Origin: Promethearchaeota archaeon
GTDB taxonomy: Archaea; Asgardarchaeota; Lokiarchaeia; Sigyniarchaeales; SOKP01
Reading direction: 5' to 3'
DNA length: 64,000 nt
NCBI GenBank assembly: GCA_019058425.1
Contig: JAHPYZ010000004.1
Span: 35,393 to 99,392 of the forward strand
Shown: positions 1 to 64,000 of the stretch, piece after piece
How positions within the stretch are numbered: position 1 is the first letter of the stretch
Layout: every line of letters starts with the position of its first letter
Position numbers and translations under genes: made by a program
The notes under the pieces: generated by a model
Seen by the model: only the letters and a program-made list of their open reading frames with translations
What the model was told of the DNA's origin: nothing
The model's database searches: none

Positions 1-1
1 A

Positions 2-3000
2 ACTGGTGATCAAGGTGGTATAGAAAGTATATCAGATGAAAATGGAGGCGCAATTTTAGTTTGGTATGATTATAGAGAGGGGAATTCTGATATTTACGCT
101 CAAAGAATAGATTCTGATGGAAATCAATTATGGGATCCTAATGGTACTTTAGTTTGTAATTCTGATGGAGATCAATATCGAGCTAGAATCTGTGAGGATG
201 GTGATGGGGGGGTTATAATTACTTGGGAAGACCATCGAACTGGAAATTACGGAATTTATGCTCAGAGAATTAACTCCTCAGGAGATGTTTTATGGGAGTC
301 TAATGGTACAATAATTAGTAATTATCCAACAACACAGGAAGTACCAAGTATATGTTCAGATGGATCTGGAGGGGCAATAATTAGTTGGGATCGACGAATA
401 GCTACGGGAAATGAGGATATTTTTGCTCAAAAAATCAACGCGTCTGGAGACACCCAATGGACTCCAAATGGAACGGTGATTTGTTCTCTAAGTGGATATC
501 AAATCCAACCAGTCATGTGTTCCGATGGTGAGGGTGGAGCAATAATTGCTTGGGAAGATAGAAGATCGGATTATGATGTCTATATGCAAAGAATTAATTC
601 ATCAGGAGATGCGGAATGGACTACTAATGGAGTATGGATTGGAGATACAACTAATGGAATTTACCCAGATATTATTTCAGATGGATTTGGCGGGGCTATA
701 ATATCGTGGAGAACATATGGAAATTCAAACTATGATTTTTATGCTGAGCGGATTGATTCTTCTGGCACTGCCTTATGGGGACCCGGAGGAATTGCTGTAG
801 CAGCAGAACAAGGAATTAATAATAATCAGTACTATGGAAAAATTTGTTCAGATGGAGCGGGAGGTGCTATTTTTGTTTATGTAGATAATCCGCAAGCTGC
901 CTCTGATGATGATGACTTATACGCACAGAAGGTCGACGCCTTAGGTACTATAATGTGGAATAGTGGCGGGGTCCCAATATGTGTTGCTGCTGAAGATCAG
1001 CGGTTACAATCGATTGCATATGATGGAGTTGGAGGGGCGCAAATCGTATGGATGGATGAAAGAGATATTTCATCGACATCTACAGATATTTATATTCAAT
1101 CAATTAATTCTAGTGGAGATATCCAATGGCAATCAAATGGTGAAGTCGTTATACAATATTCAGATGCTCAGAGAAATCCAAAAATCGTTAGTGATAGAGA
1201 GGGAAGTTTTTATATATCATGGATAGATTATCGTGATGGAAATTATGATATTTATGCTCAATGTCTAAAAAATGAACCACCTATAGTAAATAATCCTCAT
1301 GATATTGATACTGATATGGATGGAACAGAAAGGATTAATTGGACTATTATTGATGATGGGCATTCTGGTTATTATCGGGTCATAGCAAATAATTCTCTTG
1401 GGAATTATTATGTTTGGCAAGATTGGACATTATGGTATAATAACACTAATTTGAATACCCCAATCAATTTGACAGCTCCGGGAAATTATAATTACTCTAT
1501 TGAATATTACGATTATTATAGGAAATATGGAGAAATTGACACTGTCCTGGTAAATATTTCGAACAATAACCCTATAGTTAACCAATTATCACCAATAATT
1601 ACATACTTAAATGGAACAGAAACGATTGATTGGGTTATTACAGATGATTGTCCTTCAGGGGAATACCGAGTTTGGGCAAATAATTCTGTTGGAAATAATT
1701 ACATTTGGAGAGATTGGACTACATGGAACAATGGATCTGCTCTTTCAGTTCCAATTAATCGCTCGGATGTAGGGAATTTCAATTACACTATTGAATATAA
1801 AGATTTATATAATTTATATGGGAAAAACAGCAGTGTAATTATAACTATTGCAGATGCTATCCCAACCATTAGTGTTCAAAATACATTTATTACATCGATT
1901 TATGCTTCAAATAATATCTCATGCACAATTTATGATGATGAAACTTCGGGATTTTATCGTGTAATTGCCAATAATTCTCTTGGGAATTATTACATTTGGC
2001 AAGATTGGAAAACTTGGAATTCGGGATTTGAAAATAAAATTGAAATTAATAGAACCATTATGGGAGAATATAATTACACAATTGAATTTTTTGATAATAA
2101 TAATCAATTTGGAACTCCAAAATCAATTCGAGTATTTATTGTAAATGATCCCCCCAATTGTTCAGAGGTGGCTGATTTTGAAACTTCCATTTACAGTTCA
2201 GATACAATTGATTGGATTATTTATGATGATGGGCCTACTGGTTATTATCGTGTATTGGCGAATAATTCTCTCGGAAATTATTATGTTTGGCAAGACTGGA
2301 CGGTATGGACTGATAATACAAATCTACAAATCCCCATCAATCGCACTACCTTCGGTTTATTTAACTATTCAATTGAATACTACGATGAACAATCAGAATA
2401 TGGTGTATTAAAAGACATTATCATAAACTTAACTCAATATAAGCCAACTATAAACCATTTAGCGGACTTTAGTACTTCAATTTATAGTTCAGATGCAATT
2501 GATTGGATTATTAATGATGATGGACCTACTGGTTATTATCGTGTTATCGTAAATAATTCTCTTGGGAATTATTATGTTTGGCAAGACTGGATGGTATGGA
2601 CTGATAATACAAATTTACATATTCCCATCAATCGTACCACTTTGGGTTCATTCAATTATACAATTGAATTCTATGATGAATTTCTCGAGTATGGTGAAGT
2701 GAGCAATATTATCATAACTATTATTCAAAATATTCCAACTATTAACTCTTTAGCGGACTTTAGTACTTCAATTTATAGTTCAGATGCAATTGATTGGATT
2801 ATTAATGATGATGGACCTACTGGTTATTATCGTGTTATCGCAAATAATTCTCTTGGGAATTATTATGTTTGCCAAGATTGGACAGTATGGACTAATAATA
2901 TAAACCTGCAAATTCCCATCAATCGTACCACTTTGGGTTCATTTAATTATTCTATTGAATTTTATGATGAATTTGGTGTATATGGAGATATAACGGATAT

Positions 3001-3418
3001 TCTTATTAATTTAATAAACTTGGCTCCATCAGTCAATACAGTTGATAGTATTGAGACTCAATTATCGGGTTCTGAGACTATAGATTGGATTATAACTGAT
3101 GATGGTCCTAATGGTTATTATCGTGTTCTGGTCAACAATTCGTTAGGAGAACCGCAAGTATGGATTGGATGGACAAACTGGAATGAAGGAGATAATCTCC
3201 AAATCGAGATTGATCGAAGAGAAACGGGAATGTTTGTATACACGATTGAGTTTTATGATGAATTTGGTGTATATGGAGATTCTAAAAGTATTATTGTAAA
3301 CATCAGTGAATCCAATGAAGAAACTCCTCGGATCTCTTTTGGATTTATTTATCTAATTTTCAGTATAATTACTATTTTTGCTATTGTATTGGTTATCAAT
3401 CAAAAACATAACTTCTAA
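2..3418 (+). CDS. Large surface protein, 5'-truncated by the window edge: N-terminal beta-propeller-like repeats, seven ~95-aa C-terminal repeats, C-terminal TM anchor
   Basis: Frame of ORF 476..3418 stays open back to base 2 (TGDQGGIESISDENGGAILVWYDYREGNSDIYAQRIDSDG...). Repeats 'DG.GGAII.W.D.R..N.DIYAQRI.SSG' then 'IDWII.DDGPTGYYRV.ANNSLGNYYVWQDW'. C-terminal TM IYLIFSIITIFAIVLVI. Confidence 0.85.
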   Translation, partial: TGDQGGIESISDENGGAILVWYDYREGNSDIYAQRIDSDGNQLWDPNGTLVCNSDGDQYRARICEDGDGGVIITWEDHRTGNYGIYAQRINSSGDVLWESNGTIISNYPTTQEVPSICSDGSGGAIISWDRRIATGNEDIFAQKINASGDTQWTPNGTVICSLSGYQIQPVMCSDGEGGAIIAWEDRRSDYDVYMQRINSSGDAEWTTNGVWIGDTTNGIYPDIISDGFGGAIISWRTYGNSNYDFYAERIDSSGTALWGPGGIAVAAEQGINNNQYYGKICSDGAGGAIFVYVDNPQAASDDDDLYAQKVDALGTIMWNSGGVPICVAAEDQRLQSIAYDGVGGAQIVWMDERDISSTSTDIYIQSINSSGDIQWQSNGEVVIQYSDAQRNPKIVSDREGSFYISWIDYRDGNYDIYAQCLKNEPPIVNNPHDIDTDMDGTERINWTIIDDGHSGYYRVIANNSLGNYYVWQDWTLWYNNTNLNTPINLTAPGNYNYSIEYYDYYRKYGEIDTVLVNISNNNPIVNQLSPIITYLNGTETIDWVITDDCPSGEYRVWANNSVGNNYIWRDWTTWNNGSALSVPINRSDVGNFNYTIEYKDLYNLYGKNSSVIITIADAIPTISVQNTFITSIYASNNISCTIYDDETSGFYRVIANNSLGNYYIWQDWKTWNSGFENKIEINRTIMGEYNYTIEFFDNNNQFGTPKSIRVFIVNDPPNCSEVADFETSIYSSDTIDWIIYDDGPTGYYRVLANNSLGNYYVWQDWTVWTDNTNLQIPINRTTFGLFNYSIEYYDEQSEYGVLKDIIINLTQYKPTINHLADFSTSIYSSDAIDWIINDDGPTGYYRVIVNNSLGNYYVWQDWMVWTDNTNLHIPINRTTLGSFNYTIEFYDEFLEYGEVSNIIITIIQNIPTINSLADFSTSIYSSDAIDWIINDDGPTGYYRVIANNSLGNYYVCQDWTVWTNNINLQIPINRTTLGSFNYSIEFYDEFGVYGDITDILINLINLAPSVNTVDSIETQLSGSETIDWIITDDGPNGYYRVLVNNSLGEPQVWIGWTNWNEGDNLQIEIDRRETGMFVYTIEFYDEFGVYGDSKSIIVNISESNEETPRISFGFIYLIFSIITIFAIVLVINQKHNF

Positions 3419-3522
3419 ATTATCTTTTTTTCAATATCTTTTTTGGTTTTTGTATAAGAAAACGTCTGAATATGAAGAAACACTTAAGATCTCCTATTAT
3501 GAAACCAAAATAAAGTTTAAAT

Positions 3523-4443
3523 ATGAATATTTATCTTAATCTCATAAGTGTAATCCATAAGTATAAATTATTTATAGGAGGAAAATTTAAAGCTAAGAAA
3601 ATGTGGTCGATAAAGAACAAAATAATTTTAAGCATTTGTTTAATTTTTACAATTTCTATGGGAGGTCTTCTCTTTTATCTTTTAGACCCAAACATTTCAA
3701 GCACCTCTATAAGTTATAATCGTCCATCTGATAATCCGTATCATATAAATAGTTATCCATATTGTTTAGAAGATGATTTTCTAATGAGTGGAATTGATTT
3801 AGATATTCGATACGATGCAAATTTGTCATTTGTTAATCATAATCAAGGAGGAATGACTGGATATTTCTTATATTTTCAGAATAATTTTCATTATCAATCA
3901 AATTCAAGATATTTAAGAATTAAACATAATTTAGCAATTACTTCTTTGATCGAAAAAACGGTATATACCAAAGAAATTGACACTTGGATAGAACAACTTC
4001 ATGAAGAAGAATGGAGAAATCCAGAAGAATTCAATATATTTACAAATATGGATTATTCTCTTCCATCTGGCTATATTTACGACAACTTGGTTATTGAACA
4101 AAATTGTATCGAAGAGAATCATAAGTGGTTAGATTTGGGAATATTTCTCATAGGTCCTTTTAAACAAGTAGTGGGTTATAATCTTGCATCGATTTCTATT
4201 ATTAATACTAATGCGAAAATGGCATATTATGGGTTAGAGGAAGTGGTGAATAATACAAAAACTTTGATGAAAGTAAAGGAATTTATTATACGTGATTATA
4301 TATCTTGGGAAGTTTATCAGTGCCGACTATTTGGATGGAAACTTATTACATCTAAAACTTATTATCTAGGAAATTATATGCTAGAAGCATTTAATGGAAT
4401 TGAAAGATCTATTGGGATTGATTTTGTCCCCTTAAATCTATAA
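3523..4443 (+). CDS. Uncharacterised protein with N-terminal TM/signal anchor; true start may be 3601
   Basis: Long ORF; hydrophobic IILSICLIFTISMGGLLFYLL near the N-terminus, more typical if translation begins at MWSIKNK (3601). Confidence 0.6.
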   Translation: MNIYLNLISVIHKYKLFIGGKFKAKKMWSIKNKIILSICLIFTISMGGLLFYLLDPNISSTSISYNRPSDNPYHINSYPYCLEDDFLMSGIDLDIRYDANLSFVNHNQGGMTGYFLYFQNNFHYQSNSRYLRIKHNLAITSLIEKTVYTKEIDTWIEQLHEEEWRNPEEFNIFTNMDYSLPSGYIYDNLVIEQNCIEENHKWLDLGIFLIGPFKQVVGYNLASISIINTNAKMAYYGLEEVVNNTKTLMKVKEFIIRDYISWEVYQCRLFGWKLITSKTYYLGNYMLEAFNGIERSIGIDFVPLNL

Positions 4444-4515
4444 TCTTTATTTTTTTAATTTGGACTAGCAAAAAAATTTGTTAATAATTTCTAAATATAT
4501 TAGTTCCTTTGAGGA

Positions 4516-5454
4516 TTATTTAAAAAAAACAGCTAAGTTTCTGGGAAGAACCTCATAATAATTTTCTAAATCATATTCCACTATTTTCTCTTTAGTTGCT
4601 ATAGGGAGTTCTTCTAAACTTTCTCCTTTTAATATTAAACTTAATTCTGCTTCACTAAATTCAGGTCCAAGTTCAGTCCAATTTATAACCTTTTTATTAG
4701 CAGGGCATACTTTTTGACAATGAAGGCACCCAACTAAACAATTATGCCATGCAGGATCGAACCATTCTGGAAAGGTCATTTCTGGTGGTAATTCATTGTG
4801 GTATGTAATACAACGTTCGGCTCGCAAAAGGAAACGATCAGTTGGAATTGCTTGCGTTGGACACTTACGTGTACATGCGGAGCATTCCTTACATAAGTCC
4901 ATCATTTTTAATTCATACCAATTATCCTCCTCAGTTGGAAAATCTGAATATAATGTTGTTAAGCGATGAAAACTACCCATTCCCGGTACATAAGTAATAT
5001 TATTTCTACCATATTCAGCTAATCCACTACGCACTGCTATAGTTTTCTGTGGAATTCGAGCATATACAGCTTTATATCCCATTGGTTTTAATATTTCATT
5101 AACTAACTCCGTTATTTGATTAACAATATTAAGCCCGTACAAATAGGTTGGAGGTATAAGCAATGACTTTTTTTCATTCTTCCAGTGAAAAACAGCTTCA
5201 AATTGAGGCACTGGAACTGAAATTATAAAAAGAGACCTGATTTGAGGAAGATCCACATCTGTTTTGAATTCAAAAAATGATTGATAATTATCATAAAATT
5301 CGGGATCAAAACGATTTTGCGTATGATGCTTGGTAATATCATGACGTATGTCCGGAATGTGTTCAGCAGACAAAATTTTGCCTTTATAACCTTTTTCTTC
5401 TAAAATTTTATAAAAATCTTTTATTACATCATCATTATTATTCATAAATATCAC
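4516..5454 (-). CDS. QueG-like 4Fe-4S double-cluster protein (epoxyqueuosine reductase-related)
   Basis: Cys motifs CKECSACTRKCPTQAI and CLVGCLHCQKVCPANKK; 'KTIAVRSGLAEYGRNNITYVPGMGSFHRLTTLYSDFP' resembles the QueG core. Confidence 0.7.
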   Translation of the reverse strand: MIFMNNNDDVIKDFYKILEEKGYKGKILSAEHIPDIRHDITKHHTQNRFDPEFYDNYQSFFEFKTDVDLPQIRSLFIISVPVPQFEAVFHWKNEKKSLLIPPTYLYGLNIVNQITELVNEILKPMGYKAVYARIPQKTIAVRSGLAEYGRNNITYVPGMGSFHRLTTLYSDFPTEEDNWYELKMMDLCKECSACTRKCPTQAIPTDRFLLRAERCITYHNELPPEMTFPEWFDPAWHNCLVGCLHCQKVCPANKKVINWTELGPEFSEAELSLILKGESLEELPIATKEKIVEYDLENYYEVLPRNLAVFFK

Positions 5455-5511
5455 TCTCTTAACATAGTAGGAAATTTATTTTTAATTTATACAACATATG
5501 ATTTATCAAAC

Positions 5512-5985
5512 CTAATATTCTGAATTGTCTTCTTTTATCTCAAAAGTAATTCTAGGATCTTCCTTTATGGTACAAAATGCAATAAGAGATTCCATATTTT
5601 TAATACCTGGCATTTTACTGATTTCCTTGGTGAGATCGTGCAATGCTAGATTATTATTAACCTTTACTTTTAGCAAAATATCCCATTCGCCGGCAATTTC
5701 GTGAACCTCCATTACATCATCATTTTTCGCTATCTCTGCTGCAAAATCACAGCAATCTGTTTCAATTTTGAGACTTATTTTAATCCACGCAGTAGTTGGT
5801 TTCCCTACTTTTTCGGCAGAAATTAATGGAACTATACCAGTTATAATGTCATCCTTCTTCATCTGCTTAATTCTTGAAAATACAGTTGATGGAGATTCTC
5901 CAATTTTATCTGCTAATTTTCTATAGGTTATACTTGCATCTTTTTGGTATTCTTTAAGTATAATTTTATTTAAGTTATCAATCAT
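5512..5985 (-). CDS. Lrp/AsnC family transcriptional regulator
   Basis: N-terminal HTH (YRKLADKIGESPSTVFSRIKQM) plus RAM-like domain (VMEVHEIAGEWDILLKVKV). Confidence 0.85.
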   Translation of the reverse strand: MIDNLNKIILKEYQKDASITYRKLADKIGESPSTVFSRIKQMKKDDIITGIVPLISAEKVGKPTTAWIKISLKIETDCCDFAAEIAKNDDVMEVHEIAGEWDILLKVKVNNNLALHDLTKEISKMPGIKNMESLIAFCTIKEDPRITFEIKEDNSEY

Positions 5986-6131
5986 TTTATATTGTTTATT
6001 TTTTGTATATTATTTCTAGATATTATTTCAAAATATATAAACTTTGCTGGACAGATTGCATAAAATTTATATAAGATCTGTACAATACAATATTATCATA
6101 ATAAAATGTAGTAAAAATTAAAAAAATACAA

Positions 6132-6644
6132 ATGTTAGAAACTTATTTTACGTCTGGTTATTGGAGAATGTATAAAATGACTGAGGTAAAAAAGGAGTTA
6201 TTGGCGCCATGTGGGTTATATTGTGGAGTATGCAGGATTTATAAGGCTCATAAGGATAATAATGTAGAATTCAAAAAAGAAATATTACCTACACTTAATG
6301 ATTTTGGAGCGAAAACTGTAGATGATATAGCTTGTACAGGATGTTTATCTGATGGTGTTATATTTCACTTTTGCCAAGAATGTCCGATTAAAGATTGTAT
6401 AAAGAGTAAGAACATTGAAGGATGTTACCGATGTGAGGATTTTCCTTGCGAAATTATTACAAATTGGCCAGATCCCTTAGATAAAAAAGTAATGCTTCGC
6501 GCTATTCCTGCATGGCGAGAACTTGGAACAAAAAAATGGGTTGAAGGCGAGGAACACCGATATCAATGTCCAAAATGTGGAAATCAATTATATCATGGAG
6601 CTATAAAATGTAAAAAATGTGGAACTGAAGTAGATTTAGATTGA
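6132..6644 (+). CDS. DUF3795-like Cys-rich protein with C-terminal zinc ribbon; start possibly 6177
   Basis: LAPCGLYCGVCRIY...CTGC...CQECPIKDC...CYRCEDFPC; C-terminal CPKCGNQLYHGAIKCKKCG. Confidence 0.75.
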   Translation: MLETYFTSGYWRMYKMTEVKKELLAPCGLYCGVCRIYKAHKDNNVEFKKEILPTLNDFGAKTVDDIACTGCLSDGVIFHFCQECPIKDCIKSKNIEGCYRCEDFPCEIITNWPDPLDKKVMLRAIPAWRELGTKKWVEGEEHRYQCPKCGNQLYHGAIKCKKCGTEVDLD

Positions 6645-6708
6645 TTTCATTAAAATAAGAAATAAGGATTTAAAAAAAATTAGTTATGTATATTAATTTT
6701 TGGTTAAT

Positions 6709-7212
6709 TCAAGGAATATATGTTTGAACCATTAATGTACTAGAAAAAATATTGTTAGCACTATCACTTCCAAATATACTGATTGTTGCATTATGAGCTC
6801 CGGCTGTAACTGTATCCAGTGAAAGTTGACATGAAATGGGTACTTCAATACTGTCAGCAGTGGTTCGAATAACCCACCAAGGATAGGTAGGACCACTTAA
6901 TCTAACACCATCTAAAACAAAATTGAATTGTATATATGAATTTGCTCCAGCAGCAACTTCAGCCCTAGTGTTAAAGTGAAAATAAATCGATTCTCCAGAA
7001 CTTACAGTAAAGTCTATTGTTAGTTGATCAACGATTATAATTGTAGATATAGGATTAGTAGTTGTTTCACCATAATGAAAATCATACCAAGTGTTTTTAA
7101 CACCAGATCCTCCCGCTGCAGGGGCAGCAAAAATCAATTGATACACACCTATCCCCAAAGCGCCTAATGCGATTAATAAAGCTAAAACCGCCAAACCTGA
7201 AGATTTTGCCAT
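6709..7212 (-). CDS. Small secreted or membrane-anchored protein
   Basis: N-terminal TM GLAVLALLIALGALGIGVYQLIFA followed by a beta-rich ectodomain. Confidence 0.6.
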   Translation of the reverse strand: MAKSSGLAVLALLIALGALGIGVYQLIFAAPAAGGSGVKNTWYDFHYGETTTNPISTIIIVDQLTIDFTVSSGESIYFHFNTRAEVAAGANSYIQFNFVLDGVRLSGPTYPWWVIRTTADSIEVPISCQLSLDTVTAGAHNATISIFGSDSANNIFSSTLMVQTYIP

Positions 7213-7350
7213 AATTTTATACCTCTAATTTTAATATATTTCAACTTAGATTTCTTTTTTGAAGATTTATTAATTAATTAATTATATAGAAATACTTCAA
7301 TAAAAAAATAGTATAAAATCCTTAGAGTTAATTTACATGCTAAATTGTTC

Positions 7351-8514
7351 TCACTTTATTGTATTGCTTGAACAAATTGCTGAATCTGGTGGAACTTCTT
7401 TTTGAAGCATTTTGAATGCCCTCCTAGAAGACGAGAAAGTTTTAGCATTATACTTTTTCACTAGTTCTACAAGTTCTTCATCAAATACCCGTACAAATAC
7501 TCTTATAAATGGATATCGTAAATGAAGTTTCGCCGTCAGATAGAGTAATTCATCAAATTCTGAATCCCGTTTCCAACATATGAATACCTGCGAAACACTT
7601 TCCATATTTACATGATCCCGCAAATCGCTTAAAAAGCGAGCAAATTCATTTATGATGTGGAGTCTTTCATTTACTACAAATTCGATACCATCATGTTCAT
7701 CATCAAAAAGATAAACTTCACGTTCAGGTTGTGTAGAGATATGATAAGCAATTCGATGAGTGAGACTGTCGCGACCTATCACAATAGCATTTCCAGTCTT
7801 ATCTGCTGTCCATTTTTCAATACTTTCCATTGTCCATTTTGATGTGGAAAAAGGATGTGCATTTAATGGGTGTGCTTTGAGATATTCTTGCACGTGGTCT
7901 TCAAAAGCTCGGACATAAATTGGAACTTTTGGATTCATTTTACGTATTTTTTCCGTACAAATTATAGCAACTCTGACATCTCCGACAATAATAAAAACTT
8001 CCTTCGCTTGTTCAATGTTTGCAAGTTTAAGATTAGTTGTTTCAGTAGCATCCCCTACTACAATAGGTTGACCTGCATTAATAAGATCTTCCACTGCTTC
8101 TTCATCATCTTCAATAACACAGAAAGGTCTTTTGCATTCGAGACAGGATTCAATTATTCTTTTAGTCAGATGATGAAATCCAATGATTACTGTATGATTT
8201 TTCTTGTGGCTGGCAAGAATTCTGCTAGTTATAATTGGATTATACTTTTCGAGTAATTCTCCAATGATAAAACCAAAAACAATGACTTCCAATAATATCG
8301 GCCATAATAAAGCATATAAATTCGCAAAATCACCTGCATCAATAGGAGAACGCACAGTTAACGAGTATAGGAAAATTATCCCTAGATTTTGACCAGATTC
8401 TGTAATGAGAAAGAAAAGGAAACCACTCAACCAGAATAAAAAGAGAAATACAAACGCTAACTTGTATTGTTTAATCTTAAGTCGGAATTCTATGAAAAAG
8501 TTTACTAATTTCAT
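7351..8514 (-). CDS. TrkA-N/RCK-domain membrane protein (potassium-channel-like, no canonical GYG filter)
   Basis: N-terminal TM helices, then two Rossmann/RCK-like segments (HTVIIGFHHLTKRIIESC..., GNAIVIGRDSLTHRIAYHI...). Confidence 0.7.
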   Translation of the reverse strand: MKLVNFFIEFRLKIKQYKLAFVFLFLFWLSGFLFFLITESGQNLGIIFLYSLTVRSPIDAGDFANLYALLWPILLEVIVFGFIIGELLEKYNPIITSRILASHKKNHTVIIGFHHLTKRIIESCLECKRPFCVIEDDEEAVEDLINAGQPIVVGDATETTNLKLANIEQAKEVFIIVGDVRVAIICTEKIRKMNPKVPIYVRAFEDHVQEYLKAHPLNAHPFSTSKWTMESIEKWTADKTGNAIVIGRDSLTHRIAYHISTQPEREVYLFDDEHDGIEFVVNERLHIINEFARFLSDLRDHVNMESVSQVFICWKRDSEFDELLYLTAKLHLRYPFIRVFVRVFDEELVELVKKYNAKTFSSSRRAFKMLQKEVPPDSAICSSNTIK

Positions 8515-8593
8515 AACTTAAGATAAAACACTCTTGTATAAAAAAGATTTGAATTGATAATATATTAATGTTGGAAAACTCATTGTGAAAGAG

Positions 8594-8872
8594 TTATTCA
8601 ATTGAATCGGGTCCTTCTGTTAGCTTAAAATAATAATTTAAGACTAAACCAATAATAAAAAATAAAGCTGTTCCAATACCAAGTCCTATTAGAATATCCA
8701 TCCACAAGAAATTTATGAGATAAGCGTTATAAAGATATCCCGGTTGGATTTCTGTCAATATTTTAAAGTGAATAGCTGATATAACCAGGATACTCACAGT
8801 TGCACACACAATAAAGAAGATCACAAATAAAGCTTTTCTGGAATTTGAAATTTTTTCCTCTTTGAGTATCAA
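8594..8872 (-). CDS. Small two-TM membrane protein
   Basis: 92 aa with two hydrophobic segments. Confidence 0.5.
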   Translation of the reverse strand: MILKEEKISNSRKALFVIFFIVCATVSILVISAIHFKILTEIQPGYLYNAYLINFLWMDILIGLGIGTALFFIIGLVLNYYFKLTEGPDSIE

Positions 8873-8984
8873 ATTTATCTCTCCTTAGGGTATATTATAT
8901 AGTTTTATATGATTAAAATGGATTTTTATTAATGGTTCCACAATATAAAATATAAAATTCTCTTCTGATTAAGATACTTTAAAT

Positions 8985-9626
8985 TCAAATCTTATCTTTC
9001 TGAACAATATAATCAATGTAGCTATCATCCATAACATGTCCATCTTCAAACTTCTTGTGTAGAATTCTTTTTTCCTTAAATATTATTTCGATATCCAAGT
9101 TATCAAAAAAATTATCAGATTCTTCATCGGTAAAAAAAGTATGCATGATTTTTTTATCGCCTTCAATTTGTATACATTCACCAGGATTAACTTCTTCACC
9201 TTCACCATAAAATCCCGAATCGACAGAAAGGAAATTAACGAAACAAAAACCCCCCGGTTTTAAGACCCGAATCATTTCATCTACAGCTTTTTTAATATCG
9301 AGTTTATTCATGTGAAATATAGTATTATAGGAGTATACATGCCCAAAATGGTCAGATTCAAAAGGAATTTCTCTCATATCGGCTAATTGCATAGAAAGTT
9401 CTAACTTATTTTGCTTTGCATACTCTTGTGCCTGTTGGAATCGTTTTTCTGAAAACTCAATACCCATAACATCAAATCCTAATCTTACAAAGAGTGCTTG
9501 CTTTGGGTTCGGTCCACCTGAACCACAATCGAGAATTGGTCCTTTAACATCAGATTCAGAAATATATGATAAGAAATTATAGAAAGGAGCGGGATACAAT
9601 AACTCGTTTGCGATATTCATAACCAT
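8985..9626 (-). CDS. Class I SAM-dependent methyltransferase
   Basis: GPILDCGSGGPNPKQALFVRLGFDVMGIEFSEKRFQQA...MIRVLKPGGFCFVNFL. Confidence 0.85.
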   Translation of the reverse strand: MVMNIANELLYPAPFYNFLSYISESDVKGPILDCGSGGPNPKQALFVRLGFDVMGIEFSEKRFQQAQEYAKQNKLELSMQLADMREIPFESDHFGHVYSYNTIFHMNKLDIKKAVDEMIRVLKPGGFCFVNFLSVDSGFYGEGEEVNPGECIQIEGDKKIMHTFFTDEESDNFFDNLDIEIIFKEKRILHKKFEDGHVMDDSYIDYIVQKDKI

Positions 9627-9738
9627 ATTAAATTCATATCATTAAAAAAGAAATCTAATCTTGCTGTTAATATTTAAAATATTGTAAATCAAATAAAAAT
9701 AGAATTATTATCATTAATCTTTTTAATATGCTTCTAAT

Positions 9739-10584
9739 TCAGGATGCACTCTTTTGAACCCACTCATGCACAACCCTGAAAAATTCATCTGGAACCTCAT
9801 AAAAGGGATAATGACCGCATTTTTCAAAGATGTATAGTTCAGAATTGGGAATACCCTCATGCATGCATTGAGCTTGGGAAGGGGGACAAATAAAGTCATC
9901 TTTACCTACTAAAATCAATGTTGGTACTTTAATTTTAGTAAGTTGGGAGATTACATTAAATTTCTCGAACAAAATATCATTCCTTACTGCTGTTTCTGGA
10001 TTTAAAATAATTTTATCTATTACTTTATTACTTATCTCTTCCATTTCAGAATTAAAGTCATAGAAATATAAAGGGTTAAGGATTTTGAATTGATTTTTAA
10101 ATTTTTCTACAGTAGGATCAACAGGAGCATTTAAAGTTTCAATCATTTCTGAGGTTGGATTTTTTTTTTGTACATTCGCCATAATTTCTTCCATGTTATC
10201 AAATGCTGGAGAAGTATCCATTAGTATCAGATAATTAATGTTCTTAGGATGCCGTATAGCATATTCTAAGGCAACCATTCCGCCAGCAGAATGCCCAATA
10301 ACTCCTATTTTATTATATCCTAAACTTTCACGTAAAGCATCAGCATCATCAGCAAGTTGTTCAAACGTAATAGTATTGATAGGAGGTCTTCCAGAACGGC
10401 CTACTCCTCTATGATCATAAAAAACCAGTTTGAAAGTATCACCCAAAGGATCAATTGCCGGACGTAAATAAGAATGATCCATCCCTAAGCCTCCATGCAT
10501 GACTAAAAAGGGAGTTCCCGAACCTAGTTCGTTATAATACAATTCAGTATCATTAACCTTTGCTATCGTCATGATTTTACACAA
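9739..10584 (-). CDS. Alpha/beta hydrolase
   Basis: MHGGLGMDHSY, YDHRGVGRSG, GHSAGGMVALEYA, CGHYPFYEVP. Confidence 0.9.
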   Translation of the reverse strand: MCKIMTIAKVNDTELYYNELGSGTPFLVMHGGLGMDHSYLRPAIDPLGDTFKLVFYDHRGVGRSGRPPINTITFEQLADDADALRESLGYNKIGVIGHSAGGMVALEYAIRHPKNINYLILMDTSPAFDNMEEIMANVQKKNPTSEMIETLNAPVDPTVEKFKNQFKILNPLYFYDFNSEMEEISNKVIDKIILNPETAVRNDILFEKFNVISQLTKIKVPTLILVGKDDFICPPSQAQCMHEGIPNSELYIFEKCGHYPFYEVPDEFFRVVHEWVQKSAS

Positions 10585-10638
10585 ATATACTTTATTTTAA
10601 TTATTAATCTTGAATAAGGATTTATCTTTAATAGTATT

Positions 10639-11085
10639 TTAACTCTTTTTTGTTACCCATTTAGGGACTCGGAAATCATCTACTATGATGCAAACTCCAT
10701 GTTCCCAATCTGGATAAGGTTTTAGATCTAAAACTGGTGTATTATCTAAAGCATCGAGTCCCTTCACCCATAGTATATTCTCTTCACGCTTTATTAGCTC
10801 AACTAAGGTTAAACCAATAGGATTTGGATGAATTGGAGCCCTTGTTGCAAAGATACCTATTGGCTTCGAATCTACTGTTTTCCCAGGATGATGTAAGTAC
10901 GTTGTATCCTTGATTTTGTCCATCCAGAAGATTATATAGATATGAGAGAACCCTTCAATACCATCCAAAGCTTTTGTCAAACTTTTTTCTATTATTATTT
11001 TTGAAATAAGGTTTCTATCTTTATCATCTTCGTTAGGTGACAATCTTTCTATAAAACCTATTGGTTTGATTTGAATTAACTCCAT
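10639..11085 (-). CDS. trmO: TrmO-like tRNA (t6A37) methyltransferase (TsaA-like)
   Basis: IKPIGFIE..., GIFATRAPIHPNPIGLTLVELI, LDALDNTPVLDLKPY. Confidence 0.85.
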   Translation of the reverse strand: MELIQIKPIGFIERLSPNEDDKDRNLISKIIIEKSLTKALDGIEGFSHIYIIFWMDKIKDTTYLHHPGKTVDSKPIGIFATRAPIHPNPIGLTLVELIKREENILWVKGLDALDNTPVLDLKPYPDWEHGVCIIVDDFRVPKWVTKKS

Positions 11086-11211
11086 AAACTATACATAAAT
11101 TAAGCAACTATAAAAATTAGACTAAAAATCTCATCTACCATAAATTTTAATATTCATGGTTTTATGGTCAACATGTTCTACTAATGAAATCTTAATAGTT
11201 AAATAAACAAG

Positions 11212-11397
11212 ATGAAAAATATGAAAGAAAATAATCTAAATACAAAACAAATTTTAGGAATTCTTCTTATTTACCTTGCAATTCAAACACCTATCTCCGC
11301 TCTAATAAATAATCTGGAGATGTTTTCATTCACATTATTTATATCAGCATTTCTTTCTCTTTTTGGAATTCTCCTAATCGTCTTATCGGACTATTAA
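11212..11397 (+). CDS. Small membrane protein
   Basis: 61 aa with two hydrophobic stretches; not covered by another gene. Confidence 0.4.
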   Translation: MKNMKENNLNTKQILGILLIYLAIQTPISALINNLEMFSFTLFISAFLSLFGILLIVLSDY

Positions 11398-11464
11398 AAA
11401 ACAAATTCAATTTTTCATTTTTTTTTCATTTTATTAATAGAATTTTAAAAAGAATTAAAGAATA

Positions 11465-12460
11465 TTAATCATTTTTCTCAAGAACAATGAGATCTCCATC
11501 CCATTCGGGTATAAATAATTCATTGTTATAAAAGTCCATACTACAAATCTTTGGAAGGTTTATTTTTAAAAGATCTTTTTCATCTACAGAATTTCTTAAC
11601 GAAGGTATATATTCTGGATTACCTACGATTGTAGCTATAACTCTCTTCTTTTTTTTTTTTTCAATCATTCGGACGACATGATTATGAGTGTCACCAATAA
11701 AAATATTCCCCAATTTATCTAGTGCCATTGACCATGGTCCATCAAACTTTTCATTCGTATTAGAACCAAAAGTAGCTTTTTTAGCCAATCCTCCATCTCC
11801 AGAATAACCAGGTTCACCTGTACCAGCAATATGCTTGACTTTTTCCTCTTCAAAGTCAATCTCCCTAACTGCATAATTACGACTATCGAGTATATATAAA
11901 TTATTATCTGGTCCTAATCTTATATCATAAATCCAATTAAATTGGACGTCGTCAAAGTTAGTAGATTCTTTTTGGAAACCAGGTTTTCCATTGCCTAATA
12001 CCTTTTTCTTCTGACCTTTTGAATCAAATTGCCACAACCGACATCCAGTAATTTCATTTATCCACATATTCCCCTCTTTATCGAAAACACAATTACCAAT
12101 ATCGTTTACACCGTATTCCTTCATATCTATAAATATGTCCACTTTTTTCTCATCGGGAAATAACTTGAATACCTTATTATTTCCTCCACTTGATATTGCT
12201 AATGATTCGTCTATAGGGGACCTTGAAATATACATGGGATTTTTTAAATCAAAGGGAATGTGTACTTCACTTAGTTTAGGATCTATAGAACCCGCTGTCC
12301 ACGTAAATTCATCATTTTTAATTAATTCACCAAGCCAATGCTTACTATGTCGTATAACATATGAATTTCCTTTGTAATCGTGAAAGCCAAATTGAAAGTA
12401 ACCCCCTTTCCAAGTTATTTCTTCTGTAAAATTAAAAATATATTTAATTCTCCATTCCAT
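11465..12460 (-). CDS. NHL-repeat beta-propeller protein
   Basis: IAGTGEPGYSGDGGLAKKATF..GPWSMALDKLGNIFIGDTHNHVVRMI repeats. Confidence 0.8.
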   Translation of the reverse strand: MEWRIKYIFNFTEEITWKGGYFQFGFHDYKGNSYVIRHSKHWLGELIKNDEFTWTAGSIDPKLSEVHIPFDLKNPMYISRSPIDESLAISSGGNNKVFKLFPDEKKVDIFIDMKEYGVNDIGNCVFDKEGNMWINEITGCRLWQFDSKGQKKKVLGNGKPGFQKESTNFDDVQFNWIYDIRLGPDNNLYILDSRNYAVREIDFEEEKVKHIAGTGEPGYSGDGGLAKKATFGSNTNEKFDGPWSMALDKLGNIFIGDTHNHVVRMIEKKKKKRVIATIVGNPEYIPSLRNSVDEKDLLKINLPKICSMDFYNNELFIPEWDGDLIVLEKND

Positions 12461-12621
12461 GAGGAAGACTCACTAGTAATATTTGATATATTTAGATCAA
12501 TATCTTCTTTTTGTAATTAAAATTGTGACTACTTTAAAAAAAAAAAAACTACTTTTCTTGTAAGAATCAAAGTTCTAAAGCGAAATTTTTCAATTATATT
12601 CAAGAAAAGTTATTAAGGAGC

Positions 12622-13548
12622 TTAATCGGGAGGACTAACTCCGAGTTCTTCTAATAATGGAACTAAGAATACTGTATAGAACTCTTTAATATGTAGTAAA
12701 TTACCTAGATATACTTGAAGAAAATCCTGAATCTCAAAGTTTACATTTTTAATATCGATAAAGTCGTATTCGGGCTCAATCTTAATTTTATCTAATTTTA
12801 AAGGAGTTAATTGTTTGATTATTAAATATCGCATAAATTGGGTAAATGTGCTCTCAACTAGCTGTTCTTCCTCTTCAGTTAACTCATACGCTTCATGTGC
12901 GATTTTATTTCTCAATTCTCCCACATTTTTTGTTAATATCTCAAGGTTTTGAGGTAAATTTAGTTCCTCAATTTTCTGGACTACTGATTTATTATTATGA
13001 TCTTCAGCTTGGGAGTTTAAATATTCAACTAAAGTTGTGTAAAAGTGAATTAAGAATTTGAACGAATCAATAGATTTATCCTCTTTCCATTTATTATAGG
13101 AATTTCCCCAATGGTCGAAATTTACCTCATCCAAAGCTTTCTTAATACTAATTTTAACATTGTCGACTTTTTCTATAAAATAATCTGAATAATCCATAAA
13201 GGGTTTTTCATTTGAGTCAAACTGGTATTTAAATGTCTTACCAAATTCCTTTATTGCTACCAGTTTTTTTATTCGGGATGGATCTTCTATAAGTTCTTTC
13301 CTTCCAATTTCTGCTGCAAACTTTATTAAATATCTACACTCAGGACAATAAGTTACATAACTTCCCCGAAATGAGGTAAAAGGTTTAAGCTCAAGTTGAT
13401 GTTTGCCATTTGGAAATTCTATAAGCTCACCCTTTGATTCAATATCATCAAAATGAGTCTTTTCATAATGAAAAGATTCTGGAATAAATTTTGAACCACA
13501 TACGGGACATTTAACTTTTTCTCTCTTTTTTTCCATGTTATGTCGCAT
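12622..13548 (-). CDS. DUF2225-like zinc-binding protein
   Basis: KVKCPVCGSKFIPESF...FRGSYVTYCPECRYLIKFAAEIGRKEL. Confidence 0.5.
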   Translation of the reverse strand: MRHNMEKKREKVKCPVCGSKFIPESFHYEKTHFDDIESKGELIEFPNGKHQLELKPFTSFRGSYVTYCPECRYLIKFAAEIGRKELIEDPSRIKKLVAIKEFGKTFKYQFDSNEKPFMDYSDYFIEKVDNVKISIKKALDEVNFDHWGNSYNKWKEDKSIDSFKFLIHFYTTLVEYLNSQAEDHNNKSVVQKIEELNLPQNLEILTKNVGELRNKIAHEAYELTEEEEQLVESTFTQFMRYLIIKQLTPLKLDKIKIEPEYDFIDIKNVNFEIQDFLQVYLGNLLHIKEFYTVFLVPLLEELGVSPPD

Positions 13549-13733
13549 TCTCTATTCATATAATAATAAAAACCAAGTTACTAAATATTAATACCATATA
13601 TATTAGGTTTATCGTTTATTTTGGTTTAAAGAATTATTTTATAAAAAAGCTAAATAATGAATTAGTTTTTTCTTAGTCCGTTTCTTATTAAATACCCTTT
13701 AACCCATAAAGAAATTTAATGAAATTAGCATAA

Positions 13734-14993
13734 AAATTCAGAAATACCAAGTTTGAACATTTAGACGTACTTTGCTCAATTTCAAAAAAACTCTATAATC
13801 CGGCAAATTGGTATATACGACAAGATTTTTTTCATTTAGAGAATTGGCTTCGTTATCAAGATTTAAATTTCATGATGAAAAGTTCTGACCATTATAAATT
13901 ATTAAAAGCTCAAACTTCTCAACAGATTCTTAAAATACTAGATAAAAACTGGAAAAGTTTCTTCAATACGATAAAAGAATGGAAAAAAAGTTGAAAAAAA
14001 TTCAATGGAAGACCAAAACCACCTAAATATAAGAAAGCCTGTAATAATTTTCTTATATTTACCAACCAGAATAGCAAGATTAAAAAGAATGTAATTACTC
14101 TTTCAATGTCTCAATTTTTTAAAAAAAAATTTCCTAAATTTGAAAATCCAATAGAAATATCTATACCACCCTATAAAAATAAAAATTTTGAGTGCTATCA
14201 ACAAATAAGGATCTTACCGAGAAAAAACTTTTATGAAATCGAAATTGTATATGAAAAAGACATAAAGAAATCAAAATTAGATACAAAAAGATATTTATCA
14301 ATCGATTTCGGATTGAATAATTTAATAACTACGGTAGAGAACAGATATTCAAAGCCACTTATCATTTCAGGGAGAATCTTAAAGTCTATTAATAGGCAGT
14401 GGAATAAAAGAAAAGCAAGACTCTATTCTATCAAAGACAAACAGAAGTTAAAGTGGATTGTTAGACTCGAAAGGATTGCTATAAAGAGAAACTCAGTTGT
14501 AAAGGATTATTTACATAAGACTGCTCAATTTATTGTTGGTTATTGCTTAAAAAATCAAATAGGTAATATTTGTGTAGGTGAACTAAAAAATATAAAACAC
14601 AAGCTCAGAATGGGCAAACGAAATAACCAAAATTTCGTGAATGTCCCCATTCAAACACTTAAACAAATGATCACCTATAAAGCTCAGCTTGTAGGAATGA
14701 AAGTACATATGGTTGATGAGTCCTACACATCAAAATGTAGCTCATTAGATTTAGAAACTATCCAAAAACATCAAAAATATGTTGGGAAACGGATAAAACG
14801 AGGATTATTTAGAGGTTCGAATTACATTCTCAATGCAGACGTAAATGGAGCACTAAATATTCTCAGAAAAGTAGTCGGAGATGGTTTTATTCAAAATCTA
14901 TCCGATAGAGGCTACTGGTTTCAGCCTGTGCGAATAAGGGATTTATTCCAAACTTCACATGAACAATATTTACTAAAATCTGTTAATGTTTAA
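13734..14993 (+). pseudogene. tnpB: TnpB (IS200/IS605-type OrfB nuclease), 5'-degraded with an in-frame TGA at 13992
   Basis: Same-frame coding from 13734 (KFRNTKFEHLDVLCSISKKLYNPANWYIRQDF...), TGA at 13992-13994, then GRPKPPKYKK... and ORF 14106..14993. RuvC-like motifs SIDFGLNNL, VGELKNIKHK, NADVNGALNILRKV; 'YTSKCSSLDLE...KRIKRGLFRGS' typical of one TnpB subgroup. Confidence 0.85.
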
Positions 14994-15035
14994 CACTTTT
15001 AATAAAATTGATAACCTATTAGGTTTATTGAAAAG

Positions 15036-15065
15036 TTGAAATAGCTTGTTCATCAAGTATTTCAA
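15036..15065 (+). repeat. Hairpin just downstream of tnpB (candidate IS right-end / omega-RNA stem)
   Basis: TTGAAATA-g-CTTG-ttcat-CAAG-TATTTCAA: 12 complementary pairs with a single-G bulge, 40 bp after the tnpB stop. Confidence 0.6.
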
Positions 15066-15382
15066 TGTGACAGAATACAAAGATCTTGAAATCTTTAAAA
15101 TAATTTCCGTTTATATATTATATTTTTTAGTACTTCTCCCATCAAGCTAAAATTTATATTGAATCTTAATTTTAAAGTATTTTTTATTGAATAGGTTTGA
15201 TTTCCTTACGATTAAACAAAATCTATGATAAATTTTAAGAAAGTTGCTAATTAACTGATATATTTCAACCTTCTTGTAAACATGTAATTCAACCTTACAC
15301 CATTTACCTATTAATAACTAACAGAATACCAGTAACATAGGGAATATTATTAATTTATCAAAAATAACAAGAAGGAGATTAT

Positions 15383-16414
15383 ATGAAAAGGAATAAAATT
15401 AATATTTTGTTTTTATTTTTATTAGGATTTCTTTTTTTAGGTGCTAGTTTTGGGACTGTTTTGGCTTCAGACGACGATTCAGATGGAGTTGATGATGAAT
15501 TTGAAGATGACCATGACAGAGAAGTAGATATCGAAATACAGGAAGATAAAATAAAAATAGAATCTATTTTAGTAGCTGAAACAGGAAAAAACAAATTGGA
15601 ATTTGAAATAAGTAATGAATCTAGTGGTCTAAGTTTTAAGGTCGAGTTTACACCAAATTATAATCCTACTTCAAATACTTCACAAACTGAATTGGAATTT
15701 GAAGTAACATTTAGAGAAATCGTTGAATACATTGACATCAATGCAGACGGAATATATAATGATTCAGTAGATCAAGAAATAAGTGTTCTTGAATTGAATG
15801 ACTTTAAAGCACCAATTTATACTATAAGCAATATTTCATCTGATACAACATTACATTATATTATCTTTACAACTTCAGACGATGTGTTTACCGCCCATAT
15901 ATATTTCGTAGAAGAATTTGACATTATTAATAATACATTAGTAACTCCGAGTGAAACTAAAATCGACATTGAGATTGATAATTACAATTATCTTAATGGA
16001 TCATCTCAATTAGGATTATATACAAAACTTGAATCAGAAGTAGAGTATAAGATGGAAGATGAAACTGAAGACGAAGAATTAGGATATGCTGAGGATGAGA
16101 GTAGTACATATACTATGAGTGATTCTTTTATTGGATTTTTTAGTTGGAAAGAAAATGCTACGATTGACGGAGTATCTAAAAATGTTTTAGTAAGTCAAAT
16201 TGAGGATGATGATATCGAACCAAATGAACAAAAGATTTACCTTAATTATCCTAGAGGTACAAACATATATCATGATCCAAAATTGGGTATTGCAGGATTG
16301 TTTACATCATCACCTACAAGCATTCCTGGCTTTGGAGTTCTAGCAATCCTAATAGCAAGTATCCTAGGAATTAGTGGTATCATATACATTACAAAGAAAA
16401 AAAGAAATATCTAA
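15383..16414 (+). CDS. Secreted acidic surface protein with C-terminal PGF-like/TM/basic sorting signal
   Basis: Signal peptide, then ASDDDSDGVDDEFEDD; C-terminus SIPGFGVLAILIASILGISGIIYITKKKRNI. Confidence 0.75.
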   Translation: MKRNKINILFLFLLGFLFLGASFGTVLASDDDSDGVDDEFEDDHDREVDIEIQEDKIKIESILVAETGKNKLEFEISNESSGLSFKVEFTPNYNPTSNTSQTELEFEVTFREIVEYIDINADGIYNDSVDQEISVLELNDFKAPIYTISNISSDTTLHYIIFTTSDDVFTAHIYFVEEFDIINNTLVTPSETKIDIEIDNYNYLNGSSQLGLYTKLESEVEYKMEDETEDEELGYAEDESSTYTMSDSFIGFFSWKENATIDGVSKNVLVSQIEDDDIEPNEQKIYLNYPRGTNIYHDPKLGIAGLFTSSPTSIPGFGVLAILIASILGISGIIYITKKKRNI

Positions 16415-16564
16415 TTAATACAAAACTTCATTTTTTTTTTAATTTACATTAAATTTTTAATTTTATAAACCAAACTATGAAGATCTCTATTATAATTTAA
16501 GAATAAATAATTTATAAAAAAAATATATAAAAAAAAACAAAAATGCTATAATATGAAAACTTAA

Positions 16565-17860
16565 ATGAAAAATAGAAAGCTGATATTCGGATTTATTGTC
16601 CTTGGAATCATCCTATTCAATATAAGCATAATGATAGTAATGGCTTCCGACGATGATTCTGATGGTATTGATGACGAATATGAATATTTGAATGAAAGAA
16701 ATATAAATATTGAATTTTCAGAAGATGAAATTGAAATTCAATCAGTTTTACGAACTGGGGCGCAAAAGGACAATATTAGATTCAGAATTAGAAATGATAG
16801 TGATGGTATAGAGATAGAATTACGTTATTATCCCAAGTTCGAAGGAGAAGAACACGAGGAAGTAGAATTAGAATTCTCAGTTGCTTTTCATAAACTAATT
16901 GAGTATGTTGATTTGGATAGCAATAACATTTATGATGAATCAATTGACCAAACAATTCAAGAAATAGAAATTAATGAGTTTAAGCCTTTATTTTATTCTC
17001 AAATTCAAATATCACCTAATACAACGCTACATTATTTTAAGTTAAGTACTAGTGATGGAGTTTTTACAACACATATATATTTTTCTGAGGAATTTACTGC
17101 AGTTAATGGTAGTCTTATTACACCATCGCAATCAAAAATAGATATTGAGATTAACAACTTCAATTTTACTCATGGATCTTCCCAACTTGCACTATATGTT
17201 AAGTTAGAATCTGAATCAGATTATGAGGAAAAAGAAGAAACAGAAGATGAAAAACTTGGCTTCGCAAGTAATGAAAAGTCAGTATTCATGTCAAATCAAA
17301 GTCTTATAGGATTTTTATCGTGGAAAGAAACTGCTTTAATTGATGGGAATGAAAGCCAAATATTAATATCTTCTGTTGAAACTGACGATGATGATGAATT
17401 AGAACAAAAAATTTATGTTAATTATCCAAGAGGCTTGAATATATATCATGATCCAAAATTAGGAGTCGAAGGGATCTTAAAATCTCTTTTTCAACCTGGT
17501 TTTCCATTGAATTTAACAATAATTACAATTATTATCGTTAGTGTCATTAGTATTAGTGTTGCTTATTCCGTATATCATTACAAAGAGAATCTTTTTCCTG
17601 GCATTATTTTAGCACATGAAAGAAGAAAAAAGTTAAAGAAATCCAAGAAATTGAATTCCATATCTGAAATTTCTGAAGAAAAATTGCATAATCCTCAATT
17701 AACTGCTGTATCTGCCGATTTTTTCAAAGAGATTGACACTTTAGACTTGAAAGAGAAAGAAAAAGAGCAATTTATTGAAGATATGTTAGCCTTGAATCCT
17801 TTTGAAAGAACATTGATTCTCAGAGAAATGAATAAAAAATCCAAATTAAAAGAAAAATGA
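16565..17860 (+). CDS. Tandem paralogue of 15383..16414 with C-terminal TM and cytosolic charged tail
   Basis: Shares ASDDDSDGIDDEYE, NFTHGSSQLALYVKLESE, NYPRGLNIYHDPKLGVEG; then a TM and ~110 aa of charged tail. Confidence 0.8.
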   Translation: MKNRKLIFGFIVLGIILFNISIMIVMASDDDSDGIDDEYEYLNERNINIEFSEDEIEIQSVLRTGAQKDNIRFRIRNDSDGIEIELRYYPKFEGEEHEEVELEFSVAFHKLIEYVDLDSNNIYDESIDQTIQEIEINEFKPLFYSQIQISPNTTLHYFKLSTSDGVFTTHIYFSEEFTAVNGSLITPSQSKIDIEINNFNFTHGSSQLALYVKLESESDYEEKEETEDEKLGFASNEKSVFMSNQSLIGFLSWKETALIDGNESQILISSVETDDDDELEQKIYVNYPRGLNIYHDPKLGVEGILKSLFQPGFPLNLTIITIIIVSVISISVAYSVYHYKENLFPGIILAHERRKKLKKSKKLNSISEISEEKLHNPQLTAVSADFFKEIDTLDLKEKEKEQFIEDMLALNPFERTLILREMNKKSKLKEK

Positions 17861-17884
17861 AAATTTTATAGCATTTTTGTCAAA

Positions 17885-18546
17885 ATGTCGATTGAATTAC
17901 TTACACAGGAAAAAGTTGTACTAGACATTGTACAAGACTATTTAAGTCGTAATCGACAGTTTGATTTAGATGATATTATTCCATATATTAATTTCCGACT
18001 TAGACGAACTTCAAATAAACTTAATTATCAAGGGATAAAATCAATCTTACTGTCTTTAATAAAAAAAAATTCCTTATTGAAGGATCTAAGTTAACAAGTA
18101 ATGATATTTTAAACAATAAAACACGTAAATTCATTTATGAATATATTGTTAACAATCCTGGAGCGTACTTTACGAAAATCGTTAAAGAATTAAGTATAAC
18201 TAATCATGTAGCAGTATGGCATCTAAATATGCTTATAAAATTTCAGTTCATAAAGAAAAGAATTGTAGAAAAGCATGAAATATATTTTAGCTCCAAAGTT
18301 GATTTTCAAGAAGCTAAATATAATTTTTATATCTCTCTTCAAAAAAGTAAGATGATAATTAACTACCTTCAAAATAGTAACATTGGTATCACGAAAACGA
18401 AACTATCGAGAGCGATTAAGATGCATATCAATACTCTTTCAAAATATCTTAATATTCTTATTAAAATTAATATTATCAATAAAGAGAAAATAGATAATCA
18501 AATGTTATACTTCTTAGAAGAAAAGTTCTTAATTCAGAGTGGGTGA
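17885..18546 (+). pseudogene. Two-wHTH transcriptional regulator split by a -1 frameshift at an A9 tract (18061-18069)
   Basis: Frame of 17885..18094 passes at A9 into the frame of 18229..18546 with uninterrupted coding between (KKKFLIEGSKLTSNDILNNKTRKFIYEYIVNNPGAYFTKIVKELSITNHVAVWHLNMLIKFQFI). Confidence 0.75.
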
Positions 18547-18574
18547 ATTATCAAAAACCTGAAGTGAGTAATGT

Positions 18575-19235
18575 ATGGATAAAAGAGGAAAAAAAATAAT
18601 ATACTTAAGTCGTTGTTTAATCAACCAAAATTTAAGATTTCCCGGTATTGCCGTTAGCAGTGGTGCGATAACTGAGTTAATATCCCCAATTATAGAAAAT
18701 GGAATAGGGATAGAATCTCTGCCCTGTCTCGAGAGGATAGCATGGGACGTGTTAAAAGAGGCTCTTTTTATAAGTATCTCCCTCTCATAACTAAAAATAT
18801 TGGCTTATTTACGTTTCCAATTATCAGAATCTTTCTAAGAAGATGGTTAAGTAAGTATAAAAAGATTTGTTATAGAGAAGCAACAAAAATTGTACAGCAA
18901 ATGCTCGATTATCATGATTCAGGATATTTAATTGTAGGAATTATTGCTACAAATGACAGCCCTACTTGTGGATTCACTAAAACAATAAATCTTCTTGATA
19001 TATTGTAAAGATTTAAAGATTTAGGTTTGAGAGATGAATTTGAAAATCCAAAACTTGAAAAAATGAAAAATCTTATACCTAGTTTATGTGAAAATGGAAC
19101 AGGTTTTTTATAGCGGAGCTTGTAAACCAAATTAAAGAACTTAAGTTGAGGATAAATATCGTTGGGTTTGATATTTGGAATAATTTAGCTGAAGAAAGTG
19201 AAAGAGTTTTAAAAAAATTAGGTCTTAGGATTTAA
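18575..19235 (+). pseudogene. Degraded TudS/CD3072-like desulfidase family gene
   Basis: SRCLINQNLRFPGIAVSSGAITELI...LPCLERIAW (frame of 18575), frameshift near 18740 to GRVKRGSFYKYLPL...ATNDSPTCGFTKTI, in-frame TAA at 19006, RFKDLGLRDEF...GTGFL, frameshift near 19105 to FIAELVNQIKELKLRINIVGFDIWNNLAEESERVLKKLGLRI*. Confidence 0.75.
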
Positions 19236-19239
19236 AGCT

Positions 19240-20013
19240 TCAAATATTATCCTGGGATTTTTCTAATATGCTCATATTCTCTTCAAGATCCTCGGGAGGC
19301 CATCCCTTAGGTGTTTGATATTCCTTGATGAATCGAAAATCACATATTTCTGCTCCTGCAGCTATGGTTTTTGTTCTTTTAAACCCCACGCCAAGCGCTC
19401 GCATTCTAGCATAGTCACATAAACATACATAAGGAGCAATTTCATTAACACCCTCTTTTTCAAGGAGTTTAAGGCATCCACATTCAGTAAAGTCAAACCC
19501 ATAATTAAAAAATTTATTTTTTTCACCTTCTTTAAAGTTACCGACCCAGTTCTCGGGATAATTAAGGTTTTGACTCTCTAACATCCAATTTTTCCAATAT
19601 TTCTTCATCTTTTTAGAGAAAATAGCTTTCCGATATAACCATTTTTTAACTGGTGATATAGATCGGGCATAATTTTCAGCAATATCATACATTATTTTTC
19701 CAAATTCTCGTTCAGATAAATTGAGGGATTTACAAGCTTTATAAAATGCTATCGTCTCTGCTGATTGAATCATCAAAGAAGTGAAAGGTGACTTATCACC
19801 TCCAACATAAGGAAGTCTTGAAAGAAGGATCTCAAGCTCTTTATAAGCCTGTTTTGTAATATTTTTGATAAGATCTTTATCGAAATTTGATGAAAATAAT
19901 ACTTCTACAATTTTAACCAACGAATTAAATTGTTTGATAATTTTTTTTTTATTTCCTATATAATATCCTTTAGTTTCCTCAAATTTCTCAAATTCTTTAC
20001 TCAAATTTTCCAC
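19240..20013 (-). CDS. L-2-amino-thiazoline-4-carboxylic acid hydrolase-like family protein
   Basis: YVGGDKSPFTSLMIQSAETIAFYKACKSLNLSEREFGKIMYDIAE...PYVCLCDYARMRALGVGFKRTKTIAAGAEICDFRF. Confidence 0.7.
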   Translation of the reverse strand: MENLSKEFEKFEETKGYYIGNKKKIIKQFNSLVKIVEVLFSSNFDKDLIKNITKQAYKELEILLSRLPYVGGDKSPFTSLMIQSAETIAFYKACKSLNLSEREFGKIMYDIAENYARSISPVKKWLYRKAIFSKKMKKYWKNWMLESQNLNYPENWVGNFKEGEKNKFFNYGFDFTECGCLKLLEKEGVNEIAPYVCLCDYARMRALGVGFKRTKTIAAGAEICDFRFIKEYQTPKGWPPEDLEENMSILEKSQDNI

Positions 20014-20035
20014 TCCTAAATTATTTTTAAGATTT

Positions 20036-20485
20036 TTATTTCGTTCTCTTTTCTAAGATTAATTTCAAGTTTTCACCCTCTTCAATCATATGCTGAATAA
20101 TTTTTCTCATTGTTTTCTTAGCAATTTTGGAAAGAAATTTTCCCATCCGAAAATCTAATGTAGCCGCGAAAATTACACCTTTATCAGAATTTTCAATTTC
20201 AAAAGAACCGCCAATCAGAAGGAACTTTAGAGATCCTAGCGTTTTATATTTATATGATTTATAGGGAATTAGATCTGTCAGTCTCGCTCGTATTTTTAAT
20301 AATTCTCCTCCAATATTTTCCTCAGAATATAAAATTGAGCCGACTTTATTTGGTTCACCTTTTTCCCAAAAAGATATTATATGAGACGGATGCCATTCGC
20401 AATAGTTTTCAGCGAATTTTAAGAGCCACTTCCATATAATTTCTTTAGTTGTGTTAATTTCAATAGAGTCTTTAAGAGTTTTCAT
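20036..20485 (-). CDS. SRPBCC/START-fold polyketide cyclase-like protein
   Basis: DSIEINTTKEIIWKWLLKFAENYCEWHPSH...; size and hydrophobic pattern of SRPBCC proteins. Confidence 0.6.
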   Translation of the reverse strand: MKTLKDSIEINTTKEIIWKWLLKFAENYCEWHPSHIISFWEKGEPNKVGSILYSEENIGGELLKIRARLTDLIPYKSYKYKTLGSLKFLLIGGSFEIENSDKGVIFAATLDFRMGKFLSKIAKKTMRKIIQHMIEEGENLKLILEKRTK

Positions 20486-20655
20486 TTTTTAGATTCATAT
20501 ATTTTTTTAACTATTCTTTTAATAACAATAATTAATCATCGAATTGTCTAAATTTCCTTAATAATAGAAAGAAAACGCATTAATATAAAGGATCCAGTGA
20601 ATTTTTTTAAAGATACTTTACTTTTTTACACTAGTCTTAAGTTTAAGAGAAAAGG

Positions 20656-21099
20656 TTATCCTTCTTCAGATTTTCTAGCCAGATAATATATCAAAATTAA
20701 CGAGAGTTCAACAAAACCTTTACCTTTATTACTAAGATCATACAGAACCGATGGAGGATGCGTATCCTGAACGGTTCGACTAATTAATCCAAGTTTTTGA
20801 AGCTGTTTTAAACAATCAGACAATGATCTTGATGAAATCTTTTCTAAATGACGTGTAATATCATTAAAAGTTAATCCATTATGAATTTCAAGCTCATATA
20901 AAATTTCAACATTCCACTTCTTGGTAACAAACTTAAAAATGTTCAAAAAAAATCTGATTTCATCAATTTTTCTTGTTTCATCATGAATTGTCTCAGTAAA
21001 ATGCTTATCTAATACCTTTCTGATAATGGGTCTAGAGGTTTTAATAATTTCCTTGAATGGTTTAAATTCATTAAATTTAAATATCTCCATAATTACCAA
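20656..21099 (-). CDS. HxlR-type winged-helix regulator
   Basis: KKWNVEILYELEIHNGLTFNDITRHLEKISSRSLSDCLKQLQKLGLISRTVQDTHPPSVLYDLSNKGK. Confidence 0.85.
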   Translation of the reverse strand: MVIMEIFKFNEFKPFKEIIKTSRPIIRKVLDKHFTETIHDETRKIDEIRFFLNIFKFVTKKWNVEILYELEIHNGLTFNDITRHLEKISSRSLSDCLKQLQKLGLISRTVQDTHPPSVLYDLSNKGKGFVELSLILIYYLARKSEEG

Positions 21100-21365
21100 A
21101 TAAAGTTATAAGTTATAATAGATTAAACGACAAGTTACTTAATAATCTGAGAATACATTTTAGGTTTATTATAAAAAAGGTTTAAGTTAGTATTATTTGA
21201 TCATCAAGAATTTTATTCTGGAAGATTTTTCCATCATCCCAAATTTCACATGATTTTTGACATGCCCAAATATGATTATAGATTTTAAAAGCAATATAGA
21301 TTGTTAATAAATCTGTCAAAAGAACAGCAAATAATAATAAGAATAAATCAATAAATATCATTATC

Positions 21366-22796
21366 ATGGTAAATCCACTTTCTTTTCCTCTATTTAAACA
21401 ATTAATGCAGAGTTTTGGAAGAAATCTTTGTAAGGATTGTATTAAATGTGGATCTAACCGATTTGATTCAATTTTAGACTATTTATTTAAAAAGAACAAC
21501 CATATTTGTTTCAATTGTCGAACTCAAGCAAAGATCTTTAAATTTGTGATGCTTAGATGGCTGTCTTTTAATAAAACAGAAGCTCAAACCTTATATAATT
21601 TATGTTCAAATACCTCATTTCGTAAGGTATTAAAAAATATATTTAAAGGACTTGCTATATTTGGTTTAAGGATACCATTTGTTACTGGAGCACCTTTAAG
21701 TGTCGTCTGGAATTACACAAAGAAATGCAATTTAAAGTGTTCTCACTGTTTTTCAGATTCATCTTATAATCAGAAATCCAAAAATGAACTAACTACAGAT
21801 GATGCTAAGAGAGTAATTGATATTTTAGCAGCTAATGATGTTGTTACCGTGAATTTTTGTGGTGGTGAACCCTTAACACGAGAGGATTTACTGGAAATTA
21901 TGAGTTATACTCAAAATAAAGATATTTATCCCTCATTATCTACAAATGCTACATTGTTAACCAAGGATATATGTAAAAAAATATATGATACTGGAGTACG
22001 GAGTGTTTCAATAAGTTTAGATAGTCTTTCTGCGAGTAAACATGATTCATTACGAAATGTTTCAGGGGCATATGATATGGCTATTAATGGAATAAATAAT
22101 GCTGTTGAGTTTGGAAAATTTGATGAATTAATTATTAACACTACGTTAACTGATTTTAATTATGAAGAAATCCCGCAGATTTATGAGTTTGTAAAAGATT
22201 TAGGTATTACTCGATATTACGTTTCCCGAATATTACCTGTTGGGAGAGGTCAGTATTACATGGAACATGATATTAGTAAAAACAATAAGCGGATTGTCAT
22301 GAAATTCATGGCTGAAAAGTTTATAGAAAATACCACTAATAACATACCTTTGGAAGTTCTCGGAAGGGGAATGCCATACTTTAGTAAAACTTGTCATGAT
22401 TTGAGTGATGGAAATATATATCCTTTATGTGAAATATTAACTGGACATGAAGCTAAGTATCAGAGTTTATTCAATGGTGATACAGTAAATTTTATTCATC
22501 GCCTTACTAGATTTTTTAGTGGATGTGCCACAGGATTATTTTACTGTGGATTAGATTGTGATGGAAATGTTATTCCTTGTGCTCCTGCAGGTAATATAAA
22601 GTTAGGTAATATTTTGGAAAAAGGTTTGGAACATATCTGGATTCATAATCCTGATTTGAATAAGATTAGAAAACGATGGAATGTTAAAGGTAAATGTTCA
22701 ATTTGTAATATGCGAAAGCTTTGTGGAGGATGTCGTTTAACAGCTTTTGGATTAACTGGAGATTGGCTAGAAAGTGATGCAAGCTGTCCTTATTAG
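21366..22796 (+). CDS. Radical SAM/SPASM protein with N-terminal zinc-ribbon-like CxxC pairs
   Basis: CNLKCSHC rSAM motif, GGEPL, SPASM C-terminus CGLDCDGNVIPCAPAG...CSICNMRKLCGGCR...C; N-terminus CKDCIKCGSNRF...HICFNC. Confidence 0.9.
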   Translation: MVNPLSFPLFKQLMQSFGRNLCKDCIKCGSNRFDSILDYLFKKNNHICFNCRTQAKIFKFVMLRWLSFNKTEAQTLYNLCSNTSFRKVLKNIFKGLAIFGLRIPFVTGAPLSVVWNYTKKCNLKCSHCFSDSSYNQKSKNELTTDDAKRVIDILAANDVVTVNFCGGEPLTREDLLEIMSYTQNKDIYPSLSTNATLLTKDICKKIYDTGVRSVSISLDSLSASKHDSLRNVSGAYDMAINGINNAVEFGKFDELIINTTLTDFNYEEIPQIYEFVKDLGITRYYVSRILPVGRGQYYMEHDISKNNKRIVMKFMAEKFIENTTNNIPLEVLGRGMPYFSKTCHDLSDGNIYPLCEILTGHEAKYQSLFNGDTVNFIHRLTRFFSGCATGLFYCGLDCDGNVIPCAPAGNIKLGNILEKGLEHIWIHNPDLNKIRKRWNVKGKCSICNMRKLCGGCRLTAFGLTGDWLESDASCPY

Positions 22797-22820
22797 ATTT
22801 GATTAAAATATTAAAAATAA

Positions 22821-23258
22821 TTATTTTACATCGAAATTTTCTTTTACGTATTTCATCGACTCATTAACTAATTCCTTCAGAACAGGAATGCTCACATCTT
22901 CCAACTTATTGATATACAAACAAGATTTACCCGTTTTATGTTTTCCTAATTTACCGAGTAAGTCATCATATTTTTCGAAACCATCCATTATATACACTGT
23001 GAGTGATTGTTTTCTAGGGGAAAATCCCGTTGCTAACCAATCTGCTTCTCGACCGCTCTTGTATTTATAATGATAACTTCCAAATCCAATGATACTATCC
23101 CCCCACATAATAGGCTTTTCTTGAGTGATTTCTTCCATTAACTTTAATAATTCAAGACTATCCTCGCGTCTTCTTGTATTTTCGACCTTATTTAGAAACT
23201 CCCTGACATTTTTCTCATTAGGTTTAGTTTTTAGCTCTGTCATATAAAAAATAACCAT
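22821..23258 (-). CDS. DUF1801 (YdhG-like) protein
   Basis: IMWGDSIIGFGSYHYKYKSGREADWLATGFSPRKQSLTVYIMDGFEKYDDLLGKLGKHKTGKSCLYINKLEDV. Confidence 0.85.
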   Translation of the reverse strand: MVIFYMTELKTKPNEKNVREFLNKVENTRRREDSLELLKLMEEITQEKPIMWGDSIIGFGSYHYKYKSGREADWLATGFSPRKQSLTVYIMDGFEKYDDLLGKLGKHKTGKSCLYINKLEDVSIPVLKELVNESMKYVKENFDVK

Positions 23259-23368
23259 ATTAAATTACTAAAAAGTTATAATTATAATTTATAAAATCGT
23301 AATTAGAGTCGTAATTTCTCTGATCTTTAACTAATTATAAAAGGGATAATTATTTGTAAGAACATAAG

Positions 23369-23542
23369 ATGAATAAGCAAAGTAAGAAAAAGAAAACTAA
23401 GAAAAATAAGAAATCTGAAGAAAATGATGATGATGTTAAGGAATATGGTGTAGTTCTAAAGAAAGACGAGAAATATCGTCATCGCATCTATCCCCAAAAA
23501 GGGAAAGTTCCTGAGGAAGATGAAGATTATAAAATCGTTTAA
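23369..23542 (+). CDS. Small (57 aa) charged protein, below the ORF-track cutoff
   Basis: ATG...TAA: MNKQSKKKKTKKNKKSEENDDDVKEYGVVLKKDEKYRHRIYPQKGKVPEEDEDYKIV*. Confidence 0.5.
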   Translation: MNKQSKKKKTKKNKKSEENDDDVKEYGVVLKKDEKYRHRIYPQKGKVPEEDEDYKIV

Positions 23543-23589
23543 ACCTTAATAAAAAAAATAGAATTTGATGAGAATTACTATTAGTTGTC

Positions 23590-24051
23590 TTATTTCATAA
23601 AGTTTTTTAATGTAATAAGATATTCTGAGATTTTCTCATCTGCACCTTCTCTAGTAGGGCCTTCAGCTCCTTGCAATCTTACTTCAAGATATTCAGGGCA
23701 AATCTCCTCAACACATCCAACTTTTTCAAGAGTCTTTTTCATTCCTTTTATGAACATCTTTTTCCAACCTAAAGCATGAGTAGCAAAATAGGCGACTTTA
23801 GATAATGGTTTAGTTATGACACCATCTAATTTGTCGACAAAGTTTCTCATCTCCTTATCGGATGAAAATGCTAGGATTCGAACAGCAATAATCAAGCCAT
23901 AAGGTTCGTCTTTAGCTATAACTTCCGGGTTAGTATTTCTAATACTACCTACACTAACATCATATTCATCTTTCAAACCATCAGCAAGTTGTTTTGAAAT
24001 CTTCTCAGAATTTCCATGCTCAGAGTTATGAATTATCCAAATCTTTTTCAT
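23590..24051 (-). CDS. Flavodoxin-like protein
   Basis: IWIIHNSEHGNSEKISKQLADGL...GLIIAVRILAFSSDKEMRNFVDKL..KVAYFATHALGW. Confidence 0.75.
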   Translation of the reverse strand: MKKIWIIHNSEHGNSEKISKQLADGLKDEYDVSVGSIRNTNPEVIAKDEPYGLIIAVRILAFSSDKEMRNFVDKLDGVITKPLSKVAYFATHALGWKKMFIKGMKKTLEKVGCVEEICPEYLEVRLQGAEGPTREGADEKISEYLITLKNFMK

Positions 24052-24242
24052 GGTTTTAACCTCATTGTTTAATTAGATTAAAAATACATTCTATTTTATT
24101 ATATAGAAAGGAAAATTCTATATGAAACTTAAATAGACCAATCTTTCATCACAAATATTCTCCTTTTCTTTTATACTTCTCATAAAAAATATTCATAAAT
24201 AATCCAGATTTTCTTAATTTATTATCTATAATAACAAGTTTT

Positions 24243-25160
24243 TTGAAATTTACAAAAATAATATTTATTAATAGTAGAAATTTTTTTGGTTCAATAAAAA
24301 TTAAATTGGTTCAAATGGAAAAAGAAGAATTATTCCATTGTTTGAGTTGTGGTAAAAAGATTAGTACAGAAGGTAAAAATGAGAATGGTTTTTGTGCTGA
24401 ATGTGTTTTAGGCCTAAATTTCCAAATTACTGATTTAAATCATTCAGAATGTGATATATATTTACAGAAAATATTAGATTTTTTCATTTCAGATGTTAAA
24501 GTTGCTTTTTACAAAGATCCTGCTGCAAAATCGCTTATAGAAGTATTGACAAGCTATCCTGGGATAAAGGCGATTCTTTTATATCGTATCGCGCATTTTT
24601 TTTGGAAGATTGGAATGCCATTTATCCCTAGATACATGTCTGAGATGTCACGAGAGCTGACCGGCATAGAAATCCATCCTGGGGCTGAAATAGGAAGTGA
24701 TTTCTTTATAGACCATGGGACAGGCTGTGTTATTGGTGAAACTGCGGAAATTGGAAATAATGTTACTATTTTTTCGGGAGTGGTCTTAGGAGGAACTAAT
24801 ATTGCTCCTGTAAAAAGGCATCCTACCCTAGGTGATAACATCGTTATAGGTACAGGAGCAAAAATACTAGGCCCTGTAAAAATTGGAGACAATGTGAAAA
24901 TCGGAGCGAATTCTGTAGTAGTGACCGATGTACCACCAAATTCAGTAGTGGTAGGCGTACCAGGCAAAGTTGTTTCAAGAGAGGGTGGTAAAATTGATAA
25001 AATAGATTTACGTCATGGTGATTTACCAGATCCTCTCACACTTACAATAAAAACTTTAGATAATAGAATAAGAGAATTAGAGGATAGAATTCTTGACGAA
25101 AAAGAAAAGAGAAAAGATAATATTGAAATATATTATGGAGAATACGGAGAGGGGATTTAG
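24243..25160 (+). CDS. cysE: Serine O-acetyltransferase with N-terminal zinc-ribbon extension; likely start 24315
   Basis: FHCLSCGKKI...GFCAECVL fused to SRELTGIEIHPGAEIGSDFFIDHGTGCVIGETAEIGNNVTIFSGVVLGGT (hexapeptide repeats). Confidence 0.9.
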   Translation: MKFTKIIFINSRNFFGSIKIKLVQMEKEELFHCLSCGKKISTEGKNENGFCAECVLGLNFQITDLNHSECDIYLQKILDFFISDVKVAFYKDPAAKSLIEVLTSYPGIKAILLYRIAHFFWKIGMPFIPRYMSEMSRELTGIEIHPGAEIGSDFFIDHGTGCVIGETAEIGNNVTIFSGVVLGGTNIAPVKRHPTLGDNIVIGTGAKILGPVKIGDNVKIGANSVVVTDVPPNSVVVGVPGKVVSREGGKIDKIDLRHGDLPDPLTLTIKTLDNRIRELEDRILDEKEKRKDNIEIYYGEYGEGI

Positions 25161-25163
25161 AAT

Positions 25164-26090
25164 ATGGGAGCATTTAATAATGTAATAGAAACAATAGGTA
25201 AAACACCATTAGTGAAGCTAAATAGAATCGCTGAGAATATCGAGCCTTCTATTTATGCCAAATTGGAATATTTTAATCCTGGAGGTAGTGTGAAAGATAG
25301 AATTGCTATGGCAATGATTGAGAAAGCTGAGGAAGAGGGCTTGATATCTCAAGATACTATTATTGTAGAACCTACATCTGGAAATACAGGAATTGGACTA
25401 GCTTTAGTTTGTGCTGCAAAGGGATATAAATTAATTCTTACAATGCCTGATAGTATGTCAGTAGAAAGACGCCAAATTCTGAAAGCATATGGAGCAGAAA
25501 TAGAATTAACTCCCGCTTCAGGAGGTATGAAAGCTGCCATCCAAAAAGCTGAAGATTTTTCAAAAGAAAAAGGTAAGATCTTCATTCCGCAGCAGTTTAA
25601 AAACCAAGCTAATCCTGATATTCATCGAAGAACTACTGCTAAGGAAATTTTTAATGATATGGCAGGTCAAGTTGATGGATTTGTAGTAGGTGTAGGAACT
25701 GGAGGGACGATTACAGGAGTTGGTGAGATTTTAAAGGACAGAGTTGGCGCGAGATTGAAGGTTTATGCGGTAGAACCTAAGGATTCAGCTGTGTTATCTG
25801 GAGGTAACCCAGGACCTCATAAAATTCAAGGAATTGGTGCAGGCTTCATCCCAGATGTGTTGAATACAGAAATTTATGATAAAGTAATAAAAGTTGAGTA
25901 CAAAGATGCTTTAGATACAGCTAGAAAGCTAGCAAGATTGGAAGGAATTTTTGTAGGAATATCTTCAGGAGCAAATGCGTGGGCTGCATTATATGAAGCA
26001 TCAAAAGATTTTCAAAAAGGAGAAAATATAGTTGTGCTTTTACCAGATACAGGAGAAAGATACCTTACGACTGAATTATACAAACTCTAA
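25164..26090 (+). CDS. cysK: Cysteine synthase (O-acetylserine sulfhydrylase)
   Basis: [13 protein letters not shown]...[19 protein letters not shown]...[11 protein letters not shown]...[11 protein letters not shown]...GISSGAN. Confidence 0.95.
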
Positions 26091-26101
26091 GTTCTTTTAT
26101 C

Positions 26102-26896
26102 ATGCCAGAACTTCCAGAAGTTGAGACATTCAAACGATATTTAGATACGACATCTTTAAAGCAAGTTATTACTAAAGTTAAAATTAATGATAATAGGGTT
26201 TTGAATTCAAATGATAACTTTTTTAAAAAAAGTATTATAAACAAGCAATTTGAATCAACATCCCGCCATGGAAAGCATCTCTTTGTTTATCTTAAGCCAA
26301 AATTTCTTATTATGCATTTTGGTATGACTGGAGATTTGGAGTATTATTCTAAAAATGATGAAGAACCTAAATACAGCAAAGTTATATTTCAATTTGAGAA
26401 TGGTTTTAATCTAGCATATACTTCTCTTAGAATGTTTGGAAGACTTGAAGTAGCTGAAACTATAGAAGATTTTGTTGAAAAGAAAAAATTGGGTCCCGAT
26501 GCTTTTAAAATGAGCCTTGATGAATTTCAAGGAGCTTTAAGACATAGAACTGCGATTGCTAAAAATGCATTATTAAATCAGAGTATTATTGCAGGGATTG
26601 GAAATCTTTATTCTGATGAAATTCTGTTTCGAACAAAATTGCATCCCAAATCTAAATTAGACGATTTAGAAGAGGAAAAAGTTAAAGAGCTATTTGTGAA
26701 TATTAAAGATGTCCTACGATTCGGTATTGAGAAGGAGGGGGATCTTAGTGTTTATCCAAAAAATTTCATTATTCCTCACCGAAAAAAGGAGGAACACTGT
26801 CCAATTTGTAATAAAGAATTAAATTATCTTGACATTTCGGGAAGGCGTAGTTTTTTTTGTCCAAATTGTCAGAAGGATTCACGTCAATCCGTTTAA
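26102..26896 (+). CDS. mutM: Formamidopyrimidine-DNA glycosylase (Fpg/Nei family)
   Basis: MPELPEVETFKRYL start, HGKHLFVYL, NQSIIAGIGNLYSDEILF, C-terminal zinc finger CPIC...GRRSFFCPNCQ. Confidence 0.92.
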   Translation: MPELPEVETFKRYLDTTSLKQVITKVKINDNRVLNSNDNFFKKSIINKQFESTSRHGKHLFVYLKPKFLIMHFGMTGDLEYYSKNDEEPKYSKVIFQFENGFNLAYTSLRMFGRLEVAETIEDFVEKKKLGPDAFKMSLDEFQGALRHRTAIAKNALLNQSIIAGIGNLYSDEILFRTKLHPKSKLDDLEEEKVKELFVNIKDVLRFGIEKEGDLSVYPKNFIIPHRKKEEHCPICNKELNYLDISGRRSFFCPNCQKDSRQSV

Positions 26897-26995
26897 TTTT
26901 TCTATAGAAGCGCTAGAGGGCTTAATTTCTTCTTATTTTTTATTTAAAAATTGGTCTATATTAAATTTAATATGATTTAACTATATTCTCTTATT

Positions 26996-27493
26996 ATGGG
27001 TGTATTTGGTCATATTGGTTTGGGATTCATAATCAAGCGATTTACTCCACAAATCCCACTTTGGATACTGGTAGTAAGTACGATGTTCATTGATCTATTA
27101 GCAATGACTTTTTTCATATTTGCTCCTCTTTGGACTACTCATGGGTTATTTATGAGTTTAATCTGGTCAATTGTTGCTTTTTTTTCTACTGTATTTATCA
27201 CAAAATACCTTAATAATAAGAGAGATATAAATACCAGTATTGATATTATCAACACGAGTGTTGTAATCGGAATGCTTGTGTTCAGTCATTGGGTTATTGA
27301 TTTAATTGGATGGTCAATGACAGGTAATGGAATCCCTCTACTTTTTAATGATTCACAACTATTACTCCTTGATTTCCAAATTGATTTGATAATCGGTCTA
27401 TTAATAATGGAAATTGGTCCGATGATAGTAGGACTTGTTATTTATATTCATTATATAAGACATTTGAAAAAAAGTCAAATTAATAAAGCATAA
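26996..27493 (+). CDS. Multi-TM membrane protein (paralogue of 27522..28007)
   Basis: Four hydrophobic segments; shared GLGFIIKRFTPQIPLWIL / FSHW..DLI pattern. Confidence 0.7.
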   Translation: MGVFGHIGLGFIIKRFTPQIPLWILVVSTMFIDLLAMTFFIFAPLWTTHGLFMSLIWSIVAFFSTVFITKYLNNKRDINTSIDIINTSVVIGMLVFSHWVIDLIGWSMTGNGIPLLFNDSQLLLLDFQIDLIIGLLIMEIGPMIVGLVIYIHYIRHLKKSQINKA

Positions 27494-27521
27494 GACATGA
27501 AATTAAGCAAAAAATAATGAA

Positions 27522-28007
27522 TTGGTGAAAATGCCTGGATTAACTCATATTGGAATTGCGTTTTTATTGCAGCCATTAGTCCCAAGTATTCCAATTTGGG
27601 CTTTACTAATTGCTACAGAGTTATTGGACATTATATGTATAGTTCTAATGATTTTCGGGATTGAGCGAATGCCCACAAAAGAGAAAGCCCCCATCGCACC
27701 CTATTCCCATGGTTTATTCATGGCAGTAGTATGGACCGTAAGTGCAACGTTCCTCACGTTTATGATTAGTAATAACCTCTATATGACACTTATTATAGGG
27801 GGTTTTGTGTTTAGCCATTGGTGTCTGGATTTTATTGCATCTCCAATGACATATGCCTATCCCAATGATACAGGAAAACCCATATTATTTCAAAATTCAC
27901 GTAAAATCGGGCTTGGTTTATGGAGTTCAAAAATTGCGGTTATTATAGGAGAATATATTGTGACTCTTATAGGAGTATTAATTTATATAGTCTGGTTAAT
28001 CTTATAG
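27522..28007 (+). CDS. Multi-TM membrane protein (paralogue of 26996..27493)
   Basis: GIAFLLQPLVPSIPIWALLIATELLDII / FSHWCLDFIASPM. Confidence 0.7.
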   Translation: MVKMPGLTHIGIAFLLQPLVPSIPIWALLIATELLDIICIVLMIFGIERMPTKEKAPIAPYSHGLFMAVVWTVSATFLTFMISNNLYMTLIIGGFVFSHWCLDFIASPMTYAYPNDTGKPILFQNSRKIGLGLWSSKIAVIIGEYIVTLIGVLIYIVWLIL

Positions 28008-28098
28008 ACCTTTCATGGTATATTATTTCATTAAAGGTCAAGACGTTTTTACAAAAGAAGTTTGAATTAAACCATAAAAAAAAAAGTTACATTAAGAT

Positions 28099-28287
28099 TT
28101 ATTCTTCTCTATGATATCGAATTGACAGGATAAAGAAAATACCAGTCAGAACAGATGTTATCTTATGGATCGCATAGATTATATCATAAATTAATCCTTC
28201 AACAAGGATAGCTGCAGCTCCACCAGAAACAAGCGAAAATAGAAGTAATATTCCAACAATCATAGTCCATTTAATTTCTTTTTTCAT
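28099..28287 (-). CDS. Small two-TM membrane protein, DUF4405-like
   Basis: 62 aa, two TMs, 'AIHKITSVLTGIFFILSIRYH'; 15 bp after the EFR1-type gene. Confidence 0.5.
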   Translation of the reverse strand: MKKEIKWTMIVGILLLFSLVSGGAAAILVEGLIYDIIYAIHKITSVLTGIFFILSIRYHREE

Positions 28288-28302
28288 TATTATTTTTTCC
28301 TT

Positions 28303-29214
28303 TTATATTATTTTGGATTGTTTTATCATATCAGATATTACAACATCAGGATGATGATATCGCTCAGCATAAGACACAATATCTCCATAGATTGCCTCAT
28401 TCGGACACCAGACATAGCATGCAAAACAATTTTCGCAGTGATGCTGCCATACAGGTCTTTCATTAATCATACAAATATTATTTACAGGGCAGACTTTAGT
28501 ACAAACACCGCAACCATTGCATTTTTCATTGTATTGATAGCTTTTGTCTGATAGTGGTACAATTTCTTTAAAAGGGAGATTTGATGAGTTTGAAAGCCTT
28601 TTATACCTGTGCTTGAACAAAGGTTTTATCAGAAGAAAAAGAAATGGAGCAAATAAGACCTTGGCTAAAGTACTCCGAGTTTCAAATAAGTCTTTCCTTC
28701 TGTTGTGAATATGTTCACAAATAATTTGGAACTTTTTCTTCCAGTCGTTGAAGACCTTTTGATGTCTCTTCTGAGTTTTGGCATCTTTATTTTTTTTAGA
28801 TTCTTTATGAAATATAGACTTCTTTAATTTTTCTAAGACAGAAGGTGCATTATTATATGTTTTCACAGCAAAGCCAATTGCCAGTTTACCACCACGAGAT
28901 TTGACTATATTACTTAGATTTTCAATTGTCGAACCTGGCATACCGCTGTGCGTACAAATCGCAAATATGTATTTTGATCCAATATTTTCTAATTTATTGA
29001 GAAATATTTCAACAATTAGTGGAATTCCGCTACAACCATTTGATGCAAAATAAACAGGGAATATGATTCCCATCATTTCAGCATTGGTAGTTATAATTTC
29101 TTTATCCACTAAAGATGGTATTGATATTAGTTTTCCATTCGTCTTTTGTGCAATTTCCTTAGCAACAACCAAGGAATTTCCTGTGCCTGTAAAATAGTAA
29201 ATCTCAACAACCAT
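28303..29214 (-). CDS. EFR1-type flavodoxin-ferredoxin fusion
   Basis: YYFTGTGNSLVVAKEIA (FMN loop) plus CNGCGVCTKVCPVNNI...CENCFACYVWCPNEAI. Confidence 0.88.
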   Translation of the reverse strand: MVVEIYYFTGTGNSLVVAKEIAQKTNGKLISIPSLVDKEIITTNAEMMGIIFPVYFASNGCSGIPLIVEIFLNKLENIGSKYIFAICTHSGMPGSTIENLSNIVKSRGGKLAIGFAVKTYNNAPSVLEKLKKSIFHKESKKNKDAKTQKRHQKVFNDWKKKFQIICEHIHNRRKDLFETRSTLAKVLFAPFLFLLIKPLFKHRYKRLSNSSNLPFKEIVPLSDKSYQYNEKCNGCGVCTKVCPVNNICMINERPVWQHHCENCFACYVWCPNEAIYGDIVSYAERYHHPDVVISDMIKQSKII

Positions 29215-29227
29215 AATATTTATTACC

Positions 29228-29878
29228 TCAATCTTTAGACTCCTTTAATCCAATCATATCAAAAATGAACTTAATATGGTTGGATAGTTTATTCATTATA
29301 TCGTCAATCAAAGAATTATACTCTGTTTCATTGTAGTTAAAAAGAAAAATTTCAAATAATAGGTAAATACAATAACTAAAAAATTCCCTTGAGAGCAAAT
29401 CTGCGTCATATTCCCTAATATATCCTTGATCCATCATTTTTTGGAAAACATGACTCCAAAATGTATAAGACGGTTCAATATATTGATTCTTAAAAAAATC
29501 CAAGATTTTATCATTGTGGTATAATTCAATACACATTAGTCTCATTATCTTTCTAATAAATGGATTTTTCAATTGTTCAATCATAGGCATTGTAGCATCA
29601 TTAATTAGAGTTTGTGGGTCATATTCATCTGGTAAAATTCCTAAATTTATTTCAGCAGGAATATTAAACGCTTCAATGAGAGAAGTAATAATAGAATCCA
29701 TAATGTCTTCTTTTCCCTTATAATGACTATAAATAGAACTTTCATGTATCTTTACTAAACGGGCAATATCTCGTATAGAGACGGCATTATATCCTTTTTG
29801 TGAGAACAAATCAATAGCGACGTCCCTGATTCGTTCCTTAGTTCCTTTTTTCTTTTGCTCTTTTTCTATATTTAACAA
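29228..29878 (-). CDS. TetR family regulator
   Basis: RIRDVAIDLFSQKGYNAVSIRDIARLVKIHESSIYSHYKGKEDIMDSI. Confidence 0.9.
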   Translation of the reverse strand: MLNIEKEQKKKGTKERIRDVAIDLFSQKGYNAVSIRDIARLVKIHESSIYSHYKGKEDIMDSIITSLIEAFNIPAEINLGILPDEYDPQTLINDATMPMIEQLKNPFIRKIMRLMCIELYHNDKILDFFKNQYIEPSYTFWSHVFQKMMDQGYIREYDADLLSREFFSYCIYLLFEIFLFNYNETEYNSLIDDIMNKLSNHIKFIFDMIGLKESKD

Positions 29879-29955
29879 GTCTTCTACACTTTAGCTTAGT
29901 GATGGAAAATGATCCTGATTCTAATATGTATAAATTATTTTTGATATATAAACTT

Positions 29956-29978
29956 TACCAACAAACGTTTGTTTGGTA
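29956..29978. promoter_or_regulatory. Candidate operator of the TetR-EFR1 operon
   Basis: TACCAACAAACGTTTGTTTGGTA, core ACAAACGTTTGT perfectly palindromic, 78 bp upstream of the TetR start. Confidence 0.6.
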
Positions 29979-30062
29979 GATACAATACTAAATTCTATTA
30001 CCATTAATGTCTATCTGCTATTCAAATAGGCTATATTAGAATAAAAATGTTTAAAAAGTCAA

Positions 30063-31205
30063 TTACTTCTTGGTCTTTGCTCCACCCTTTGAGCCCTTTA
30101 AGCTTTTTGCATCAATTTTTTTTACTATTTCTATAAATTTTGGGTCAAAATCAACAGCATTTTTGTATATTCGTGAAAGGAATAAAGTCATCCAAGGAGA
30201 AGCTTCTTTTTTCTGTCCAAAGGAATAATCTTTAAAATATAGATAGACCGTTTTTGGAATAAATGCACCATCGGGTGTAAATTCTAATAAACTAACTGCG
30301 GATAATTCTCGAAATGCTTGAGTTTTTACTAGTGTGGGATAATGTCTGGCAGAGTCTAAAATAGTTCCGATATTGTACCAAAAAAATGGGGCTCTGGGTA
30401 AACGAAATTTCTTACCGTGTCCGAACATATATGGTTTCTCTTCCGATCTTTTACTCCAGCAATTCAATATTGTTATTCCTGATTCAAGTAGACCATCAGG
30501 CCATTTTTCTTGAGATATCACCCAATACCCTCTTAGTGCATCAGCAACAATCATTGGACATACATCATTGACTCTTCCAGGTCCTCGACGCTTATAATAA
30601 AGCCATGGTTCACACTTCCAACCTTTTCCTTGAGTCGTATCTTTTAATAATTCATTCATTCTTTGAAGGCCATACTGTACTCGCTTATCATTCTCTAATC
30701 CTGCTAGCAATAGTACAGATACTATAATGTTATGATCACATAATGCACTTGACCACATTGGATATTTATTCTTTGTTTTCCGATCATACGCTTCAATATA
30801 TGCAAGGAATTGTCCATTATCTTCATCTTGATGTGATAGGATTTTATCAATGGCATTTTGCATCCGTTTATCATCTTCTGGTCTTACGCCCCAATCTAAT
30901 AATAACCATAATTGATTAGGGAGATAATCTGCTTTACTGTGTGCTTTTGTAAGATCATTTTCCCAATCTGAAAGGTTGTCTAATAGAAAATTAACATTTG
31001 GATCTTTTAATACATTACTATGAGCAATTTTGACTTCTGGATGATCGAGGGGTAAATCAAATAGATCAGTCAATGTTCGATAGACTGAAAATGATTCTCC
31101 AGACTCAATAATGAATTGCCTTGGATCTTTAGGAAGTAATTTAACCCATTCTGCTTCATTATTTATTTTTTCTTGAATGTCACTTGAATCAATATCAATA
31201 TCCAT
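30063..31205 (-). CDS. Alpha/alpha-toroid (prenyltransferase/squalene-cyclase-like fold) protein
   Basis: Repeated helical blocks: LLDWGVRPEDDKRMQNAIDKILSHQDEDNGQF..., GRVNDVCPMIVADALRGYWVI.... Confidence 0.55.
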   Translation of the reverse strand: MDIDIDSSDIQEKINNEAEWVKLLPKDPRQFIIESGESFSVYRTLTDLFDLPLDHPEVKIAHSNVLKDPNVNFLLDNLSDWENDLTKAHSKADYLPNQLWLLLDWGVRPEDDKRMQNAIDKILSHQDEDNGQFLAYIEAYDRKTKNKYPMWSSALCDHNIIVSVLLLAGLENDKRVQYGLQRMNELLKDTTQGKGWKCEPWLYYKRRGPGRVNDVCPMIVADALRGYWVISQEKWPDGLLESGITILNCWSKRSEEKPYMFGHGKKFRLPRAPFFWYNIGTILDSARHYPTLVKTQAFRELSAVSLLEFTPDGAFIPKTVYLYFKDYSFGQKKEASPWMTLFLSRIYKNAVDFDPKFIEIVKKIDAKSLKGSKGGAKTKK

Positions 31206-31234
31206 ATATATTAGATCTCCTTGTTTTTATTGAA

Positions 31235-31783
31235 TTATTTCCTTGCCTCAAATAAGTTTACGGAAAAATCGATAAGATCCCTGCTGGATTTTCCCTCTTT
31301 TATCATTTTTTCTATTTTTGAATTGACTTTATCCCTTTCCCCTTTCTTAAGTGCATTAAAATTCTCTACATTCCAGTTTTTATATCTTTTTGAAAGGATT
31401 TGAAAAAAAACTGGAGCAGGTGGCATCATAGGCGATTTGGGTTGTTTTGGAACTGATTTACATATTCCTGCTTTTAAGTCAAGGAATTCACATTCACCAC
31501 ATGTTGTAACATTCCTTTCTTTAGCACATTGATTAATCACACAATCTGTCCTATTTTGGCAACCTGGGCAGGGAGGATAGTTTCTTAAAATTTCCAAAGT
31601 CTCTTTAAATCCTGTAAAATTCTCTTTTTTAAATTCAGGGTTAAACATTAAGATAAGTCCTTGGAACATCGGGTCTTCAAACATCTTATACAAATATTTT
31701 GCAGAATCTTGAAGCTTGGTAGTATTACTATCACATAAATCACAACTTAAACCACAAGTAGTTAACTCATAATCTTTAGTCAT
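31235..31783 (-). CDS. DUF3795-like Cys-rich protein
   Basis: TTCGLSCDLCDSNTTKLQDSAKYLYKMF...CPGCQNRTDCVINQCAKERNVTTCGECEFLD. Confidence 0.8.
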   Translation of the reverse strand: MTKDYELTTCGLSCDLCDSNTTKLQDSAKYLYKMFEDPMFQGLILMFNPEFKKENFTGFKETLEILRNYPPCPGCQNRTDCVINQCAKERNVTTCGECEFLDLKAGICKSVPKQPKSPMMPPAPVFFQILSKRYKNWNVENFNALKKGERDKVNSKIEKMIKEGKSSRDLIDFSVNLFEARK

Positions 31784-31942
31784 CTTTACTCAAATATAAC
31801 AAGTTAATTCTAAATTTTAATTAATATAATTAAATATTTTATTATAAAGAGTAATCTAATTTAAAGAATTTTGTAAAAAACGAGTAAAGAAAGCGAAATT
31901 TTATATTTAATAATGTCCATTTTTTTACCATACTACACATAA

Positions 31943-32842
31943 ATGGGACATATAGTGGATGAAAAGGATTTTGAGATATTAAAAATACTAGATAAGAACT
32001 GTCGTATCTCATATTCTAAAATAGCTGAAGAACTAAAACTACCATTGCGAAATATATCAAATAGAATTGATAGGTTAATCAAAGAGAATGTCATTGAGCG
32101 TTTTACCGTACAATTCAACTATAATTCTTTGGGATTTAGACATTACATTGGATCGGTCGGTCCATTAGAGGGGAAAAAATCAATTGATCTTTTTCGAGAT
32201 CTTCAACTCATATCTGAAATTTATCGAATGTGGGAACAAATTGATGGAACATTAACGATATCTTTTTTTTGTAAAGATGCTAAACACCTTGAGGAGGTTA
32301 TAAACAACATCTTAAATACGGGAGCTGAATTACATGGCTATACTGAAACAAGAGTTCACTTTCCACTGGATATTCCTTATTCAATGAAAGATTGGCATAT
32401 AATTTTCTATTTATTAAATAATAGTAGAGCTTCTAAAAAGGAAATTGCTCAAGCATTAAACATTAGTGAAAAGACTGTTAATCGAAGAATAACTAGGATG
32501 ATAAACATGAAATTGGTCTCATTTATACCAGAAATTAATTTTGAAGCTATTTCAGGGGCAATACCAGCAGTAATTTCTCTCGAGACTGTAGGACCTTCAA
32601 AGCCAATATATTTGAAAATAAAGAAGGATCGATCAATTAAATATTGGAGAAATGCTGGTTCAGTTTCGCCTTCGATTGTGCTATTTGTGTATGGGAAAAA
32701 GTTAACAGATATTTATAAAATGTACCAAATTCTTAAAAATAAAAAGGATATAAAAAAAGCCATTTTAACTTTTATAGTAAGAAACTCCGAAAACTCAACT
32801 CTAATTGAAGATGCTGTTTTAGAGAAAATTCAGAGTGGATAA
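31943..32842 (+). CDS. Lrp/AsnC-like regulator with two HTH modules
   Basis: First HTH EKDFEILKILDKNCRISYSKIAEELKLP; second SRASKKEIAQALNISEKTVNRRITRM. Confidence 0.85.
   Translation: MGHIVDEKDFEILKILDKNCRISYSKIAEELKLPLRNISNRIDRLIKENVIERFTVQFNYNSLGFRHYIGSVGPLEGKKSIDLFRDLQLISEIYRMWEQIDGTLTISFFCKDAKHLEEVINNILNTGAELHGYTETRVHFPLDIPYSMKDWHIIFYLLNNSRASKKEIAQALNISEKTVNRRITRMINMKLVSFIPEINFEAISGAIPAVISLETVGPSKPIYLKIKKDRSIKYWRNAGSVSPSIVLFVYGKKLTDIYKMYQILKNKKDIKKAILTFIVRNSENSTLIEDAVLEKIQSG
32816..32838 (+). repeat. 23-bp direct repeat, copy 1 (3' end of the Lrp-like gene)
   Basis: GTTTTAGAGAAAATTCAGAGTGG, identical to 34518-34540. Confidence 0.85.
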
Positions 32843-32883
32843 TCAATTCCAATTTTAGACATGGAATGTCATTGAGAAAGTTC

Positions 32884-33513
32884 TCATTCCTGCTTTCTCA
32901 TATAATAGTTAAAAATGACGATTACTATTTCCATAAGAATATCTACAAATTCCTCATCAGATTCAAAGATATCTCCAAATAAAACGTGGCGGTGAATTAA
33001 AACTTCCTTCACTTGAGAGAGCTTCATTAAACCAGGTTTAATTCTCTCAATTTTTTCGATGTTATCTTGAAAAATAGTCTTAATTAGGAGATCAATTAGC
33101 TGATTTTCACTCAATATGCGGTCCTTAATATTAGAGTAAAATTTTTTATTAGTTAGGCATTCTGATTCAAAAGCTTCGATCATAAATTTCATCTGACGGT
33201 GGTCCATGAGAGCTTGAAATAAAAGATTCCTATAAAAGTTGTTATTTCGTATATCCTCAATGTTTTTTAGTTGAAAATTATCTAAGGGTGTTTCTTCAAT
33301 TTTCTGTTCAATGATTTTTTGAAAGAGACTCTGTAAAATATCGGGTTTCCCATCTGGAAAGTATTTATATAATGTACCAATAGCGATATTAGCGTCTTTC
33401 GCAATGTGATTTGTACTAACGTTAGCATATCCCTTCTTTTCAATTAATTTTACAGAGGATTGGAATATTTTATTTATCTTCTGTTCTTTATCTCGAATTC
33501 GTTTTTTAGCCAT
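32884..33513 (-). CDS. TetR family regulator
   Basis: KINKIFQSSVKLIEKKGYANVSTNHIAKDANIAIGTLYKYFPDGKPDILQSL. Confidence 0.9.
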   Translation of the reverse strand: MAKKRIRDKEQKINKIFQSSVKLIEKKGYANVSTNHIAKDANIAIGTLYKYFPDGKPDILQSLFQKIIEQKIEETPLDNFQLKNIEDIRNNNFYRNLLFQALMDHRQMKFMIEAFESECLTNKKFYSNIKDRILSENQLIDLLIKTIFQDNIEKIERIKPGLMKLSQVKEVLIHRHVLFGDIFESDEEFVDILMEIVIVIFNYYMRKQE

Positions 33514-33572
33514 ATTGACACCAAATAATTTTTAACCTATTATCTATAATTAGGATTTGAGATATTTAAGTT

Positions 33573-33596
33573 TTAGTGAGCGAAGCTCATGCTTAC
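33573..33596. promoter_or_regulatory. Candidate TetR operator 1 (degenerate copy)
   Basis: TTAGTGAGCGAAGCTCATGCTTAC, arms TGAGC/GCTCA, about 60 bp upstream of the TetR start. Confidence 0.55.
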
Positions 33597-33716
33597 AAGA
33601 TCCTTATAGATTAAAATTTATAATTTTATTTAGGGAATATTTAAGATTTTGAAGAATCTTTATAGTTAGTTTAATCAAAACATTTATAAGGGTAGGTAAA
33701 ATAAATATTATTGCAC

Positions 33717-33737
33717 TTAGTGAGCAATGCTCACTAA
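33717..33737. promoter_or_regulatory. Candidate TetR operator 2 (perfect palindrome)
   Basis: TTAGTGAGCA-a-TGCTCACTAA, 10-bp perfect arms, 33 bp upstream of the ICMT-like ORF. Confidence 0.75.
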
Positions 33738-33769
33738 AATATATTTGAAAAATTTGTTTAAAAAACAAG

Positions 33770-34468
33770 GTGGTATATATTTCAGAGAAAATTTCAACAG
33801 GAAAAATGGTGATGAGTATTCTCGTATTCATGAGTCTACTAGGATTGGCATTATTTATACCTGCAGGCACTATATTGTGGCTCGAAGGCTGGATATATCT
33901 AATGATATTCACGACCTATTCTCTTATAACAGTATTATACTTGAATAAACACGATCCGGAGTTAGCGAAAGAAAGAAGAAAGAATAAATTTAAGGCTGAG
34001 AAAAGATGGGATCAAATAATTATCGTCATTGTAGGTCTTGGGTTTATTCCTTGGATTATCGTCCCTGGATATGATGCTGTAAGGTATCAATGGTCAAGCG
34101 TTCCAATATATCTAAAAATCGTTGGTTTCGTAGGGATAATACTTTCTTTTGTTTTACTATTCCAAGTAACAAAAAAAAATTCTTTTGCTGCTAGAATAGT
34201 CAAAATCCAAGAAGAAAAAGAACATCAAGTCATCACTACAGGACCATATAAATATATACGACATCCCATGTATACAGCGTGTCTCTTTTTAATCATAAGC
34301 CATTCTTTAGCTCTTGGATCGCTGTATTCACTCATTCCTGGTGCTATCGTAAATATCGCACTGATAATTCGGACGAAGCTTGAAGATAATCTGCTTAAAG
34401 AGAAGTTAGAGGGGTACATAGAATATTCTCAAAACACTAAGTATAAAATAATACCATGGATCTGGTAG
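33770..34468 (+). CDS. Isoprenylcysteine carboxyl methyltransferase (ICMT)-like membrane protein; start codon uncertain
   Basis: VITTGPYKYIRHPMYTACLFLIISHSLALGSLYSLIPG...RTKLEDNLLKEKLEGYIEYSQNTKYKIIPWIW. Confidence 0.85.
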   Translation: MVYISEKISTGKMVMSILVFMSLLGLALFIPAGTILWLEGWIYLMIFTTYSLITVLYLNKHDPELAKERRKNKFKAEKRWDQIIIVIVGLGFIPWIIVPGYDAVRYQWSSVPIYLKIVGFVGIILSFVLLFQVTKKNSFAARIVKIQEEKEHQVITTGPYKYIRHPMYTACLFLIISHSLALGSLYSLIPGAIVNIALIIRTKLEDNLLKEKLEGYIEYSQNTKYKIIPWIW

Positions 34469-34517
34469 AAAATCAAATAGATTTTTCTTTTTTTTCTTTC
34501 ATTATTATTCTGTTATA

Positions 34518-34540
34518 GTTTTAGAGAAAATTCAGAGTGG
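34518..34540 (+). repeat. 23-bp direct repeat, copy 2
   Basis: GTTTTAGAGAAAATTCAGAGTGG, identical to 32816-32838. Confidence 0.85.
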
Positions 34541-34619
34541 CTAGTTCATATTATTCATATTGTCACTTGAATGATATACTTTAAAAGTATCTTTTCTTTA
34601 CGAATAAATACGTTACATA

Positions 34620-36308
34620 ATGTATACAAAATCCAATGATAATCGTGATTTTATGAAAAAAAAAAATTATATCCAAATTTTATTATTCTTCTGTATTTTT
34701 GCTAGTGGTATTACTATGTTTGAGTCCAAAAGATTTACATCTAATAACCTACCTTTAGAACAAAATCTTGAATTCAATCCTATACTTTCCGCAAATATTT
34801 CAGATGTTTTTGAATGGAGTGCAACATGGGATAATGCATCAAGTGAATGGGGAATGGATATTGCATTAGACTCTTCTAATAATATATATGTTGCAGGATA
34901 CAAAAGCGGTGGTATGAATGAATGTATTCATATTTTGAAATATAATACCTCAGGACATCTTCAATTGAATATCACTTATCCTGCAAATCAGTTAGAAATA
35001 GGGACTTGCGTAGGATTAGATTCTCAAGATAATATTTATTTTACAGCTGGTGTTTTTAATGGATCAGTTTATAATCTGACATTAGTAAAATATGATAAAT
35101 TTGGGAATCACATATTGAATGCTGGATGGGGAGGTATTGGTTATGCACAGGCTTGGGATTTAACTGTTGATAATTTAGATAATATATATATTACTGGGGA
35201 GACTGGAGGTAATGGTGGTGCCCTTTTTGTGGTTAAATTTGATAGTTTAATGCAATATCAGTGGCATGAAATATTTGATGGAAGAAATAGTGAAGTAGGT
35301 TCTGATATCATCCATGACTCTTCCGATAATATATATGTTATTGGTAGTGAAACAAATTCTAGTTTAGGATTATCAAAGATGCTTATAGTTTGTTATGATA
35401 ACGAAGGGAATCATCAATGGAATATTACTTGGGACACTGCCAAGTTTATATCTGGAGATGGAATCGCTTTGGATTCATTAAATAATATATATGCTGTAGG
35501 ATCATTAAATAACACAGTATCAGGAAATGCTGATGTAGTTTTGGTTTGTTTTAATAATACTGGTAATTATAGATGGAATCAAACTTGGTATACTAATGAA
35601 TATGATTTTGGAATGAGTATTGCATTAGATTCTCAAGATAATATTTATATTACAGGAGCAATACTTAATCAAACTACTTCAGAATACAATTTACTTTTTC
35701 TAGAGTATAATAGCTCGGGGAGTTTAATATCAGAAAAAAAACTGACTGATTCTCCTGATACTGGAGGTTTTGATATAATAGTAGATCCATCTGATAATGT
35801 GTACATAGCGGGGATTATAAATAATCTTAGCACTATTGGTTATGATATTTTTCTTGGGAAAGTAAAAATCGGTCCATTCGTTCCTATCAATCATGAACCT
35901 ATATTAACCGATGGTAAAGTTAGTCCTATGATTGGAGATCAAAATACTAATTTCGAATTTAGTGTTATTTATACGGATATTGATAATGACTTCCCAAGTT
36001 ATGTTCATGTGATAATAAATGGGACTTGGGTTTCAATGATAATAGATAATGTGTCTGATAATAATTTTATTGATGGTTGTAAATTCAAATTCTCCACATC
36101 ACTAAATCCAGCACGTTTTAACTATACATACTATTTTGAATGTAGTGATGGTACACTTCTAGGTTATAGTGACACATATAGCAATTTATCAGTTCCAATT
36201 TCTCAAACCAATCAAATTTATGGATTCAATCTCCTATTAACCTTAGGGATGATAATCTTTTGTTTAACTGGTATCTACAGAAGGATCAGAAAAAGAATTT
36301 ATAATTAA
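34620..36308 (+). CDS. SBBP-type beta-propeller surface protein with C-terminal TM
   Basis: Repeats 'G.DIALDSSNNIYVAGY...', 'CVGLDSQDNIYFTAG', 'IALDSLNNIYAVGS'; C-terminal TM NLLLTLGMIIFCLTGIYRRIRKR. Confidence 0.85.
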   Translation: MYTKSNDNRDFMKKKNYIQILLFFCIFASGITMFESKRFTSNNLPLEQNLEFNPILSANISDVFEWSATWDNASSEWGMDIALDSSNNIYVAGYKSGGMNECIHILKYNTSGHLQLNITYPANQLEIGTCVGLDSQDNIYFTAGVFNGSVYNLTLVKYDKFGNHILNAGWGGIGYAQAWDLTVDNLDNIYITGETGGNGGALFVVKFDSLMQYQWHEIFDGRNSEVGSDIIHDSSDNIYVIGSETNSSLGLSKMLIVCYDNEGNHQWNITWDTAKFISGDGIALDSLNNIYAVGSLNNTVSGNADVVLVCFNNTGNYRWNQTWYTNEYDFGMSIALDSQDNIYITGAILNQTTSEYNLLFLEYNSSGSLISEKKLTDSPDTGGFDIIVDPSDNVYIAGIINNLSTIGYDIFLGKVKIGPFVPINHEPILTDGKVSPMIGDQNTNFEFSVIYTDIDNDFPSYVHVIINGTWVSMIIDNVSDNNFIDGCKFKFSTSLNPARFNYTYYFECSDGTLLGYSDTYSNLSVPISQTNQIYGFNLLLTLGMIIFCLTGIYRRIRKRIYN

Positions 36309-36473
36309 TTAAAATTATCTCTATTTTTTTAAAAATTTCTTTCAAACTTCCTACAAGAAAATTAATAAAGTTTTCAAAGATTTTTAATTTAGTATTTAGG
36401 ATCCTGTAATTTTCCAAGGAGTTATATTTCATAATTAAAAAAAAATTAATAACCATAATTATTTATCATTTAC

Positions 36474-36893
36474 ATGCCTAAATTATTGCGATTTTCGTGT
36501 GATTCATGTAATTTTGAGCTCGAAACGTGGGAAAATGGATTGATATATGTGACCGATGGAAAAGGTAGAAGGATTGAATGTCCTCATCCTGGAGAATCAT
36601 ATAAAATTGCACGAGTTCTAAAAATTGACGAAAGTGAGATTTTTGGATTTCCTTACATGCGTATTCCAAACCCAGATCTTTATCCTTTATTAAATGAAAG
36701 AGTTGGAGTTATTTCAGATTGTATTTGCTTGGATTGTACAGCATTAAGCAAACTTGATTATCAACAGGACGAGAGGACGTGTACTAAATGCAAAAGTTCC
36801 AATATCCTTCCAGTAGATAATCTAGAGGGAATAAATTGTCCTAAATGTAAAACGGGTGTTTTTGAATATCACTCTACTGGAATAATAAGCTGA
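36474..36893 (+). CDS. Zinc-ribbon protein
   Basis: FSCDSCNFEL...CICLDC...CTKCKSSNILP...INCPKCKTG. Confidence 0.65.
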   Translation: MPKLLRFSCDSCNFELETWENGLIYVTDGKGRRIECPHPGESYKIARVLKIDESEIFGFPYMRIPNPDLYPLLNERVGVISDCICLDCTALSKLDYQQDERTCTKCKSSNILPVDNLEGINCPKCKTGVFEYHSTGIIS

Positions 36894-37019
36894 TGTTTTT
36901 ATTAAAATAAAAAGTATAAAATATTAATTATATTAGAATAGGGACTCTATGGATTATTCCATCAATGTTATGATTGCATTTCCCTTTTCATGACCTTATT
37001 CAACTGATCTATGATATTT

Positions 37020-37634
37020 CTACTCACTTGAGCTGTATGTCTTAAAAGCAAGGACAAACGTATATTGACCATTGATTATTATGACAAATCGTTCAGCTAA
37101 GCCCATAATTGGCCCCCCAGCTGCGATTACTAAAATCATTGTGAAGATTAAAGTAAGTACGACTGTTATTAATGAATAAATATCATAACCCTTCCATTGG
37201 TCGACTTTACGTAATCCCCGCCACATTGCAATCATCCCTGCTAAAGCAATAAATCCTGTGATCATAACAATAATAAAATGTGTAATCCCGGTAAATCCTG
37301 TAGGTTCCCCACCGTAATTCAAAGGAAAAAATATCGGTACTGTAATCCCTAAAATTTGACCAACAAGTAATATAACAGGGCCTACAATTGGTCCTTCTAG
37401 TTCTTTTATTACCAATACTAATCCTATTAAAAACATAATCGCTAGAATAAAGTTAATTATATTCATTATACTAAACAATATCCTATTTGGTGCTCCAAGA
37501 GCCATTAAAGAACTCACATCATTTATTATGTGATTGTATCCAGGTTGTATTATACCCCCAATAATCCAAATTAGGTTAAATATTATGACGCTCAACATAC
37601 CGCAAATTCCATATATTTTTTGATATTTTACCAT
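37020..37634 (-). CDS. DUF998-like membrane protein (paralogue of 50407..51015)
   Basis: YGICGMLSVIIFNLIWIIGGIIQPGYNHIINDVSSLMALGAPNR; several TMs. Confidence 0.8.
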   Translation of the reverse strand: MVKYQKIYGICGMLSVIIFNLIWIIGGIIQPGYNHIINDVSSLMALGAPNRILFSIMNIINFILAIMFLIGLVLVIKELEGPIVGPVILLVGQILGITVPIFFPLNYGGEPTGFTGITHFIIVMITGFIALAGMIAMWRGLRKVDQWKGYDIYSLITVVLTLIFTMILVIAAGGPIMGLAERFVIIINGQYTFVLAFKTYSSSE

Positions 37635-37636
37635 AA

Positions 37637-38122
37637 TTATATTCCTCCATTTTTTTTATTAATAAAAAATTCAATAAATTCATGTGAGTAATTTTTAACT
37701 GATTCAAGAACGTTCTTTTCCAGTGTAATTCCTCCTTCTTCTAGTTTTAATTGAAGTACTGGTGGATATATGGAAAAAGAAAGGTTATTTTTTCGAAAGA
37801 TATTAATCCACAAATTTTTGAAATCAACTTCCTTAGAAGATACACAATAAAATGAGATAGATGTAATAACATGCTGACTTTTCTTACAGAGATTTGAAAA
37901 TTCGATAAGCCAATTTTGAAGTTCCAGACTTGGTATTTGTTCACCTTCTAAGTCATCTCCAACAATAAGATAGTCTAACTTTTCTTCTACTAGAAAAGCA
38001 GGATCGATTTTGTTGGCATTTCCTACTGATACATTAATGTAATCGTTTAAGAAATCTTGGATTGTATCCGCTATTATTCTTGAAAATCCAATCCCTTCCT
38101 TGTGAATAATCCAGAGTTTTAT
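37637..38122 (-). CDS. Flavodoxin-like protein, paralogue of 43622..44119; no canonical start (ATA at the paralogue's ATG position)
   Basis: Open frame (I)KLWIIHKEGIGFSRIIADTIQDFLNDYINVSVGNANKIDPAFLVEEKLDYLIVGDDLEGEQIPSLELQNWL...YPPVLQLKLEEGGITLEKNVLESVKNYSHEFIEFFINKK; not in the ORF track. Confidence 0.65.
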   Translation of the reverse strand: MKLWIIHKEGIGFSRIIADTIQDFLNDYINVSVGNANKIDPAFLVEEKLDYLIVGDDLEGEQIPSLELQNWLIEFSNLCKKSQHVITSISFYCVSSKEVDFKNLWINIFRKNNLSFSIYPPVLQLKLEEGGITLEKNVLESVKNYSHEFIEFFINKKNGGI

Positions 38123-38160
38123 TTTTACTCACTTGATTTTATTTGAAATTTTTTTATTAA

Positions 38161-38197
38161 TTATATAACAGTTTGGGGCTCTAATAAGGGCATGTTC
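38161..38197 (-). promoter_or_regulatory. Shared promoter element, copy A
   Basis: TTATATAACAGTTTGGGGCTCTAATAAGGGCATGTTC (+ strand), 31/37 identical to copy B. Confidence 0.7.
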
Positions 38198-38394
38198 TAC
38201 AGTTGTGAAAAAGGATGCCAAAAGACCCAATTAGTCATCAATAGCAATTTTTCAATATAGAGATAAATTCTAAATATGCAAAAAAAATCAAGAAATAATC
38301 AGTTAATCATGATTTTTGAAATGAGAATAAAAAAAGAGAATAACAAACTTCCGATTTTTTTCAAATGTAACTGAAATTCGGCATATATTTGTTT

Positions 38395-39279
38395 TTACTT
38401 GGATCTTAACAATTGATCAACCCAACAATCGAAATGAGTTCCATACAATATGATTCGTGGAATCACATCCTTGAATCCTTCAGTTTGTAGTTCTTCTTGG
38501 ATTTTCTGAGCACTTATAGAAGATTTTGCCCACGTGTGCATCGTTATATAGTTTGGGATATTACTAAAGGTTAAGCAATAAACAACATTCTGAGCATATT
38601 TCTTGTAAATATGCTGAATTGTAGAATTTACATCTGTACCTTCATTTAAATAGATATGAAATATTGTTACAAAATTATTTTCTGATTTCGGAGTCCATTC
38701 AATAGTAAAAAAAGCTAATCCATTTTCAATCATTCGATCTAAACGCCTTCTAACAGTTTTTGCTGAAATCCCTACATCTTCCCCTATATCTGTTAAGGTT
38801 TTCCTTGAATCTCGATTTAATGTCTTTAAAATTTTATAATCAATACTTGAAAGTTTCTCTGGTGTAGTTATATAAGGTATATTTATAATTCCAATTGTGG
38901 GATCACTAATTTGACTTGTTTTTGTTAGAAATGATGTAAATTCTTGAAGTTCTGAAATGTCTCTAAGATAAGCACCAATATAGAGAAATTTACCACTAGC
39001 AATTGTAACAAGATAAATACTTTCATGATTACCCAACTCTTGGCTTACTAAATCCATAGATTTTACACTTGAATTACCAGAAGCCATTACCCATAAACCT
39101 TTAAGTGAGATCATTGTGGGTCTAACAATAAAGGCATTAATGGTCCCGTCATCTACTAAGGCTTGAACACGTTTATGAATCGAACTTACAGACAAACTTG
39201 TAATTTCGGCTAATTCTCTGAATGTTAAACGGGAGTTTTCTGATAACTTTCTTATTATGATCAAGTCAATTTCATCCAT
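38395..39279 (-). CDS. Dual-HTH Lrp/AsnC-like regulator (close paralogue of 45495..46379)
   Basis: MDEIDLIIIRKLSENSRLTFRELAEITSLSVSSIHKRVQAL...DIGEDVGISAKTVRRRLDRMIENGL...FDCWVDQLLRSK. Confidence 0.88.
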   Translation of the reverse strand: MDEIDLIIIRKLSENSRLTFRELAEITSLSVSSIHKRVQALVDDGTINAFIVRPTMISLKGLWVMASGNSSVKSMDLVSQELGNHESIYLVTIASGKFLYIGAYLRDISELQEFTSFLTKTSQISDPTIGIINIPYITTPEKLSSIDYKILKTLNRDSRKTLTDIGEDVGISAKTVRRRLDRMIENGLAFFTIEWTPKSENNFVTIFHIYLNEGTDVNSTIQHIYKKYAQNVVYCLTFSNIPNYITMHTWAKSSISAQKIQEELQTEGFKDVIPRIILYGTHFDCWVDQLLRSK

Positions 39280-39324
39280 TACTAACAGAAAAGAAAGGAA
39301 ATAATAAAAAGTTTTAATTAAAAT

Positions 39325-39465
39325 TTACACTATTGTTATACTAACTTGTCCCTTCTTCTGTCCTGTTTCAACATATCCGTGAACCTCAGGAATCATTTCA
39401 AGCGGATAGTTTTTATCTACAACCTAGTCTAATTTTGCTCTCCAAATAAACTCTCTGAGAATTGT
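39325..39465 (-). pseudogene. C-terminal remnant of a quinone oxidoreductase/zinc-type ADH-like gene
   Basis: NNTILREFIWRAKLD*VVDKNYPLEMIPEVHGYVETGQKKGQVSITIV* vs [49 protein letters not shown] (40349..41338). Confidence 0.8.
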
Positions 39466-39466
39466 A

Positions 39467-40276
39467 TTATTTCACCAGGGATTGCTCCATTAATTCTTTT
39501 AGTTTTATATATGGGTGGTTATATCTTCCCCTATCTAATGTGTATTCACCCCATTGAATAGCTTTTTGGGGACAATAATGGAGACACATTGTGCACATTT
39601 GACATTTATGCTGCCATTCAGGTTTTTCATCCACAAGTCTGATATTACCAACAGGGCACATTTTTATACACATCCCACACCCGTTACAGTTTTCATCTGA
39701 GTAGTACTTTTCATCCATAGTATTTACTTCATTGATAAAAGAGAAATATGAATTCTTCATTGGGTATTTAGAGTTTTCCTTTATCTTATCTTTCTGATTA
39801 TTCCGAATTATTTCAGCAATTTTTTCTAACTTTAATACCCCATTCTTTATTCTCTTATCTGCTTTTTCTTTTGAGGGAACAGGGTTAATTCGTTTTGATC
39901 CCCATATGTTATTTGAAAATATTCTTATATTGTATGCAACGTCAAGTTCTTTACTTTTTGGTTTCAATAACTTTATCAATACTGGTGCTACATACTGCTT
40001 AGAAAAGCCTCCCATAGTAGTAACAGCAAAGATATATTTTGTATTACTTAAATCAATCTTCTCAATAAAATCATAGACAATTTTAGGTAGAGACCAAGAA
40101 TACACGGGAAAAACAAAACCAACTTTTTCTGATGTAGCACTAATAGAATCTTGGTTAATAAGGCTCGCAATTGGAATAAGTTCACAATCTTCAAGCATTT
40201 GTTTAAGCTTTTTGGCTATATACAATGAGTTTCCAGTGCCTGAAAAATAATATATTATTGATTTGTTATTTTTTAT
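39467..40276 (-). CDS. EFR1-type flavodoxin-ferredoxin fusion; N-terminus extends past the ORF-track start, no canonical start codon
   Basis: Frame continues upstream of 40225: (ATA)KNNKSIIYYFSGTGNSLYIAKKLKQM; ferredoxin motifs CNGCGMCIKMCPVGNI...CQMCTMCLHYCPQKAI. Confidence 0.8.
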   Translation of the reverse strand: MKNNKSIIYYFSGTGNSLYIAKKLKQMLEDCELIPIASLINQDSISATSEKVGFVFPVYSWSLPKIVYDFIEKIDLSNTKYIFAVTTMGGFSKQYVAPVLIKLLKPKSKELDVAYNIRIFSNNIWGSKRINPVPSKEKADKRIKNGVLKLEKIAEIIRNNQKDKIKENSKYPMKNSYFSFINEVNTMDEKYYSDENCNGCGMCIKMCPVGNIRLVDEKPEWQHKCQMCTMCLHYCPQKAIQWGEYTLDRGRYNHPYIKLKELMEQSLVK

Positions 40277-40348
40277 GATTTTATATCACTCCTTTTTATA
40301 TTATTATAAGTTTTGTTTTTAATTCAAATGCATATTAACCCAATATTA

Positions 40349-41338
40349 TTATTGATTTACGGTTATTACTACATTACCGGTTTTCTTCCCTGTTTCAACA
40401 TACCTATGAGCCTCGGGAATTTGTTCCAACGGATAACGTTTATCTATAACTGATTTTAACTTACCCTCCTCAATAAGTTTTCTGAGAAAATTTAATTGTT
40501 CGATCACTTCCTTTTTATCGTCCATATTACCGGAAATATATTTCATACCGCTTTTATTTGCCGCCCTTTTTTCTCGATTAATCAATTTCAATTGAGGATT
40601 AGCTAATAGATAAATGCCATTCTTCTTTAAAGATTTTTGAAAATCTGAATAAGAACTCTTACCGATCACATCAAAAATTACATCATAAGTAATACCATTT
40701 TGGGTAAAATCTTCTTTAGTGTAATCAATTACTTTATCAGCTCCAATAGATTTCATCACTTCTAAACTCTTGGGATTGTCTACTCCAGTAACTTTTGCCC
40801 CATAGTACTTTGAAAGCTGTATTGCTACAGTACCGATACTTCCAGAAGCTCCTCTGATAAGTACAGTTTGTCCTTTCTGAATATTTGCTTTCCTAAGATA
40901 ATGCAATGCCTCAAGTCCCCCAGTAGGAACCGCTGCTGCTTCCTCATAACTCATATTATCAGGTTTTATTAATACTATCCCATCTTCAGGTAAACATACA
41001 TACTCAGCGTAGGCACCAAAATTAAAACCTGTAGATGCAAAAATGGGGTCACCTTTCTTAAATAGTTTTACCTCACTGCCCACAGATTCAATTTTTCCAG
41101 CTAATTCCTGTCCAAGTATATTGTGTTTTTTTCTTGGTCTCATGAAACCCAATCCAAGGCGCATAAGGAATTTTAACCAGCCTGAGAATTTGAGACTTCG
41201 CATCTCACAATCCGCCATTGTTACTGTTGTCGCATGAATTTTTACTAGAATTTCATTATCCTTAGGGGTAGGTTTTTCTATATCTTTGAGTTGAAGAACA
41301 TCTGGAGATCCATATTTTGTACAAATAATTGCTTTCAT
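40349..41338 (-). CDS. NAD(P)-dependent quinone oxidoreductase-like MDR protein
   Basis: [39 protein letters not shown]...[28 protein letters not shown]. Confidence 0.92.
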
Positions 41339-41366
41339 TTTTTTTTTCCATTCCTAATCATTTTAT

Positions 41367-41729
41367 TTAAACCCATATCCAAGCATACAAAACAACCAGA
41401 AAATTAAACACAAAGCTTATTATTAGCAGGAATTTATCATAGGCTTTATACCCCTTCAGTCCCACGAGATTAAAAACGAAAAATATTATTGCTACAATTA
41501 TATTTAACCACTTATTTATGGGATTTTCCAATATAACGGTCAAAACTACCATAAGAATAGGTATCAACATAATTGCTGCTGCTCCAAACCACGTACTTTT
41601 AGGAGCTGGTTTCCCATCTACTTCACCGGGTGTAAAATCTCCCGCAAAGATTCGCATCACATCCCCTAATAAATATACTAACATTGTTGCTACCCATATA
41701 AATGCAATTATAATCTTTACATCTTCCAT
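41367..41729 (-). CDS. Multi-TM small membrane protein
   Basis: 120 aa, about four TMs, between MDR genes on the same strand. Confidence 0.65.
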   Translation of the reverse strand: MEDVKIIIAFIWVATMLVYLLGDVMRIFAGDFTPGEVDGKPAPKSTWFGAAAIMLIPILMVVLTVILENPINKWLNIIVAIIFFVFNLVGLKGYKAYDKFLLIISFVFNFLVVLYAWIWV

Positions 41730-41736
41730 AATTATA

Positions 41737-42663
41737 TCACTCCACTACATTTATTACTACATTTCCTTTCTTATGCCCCTTATCAACGTAAGCATGAGCC
41801 TCGACTATTTCTTCCATTGGGTAGGTTTTATCTATAGCTGGTTTTAACTTACCCTCCTCAATGATCTCTCTTAGAAAAACTAAGTTTTCAGTAATTTCCT
41901 TTGTCGGAGATTTAATAGTAAGATAAATTCCATCTTCCTTTAAAGCTTTTTTACAACGTGAAGAAGAAATCTTACCTACCGCCTCAAAAACTATATCATA
42001 AATCTGGCCACTATCGGTAAAATCCTCTTTAGTATAATCTATTACTTTATCTGCTCCAAGATTTTTTACCCAATCCAAGTGTTTAGTACTGCATACAGCT
42101 ATAACTTCTGCCCCAAAGTACTTAGCAAGCTGCACTGCAAAGGAACCTACACTTCCAGAAGCTCCATAGATAAGAACTTTTTGACCCTTCTGAATATCTG
42201 CTTTTTTAAGAATATATAATGCGGTCATTCCCCCAATTGGGACGGTAGCGGCTTCCTCATAAGATACATTGGCTGGTTTTATTGCAACCACCCCTTGCTT
42301 CCATTCTTCAGGCAAACATACATATTCGGCATATGCACCAAATTTCAATCCTGTGGTAGTTCCAAAAACTTGGTCACCTTTCTTAAATAAGGTTACATTC
42401 TTTCCAACTTCTTCAACTTCTCCAGCTAACTCATATCCCAATACAGTTCTTCTTGGTTTTCTTATGCCAAACATTAATCGTGATGCCAAAGTAAAAATCT
42501 TGGAATCTGGGTGTTTACCACTTCGAGCAATCATAACCCCAAATGAAATTGTTGTTGCATGGACTTTTACTAGTAGCTCATTGTCCTTAGGAGTAGGCTT
42601 TTCTATTTCTGTTAGCTTAAGAACTTCTGGAGGTCCATATTTTTCATATATTACTGCTTTCAT
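41737..42663 (-). CDS. Quinone oxidoreductase-like MDR protein (tandem paralogue)
   Basis: [39 protein letters not shown]...[28 protein letters not shown]. Confidence 0.92.
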
Positions 42664-43622
42664 GATTCTTTTACCACCGTTATTACTACATTCCCCTTTT
42701 TATGCCCTTTATCAACATACCTATGAGCTTCAACTATTTGTTCCCATGAATATGTTCTATCTATAGCAGATTTTAATTTTCCCGCTTCAACAAGCTCTTT
42801 TAGGAATATAAAATCTTCATATTTTATATGTTTACTATCACCCGAATCCTTATTAACATTCAAATAGATTCCTTTCTCCTTTAGTAATTTTTTGCATTTC
42901 GAAGGCGATGCTTTTCCAACGGCATCAAATACAACGTCATATAAAACACCACTTTGAGTAAAATCTTCTTTAGTATAATCAATTACTGTATCAGCGCCTA
43001 ACGATTTCACCATTTCTAAATTAGTGGTACTACAAACTCCAGTGACCTCTGCCCCGAAGTACTTAGCAAGCTGCACCGAAAAGGACCCTACACTTCCAGA
43101 CGCACCATAGATAAGTACTTTTTGGCCCTTTTGAATATTACCTTTTCTTATCACAATTAAAGCCGTTAACCCCCCACCAGCAACAGGAGCAGCTTCTCCG
43201 AAAGTCATGTTACCTGGTTTTGGTGCTACAATCCCATCCTTCGAAAATCTTCCTTTTTCAGTTTCTTCAGGGAAACAAATATATTCAGCGTAACCTCCAA
43301 AACGGAATCCTGGAGTAGCAAATACCTGATCTCCTTTTTTAAACTTTTTTACATCTTTTCCTATTTCTTCAACTTCTCCAGCTAGCTCGAGTCCTAGTAT
43401 CTTTACTTTTTTTGGTCCTTTTAAACCAAATGATAATCGCGCGAAAAAAGTTAATAAGGGATTGAATCGAGTAAAGCCATTTCGAAAAGTCCAATCCCCT
43501 TTTGTGACTGTTGTTGCATGGATCTTAACGAGCACTTCGTTTTCTTTTGGAGTAGGCTTTTCAACCTCCATCATCTTCAGTACTTCAGGAGGACCATATT
43601 TTTCATATACTATAGCTTTCAT
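42660..43622 (-). CDS. Quinone oxidoreductase-like MDR protein (tandem paralogue)
   Basis: [39 protein letters not shown]...[28 protein letters not shown]. Confidence 0.92.
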
Positions 43623-44119
43623 TATTTACTTCCTTTTTTTCTCCAATATTTTTTTTTATTAATTATGAAATCAATGAAATTATTTGAATATTCTTTAATT
43701 AATTCCAAAGTTCCATTTTCCAATCTTAAACCTGTGTTATTTGGCTTTAAACGAAGGATTGGAGGATAAATTATTTCTGCTTTCACATTATCGTGAAGAA
43801 ATTCAACCCAGAAGGGTCCAACATTATTATCAGTTAAAGCAATATAAAAACCTGAGATCGCCTTCAGGGAAACTTTTTTCTTTCTTGATATTTCCCAATA
43901 CTTTAGTAACCACTTTTGGGTTTCCATACTAGGGATCTCTTCATTCCAAATATCACCTATTATTAAATAATCAAATTTTTCCTCAAGTAAAAAGGCGGGA
44001 TCAATCTTCTTTACTTTACCTACATCTACATCTATGTAATCCTCCAAATGATCTTGGAGCATCTCAGCAATAATTTTTGAAAAACTAATTCCATTCTTAT
44101 ATATTATCCATAGTTTCAC
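43622..44119 (-). CDS. Flavodoxin-like protein
   Basis: [58 protein letters not shown]. Confidence 0.7.
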
Positions 44120-44168
44120 CTAAATTCACCGATTTTTTTTAAAAATTAAAAAAAAAAATTATTATAAC

Positions 44169-44423
44169 TTATTCACTACCCCGAATCATTTTAACTGCAA
44201 AAATTATAAGGAAAATAGCACCGATTGTAACACAGATAATCGGAATCACCTCAGTCACCATTCCGATCATAAATCCTTCTGGTGTACTTATTGAATCTAC
44301 AAAATCCTGCCAACTTAAAATGTCAGGATAATACCACCCTAAGAGTGGAGGTATTACAAACATTGTGATTATAAAAACTACTACCAGAATGATTCCTATA
44401 ATAAATGCTGTCCATTTTTTCAT
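44169..44423 (-). CDS. Small two-TM membrane protein
   Basis: 84 aa with two strong TMs; same strand and tightly spaced with its neighbours. Confidence 0.6.
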   Translation of the reverse strand: MKKWTAFIIGIILVVVFIITMFVIPPLLGWYYPDILSWQDFVDSISTPEGFMIGMVTEVIPIICVTIGAIFLIIFAVKMIRGSE

Positions 44424-44455
44424 ACATATCTCCTCCTATATTATTAATTTAACTA

Positions 44456-45136
44456 TTAGATTATGGGTGGAAAAAATAATAGAGATATTCCAATCAATAC
44501 TTCAAATAGAATCGCCAAAAGACCACTTATAGAGGATATAGTTTCATATGCTTTAACATCAGGCTTTTTAAGTCTCATTCCATTAGCGAAGCCTATTAAA
44601 ACGCCGGCAACTATTCCTAACCATCCAATAAAGGGGATTACTAAAGCATAGAATACTAATACGATTGAAAATGCTAGAGTACCAATGGACCAACCGATCA
44701 TTGCAAATGCAAATCTTTCACTTTTTGTCTCGAGAATGCGCCGATATGAGTCCATCAACGAATTCTTCTCTGAATCGCTGGTAACTGAGTATCTTTCTGC
44801 TATATTAAGAAGACTCCAGTAGTCCTTTTCAAGATAGACTTGGATCGCTCCTTCTGCTACTCGAAATATAATACAAACAATTCCAAGTAGCATATTATAT
44901 GGACTAATAACAAAAAACAACAATATAGCGAGTGTAATGACGCAAAAATGTTCTATGAGTGCTATACCTGCTCCTATTTTAAATTTTGTTGGATCACTGT
45001 TAAAACTTTGCAGCTTATAATCTGATTCATAATGCTTAGGCGTTGGTTCTAATATATACCCAAATACAGCCATTACAATTTGTAGAATCAAAATAAGTAG
45101 ATATAGAAAACCAGATAACCAAATTACGAGATTCAT
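44456..45136 (-). CDS. Multi-TM protein (paralogue of 47443..48108)
   Basis: IWLSGFLYLLILILQIVMAVFGYILEP...DPTKFKIGAGIALIEHFCVITLAI...YWSLLNIAERYSVTSDSEKNSLMDSYR. Confidence 0.75.
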   Translation of the reverse strand: MNLVIWLSGFLYLLILILQIVMAVFGYILEPTPKHYESDYKLQSFNSDPTKFKIGAGIALIEHFCVITLAILLFFVISPYNMLLGIVCIIFRVAEGAIQVYLEKDYWSLLNIAERYSVTSDSEKNSLMDSYRRILETKSERFAFAMIGWSIGTLAFSIVLVFYALVIPFIGWLGIVAGVLIGFANGMRLKKPDVKAYETISSISGLLAILFEVLIGISLLFFPPII

Positions 45137-45256
45137 TTTGAATCGTCACCTACGTTTTTTATGTTTTTATTGACAATTCTCTTATTTTTTCCTTTTTTCG
45201 TTCTAAAACACCTTTCTTTCATTTTTTTTTCTTTTATTCAAAATTTTAATTTATAA

Positions 45257-45293
45257 TTATATTACAGAATGGGATTCTAATAAGAGCATGTTC
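45257..45293 (-). promoter_or_regulatory. Shared promoter element, copy B
   Basis: TTATATTACAGAATGGGATTCTAATAAGAGCATGTTC (+ strand), upstream of 44456..45136. Confidence 0.7.
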
Positions 45294-45494
45294 ACTGATT
45301 AAGAAAAAAATCAACAATAGGGATTTATAGTCCTTAAAGAAAAGGGACGGAAATTTATGAATGAAAATAAAAAAAAAAATTTAATTCTATCTAAAAATAT
45401 TAAAAATATTCCTCTTTTTCTTCTCAATTGTATAGATCTGAGAATTAAACTTACCAAAATATTTTCCATTCAGTTGAAATTTAGGAATTATTTT

Positions 45495-46379
45495 TTATTT
45501 AGTTCTTAGTAATTGGTCAATCCAACAATCAAAATATTCTCCAGATAATCTAATATGTGGAATAATATTTTTGAATCCTTCGGTGTGTAATTTTTCTAGG
45601 ATCATCTGAGATTCTTGAGCATTTGTTGTCCAAGTTTCCATTATAATCATATTTGGGATATTACTATAGCTTGCACAGTCAACCAAATTCTGAGAATATT
45701 TCTTATTAAGATACAGAATAGTGGATTGTACATCAGTCCCCTCATTTAAATTGATATCAAAAAGAGTAATAAAACAATCCTTATATACTGGAGCCCATTG
45801 AGTAGAAAAAGTCACTAGTTTATTCTCAATCATACGATCTAATCGTTTTCTAACCGTTTTTGCGGAGATTCCTACATCTTCCGCTATATCTGTAATTGAT
45901 TTTCTTGCGTCTCGGTTAAGTGTCTTTAATATCTTATAATCAATTGTGGTAAGTGATTCTGGAGTTGTAACGTATCGTACATTTAGAATCCCTACATTTG
46001 GTTCAATTATTTGAGCTGTATTTGAAACATAATTGCTAAAATCTTGAAGTTCTGAAATATCCCTTAAAAAGCCAACGACATACACGAATTTACCACTCAT
46101 AATTGCGATTCTTTCGACATTTTCATGATAACCTATTTCTTTACTCATTTCTGTTAACGATCTTGCTTTAGATGTGCCAAAGATCACTATCCAAAGATAT
46201 TTTAAAGCAATTATGCTAGGACGGGCTATAAAAGTGGAAATTACTCCATCTTCTATAAGTTTATTTATGCGTTTATGAATAGCGCTTACAGACATATTAG
46301 ATGTCTCCGCTAAGTCTCGATATGGTATTCGAGAATTCGCTACAAGCTTTTTAATTAAATTAAGGTCAATTTCATCCAT
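45495..46379 (-). CDS. Dual-HTH Lrp/AsnC-like regulator
   Basis: MDEIDLNLIKKLVANSRIPYRDLAETSNMSVSAIHKRINKLIEDGVI...DIAEDVGISAKTVRKRLDRMIENKL...FDCWIDQLLRTK. Confidence 0.88.
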   Translation of the reverse strand: MDEIDLNLIKKLVANSRIPYRDLAETSNMSVSAIHKRINKLIEDGVISTFIARPSIIALKYLWIVIFGTSKARSLTEMSKEIGYHENVERIAIMSGKFVYVVGFLRDISELQDFSNYVSNTAQIIEPNVGILNVRYVTTPESLTTIDYKILKTLNRDARKSITDIAEDVGISAKTVRKRLDRMIENKLVTFSTQWAPVYKDCFITLFDINLNEGTDVQSTILYLNKKYSQNLVDCASYSNIPNMIIMETWTTNAQESQMILEKLHTEGFKNIIPHIRLSGEYFDCWIDQLLRTK

Positions 46380-46478
46380 ACATCTTTCATTAAATTAGAA
46401 AATATTTTTTGAATGTATAAGATTTAATAATCCTTATAATTTATATTTTGAAATGGTTAGAAAAAAAATATGTAAATA

Positions 46479-47258
46479 ATGATTAAGCAGATTAAGGATA
46501 AGGAATCTTTATACAATCGATTTAAAAAAGATGTTTTTCTGTTTGCATACCACATTGGGGATCTAGATGATTTCTATTTTTCAGACTGCAAATGGTTTGG
46601 ATTAGAAGAAAATGATCAAATTGTAGAAGTCATATTATTATATTCAGGTTTAAAAATTCCAACACTTTTGATATTTGGTTCAATTAAAAAAATTCCGAAA
46701 CTAGTTGAAGATATAATTAAAAAGCTTCCTGATCGTTTCTTTTGTCATTATCAAGAGAATTTTCATGAATATTTTAAATCAGATTATCAAATGACGTTTT
46801 TGGGAACTCACTTGAAAATGAGATTTCAAGGAGATCTTTCTAAACTCTCTATTATTAATACTAGTAACACAGTTCATCTTACTGAAAACGATGAATCTAA
46901 CCTTCTTTCACTATATCAAGAAGCTTACCCAGAAGGTTATTTTGTACCATATATGTTAAAATCAAATAAATATTATGGTGTAAAACAGGATAATAAAATC
47001 GTCTCAGTAGCAGGGGTGCATGTTTTTTCTAAATTATATAATATAGCGGTATTAGGAAATATTACTACCCATCCTAATTATCGTGGTAGAGGATTAGCAA
47101 AAAAATGTATTATAGAATTATTGAAATCGTTTGATGGAGAAGTTAATCAAATTGGATTGAATGTTAAGAAAGATAATTATATTGCCCTTCAATTATATAA
47201 GAATTTAGGTTTTAAAGTTCATTCTACTTATAAAGAGGCTTATTTTGAAAGAATTTGA
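46479..47258 (+). CDS. GNAT family N-acetyltransferase
   Basis: LGNITTHPNYRGRGLAKKCIIELLKSFDGEVNQIGLNVKKDNYIALQLYKNLGFKV. Confidence 0.9.
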   Translation: MIKQIKDKESLYNRFKKDVFLFAYHIGDLDDFYFSDCKWFGLEENDQIVEVILLYSGLKIPTLLIFGSIKKIPKLVEDIIKKLPDRFFCHYQENFHEYFKSDYQMTFLGTHLKMRFQGDLSKLSIINTSNTVHLTENDESNLLSLYQEAYPEGYFVPYMLKSNKYYGVKQDNKIVSVAGVHVFSKLYNIAVLGNITTHPNYRGRGLAKKCIIELLKSFDGEVNQIGLNVKKDNYIALQLYKNLGFKVHSTYKEAYFERI

Positions 47259-47442
47259 TATATTTTTTTTATGTCTTTTTTAAATCATGGTTTCGATATA
47301 ACCACAATATACACAAGTTAAACCACCAAGCGGAATTTTAGATTTTCACGCTTCACAAATTCTATTCAGTTGAAATTTAGAAATGTAAAAGAAATTTAAA
47401 TTCATTTAAAGGAATTAATCATTAATTATAGAAACATCCTGT

Positions 47443-48108
47443 TTAAGGAACAATAACAGAATACCAGAGTAGCCATATTCCCAATGTTAGTTCAAAAATT
47501 AAAATTAGTAAGCCTCCAATGCTCCACAATGCCTTAATATCGGATTTTCTAAGAAATAATCCGCTACCTAAGCCATATATAATGCTAGCAATAATTCCAA
47601 ACCATCCGATAAATAGTGGTGCAACACCATAAATAACAAACAGAATTGAGTATCCGAATGTACCAATAGAGAAAAAGAGCTGAGCAATTGCAAATCTTAA
47701 CTTTTTTGTCTTAAAAATATTATTACTTGAATCAATTAACGCATCCTTTTCTGAACCACTGGTACCTGAGTATTTTGCTGCTAAATTGAGAAATCCCCAA
47801 TAATTTTTCTTATCATAAATTTGGATCAATGCTTCTAATACTCGAGATATACACCAGATAATCCCTAGTGTTAAGTTATAAGGACCAAAAGCAATAAATA
47901 GCGTTATCGCAAGAGAGATTATGCCAAGGTGCTCTAAAAGAATTATTACTACTCCAATTTTAAATTTTGATGGATTTTTAGTAATATATTGCAGTTGAGT
48001 TTCTGCGTCTACATCACCTACTGTTTTGTATCCAAAAAGACCACTTGTGATGTTTGTGACTATAATAAATAGAAAAAAGAAACCTGATAACCAAATTTCG
48101 ATAATCAT
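47443..48108 (-). CDS. Multi-TM protein (paralogue of 44456..45136)
   Basis: IWLSGFFFLFIIVTNITSGLFGYK...NPSKFKIGVVIILLEHLGIISLAI...YWGFLNLAAKYSGTSGSEKDALIDSS. Confidence 0.75.
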   Translation of the reverse strand: MIIEIWLSGFFFLFIIVTNITSGLFGYKTVGDVDAETQLQYITKNPSKFKIGVVIILLEHLGIISLAITLFIAFGPYNLTLGIIWCISRVLEALIQIYDKKNYWGFLNLAAKYSGTSGSEKDALIDSSNNIFKTKKLRFAIAQLFFSIGTFGYSILFVIYGVAPLFIGWFGIIASIIYGLGSGLFLRKSDIKALWSIGGLLILIFELTLGIWLLWYSVIVP

Positions 48109-48198
48109 AGAGAATCATCCAATATTTTATATTTAAGATTTTTAATCATTTTCATAATTTTCATGGATTTAATATAATTTTTAAAAAAAAGGTAGGAT

Positions 48199-48954
48199 TT
48201 ACCTACCGTATAGCTTTACTCCAATGATATATATTACTAAAGTAATAACAGCAATCACTAGAAGATCAAGCCAAAGAAATACGTCTGTTAAAGTTCCTCC
48301 ATAGAATATACGGTATATACCTTCAGAAACATAGTAACTTGGCATGGCATATCCTATTACTTTTGTTGCCTCACCCATATATATGAATGACCCAAATAAC
48401 TGTTGTGGTATGATAAAGATAAAAGCTAAACTACCAGCAGCTCTAGCATCTTTTGCGATAGTTCCTGTAATCAAACCAAGCCCTACCGAGCAAAAGCTCA
48501 TGAAGATCATAAAAACAAATACCATAATTACTCCTTCAACAGTAAGTATTGGATGAAAACCCACGAGAAGTGCAGTTATTAATATTATTGCAGTTTGAAT
48601 AATTGGTATAATGGTATATGATAACATTTGACCGATTATTACTTCACCAGAGGTTATTGGTGTTGTTTTCATTCTTCTCTGCACTCCAGTATCTCGGTCT
48701 CCAGTGACAGCTGATGCAAACGTAAATGTTAATAGTATACCTGAATACGCGAATAATCCTGGAACCATGTGTTCAAAAATACTTCTTGGATTCCCGTATG
48801 CATCAGGTCCCCATTCATAATAATTACCTAAAGCAAATCCTAATATAACTACTAGCAACGCAACAAAAAATATTGAGATTATCAAATACATTGGTGTTCT
48901 TATTAGTTTCTTCATTTCCATCTTGAAAACAGTTAAAATTCTTTGTCCTTTCAT
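48199..48954 (-). CDS. ABC-2 type transporter permease
   Basis: Six-TM ABC-2 pattern: MEMKKLIRTPMYLIISIFFVALLV...VTGDRDTGVQRRMKTTPITSGEVIIGQML. Confidence 0.88.
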   Translation of the reverse strand: MKGQRILTVFKMEMKKLIRTPMYLIISIFFVALLVVILGFALGNYYEWGPDAYGNPRSIFEHMVPGLFAYSGILLTFTFASAVTGDRDTGVQRRMKTTPITSGEVIIGQMLSYTIIPIIQTAIILITALLVGFHPILTVEGVIMVFVFMIFMSFCSVGLGLITGTIAKDARAAGSLAFIFIIPQQLFGSFIYMGEATKVIGYAMPSYYVSEGIYRIFYGGTLTDVFLWLDLLVIAVITLVIYIIGVKLYGR

Positions 48955-48956
48955 TA

Positions 48957-49766
48957 TTAAACCCCCTCCGAAATTCTTCTTCCAGTAATTTTTAAAAAGA
49001 CTTCTTCCAAACTTTTAACATTGTGTTCTTCCATGAGTTTTTTGGGAGAATCCAATACTATTAATTTCCCATAATCAATTATAGCTACTCTATCACAAAG
49101 TGCTTCTGCTTCCTCGATATAGTGGGTTGTCAATATAATAGTTCTATTTTCATTTTTTAAAGAACTAATAAACTCCCATGTTTTTCTTCGAACTCGGGGA
49201 TCCATTCCCACTGTAGGTTCATCTAAAAAGAGGATGTTTGGCTCGTTTATTAGGGCAACCAATAAATTTAATTGTCTTTTCATTCCTCCGCTATATTCTT
49301 TTGCTTTTCGCTTACTGGCTTCATATAAATCTAAAGTATTTAATAGCTTTTCTACTCGCTCGTTTATTCTTTCTTTCGACATCAAGTGCATGCTCCCAAA
49401 ATATTCAATATTCTCCCTACCTGTAAGAAATGGGAAGACTGCAGCTTCTTGTGGGCATACACTAATTAATTCTTTAACCTTTTCAAGATTCCTCCCTATA
49501 TCATACCCTCCAATAATAGCAGTTCCTTCTGTAGGTTTTAATAAACCACATAACATATTTATTGTAGTTGTCTTACCAGCTCCATTAGGCCCCAAAAGTC
49601 CAAATAGTTCTCCTTTTCCTACCTGAAATGAAATTCCATCAACAGCTTTAACGTCATTAAACTGTTTTTTCCTAATAAAATGTTTTTTTAAATCTTTGAC
49701 TTCAATGGCTATTGACTCATCAGATCCAAATTTTTTTTCGTTGCTTTTTGATTTTATTTCTGACAT
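48957..49766 (-). CDS. ABC transporter ATP-binding protein
   Basis: GLLGPNGAGKTTTINMLCGLL, EYSGGMKRQLNLLVALINEPNILFLDEPTVGMDPRVR, LTTHYIEEAEALCDRVAII. Confidence 0.95.
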   Translation of the reverse strand: MSEIKSKSNEKKFGSDESIAIEVKDLKKHFIRKKQFNDVKAVDGISFQVGKGELFGLLGPNGAGKTTTINMLCGLLKPTEGTAIIGGYDIGRNLEKVKELISVCPQEAAVFPFLTGRENIEYFGSMHLMSKERINERVEKLLNTLDLYEASKRKAKEYSGGMKRQLNLLVALINEPNILFLDEPTVGMDPRVRRKTWEFISSLKNENRTIILTTHYIEEAEALCDRVAIIDYGKLIVLDSPKKLMEEHNVKSLEEVFLKITGRRISEGV

Positions 49767-49833
49767 TTTTTTGAAAACCTGTTTTTTTAAGGTTATGTAT
49801 TGTTTTAATTTAATTAAAAATTTTGATTATTAA

Positions 49834-49870
49834 TTATAATACAGGTTGGGACTCTAATAAGAGTCACAAA
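49834..49870 (-). promoter_or_regulatory. Shared promoter element, copy C
   Basis: TTATAATACAGGTTGGGACTCTAATAAGAGTCACAAA (+ strand); inner inverted repeat GACTCT-AATA-AGAGTC (49850-49865); 68 bp upstream of the ABC ATPase start. Confidence 0.7.
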
Positions 49871-49917
49871 TTAATATTTGATGAAAAAAAAAAAGGGTTA
49901 AAATTTCCTATTTTTAT

Positions 49918-50268
49918 TTAGTTAGTTTTAGAGCTTAACTTAATAAGTCCTCCAGATAATACACCCAACAATATGGTAAGGCAAATGGCAACAACGAGAA
50001 ACACCATATTCCCCGGTCCAAGTAATGCATAACCTATCCAAACAACAGCTATACCAGCACCTAATACCCAGCCAATTACTTCTTTAGTAGTATTTTCTTT
50101 ATTGCTTAGTGCAAAAAATCCTCCAGATAATGTACCCAATAATATAGTAACAGCTATTGCGACAAAAAGAAACACCATACTACCTGCTCCAAGGAACGCA
50201 TAACATATCCAAATAACTGCTATACACGCGCCTGAAAGTTCACCAATTAGTTTTTTAACATCATACAT
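49918..50268 (-). CDS. Membrane protein with an internal ~58-aa tandem duplication
   Basis: GACIAVIWICYAFLGAGSMVFLFVAIAVTILLGTLSGGFFALSNK / GAGIAVVWIGYALLGPGNMVFLVVAICLTILLGVLSGGLIKLSSK. Confidence 0.75.
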   Translation of the reverse strand: MYDVKKLIGELSGACIAVIWICYAFLGAGSMVFLFVAIAVTILLGTLSGGFFALSNKENTTKEVIGWVLGAGIAVVWIGYALLGPGNMVFLVVAICLTILLGVLSGGLIKLSSKTN

Positions 50269-50406
50269 ATCTCATATTCACCAAATAATCTCTTCAAATT
50301 TTCAATAAATTACTAATTAGGATTAGAAAAATGATAGTAATTTTTAATTTTACCTTTATTATATTAAGGAGTAAACTTTTAATTTTAATCATAAAACCAG
50401 ATAATT

Positions 50407-51015
50407 ATGAATTTATTTCAAATATTAGCAGTTTGTGGAATGCTTAGTCCAATCATTTATACGGCTATGTGGATTATATGTGGAAAGCTAGATTCGAATT
50501 ATAATCATATTCGAGATGATATTAGTTCGCTGTTTGCAGTAGGTGCACCTAACAGACGCTTAGCTCAGTCATTTGTCATTATAGAGAGTGTGTTATTGTT
50601 CATATTTTTTATTGGATTACACGCGGGGATAAATGACGGGGGTGGTTCAATACTTGGCCCTGTCTTTCTTATAATAAGTTCAATTTTAGGAATACTCATT
50701 GCTCTATTTTTCCCTCTTGATGAGGGAGGTGAATTCACAACTTATAAAGGAAAAGGACATATAGCATTTGTAGTTCTAATGGGGATATTTGCGATTGCCG
50801 GGATGGTGGCACTGTGGATTCGTTTGCAGTTGGTATCAGGATGGAATAGTTTTGCCCTATATTCACTCATATCCGCTATAATCTCATTAATAGGCGTTAT
50901 CATATCGATTATATTTGCTGCAGGTAAATATATAGGTATAATAGAAAGAATTATGGTTACTCCTTATCAACTCTTCTACTTTATTCTTAGTCTTATGGTA
51001 TTTCTAAATAATTAA
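50407..51015 (+). CDS. DUF998-like membrane protein
   Basis: LAVCGMLSPIIYTAMWIICGKLDSNYNHIRDDISSLFAVGAPNRRLAQ. Confidence 0.8.
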   Translation: MNLFQILAVCGMLSPIIYTAMWIICGKLDSNYNHIRDDISSLFAVGAPNRRLAQSFVIIESVLLFIFFIGLHAGINDGGGSILGPVFLIISSILGILIALFFPLDEGGEFTTYKGKGHIAFVVLMGIFAIAGMVALWIRLQLVSGWNSFALYSLISAIISLIGVIISIIFAAGKYIGIIERIMVTPYQLFYFILSLMVFLNN

Positions 51016-51059
51016 ATTCATTAAATTTTTATTTTTAGAGAACACATATTTCAATTATC

Positions 51060-52253
51060 ATGATTAATCAAAATTTTGATGAATGGATACGATCTTTATA
51101 TTTTCCTCATAATAATATCTTTATTTTGATAATTTTATCATTTGTAATATTAATTTCTGTTGGTTTATTCGCAGTCATTCTAATACACAACCAAAAGTTG
51201 AACAACAAATTAAAAGTGGTTCTGTTATCAATTTCATTCATCTTTGGGGGCATAATTTTAGGTGGTGTTCCCAATGTGGTATTAGTAATTCAACATATTT
51301 TTGCTGATATTCTTTTTCCAAATCGCTTAGTATCCCTGTTGATTAGAATTTCGATTTTTCTAGGACTTACTTTAGTTTTTGGTAGAATTTTTTGTGGTTA
51401 TGTATGCCCTTTAGGAGCCATGCAAGAAATGGCTTCTATGATACGTTTCAAACCAAAATTTGATTATGACAGGAAATTTTGGAAAAAGAAAAACTATCTT
51501 CGCTGGGGATTCTTTATATTTTATGCCATAGCTTCAATGATTTGGGGATTAGAAGCAACATTATTTATGAATCCTATTAATGGGTTTCTTATATATTGGA
51601 CACCATTAAATGTGGTGATTTTTATCGCTTTCATTATATTTTTATTGACCATGTTAATCAGTATCTTCATATATCGTCCCTATTGTAGATTTTCCTGTCC
51701 ATTCGGTGCCTTAGCATTTTTATTTGGTAAGGTTAGCCCTTTGAAGATAAGAAGAACTCCTAATTGTATTGAATGTGGAATATGTGAAAAAATCTGTCCT
51801 ACTTTAGAAGGTTTTGATATCAGCGAGAAAGGGGAATGTTATTATTGCTATCGTTGTATAGACTTTTGTACCAATGAGATGTTTATCGACACTGGAAAAA
51901 TTGCTCAAATAAATAGACTTCTTACTACATATTCATTAGATTTTGATTCAATATCAAAAGATAAATATTTTGATCAGATTATCAAGAGTATCATTAGATT
52001 ACTAATACCCTATAAACGTTCACGTGCTTTAGAACAATTTAATGATGCCCTTAACAATAAAAAAGATATGTCTCAAGAAGCAATTCAAAATATCGTAATA
52101 AGATTAAGAACAATATTTCCAAAGGAGATAGAACAATTCAACCTTTCAAACTATAAAAATTGGATCATAGAAAATGAGTCTAGATGGAAGGAAAAAATTG
52201 AACCAATACATCTAGATAAATTATTCTATGGTTTGAAAAAGGAAACTCAATGA
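51060..52253 (+). CDS. NapH/CcoG-like polytopic 4Fe-4S protein with cytosolic C-terminal extension
   Basis: RIFCGYVCPLGAMQEM, YRPYCRFSCPFGAL, CIECGICEKICPT...CYYCYRCIDFC; multiple TMs. Confidence 0.85.
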   Translation: MINQNFDEWIRSLYFPHNNIFILIILSFVILISVGLFAVILIHNQKLNNKLKVVLLSISFIFGGIILGGVPNVVLVIQHIFADILFPNRLVSLLIRISIFLGLTLVFGRIFCGYVCPLGAMQEMASMIRFKPKFDYDRKFWKKKNYLRWGFFIFYAIASMIWGLEATLFMNPINGFLIYWTPLNVVIFIAFIIFLLTMLISIFIYRPYCRFSCPFGALAFLFGKVSPLKIRRTPNCIECGICEKICPTLEGFDISEKGECYYCYRCIDFCTNEMFIDTGKIAQINRLLTTYSLDFDSISKDKYFDQIIKSIIRLLIPYKRSRALEQFNDALNNKKDMSQEAIQNIVIRLRTIFPKEIEQFNLSNYKNWIIENESRWKEKIEPIHLDKLFYGLKKETQ

Positions 52254-52381
52254 ATAATAATCTTTCTAATCTATTAGAAGGATTATTTTTAAATACATAT
52301 TCCACTATTAAATAGATTAGTTAATTATTATTGATTCTGTTTGATTATTATTTAAAATTGTTAAAATTTTAGAGAAGGGGC

Positions 52382-55300
52382 ATGTATATGGAGAAAAAAA
52401 ACCAAAAATTAAATCGAGTTATATTTCTATGTACAATTTCAATATTGATTCTGATTGTTAGTGGTATTTTTACAAACCAATCCAACTTGGGTTTAATAGA
52501 TCATGATAATAAAATAGAAGATGAAAATTATAAAGAAGAATCACCGGAACCACTATTAAGCCAACTTCCTGAAGATGCAGGAGGATATATTTCCTCAAAT
52601 ACCGCTAATTTTAAAACTCTTGAAAACGCATCAAGTACAATTTTGAGAAGGGATTATTTGGCTAATGAAAGTAGTTATTTTAACATTACTACACCTCAAT
52701 CTTGGAATACTTCTTCAATGCAATTTGAAATTGAACCTTATTCTAAAAAGCAAATAATTGCAGATCCCAATTTTAACTCAGAATATGAAGGTGGAACTCA
52801 ATATTGGGACACTGAAGAAGAACAGAGCGGATTTGGTTTTTTTACTCAATATGATTTAGAAAATTATCCTTATGGAATAACACATATATATAATTTAAAA
52901 TCAAGAGATAGTCCAGCATTTTATCAAGGTGACCATGCTTATTGGACGCAGGAAGTTGAAAATTTGAATAATCAAAATTTAAATATTAAAAAAGGGAAAA
53001 TAATACAAGAAAAAGATGAACAAGTTAGAGATTTTGATGATTTTGAAACCGATCCATCCTTTTATAAAGATTTAGATACCCCTTATGGTGGTGATTATGC
53101 CCCAATCTGGGATGTGGTTGATCTTTTTTATGAAGAATCTATCACAAGCCTTAGAGTATTAATTGACCCATATCCTTCTATCGTCGGCGGGAATCCTTCA
53201 GCTGCTTGGTGGTATTACATCATTGCTCCATATGAAATTGATTATGCTCAAATAAAAATTACATGGAGTATTGACGAAATCTCTGAATTTGAGTCAGAAG
53301 ATGAATACGAGGTAATCGCGAGAATAAATAATAAATATATTGATGGAAGGAATCCGATTGCTGAGAGTGGAGAAGACATACCATTTAATGGTTCCAGTAC
53401 AGCTTTAATGGTATATGATAATCCAGAGGTTTCTGGTCCTATTAGTCATGGTACAGTTTCAAGAACATATAATATAACAGACTTAATTAATGGGTTAGTG
53501 GGAATAAATAAGTTTGATTTTGGAGTGTGGGCTAAAAACCCTAGTCATCTTGGAGATGTAGACTTAATTTTAGCAAATTTTGAATCAATAGAGATTATGT
53601 TTAATACAACGACTAAATATGAGGTTGCTAATTTAGGTTATAGATATAAATTAGTTGATGCTGATGCATCTGGAAGCAATCCCTTTTTATTAAGTAATGA
53701 TGCATCTCTCTTCTTATATCTAAGAGATATGGATACAGATCATGAAGAATTAATTAGAGTACTTCCATTCTCAATTACAACGATAAGCTACAAAGATTTT
53801 AGTGATACTCCGTGGATTAACATGAATTTTAGTATTTCTGATAAATACCAAGAGTTTTTAAAAGCTGATAGACTAGAGTTTAAAATTGGAGTATATTTTG
53901 AAAATAATTTCTATGAAAGGACTAATTATTATCATTTTATCGATAATGTTACATTCAGAATAAACTATAACCAATCTGTAATAGATACTCAATTAGAAAT
54001 TAAAGTAGATAATTCCCCATGGGAACTTGTTAGCAATAGTATCCATACAATAAATACATCTAATTGGGTTATTGGAGAACCTCATAGTTTTCAATTTACT
54101 ACATTTAACCTTACCTATATCAATAGATTATATCTTAATATAAAATCTGATTCAAATCTTTATCATATCAATGATTATGGTGCTAAAGCAAGCTATTCGA
54201 TAAGTGGAGCAAATGCACTACAGGGAATATGGAATATTACCTATGATAATATGATATCATATAATTATTTATTATGGGAGAACTATAGCTCTTATTTTAA
54301 TTTATCATCATATTTAATATCAATCATAGATATGCCGGCTTTCGATTTTGAGGGTTCTAACAGTTCGAATTGGGACATATTCACTGCTATTACCCCTAAT
54401 TTTAGAAATTATTCTGCTAATCTCATTAGGTATAATTATTCTGGTTCTTCAAATTATCAAAGTGCATTAATATCAAATGCTTTTCAAGCAGGAAATTGGA
54501 CAATTCAAGGTTATCAACCCAATTATATAACCAATTGCCTTTTTAATACTACAAACAGTTATTTAGGCTACCCTTTGTACTACACAGATGAGATTGTGCA
54601 ATATAATTTCACTGTATTAGAATCTACTAAAGGGAACTATTCTGTTGGTTTATACAATAGTAATGGTGACCTTATGAGTGAATTTCCAAAATATTACTCC
54701 TCTAATGGATTGAATATTATTGGAACAATAGATCTTGCAGAAAAATATACAGTTGGTCATTACTACCTGTACATAAAATGGAATGACACAGCTTCAAATC
54801 CTACAAGTACATTGCGGTTTGGTTCAATAATTAAATCTTTTGTTATTTTTAACAATACATATGCTCAATTTACAAAGGAAACTCCACAAGTTTCATCTGG
54901 AGAAATTGCAGAATTTGCTTTAAACTACACTACATATAAAGGATGGGGTATACCAAATGCTACCATTATAGTGTATGAAAATTCAACTGGAACTGTAAAT
55001 TATTGGGGAGTAGCATGGTCAGGAGCGTATCAAGTTGGAGACATCACATATTTAGGAAATGGAAATTATTCTATTCCACTTATAACAGATCTAGCACCAA
55101 ATGGAACTTACCCCTTATTTTTCTATATTTCAAATTTTCCTAATAAGCCCCACATTCTATCTACAACTTTAAGAGTAATTGCTACAAATTTAATTGAATT
55201 TGACATTACATCAGGTGCTTATTTGGATGTCTCCGAGTGGGTTATTAATTCTGATAATGTTCCCTATGTAAATGATACAGTAAATAGTGTTATTAGAGTA

Positions 55301-58162
55301 AATTTAACAGAGTCTGGAACACCAATAACAGGAGGTTCAGTTGTGGGTCATATAGGAGATTCAGAGAACTTTTTTGAAGCTCAGGAAATTGGAGGTGGAT
55401 TCTATGATATAACCTTAGACACTACGGGTTTCAACGCATCACAAAAGTATGGAAATAGTTACATTGAAAATGAAACGCTAGAAATCAGATGTAGTGCAGA
55501 TGGGTACAATCTTATCAAGGAATATGTCACAATTTTTATAGATAAAATTCCAACAACAATTGAACTCCAAAATATTGATAGTGTTTATGCAGAAGGATCT
55601 ATTACAGCAATCTCAACATTTATGAATCAGATTGATCCTCCCAATCCTAAACCAAACAAAAATGGGAACTTAAATTATTATATTTATAATGGTACGACCC
55701 AAAAACTAAACGGGTCATTAGAGTATCTCTTAAATGGTGTTTATCAAAAAAGTTTCTCTTTGTCAGGTCTATTTGCTGGAGATTATAGTATATATATTAA
55801 TGGAACAGCTTTTAACTGTGAAAGCAGTCAGAGTAATATTATAAATTTTACTATATTATCACAAGAAACTACAAATCTAGATATAACCATTCCAGAAACG
55901 GTAAGAATTTCAAAAGAGTTCCAGATAAAAACAACTTTAAGTTATGCTATAAATGGTACACCAATTCAAAGCCAAGCAGTGAATCTAAATATCTCGATTG
56001 GTCAAACTGAAAATTTTCTTGTTACTACTATGACTGATTCTCTAGGAATTAGTACTTATGATTATATAATTTCCTCCCAATATAAAGACCAGAACATGAC
56101 AATTCAAGCTATTTATGAAGGTCAAAAAAAAATAGCTGCCTCTAGCAATAGTATTACTAAAATAATATATGGTAAATTACCTATCCAAATGGAAATATAT
56201 GATTTTCCAAGTGTTGCAAGAGTTGGATATTCTGCAAGGTATGGATTAAGGATCAATATAAGTGATAGTGGAGAAACTCTCCAAAACAAAGTAGTTCTCT
56301 TTTCAGCTTATTATAATGATGATCTTACTAGTCCTATTATCACATTTCTACTCTATACGGATATTAATGGTCAATGCGAATATACAATAACAGAAATTGA
56401 GGATAGAAAGGCCAATATTACTGTCTATTTCGAATACCTTGGATCATCCACTTTATCCTATAATATAACATCAAGGACTGATTTAATCGAACCAAAATGG
56501 AGTTCTAATTTTACTGTTCAACCTTTACCAAGTATAATTCGCTATGGGCAAACCATCGATTTTGATATGTTATTTTCCTGTGAAAATACATCTATTTCCT
56601 TACTAAATCTACCAGTTCTTTTTATGTTTAAGTATGAAGGGACAATAGAGAGTTATAACACAATAATATCAATAAATAATACGTTGCTTTATTCATATCA
56701 AATAGCTGATTCTTTTCATGGTAATTTAAACTGCTCTATTATTTTCGAAGGGACAAACAGAATAGAAGGAGGTTTACTTAATTATAGTTTAGTTATTAAC
56801 CCAAAATCAATAGTACAGCTTGCATTTATAGGAACTCTCAGAACCCAGTATATGCATGGTTCCTACTCCTTTCACGTATCTGTTGAAAATGAATTAGGAG
56901 AGCCTTTAGATGGGCTATTAATATTATTCCAAATTTTAAGAAATAACGGAGAAGAACTCGCTAATTATACTGCTATTTGCGAGGATGGACTTGCTGTAGG
57001 AGCCCTAGATCTCCCGTTAGGAAATAATTATAGGATTCAAGTCCGATTTTTTGCTGAAAGCTATTATGAAGGTGCAATTATAACTTCAGAGAGAATACGC
57101 GTAGTAAATGAATTTATTATTTTCTTAGATTATTTACCATACATACTGTTAGCTCTAGGTATTACAGCTGCTGCTTCATTTACCGTATATCGGGTCGTTA
57201 TCGTCCCTAGAAGACGAAGGAGAATAGAATCATTAAAAATGCTTTATCAAAAACTATCTGATGTTGAAAATCTTCAGTACTTAATTGTTTTGACAAAAGA
57301 TGGGGGTTTACCTTGTTATAGTAAAAGCCTAGCAGATGTCCCAATTGATGAAACGCTTGTTTCTGGATTTTTAAGTGCCATATCTAGTTTTGGTACAGAG
57401 ATAGGAAAAAAAATTCAGGAAGGAGAAGGAGGTCTGGAAGAATTATCATACCGACAATTTAAGATAATAATCAATGAAGGGAAATTTATAAGAGTCGCAC
57501 TACTTCTTTTAAAACGTCCTAGTGAGTCCTTGAAAGTAAAGTTAAGAAACTTTAATAAAACGTTCGAAGAAGTATACGAGAGTGAACTAAAAAGTTTCTC
57601 CGGAGCTGTGTTTGATGATATTGCTGTTACTAAGTTGATTGAAGATGTTTTTGAGGCGGATCTTTTATATCCTCATCAAGTTATTGAAACTAAAGTAGAC
57701 AACTATATGAAATCTGCTACATCAAACAATATTGATAAAAAAATTATCATTATTGCTCGAGGAGAAGAGTTTGAATCAAATTTCTACTTAAGAGATTTAA
57801 TTAATCATCTTAAAACTAGAGGGATAGAGGAAATCAAATCGTTTGACAGCATACAGAAAATGAAACAAAATAAAATTGTGTTCGCTATTAACCCAAGAAC
57901 TAATTATTTAATTGAAGACTTTAAAAGGTATATAAAACACATGGACTCTGATGATAGAAACGTACTTTTCGCAATTTTTAATGGTAATAACGACATAATG
58001 GGTATTAGAAAGTATTTGAAAAAAGCTAATCTCATTATACCTGCAGATATTGACCGAAATATTGAAAAATTAAAAAGATTAAAATTAATTGATGAAGTAA
58101 ATAGGATTAATGATAATGGTAGTGCAGTTGCTACTCTCTTAAAATTAATTCCAGATTTATAA
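52382..58162 (+). CDS. Giant single-pass surface protein: signal/TM, ~1550-aa Ig-like ectodomain, TM, basic stop-transfer, cytosolic longin/roadblock-like domain plus extra C-terminal domain
   Basis: N-terminal VIFLCTISILILIVSGIF; many N-x-S/T and Ig-like beta segments; TM YLPYILLALGITAAASFTVYRVVIV then PRRRRR; tail LQYLIVLTKDGGLPCYSKSLADVPIDETLVSGFLSAISSFGTEI...FNKTFEEVYESELKSFSGAV. Confidence 0.85.
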   Translation: MYMEKKNQKLNRVIFLCTISILILIVSGIFTNQSNLGLIDHDNKIEDENYKEESPEPLLSQLPEDAGGYISSNTANFKTLENASSTILRRDYLANESSYFNITTPQSWNTSSMQFEIEPYSKKQIIADPNFNSEYEGGTQYWDTEEEQSGFGFFTQYDLENYPYGITHIYNLKSRDSPAFYQGDHAYWTQEVENLNNQNLNIKKGKIIQEKDEQVRDFDDFETDPSFYKDLDTPYGGDYAPIWDVVDLFYEESITSLRVLIDPYPSIVGGNPSAAWWYYIIAPYEIDYAQIKITWSIDEISEFESEDEYEVIARINNKYIDGRNPIAESGEDIPFNGSSTALMVYDNPEVSGPISHGTVSRTYNITDLINGLVGINKFDFGVWAKNPSHLGDVDLILANFESIEIMFNTTTKYEVANLGYRYKLVDADASGSNPFLLSNDASLFLYLRDMDTDHEELIRVLPFSITTISYKDFSDTPWINMNFSISDKYQEFLKADRLEFKIGVYFENNFYERTNYYHFIDNVTFRINYNQSVIDTQLEIKVDNSPWELVSNSIHTINTSNWVIGEPHSFQFTTFNLTYINRLYLNIKSDSNLYHINDYGAKASYSISGANALQGIWNITYDNMISYNYLLWENYSSYFNLSSYLISIIDMPAFDFEGSNSSNWDIFTAITPNFRNYSANLIRYNYSGSSNYQSALISNAFQAGNWTIQGYQPNYITNCLFNTTNSYLGYPLYYTDEIVQYNFTVLESTKGNYSVGLYNSNGDLMSEFPKYYSSNGLNIIGTIDLAEKYTVGHYYLYIKWNDTASNPTSTLRFGSIIKSFVIFNNTYAQFTKETPQVSSGEIAEFALNYTTYKGWGIPNATIIVYENSTGTVNYWGVAWSGAYQVGDITYLGNGNYSIPLITDLAPNGTYPLFFYISNFPNKPHILSTTLRVIATNLIEFDITSGAYLDVSEWVINSDNVPYVNDTVNSVIRVNLTESGTPITGGSVVGHIGDSENFFEAQEIGGGFYDITLDTTGFNASQKYGNSYIENETLEIRCSADGYNLIKEYVTIFIDKIPTTIELQNIDSVYAEGSITAISTFMNQIDPPNPKPNKNGNLNYYIYNGTTQKLNGSLEYLLNGVYQKSFSLSGLFAGDYSIYINGTAFNCESSQSNIINFTILSQETTNLDITIPETVRISKEFQIKTTLSYAINGTPIQSQAVNLNISIGQTENFLVTTMTDSLGISTYDYIISSQYKDQNMTIQAIYEGQKKIAASSNSITKIIYGKLPIQMEIYDFPSVARVGYSARYGLRINISDSGETLQNKVVLFSAYYNDDLTSPIITFLLYTDINGQCEYTITEIEDRKANITVYFEYLGSSTLSYNITSRTDLIEPKWSSNFTVQPLPSIIRYGQTIDFDMLFSCENTSISLLNLPVLFMFKYEGTIESYNTIISINNTLLYSYQIADSFHGNLNCSIIFEGTNRIEGGLLNYSLVINPKSIVQLAFIGTLRTQYMHGSYSFHVSVENELGEPLDGLLILFQILRNNGEELANYTAICEDGLAVGALDLPLGNNYRIQVRFFAESYYEGAIITSERIRVVNEFIIFLDYLPYILLALGITAAASFTVYRVVIVPRRRRRIESLKMLYQKLSDVENLQYLIVLTKDGGLPCYSKSLADVPIDETLVSGFLSAISSFGTEIGKKIQEGEGGLEELSYRQFKIIINEGKFIRVALLLLKRPSESLKVKLRNFNKTFEEVYESELKSFSGAVFDDIAVTKLIEDVFEADLLYPHQVIETKVDNYMKSATSNNIDKKIIIIARGEEFESNFYLRDLINHLKTRGIEEIKSFDSIQKMKQNKIVFAINPRTNYLIEDFKRYIKHMDSDDRNVLFAIFNGNNDIMGIRKYLKKANLIIPADIDRNIEKLKRLKLIDEVNRINDNGSAVATLLKLIPDL

Positions 58163-58182
58163 TTATTAAATATAAAAAAAAA

Positions 58183-59700
58183 TTAAATTTTTGTTCTTTT
58201 AAAAGATTTCCTTTCACGTTTACATATAATTTGGGCTAAATCTCTTCCGCTTAAAAATGCGGTGGGTACTCCACCTCCAGGTTGAACCCACTGACCAATC
58301 ATATAGAAATTTTGGAGCTTTGGTAGTTCTTTTTTAATAGGTTTATTTTCAAATATGTTCTCATTTGCCCAACCTTGTATAGACCCCTTCCAGTTATGAG
58401 TAAATCTATGATAACTCACAGGAGTTGCTACATCTACCATGTCAATATTTCGCTTTAAACCATCTAAGTGAATATCCACTAATTCAATAATTTTTTCGGC
58501 GATTACAGTTTTAATTTCTCTGTATTTTTCTCTATTCTCTGATCTCAATTCTGACCAAAATTCAAAATTTTTTGTTTCTAAGGGAATATTAATAAACGTT
58601 TTACCTTTCGGTGCTAAAGTAGGGTCATAATTGAATATTCTTACTTTTAAATAATTGTAAATAGAGCCATCTTGTAATGAAAGTGGATGTTCTAGATTAA
58701 TAATCAGAGTCCCTGGTTCATTTTCAAAAGTTTTATTCACGCCTAAAGATATATTTATAAGGGAAGGATTTAGTTCCTTTGTTTTGTAGATGTCAAGTAG
58801 TTTTTTGTATACATATCTACCGTTTAATAGATGAAAAATTGTTGTCCTTCCATCCATTGCACTGATGACAATATCTGCATTGTATGTTTCACCATTTTCT
58901 AAGGTTATTCCGCATGCTTTATCTAATTTGGGACTACCATTAGGAATTGTATTAATTTTTGAAACTTTAGAATTATAACGAATTTTACCACATAATTCCA
59001 AATATTTTCTTTCAAATAATTTACTAAATTTTAAGGATCCCCCGATTGGATAGCCTGAACGTCTTAAGTCCATTTCGGACAATACAAACATTTCAAATAG
59101 TATAGGAGATATAAAGCTTTTTGTAGCTTCGCTTAAAAAAGGATTCTTGAATTGGTTAGAAAATTCTTCTGCGGACATATTAAGCCATTTTTTCATAACA
59201 CCTAACATTGGGGTAAACTTGATCATTTTGATGTAATCAAGAACATTAAAAAATTCTCTTGGTTTTTTCAGCATAACTTCATAGGCTTTAGTGTCCTGAA
59301 GTTTGCGAACTCCATTAATGAAATCCTCAATTACAGTGCTATCTTCAGGGGATATTTCTTTCATATAATTTTCTAATCGATTTAAATTAGAATATTCAAA
59401 AAATCTTCTATTGTGTTTAGTTATAATGACGAATTTTGTATCCGAATCATAGAAATCTATTTTATCCATCTCGATTAACTCATTCCAAAGATGATAAAGA
59501 GGATGACTTGGTGAGGATCCTAATAAACCATGTATACAGCCATCAATGGTATATCCTTTCCTTTTCCAAGAGGTAATCAATCCTCCTGGTAAATTGTGGG
59601 CTTCAAAAATTTCAGTGTCAAACCCATTCATTTGTAAATAACAGCCTGCGGATAACCCCGCCAAACCTGCTCCAATTATAATAACTTTCTTCTTACTCAT
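58183..59700 (-). CDS. Phytoene desaturase/CrtI-like NAD(P)/FAD oxidoreductase
   Basis: KKVIIIGAGLAGLSAGCYLQMNGFDTEIFEAHNLPGGLITSWKRKGYTIDGCIHGLLG; C-terminal QWVQPGGGVPTAFLSGRDLAQIICK. Confidence 0.92.
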   Translation of the reverse strand: MSKKKVIIIGAGLAGLSAGCYLQMNGFDTEIFEAHNLPGGLITSWKRKGYTIDGCIHGLLGSSPSHPLYHLWNELIEMDKIDFYDSDTKFVIITKHNRRFFEYSNLNRLENYMKEISPEDSTVIEDFINGVRKLQDTKAYEVMLKKPREFFNVLDYIKMIKFTPMLGVMKKWLNMSAEEFSNQFKNPFLSEATKSFISPILFEMFVLSEMDLRRSGYPIGGSLKFSKLFERKYLELCGKIRYNSKVSKINTIPNGSPKLDKACGITLENGETYNADIVISAMDGRTTIFHLLNGRYVYKKLLDIYKTKELNPSLINISLGVNKTFENEPGTLIINLEHPLSLQDGSIYNYLKVRIFNYDPTLAPKGKTFINIPLETKNFEFWSELRSENREKYREIKTVIAEKIIELVDIHLDGLKRNIDMVDVATPVSYHRFTHNWKGSIQGWANENIFENKPIKKELPKLQNFYMIGQWVQPGGGVPTAFLSGRDLAQIICKRERKSFKRTKI

Positions 59701-60306
59701 TTAATCATTACCATTTTGTTTAATTACATTATCAATAATAGTATCCAAAAAAGTATCACGTTGCTTCTTATTATAGAAATCTAAATCTATGAATTTTTTC
59801 ATAATATCAGCTCTTAAAAAAGCAACTTGAGACGAGGATATGATGGTATGGGCAATTATTCTTATCTCCTGTTCTGTTTTAGTATTTTGATAAATTTCAC
59901 GGAAAATCATCATGTATTTTTCAATCGATCTCATAGCATTATCATCTTCAGCTGGATTCAAAAAATCATGGATAATTGAAACTCTTCCAAATATAGGATT
60001 ACTATCAATCAAATCACCTGTTCCTTTTAGCATGATCTTAAGTTTCTCAATCGGTTTTTGGGTCATCTTTTCATAAATCGGATCCCATTGGTCAATAATG
60101 GCATTTGTATCTTTCCTAACTGCTTCATTTATTAGATTTTCTTTTGTTCTAAAATGATAATTTATTAATCCTACTCCTTTTATACCTGCTCTTTTAACGA
60201 TTTTCCGAATTGATATTTTGCTAATATCACCAATTTCCTTCATTAATTCGATGGTAGCATCAATAATTTTTTGTTTTGTATTTTCTACATCTACATTTTT
60301 TATCAT
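59701..60306 (-). CDS. TetR family regulator
   Basis: KQKIIDATIELMKEIGDISKISIRKIVKRAGIKGVGLINYHFRTKENLINEAV. Confidence 0.9.
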   Translation of the reverse strand: MIKNVDVENTKQKIIDATIELMKEIGDISKISIRKIVKRAGIKGVGLINYHFRTKENLINEAVRKDTNAIIDQWDPIYEKMTQKPIEKLKIMLKGTGDLIDSNPIFGRVSIIHDFLNPAEDDNAMRSIEKYMMIFREIYQNTKTEQEIRIIAHTIISSSQVAFLRADIMKKFIDLDFYNKKQRDTFLDTIIDNVIKQNGND

Positions 60307-60319
60307 TTATCATCACTTT

Positions 60320-60363
60320 GAACAGTGTTTTGAACAATGTTCTACAAATATTGTACAGTGTTC
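60320..60363. promoter_or_regulatory. Candidate triple TetR operator array
   Basis: GAACAGTGTTt (60320), GAACAATGTTC (60332), GTACAGTGTTC (60353): three variants of GAACARTGTTC just upstream of the TetR start. Confidence 0.7.
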
Positions 60364-60520
60364 TATCTTTTTAAATGTTTTGATCAAATTGAAGGAAAAA
60401 AAAATGTAAAAACAATTAATTCCACTGTTGAAAATATCTTTCCTATAAAATATTTTGGTGAAAATTGTAGAATATAATCAAGAAAATAATAAAAAGTCCA
60501 GTAAAGTTCCAGAAGCTAAT

Positions 60521-60709
60521 TCATATTTTTGATGATGAGATAAATTTAACTGGTGAAGACTCACAATCTTGCATTACTGTCAGAATTTCCTTTTTTAAAG
60601 CTCTTAGCTTTTTTAATCTTTCTCTAAAAATCTCAAATTGCGTTTGATTAAATAATTCCAGGTTAGATGCAATCTGTTTATCAATTTCATGAATGAAAGA
60701 TTTAATCAT
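60521..60709 (-). CDS. Small helical protein, unknown function
   Basis: 62 aa amphipathic/coiled composition; isolated ORF. Confidence 0.4.
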   Translation of the reverse strand: MIKSFIHEIDKQIASNLELFNQTQFEIFRERLKKLRALKKEILTVMQDCESSPVKFISSSKI

Positions 60710-60809
60710 ACTAGTGATTTTGATTCAGTGTATTTAAAGAACAAGGTATAAAGTTACCCAATGGATATCAAAGATAAAATTAAATTAAAAAAAATTAAAA
60801 AAAAATGAT

Positions 60810-61046
60810 TTATTTAGAGTTTTTGAGTTTTTTATATAATTTATTAACCTGACTACATCCCGTATTACTTCCGTCTTCTGCATTTGCGAAGCATCTTTTC
60901 TCGGGACTGTTAGTGAATCTTGCACAGCCCCAACACCACATTTTATTAAAAGAAACCGATTTTTCCTTATTTATAGTACGCACTTGTTCACATAATTCTA
61001 ATGCTTCGTCAAATTCCAACCTAAATTTGTCCATATTTTTTATCAC
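60810..61046 (-). CDS. Small Cys-rich protein
   Basis: MWCWGCARFTNSPEKRCFANAEDGSNTGCSQVNKLY. Confidence 0.55.
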   Translation of the reverse strand: MIKNMDKFRLEFDEALELCEQVRTINKEKSVSFNKMWCWGCARFTNSPEKRCFANAEDGSNTGCSQVNKLYKKLKNSK

Positions 61047-61059
61047 TTCTTACTCTGTT

Positions 61060-61725
61060 TTATTCCATTATTAAGTTTTTTCTTTGGGTTCCTTTTTCAT
61101 GCAAATAATTAGCTATATACCAACCAAGAAAACCGCCTATTACTCCCTGAATAATTGAATATGGTATCAGAAAGTAATTGTATGTAAGAAAATCATCAGT
61201 TCCAGGGACATTTAAGCCTGATTTATAAAGAGTTGTTAAGGCTAAAATACTCAATAAGATTATACTGATTGAAGAGATTAATGAGGAAATTAGAACTGCT
61301 TTTCTCTCATCTTTAGCAGGCTTGAATAACCATAGAGATAGATCTATTGAAAATCCATAAGCTACATAGATTAAAGCCCAATATACAGCACTCGAAGGAG
61401 AAGCTAAAGTATCTTGTATCTGCCATTCTATTACCAATTCAATAGGAATTCCTAAAAGCCCATTTATTCCAAAAAGGAAAGTAGCTGTACCTTTTGTCTT
61501 CAAATTAACTACGAAAAAATAGGTTACCATCATTAGAAAAATCAATACAAAATAAATGTAAATATAACCAATATCTAACCATACTATGTCAAAAAATACA
61601 GTAAATATACCCGTTAGGACGGCTATGAGCATGAAACCAATAATATTCAATCCAAAGGATCGTTTAGTCCAAGGATTATACCAACCTAAATTTTGACTTT
61701 GATTCAAAATTATTAATTCTTTCAA
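61060..61725 (-). CDS. Multi-TM membrane protein
   Basis: About six hydrophobic segments; 13 bp upstream of the Cys-rich ORF on the same strand. Confidence 0.65.
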   Translation of the reverse strand: MKELIILNQSQNLGWYNPWTKRSFGLNIIGFMLIAVLTGIFTVFFDIVWLDIGYIYIYFVLIFLMMVTYFFVVNLKTKGTATFLFGINGLLGIPIELVIEWQIQDTLASPSSAVYWALIYVAYGFSIDLSLWLFKPAKDERKAVLISSLISSISIILLSILALTTLYKSGLNVPGTDDFLTYNYFLIPYSIIQGVIGGFLGWYIANYLHEKGTQRKNLIME

Positions 61726-61906
61726 TTTTTTTGCATCCTTTTAATTTTTTTTTCTAAGTTTGTATGAAAAACTGGATGAAATTTCACTGTTTTGCTTATG
61801 TATTGCGAGAAGTTTGAGATATTTAAAGTCTGTGGCGATTTCAATCCGATTAATAGGACACAAGTTTTGAAAAAAATGTACAGTTTCAAAAAAATAATAA
61901 AGGAAA

Positions 61907-62845
61907 ATGGACAATAATTTAGTAATACTAGAAAATGATATCAAACTGAAAATGGACGATAAAGACATAGAAATTCTAAAGTTGTTGCTTTTTGATGGAA
62001 GAATGACTTATGAATCAATTGCGAAGAAAGTTAAATTAACTCCCTACTTAATCAAAAAGAGGATTAATAACCTTGTAGATTTGAGAGTAATAATGAAATT
62101 TACAACAAATTTAAATTTTTTAATGTTTCAAAAATCAGTATGTTATACACTTGCTGATATAAAACAAGGTGTTGATCAGCAAGAACTAATTGAACGTATT
62201 GGAAAGTTGGATGAGGTTACCGGAGGGGCTACTTCTCTCCAAAATAAGATGCAAATTATACATACATATTCTGATGACTATGAATTCAAAGAAAACCTTG
62301 AAAAATTGATGCAATTTGAAGAAATTGAAAACACTGAAAATTTTATTTTGCTCATTCCTCCGTCTTTAGGCTTTAAAAATGAAAAGTTAACCAAAACTGA
62401 TTGGAAAATAATTAATGTTATTAAAGATGACTGTAGAAAAACCGATGTAGAGATTGCTGATGAAATAGGAGTCTCAACTAAAACAGTTAAAAGAAGATTA
62501 AAGTATCTAAGGGAAAATAATATAATTCTTTTCATGATTGACCTTGATACAAGTGCTGCTGATTTCCTATCGTACCTCTTAATAGTAAAATTTCAAAAGA
62601 TTGCATCTGAGTCTTTTAATGAAGTGATAAAAGTCGTAAAAAATTATTTTTATGTTTGGAGAGTTGCTAACGAGGAAGCTTTCATCTTCACCATTTTCAT
62701 TGATAAATTAAGAGAAATTGATGAACAAGTCAAAGAAATTGAAAAAATTCCATATGTAAAAGAAGTAATCAGTTTTGTACCAACAAAAATGTTCTATTTT
62801 GAGAATTGGTTGGATAAATTAATTACTAATAATGCAGTTGACTAA
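61907..62845 (+). CDS. Dual-HTH Lrp/AsnC-like regulator
   Basis: DDKDIEILKLLLFDGRMTYESIAKKVKLTPYLIKKRINNL...DVEIADEIGVSTKTVKRRLKYLRENNII. Confidence 0.85.
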   Translation: MDNNLVILENDIKLKMDDKDIEILKLLLFDGRMTYESIAKKVKLTPYLIKKRINNLVDLRVIMKFTTNLNFLMFQKSVCYTLADIKQGVDQQELIERIGKLDEVTGGATSLQNKMQIIHTYSDDYEFKENLEKLMQFEEIENTENFILLIPPSLGFKNEKLTKTDWKIINVIKDDCRKTDVEIADEIGVSTKTVKRRLKYLRENNIILFMIDLDTSAADFLSYLLIVKFQKIASESFNEVIKVVKNYFYVWRVANEEAFIFTIFIDKLREIDEQVKEIEKIPYVKEVISFVPTKMFYFENWLDKLITNNAVD

Positions 62846-62958
62846 TGCTGATCTCGTATCTTAAAAGGTTTTTCAGAGTCCATAATGTATAAATGATGTC
62901 CATAATTAATATAAGCGACAATACATAATGGGAAATTTGGGTGATTAAATAAGTGACT

Positions 62959-64000
62959 ATGAAAACCTTTAAAGATTTAATAGAGGAAGTTCATAAAAAG
63001 GGTATTTGTCAAGAATGCGGAGGGTGTGTAAGTTTTTGTAATGCTCTTGAAAAGGAAATTATTGGATTTAAAACCTCCAGTGGCCCACCTGAATACATAA
63101 ATGAAGATCAATGTCTTGAATGTGGTATATGTTACGCAATATGCCCACAAACACATGTATTAGATGATGATCTTAACGAAATTTATAAATTTTCAAATTT
63201 TTCTTCTATGCCAATTGGTCATTTTAAAAATATTTATATTTGTCAAACAAACGATGAAGAATTTTTAAAATATGGAACTGATGGAGGAGTTGTAAATACT
63301 TTATTAAACTTTTTATTAGAAAAGAAAATGATTGACGGTTCAATCGTTGCCAAAACTAAGGCTGCTTTTTCCAGAGAGGCGAATATTGCAAAAAGTAAAG
63401 AAGATTTAATTGATTCATCAGGAGTTAAATTAGATTTACACCATCAAGTAACAGAAATCCAAAAATTCCATACATATACCAGTTCCATACAAGAATTAAA
63501 AAAAGTAAAGTTTGATAAGCTAGCAGTTGTTGGAACTCCATGTCAAATATATACGATTAGATGTATGCAAGATTTGGGTATAATTCCATCACAAAATATT
63601 GATTTATGTATAGGATTATTTTGTTATGAAAACTTCTTTTTTGATAAAACTAAAGGTGAACAATTTGAAAAGGACTTTAAGGTTAAATTCGATGATATTG
63701 AAAAACTCAATATCAAGGAAGATTTAATTATTAAAGTAAAAGATGACAAAACAATTCATATTCCCTTTAAGAAATTAAACAATTATATGCGATCTGCATG
63801 CAATGCATGTAATGATTTTACTAATATTTATGCCGATATAAGCTTTGGTGGGTTAGGTTCTCCTGATAAATTTACAACAGTAATTACTCGTACTAAAAAA
63901 GGAGATGACATTTTTAATAAGGCACTTAAAGCTGAAGTTATAAAATCCATAATAATTGAAAAGGAACGGTTAAAAGAAATAAAAGATCTGCTATCGAAAT
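62959..64000 (+). CDS. FrhB-like coenzyme F420 hydrogenase/dehydrogenase beta-subunit family protein, truncated by window end
   Basis: MKTFKDLIEEVHKKGICQECGGCVSFCNALEKEI...CLECGICYAICPQ...KLAVVGTPCQIYTIRCMQDLG...RSACNACNDFTNIYADISFGGLGSPDKFTTVITRT; open to the end, so absent from the ORF track. Confidence 0.88.
   Translation, partial: MKTFKDLIEEVHKKGICQECGGCVSFCNALEKEIIGFKTSSGPPEYINEDQCLECGICYAICPQTHVLDDDLNEIYKFSNFSSMPIGHFKNIYICQTNDEEFLKYGTDGGVVNTLLNFLLEKKMIDGSIVAKTKAAFSREANIAKSKEDLIDSSGVKLDLHHQVTEIQKFHTYTSSIQELKKVKFDKLAVVGTPCQIYTIRCMQDLGIIPSQNIDLCIGLFCYENFFFDKTKGEQFEKDFKVKFDDIEKLNIKEDLIIKVKDDKTIHIPFKKLNNYMRSACNACNDFTNIYADISFGGLGSPDKFTTVITRTKKGDDIFNKALKAEVIKSIIIEKERLKEIKDLLSK

Follow-up and report, generated by a model that had tools for sequence, protein, structure and literature searches.

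In eukaryotes, the longin fold serves the control of small GTPases and vesicle coats, and longin platforms act on GTPases in TRAPP, Mon1-Ccz1, SRX-SR-beta and GATOR1/FLCN. For the Asgard archaea, the accessible sections of Tran et al. 2024 (PMC10933270) describe Lokiarchaeal longins as well as longin-GTPase and roadblock-GTPase fusions and indicate that prenylation-type membrane anchors appear to be absent for Asgard Ras-like GTPases, while counts of Asgard longin proteins are given in the accessible part of Dey et al. 2016 (PMC4917890). Multidomain ESCRT-related Asgard proteins that combine Vps28-C, adaptin appendage and longin domains with Ig-like, TPR and HTH/PCI parts are patchily distributed and lineage-variable according to the accessible sections of PMC10936438. 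On Lokiarchaeal cells, numerous surface proteins of unidentified nature are seen, whereas an ordered S-layer is absent (PMC9834061).

Here, we analysed a gene encoding a giant surface protein in a 64,000-nucleotide stretch of DNA from a Promethearchaeota archaeon (assembly GCA_019058425.1, contig JAHPYZ010000004.1, positions 35,393 to 99,392), hereafter referred to as the window. We propose, with a probability of roughly 55%, that its product serves this Asgard archaeon as a type I surface receptor, the longin tail of which acts as a GTPase platform. The features of the locus are:

52382..58162, + strand: uninterrupted open reading frame, 1926 aa, type I surface protein with a cytosolic longin and winged-helix-like tail
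52409..52471, + strand: hydrophobic core of the signal sequence, residues 10-30, preceded by a K/R-rich N terminus (hydropathy)
52679..54661, + strand: N-terminal head of the ectodomain, residues 100-760, tandem beta-sandwich/jelly-roll-like (AlphaFold2, all-beta, low confidence)
54749..57109, + strand: putative stalk of Ig-like repeats, residues 790-1576 (weak Pfam matches to Big_1 and MG4)
57110..57205, + strand: single transmembrane segment, residues ~1577-1608 (hydropathy), kept in all orthologues
57206..57223, + strand: PRRRRR stop-transfer, residues 1609-1614 (sequence)
57272..57652, + strand: longin domain, residues 1631-1757 (AlphaFold2, Foldseek, hhalign to Asgard longins)
57356..57391, + strand: conserved motif LVSGFLSAISSF of helix alpha-1, residues 1659-1670 (alignment of 37 tails)
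57686..57886, + strand: winged-helix-like domain 1, residues 1769-1835 (AlphaFold2 secondary structure), aligned in receptor paralogues
57947..58147, + strand: winged-helix-like domain 2, residues 1856-1922 (AlphaFold2, pLDDT about 90-96), orthologues only
50407-52253, + strand, and 58183-60306, - strand: neighbouring genes, i.e. a DUF998 membrane protein, a Fer4_5 ferredoxin-type membrane protein, an FAD enzyme (amine-oxidase/phytoene-desaturase-like) and a TetR regulator

The protein has the layout of a type I single-pass receptor, with a signal sequence, a large ectodomain, one transmembrane segment and a positive-inside cytosolic tail. Its ectodomain contains 50 sequons compared to 23.8 ± 4.0 in composition shuffles, and the 318-aa tail contains 2. 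Within 15 residues of the transmembrane segment, one K/R precedes it and six follow, and hydropathy revealed no hydrophobic segment beyond residue 1608. We regard the cytosolic orientation of the tail as close to certain. The preliminary description had read the protein as a ~1550-aa sequon-rich ectodomain joined by one transmembrane segment and PRRRRR to a cytosolic tail; hydropathy, sequon contrast and K/R bias agree with this reading, and the coordinates given for the reading frame and the membrane segment (~57110-57205 by hydropathy) were right. For the ‘Ig-like’ character of the ectodomain, the evidence consists of Pfam matches below the gathering thresholds (Big_1 at residues 1191-1250, E 0.0016; MG4 at residues 1495-1555, E 0.019), and the head was modelled as low-confidence beta-sandwiches (mean pLDDT 66.7), so that this part of the earlier reading is weakly supported. 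Foldseek matches of the head were weak and included PNGase, MAM-Ig, the Eph ligand-binding domain, CBM and other generic beta-rich structures; as these are generic and superpose poorly with low TM-scores, a ligand of the ectodomain cannot be named from them.

Nine orthologues of 1919-2061 aa, alignable to the window protein over near full length, share its layout of signal sequence, ectodomain, transmembrane segment and basic stop, with 40-66 sequons in their ectodomains versus shuffled means of 13-28, and 0-2 in their tails. Within the order, full-length orthologues are spread over several genera and more than one family, and the basic juxtamembrane stretch is present in 10 of 10 of them as well as in receptors of other Asgard families. 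A contig scan able to detect close relatives alone yielded two orthologues in Candidatus Lokiarchaeota MAGs, with tail identities of 75% and 71%, the genome studied here being that of a Lokiarchaeon as well. In the orthologue alignment, mean column conservation is 0.40-0.54 for the larger part of the ectodomain, and its maximum of 0.73 falls on the longin core (residues 1651-1725); hence, the most conserved part of the protein is cytosolic. Gene neighbours of the window gene are conserved only between two near-identical relatives.

What does this tail look like? Structure prediction and structural search yielded a longin fold with longins at the top of the Foldseek list. The AlphaFold2 model (37 homologues, pLDDT 85) starts with a juxtamembrane helix, continues in the order beta-beta-alpha-beta-beta-beta-alpha-alpha (E24-31 E37-42 H50-71 E78-83 E86-92 E96-102 H108-130 H139-150 in tail numbering), which is the longin topology, and ends in two winged-helix-like helical units with short strands. 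The best PDB matches were AP sigma (4p6z), TRAPP (7b6d), COPI (9qpq), zeta-COP and Sec22b (1ifq), with MglB and LAMTOR roadblocks ranking lower; as the query spans three domains, TM-scores stayed modest, between roughly 0.4 and 0.67 depending on the target, and at such scores coat longins cannot be told from GEF longins. Within helix alpha-1, tail residues S54, G55, F56 and A59 are invariant across 37 tails, and a motif resembling that of alpha-1 also occurs in GTPase-fused and 7TM-fused longins, a conservation that may hint at dimerisation, at contacts with a small GTPase or coat partner, or at both. The last ~180 aa, previously taken for an alpha/beta domain, turned out to be mostly helical in the model; the two units are termed winged-helix-like from AlphaFold2 secondary structure, and Pfam lent no support to winged helices in the window tail or the 37 tails. 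Receptor paralogues match tail residues 1-230 only and thus lack the second unit. A longin SNARE was considered as identity of the tail and rejected, since winged-helix-like units follow the longin and there is no hydrophobic segment after residue 1608.

At the level of sequence, the relation of the tail to recognised longins is transitive. Pfam gave no match to the window tail, Pfam longin models matched none of the 37 tails, and a PDB sequence search with the tail profile alone returned no longin; the gap between tail and PDB was bridged via stand-alone and GTPase-fused longins of the genome that harbours the window (the home genome). A profile built from membrane-anchored tails alone finds two such proteins there, the GTPase-fused L113 (E 1.6e-10), the C-terminal part of which is an Arf/Roc GTPase (Pfam, E 1e-14 to 3e-15), and the stand-alone 132-aa longin L084 (E 4e-8). 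The latter scores above the curated cut-off of Pfam Fuz_longin_1 (28 bits vs 26.1), and a curated longin model is matched by the tail relatives L084 and C80:23388. Profile-profile alignment of receptor tails to stand-alone and GTPase-fused Asgard longins gave 98.6% (hhalign, E 5e-16), and the top PDB matches of the Asgard longin profile were MON1, SRX, Trs23, AP-1 mu, AP-2 sigma, VAMP7 and delta-COP, with E-values of 0.005-0.05 that are each marginal, yet consistently point to longins. We are therefore highly confident that the tail starts with a longin domain.

The same domain recurs throughout the home genome, in which its profile has 52 matches. These include eight single-pass longin receptors of 769-1926 aa, at least six proteins with about 5-7 transmembrane segments plus longin, and three with 10-12 segments plus longin, one of which weakly matches MFS. 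Also among them are TPR-longins, soluble proteins made of longin, winged helix and TPR, GTPase-longin fusions and stand-alone longins. In a quick, midpoint-drawn tree with long branches, membrane-linked longins are split from soluble and GTPase-linked ones by a branch with an SH-aLRT support of 96. Across the phylum, the tail family was detected in 137 of 148 Asgard genomes and in 45 of 50 genera (profile, E <= 1e-10), and in families f8, f15, f18 and f23, all outside the home class, we verified single-pass receptors whose longin follows directly on a basic juxtamembrane stop.

Several further architectures were observed along the way. A C-terminal cytosolic longin combined with about 5-7 transmembrane segments, a GPCR-like layout, is encoded at L107:6598-7935 (+), L102:12003-13328 (+) and 13554-14876 (+), L119:2975-4117 (+) and 4125-5249 (+), and L085:4724-5857 (+). 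Proteins with 10-12 segments and a C-terminal longin are found at L112:5233-6879 (+) and 6927-8567 (+), one of which weakly matches MFS_1 and Sybindin, and at L111:5506-7716 (-). Tandem arrays of two to three longin receptors of ~760 aa occur at L132:5423-12557 (-) and also at L133, L138, L140, L144 and L146; these arrays, seen in several genomes, suggest local expansion of receptor types. Soluble proteins with longin, winged-helix and TPR/MIT-like parts (L102:4195-5574 (-), L105:4966-6336 (+); one weak MIT match) are close kin of the receptor tails and are candidate cytosolic partners.

The home genome contains ~93 Ras-like GTPase matches, and a survey of longin neighbourhoods for small GTPases gave no significant excess: 8 of 51 home-genome longin genes had a GTPase within 3 kb (4.8 expected, p = 0.10) and 10 of 51 within 5 kb (7.2 expected, p = 0.18). 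For 66 membrane-longin genes of other genomes, 13 GTPases were counted in 495 kb of flanking sequence versus 9.9 expected from the density in the home genome. None is present among the neighbours of the window gene. This agrees with the remark, in the accessible text of PMC10933270, that operons shared by GTPases and longins are not the rule in MK-D1. A fixed sensor-GTPase linkage of the conservon kind was thus dismissed, given a GTPase proximity not above expectation and isolated operon-like pairs only. As proximity is not significant, the GTPase role is inferred from fold, family and fusions; docking of a GTPase by the tail is plausible in view of the usual role of the fold and of the homologous longins fused to GTPases in the home genome.

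Operon-like receptor-GTPase neighbours occur in three genomes. At L109:5905-16700 (-), a 753-aa longin receptor stands with two small GTPases and three TPR-longins of 644-663 aa; at L149, a Ras-like GTPase lies 122 nt upstream of a longin receptor; and at L129, where the receptor is orthologous to the window protein, a RagA-like GTPase lies 196 nt upstream of it, the family of this GTPase not tracking the presence of the receptor. At L119, a Ras-like GTPase is followed by two 7TM-longins on the same strand. As side observations, L171:4235-13333 (+) encodes a longin receptor of 3033 aa, 867 nt upstream of which a gene for a Ras-like GTPase lies in the same orientation, and L109:4697-5908 (+) is a 403-aa frame convergent with the receptor, without Pfam match, that gives the impression of an arrestin/Vps26-type beta-sandwich.

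How might a giant surface protein make use of a longin at its inner end? We envisage that the large, glycosylated and beta-rich ectodomain would sense or bind a partner cell, matrix or polymer outside, while the longin, joined to it by one transmembrane helix, would provide a membrane-fixed docking platform in the cytosol. Binding outside would gather receptors, the longins of which could pair via their conserved alpha-1 face, among themselves or with longins of the stand-alone kind, and the resulting surface might bind, recruit or regulate one of the many Ras/Arf/Rag-like GTPases. The pair of winged helices may add a protein-binding surface of the ESCRT-II/PCI-like type or a dimerisation surface. 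Given its spread across nearly all Asgard archaea, the longin-tail receptor design may represent a receptor-to-GTPase link that predates the eukaryotes. More tentatively, and in our view rather less probably than the receptor reading itself, there could be a phylum-wide, ancestor-like receptor-to-GTPase layer, in which one longin module on giant single-pass receptors, 7TM proteins, MFS-like transporters and GTPases controlled switches of the Ras/Arf/Rag type at the plasma membrane, at a time when cells had no internal compartments yet. Longin-tailed surface proteins throughout the phylum would supply Asgard GTPase platforms with input from outside and with a fixed place at the membrane; the cell surface would then be the likely site at which control of GTPases by longins began. 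The function of Asgard GTPases becomes testable via such receptors, which are also added candidates for the surface densities seen on Lokiarchaeal cells.

Longins in coats and SNAREs also work without acting on a GTPase, which counts against the GTPase mechanism. The strongest alternative, albeit an unlikely one, is a cargo or adhesion receptor tied to coat or ESCRT-like machinery instead of a GTPase switch, with longin and winged helices as a built-in adaptor, similar to sigma/zeta subunits, that sorts the protein into vesicles, protrusions or contact sites. The coat longins AP sigma and COPI indeed head the structural matches of the tail, but coat and GEF longins are inseparable at the Foldseek scores obtained. 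Asgard proteins combining longin with adaptin appendage, Ig-like, HTH/PCI and Vps28-C parts are reported as ESCRT-linked in the accessible sections of PMC10936438, and cells of Ca. L. ossiferum bear protrusions as well as numerous surface proteins without regular order (PMC9834061); however, Pfam detected no ESCRT, Vps28-C or adaptin domain in the tail, and none was recognised beside the gene.

The two winged-helix-like units at the C terminus of the AlphaFold2 model, together with a soluble longin protein of the home genome with weak TrmB/HTH matches (L092), could also indicate a membrane-anchored one-component regulator, in which the winged helices bind DNA, the longin is a PAS-like dimerisation module and the output is transcription. 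We consider this improbable: Pfam HTH families are absent from the window tail and one of 37 tails is marginal (wHTH-PRTase_assc, E 0.097), paralogues lack the second winged helix, soluble relatives carry TPR or MIT-like extensions suggesting protein binding, and winged helices commonly bind protein in ESCRT-II-like and PCI proteins. To about the same low degree, we credit a structural surface glycoprotein or adhesin, i.e. a substitute for an S-layer whose tail merely anchors it to cytoskeleton or cortex. A repetitive, beta-rich and sequon-rich ectodomain of 1550 aa would suit that role, as would Asgard envelopes with large surface densities in place of an ordered S-layer (PMC9834061), but conservation is highest in the cytosolic longin, and the same tail on 7TM proteins, MFS-like proteins with 10-12 segments and GTPases speaks for a signalling or adaptor module and not for a passive anchor. 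Finally, the preliminary description had left open a roadblock/LC7 (MglB-type) identity of the tail domain, which we regard as hardly tenable, for while MglB and LAMTOR chains are among its Foldseek matches and the AlphaFold2 model has a helix ahead of the first strand, a trait shared with roadblocks, that helix runs on from the transmembrane segment, the two C-terminal helices are longin-like, none of the 18 places at which PF03259 (Robl_LC7) matches the home genome lies in the window gene, and tails align to the genome's own roadblocks, which as a control find MglB and LAMTOR2 in the PDB, with 29% only (hhalign, E 6e-4), so that with strong longin and weak roadblock matches the longin half of the earlier claim stands.

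The reading as a longin-tailed receptor serving as GTPase platform invites comparison with known systems. In fold and by remote sequence similarity, the tail resembles the eukaryotic GEF/GAP longin platforms (TRAPP Trs23/Bet5, Mon1-Ccz1, FUZ-INTU, NPRL2/FLCN) and the SRP-receptor subunit SRX, which, unlike the window protein, are cytosolic subunits recruited to membranes. To our knowledge, no eukaryotic longin platform forms the tail of a single-pass surface receptor. Longin SNAREs (VAMP7, Sec22b, Ykt6) are likewise membrane-anchored with a cytosolic longin, but possess an N-terminal longin, a SNARE coil and a C-terminal anchor without ectodomain, whereas the order is reversed and a SNARE coil is absent in the window protein. 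We found no description of longin-tailed surface receptors in the literature, mainly among openly accessible papers. With the published Asgard longins and longin-GTPase fusions, the window protein shares domain family and lineage, and one profile finds both stand-alone and GTPase-fused forms; in contrast to these, for which the accessible sections of PMC10933270 and PMC4917890 mention no transmembrane or receptor form, the longin here lies in the cytosolic portion of a giant surface protein with type I topology. The multidomain ESCRT-related Asgard proteins similarly combine a longin with Ig-like and HTH/PCI-type parts; judged by the accessible sections of PMC10936438, some overlap is possible, but neither Vps28-C nor appendage was found in our protein, and its Ig-like part is extracellular, across the membrane. 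In actinobacterial conservons (CvnA sensor, CvnB roadblock, CvnC, CvnD GTPase), the components are separate proteins encoded in one operon, with a roadblock in place of a longin and a histidine-kinase-like sensor (PMC13343842, PMC8510531). What the Asgard receptor would share with them, and with MglA/MglB, is the way of working: a membrane sensor, a roadblock/longin-type platform and a Ras-like GTPase.
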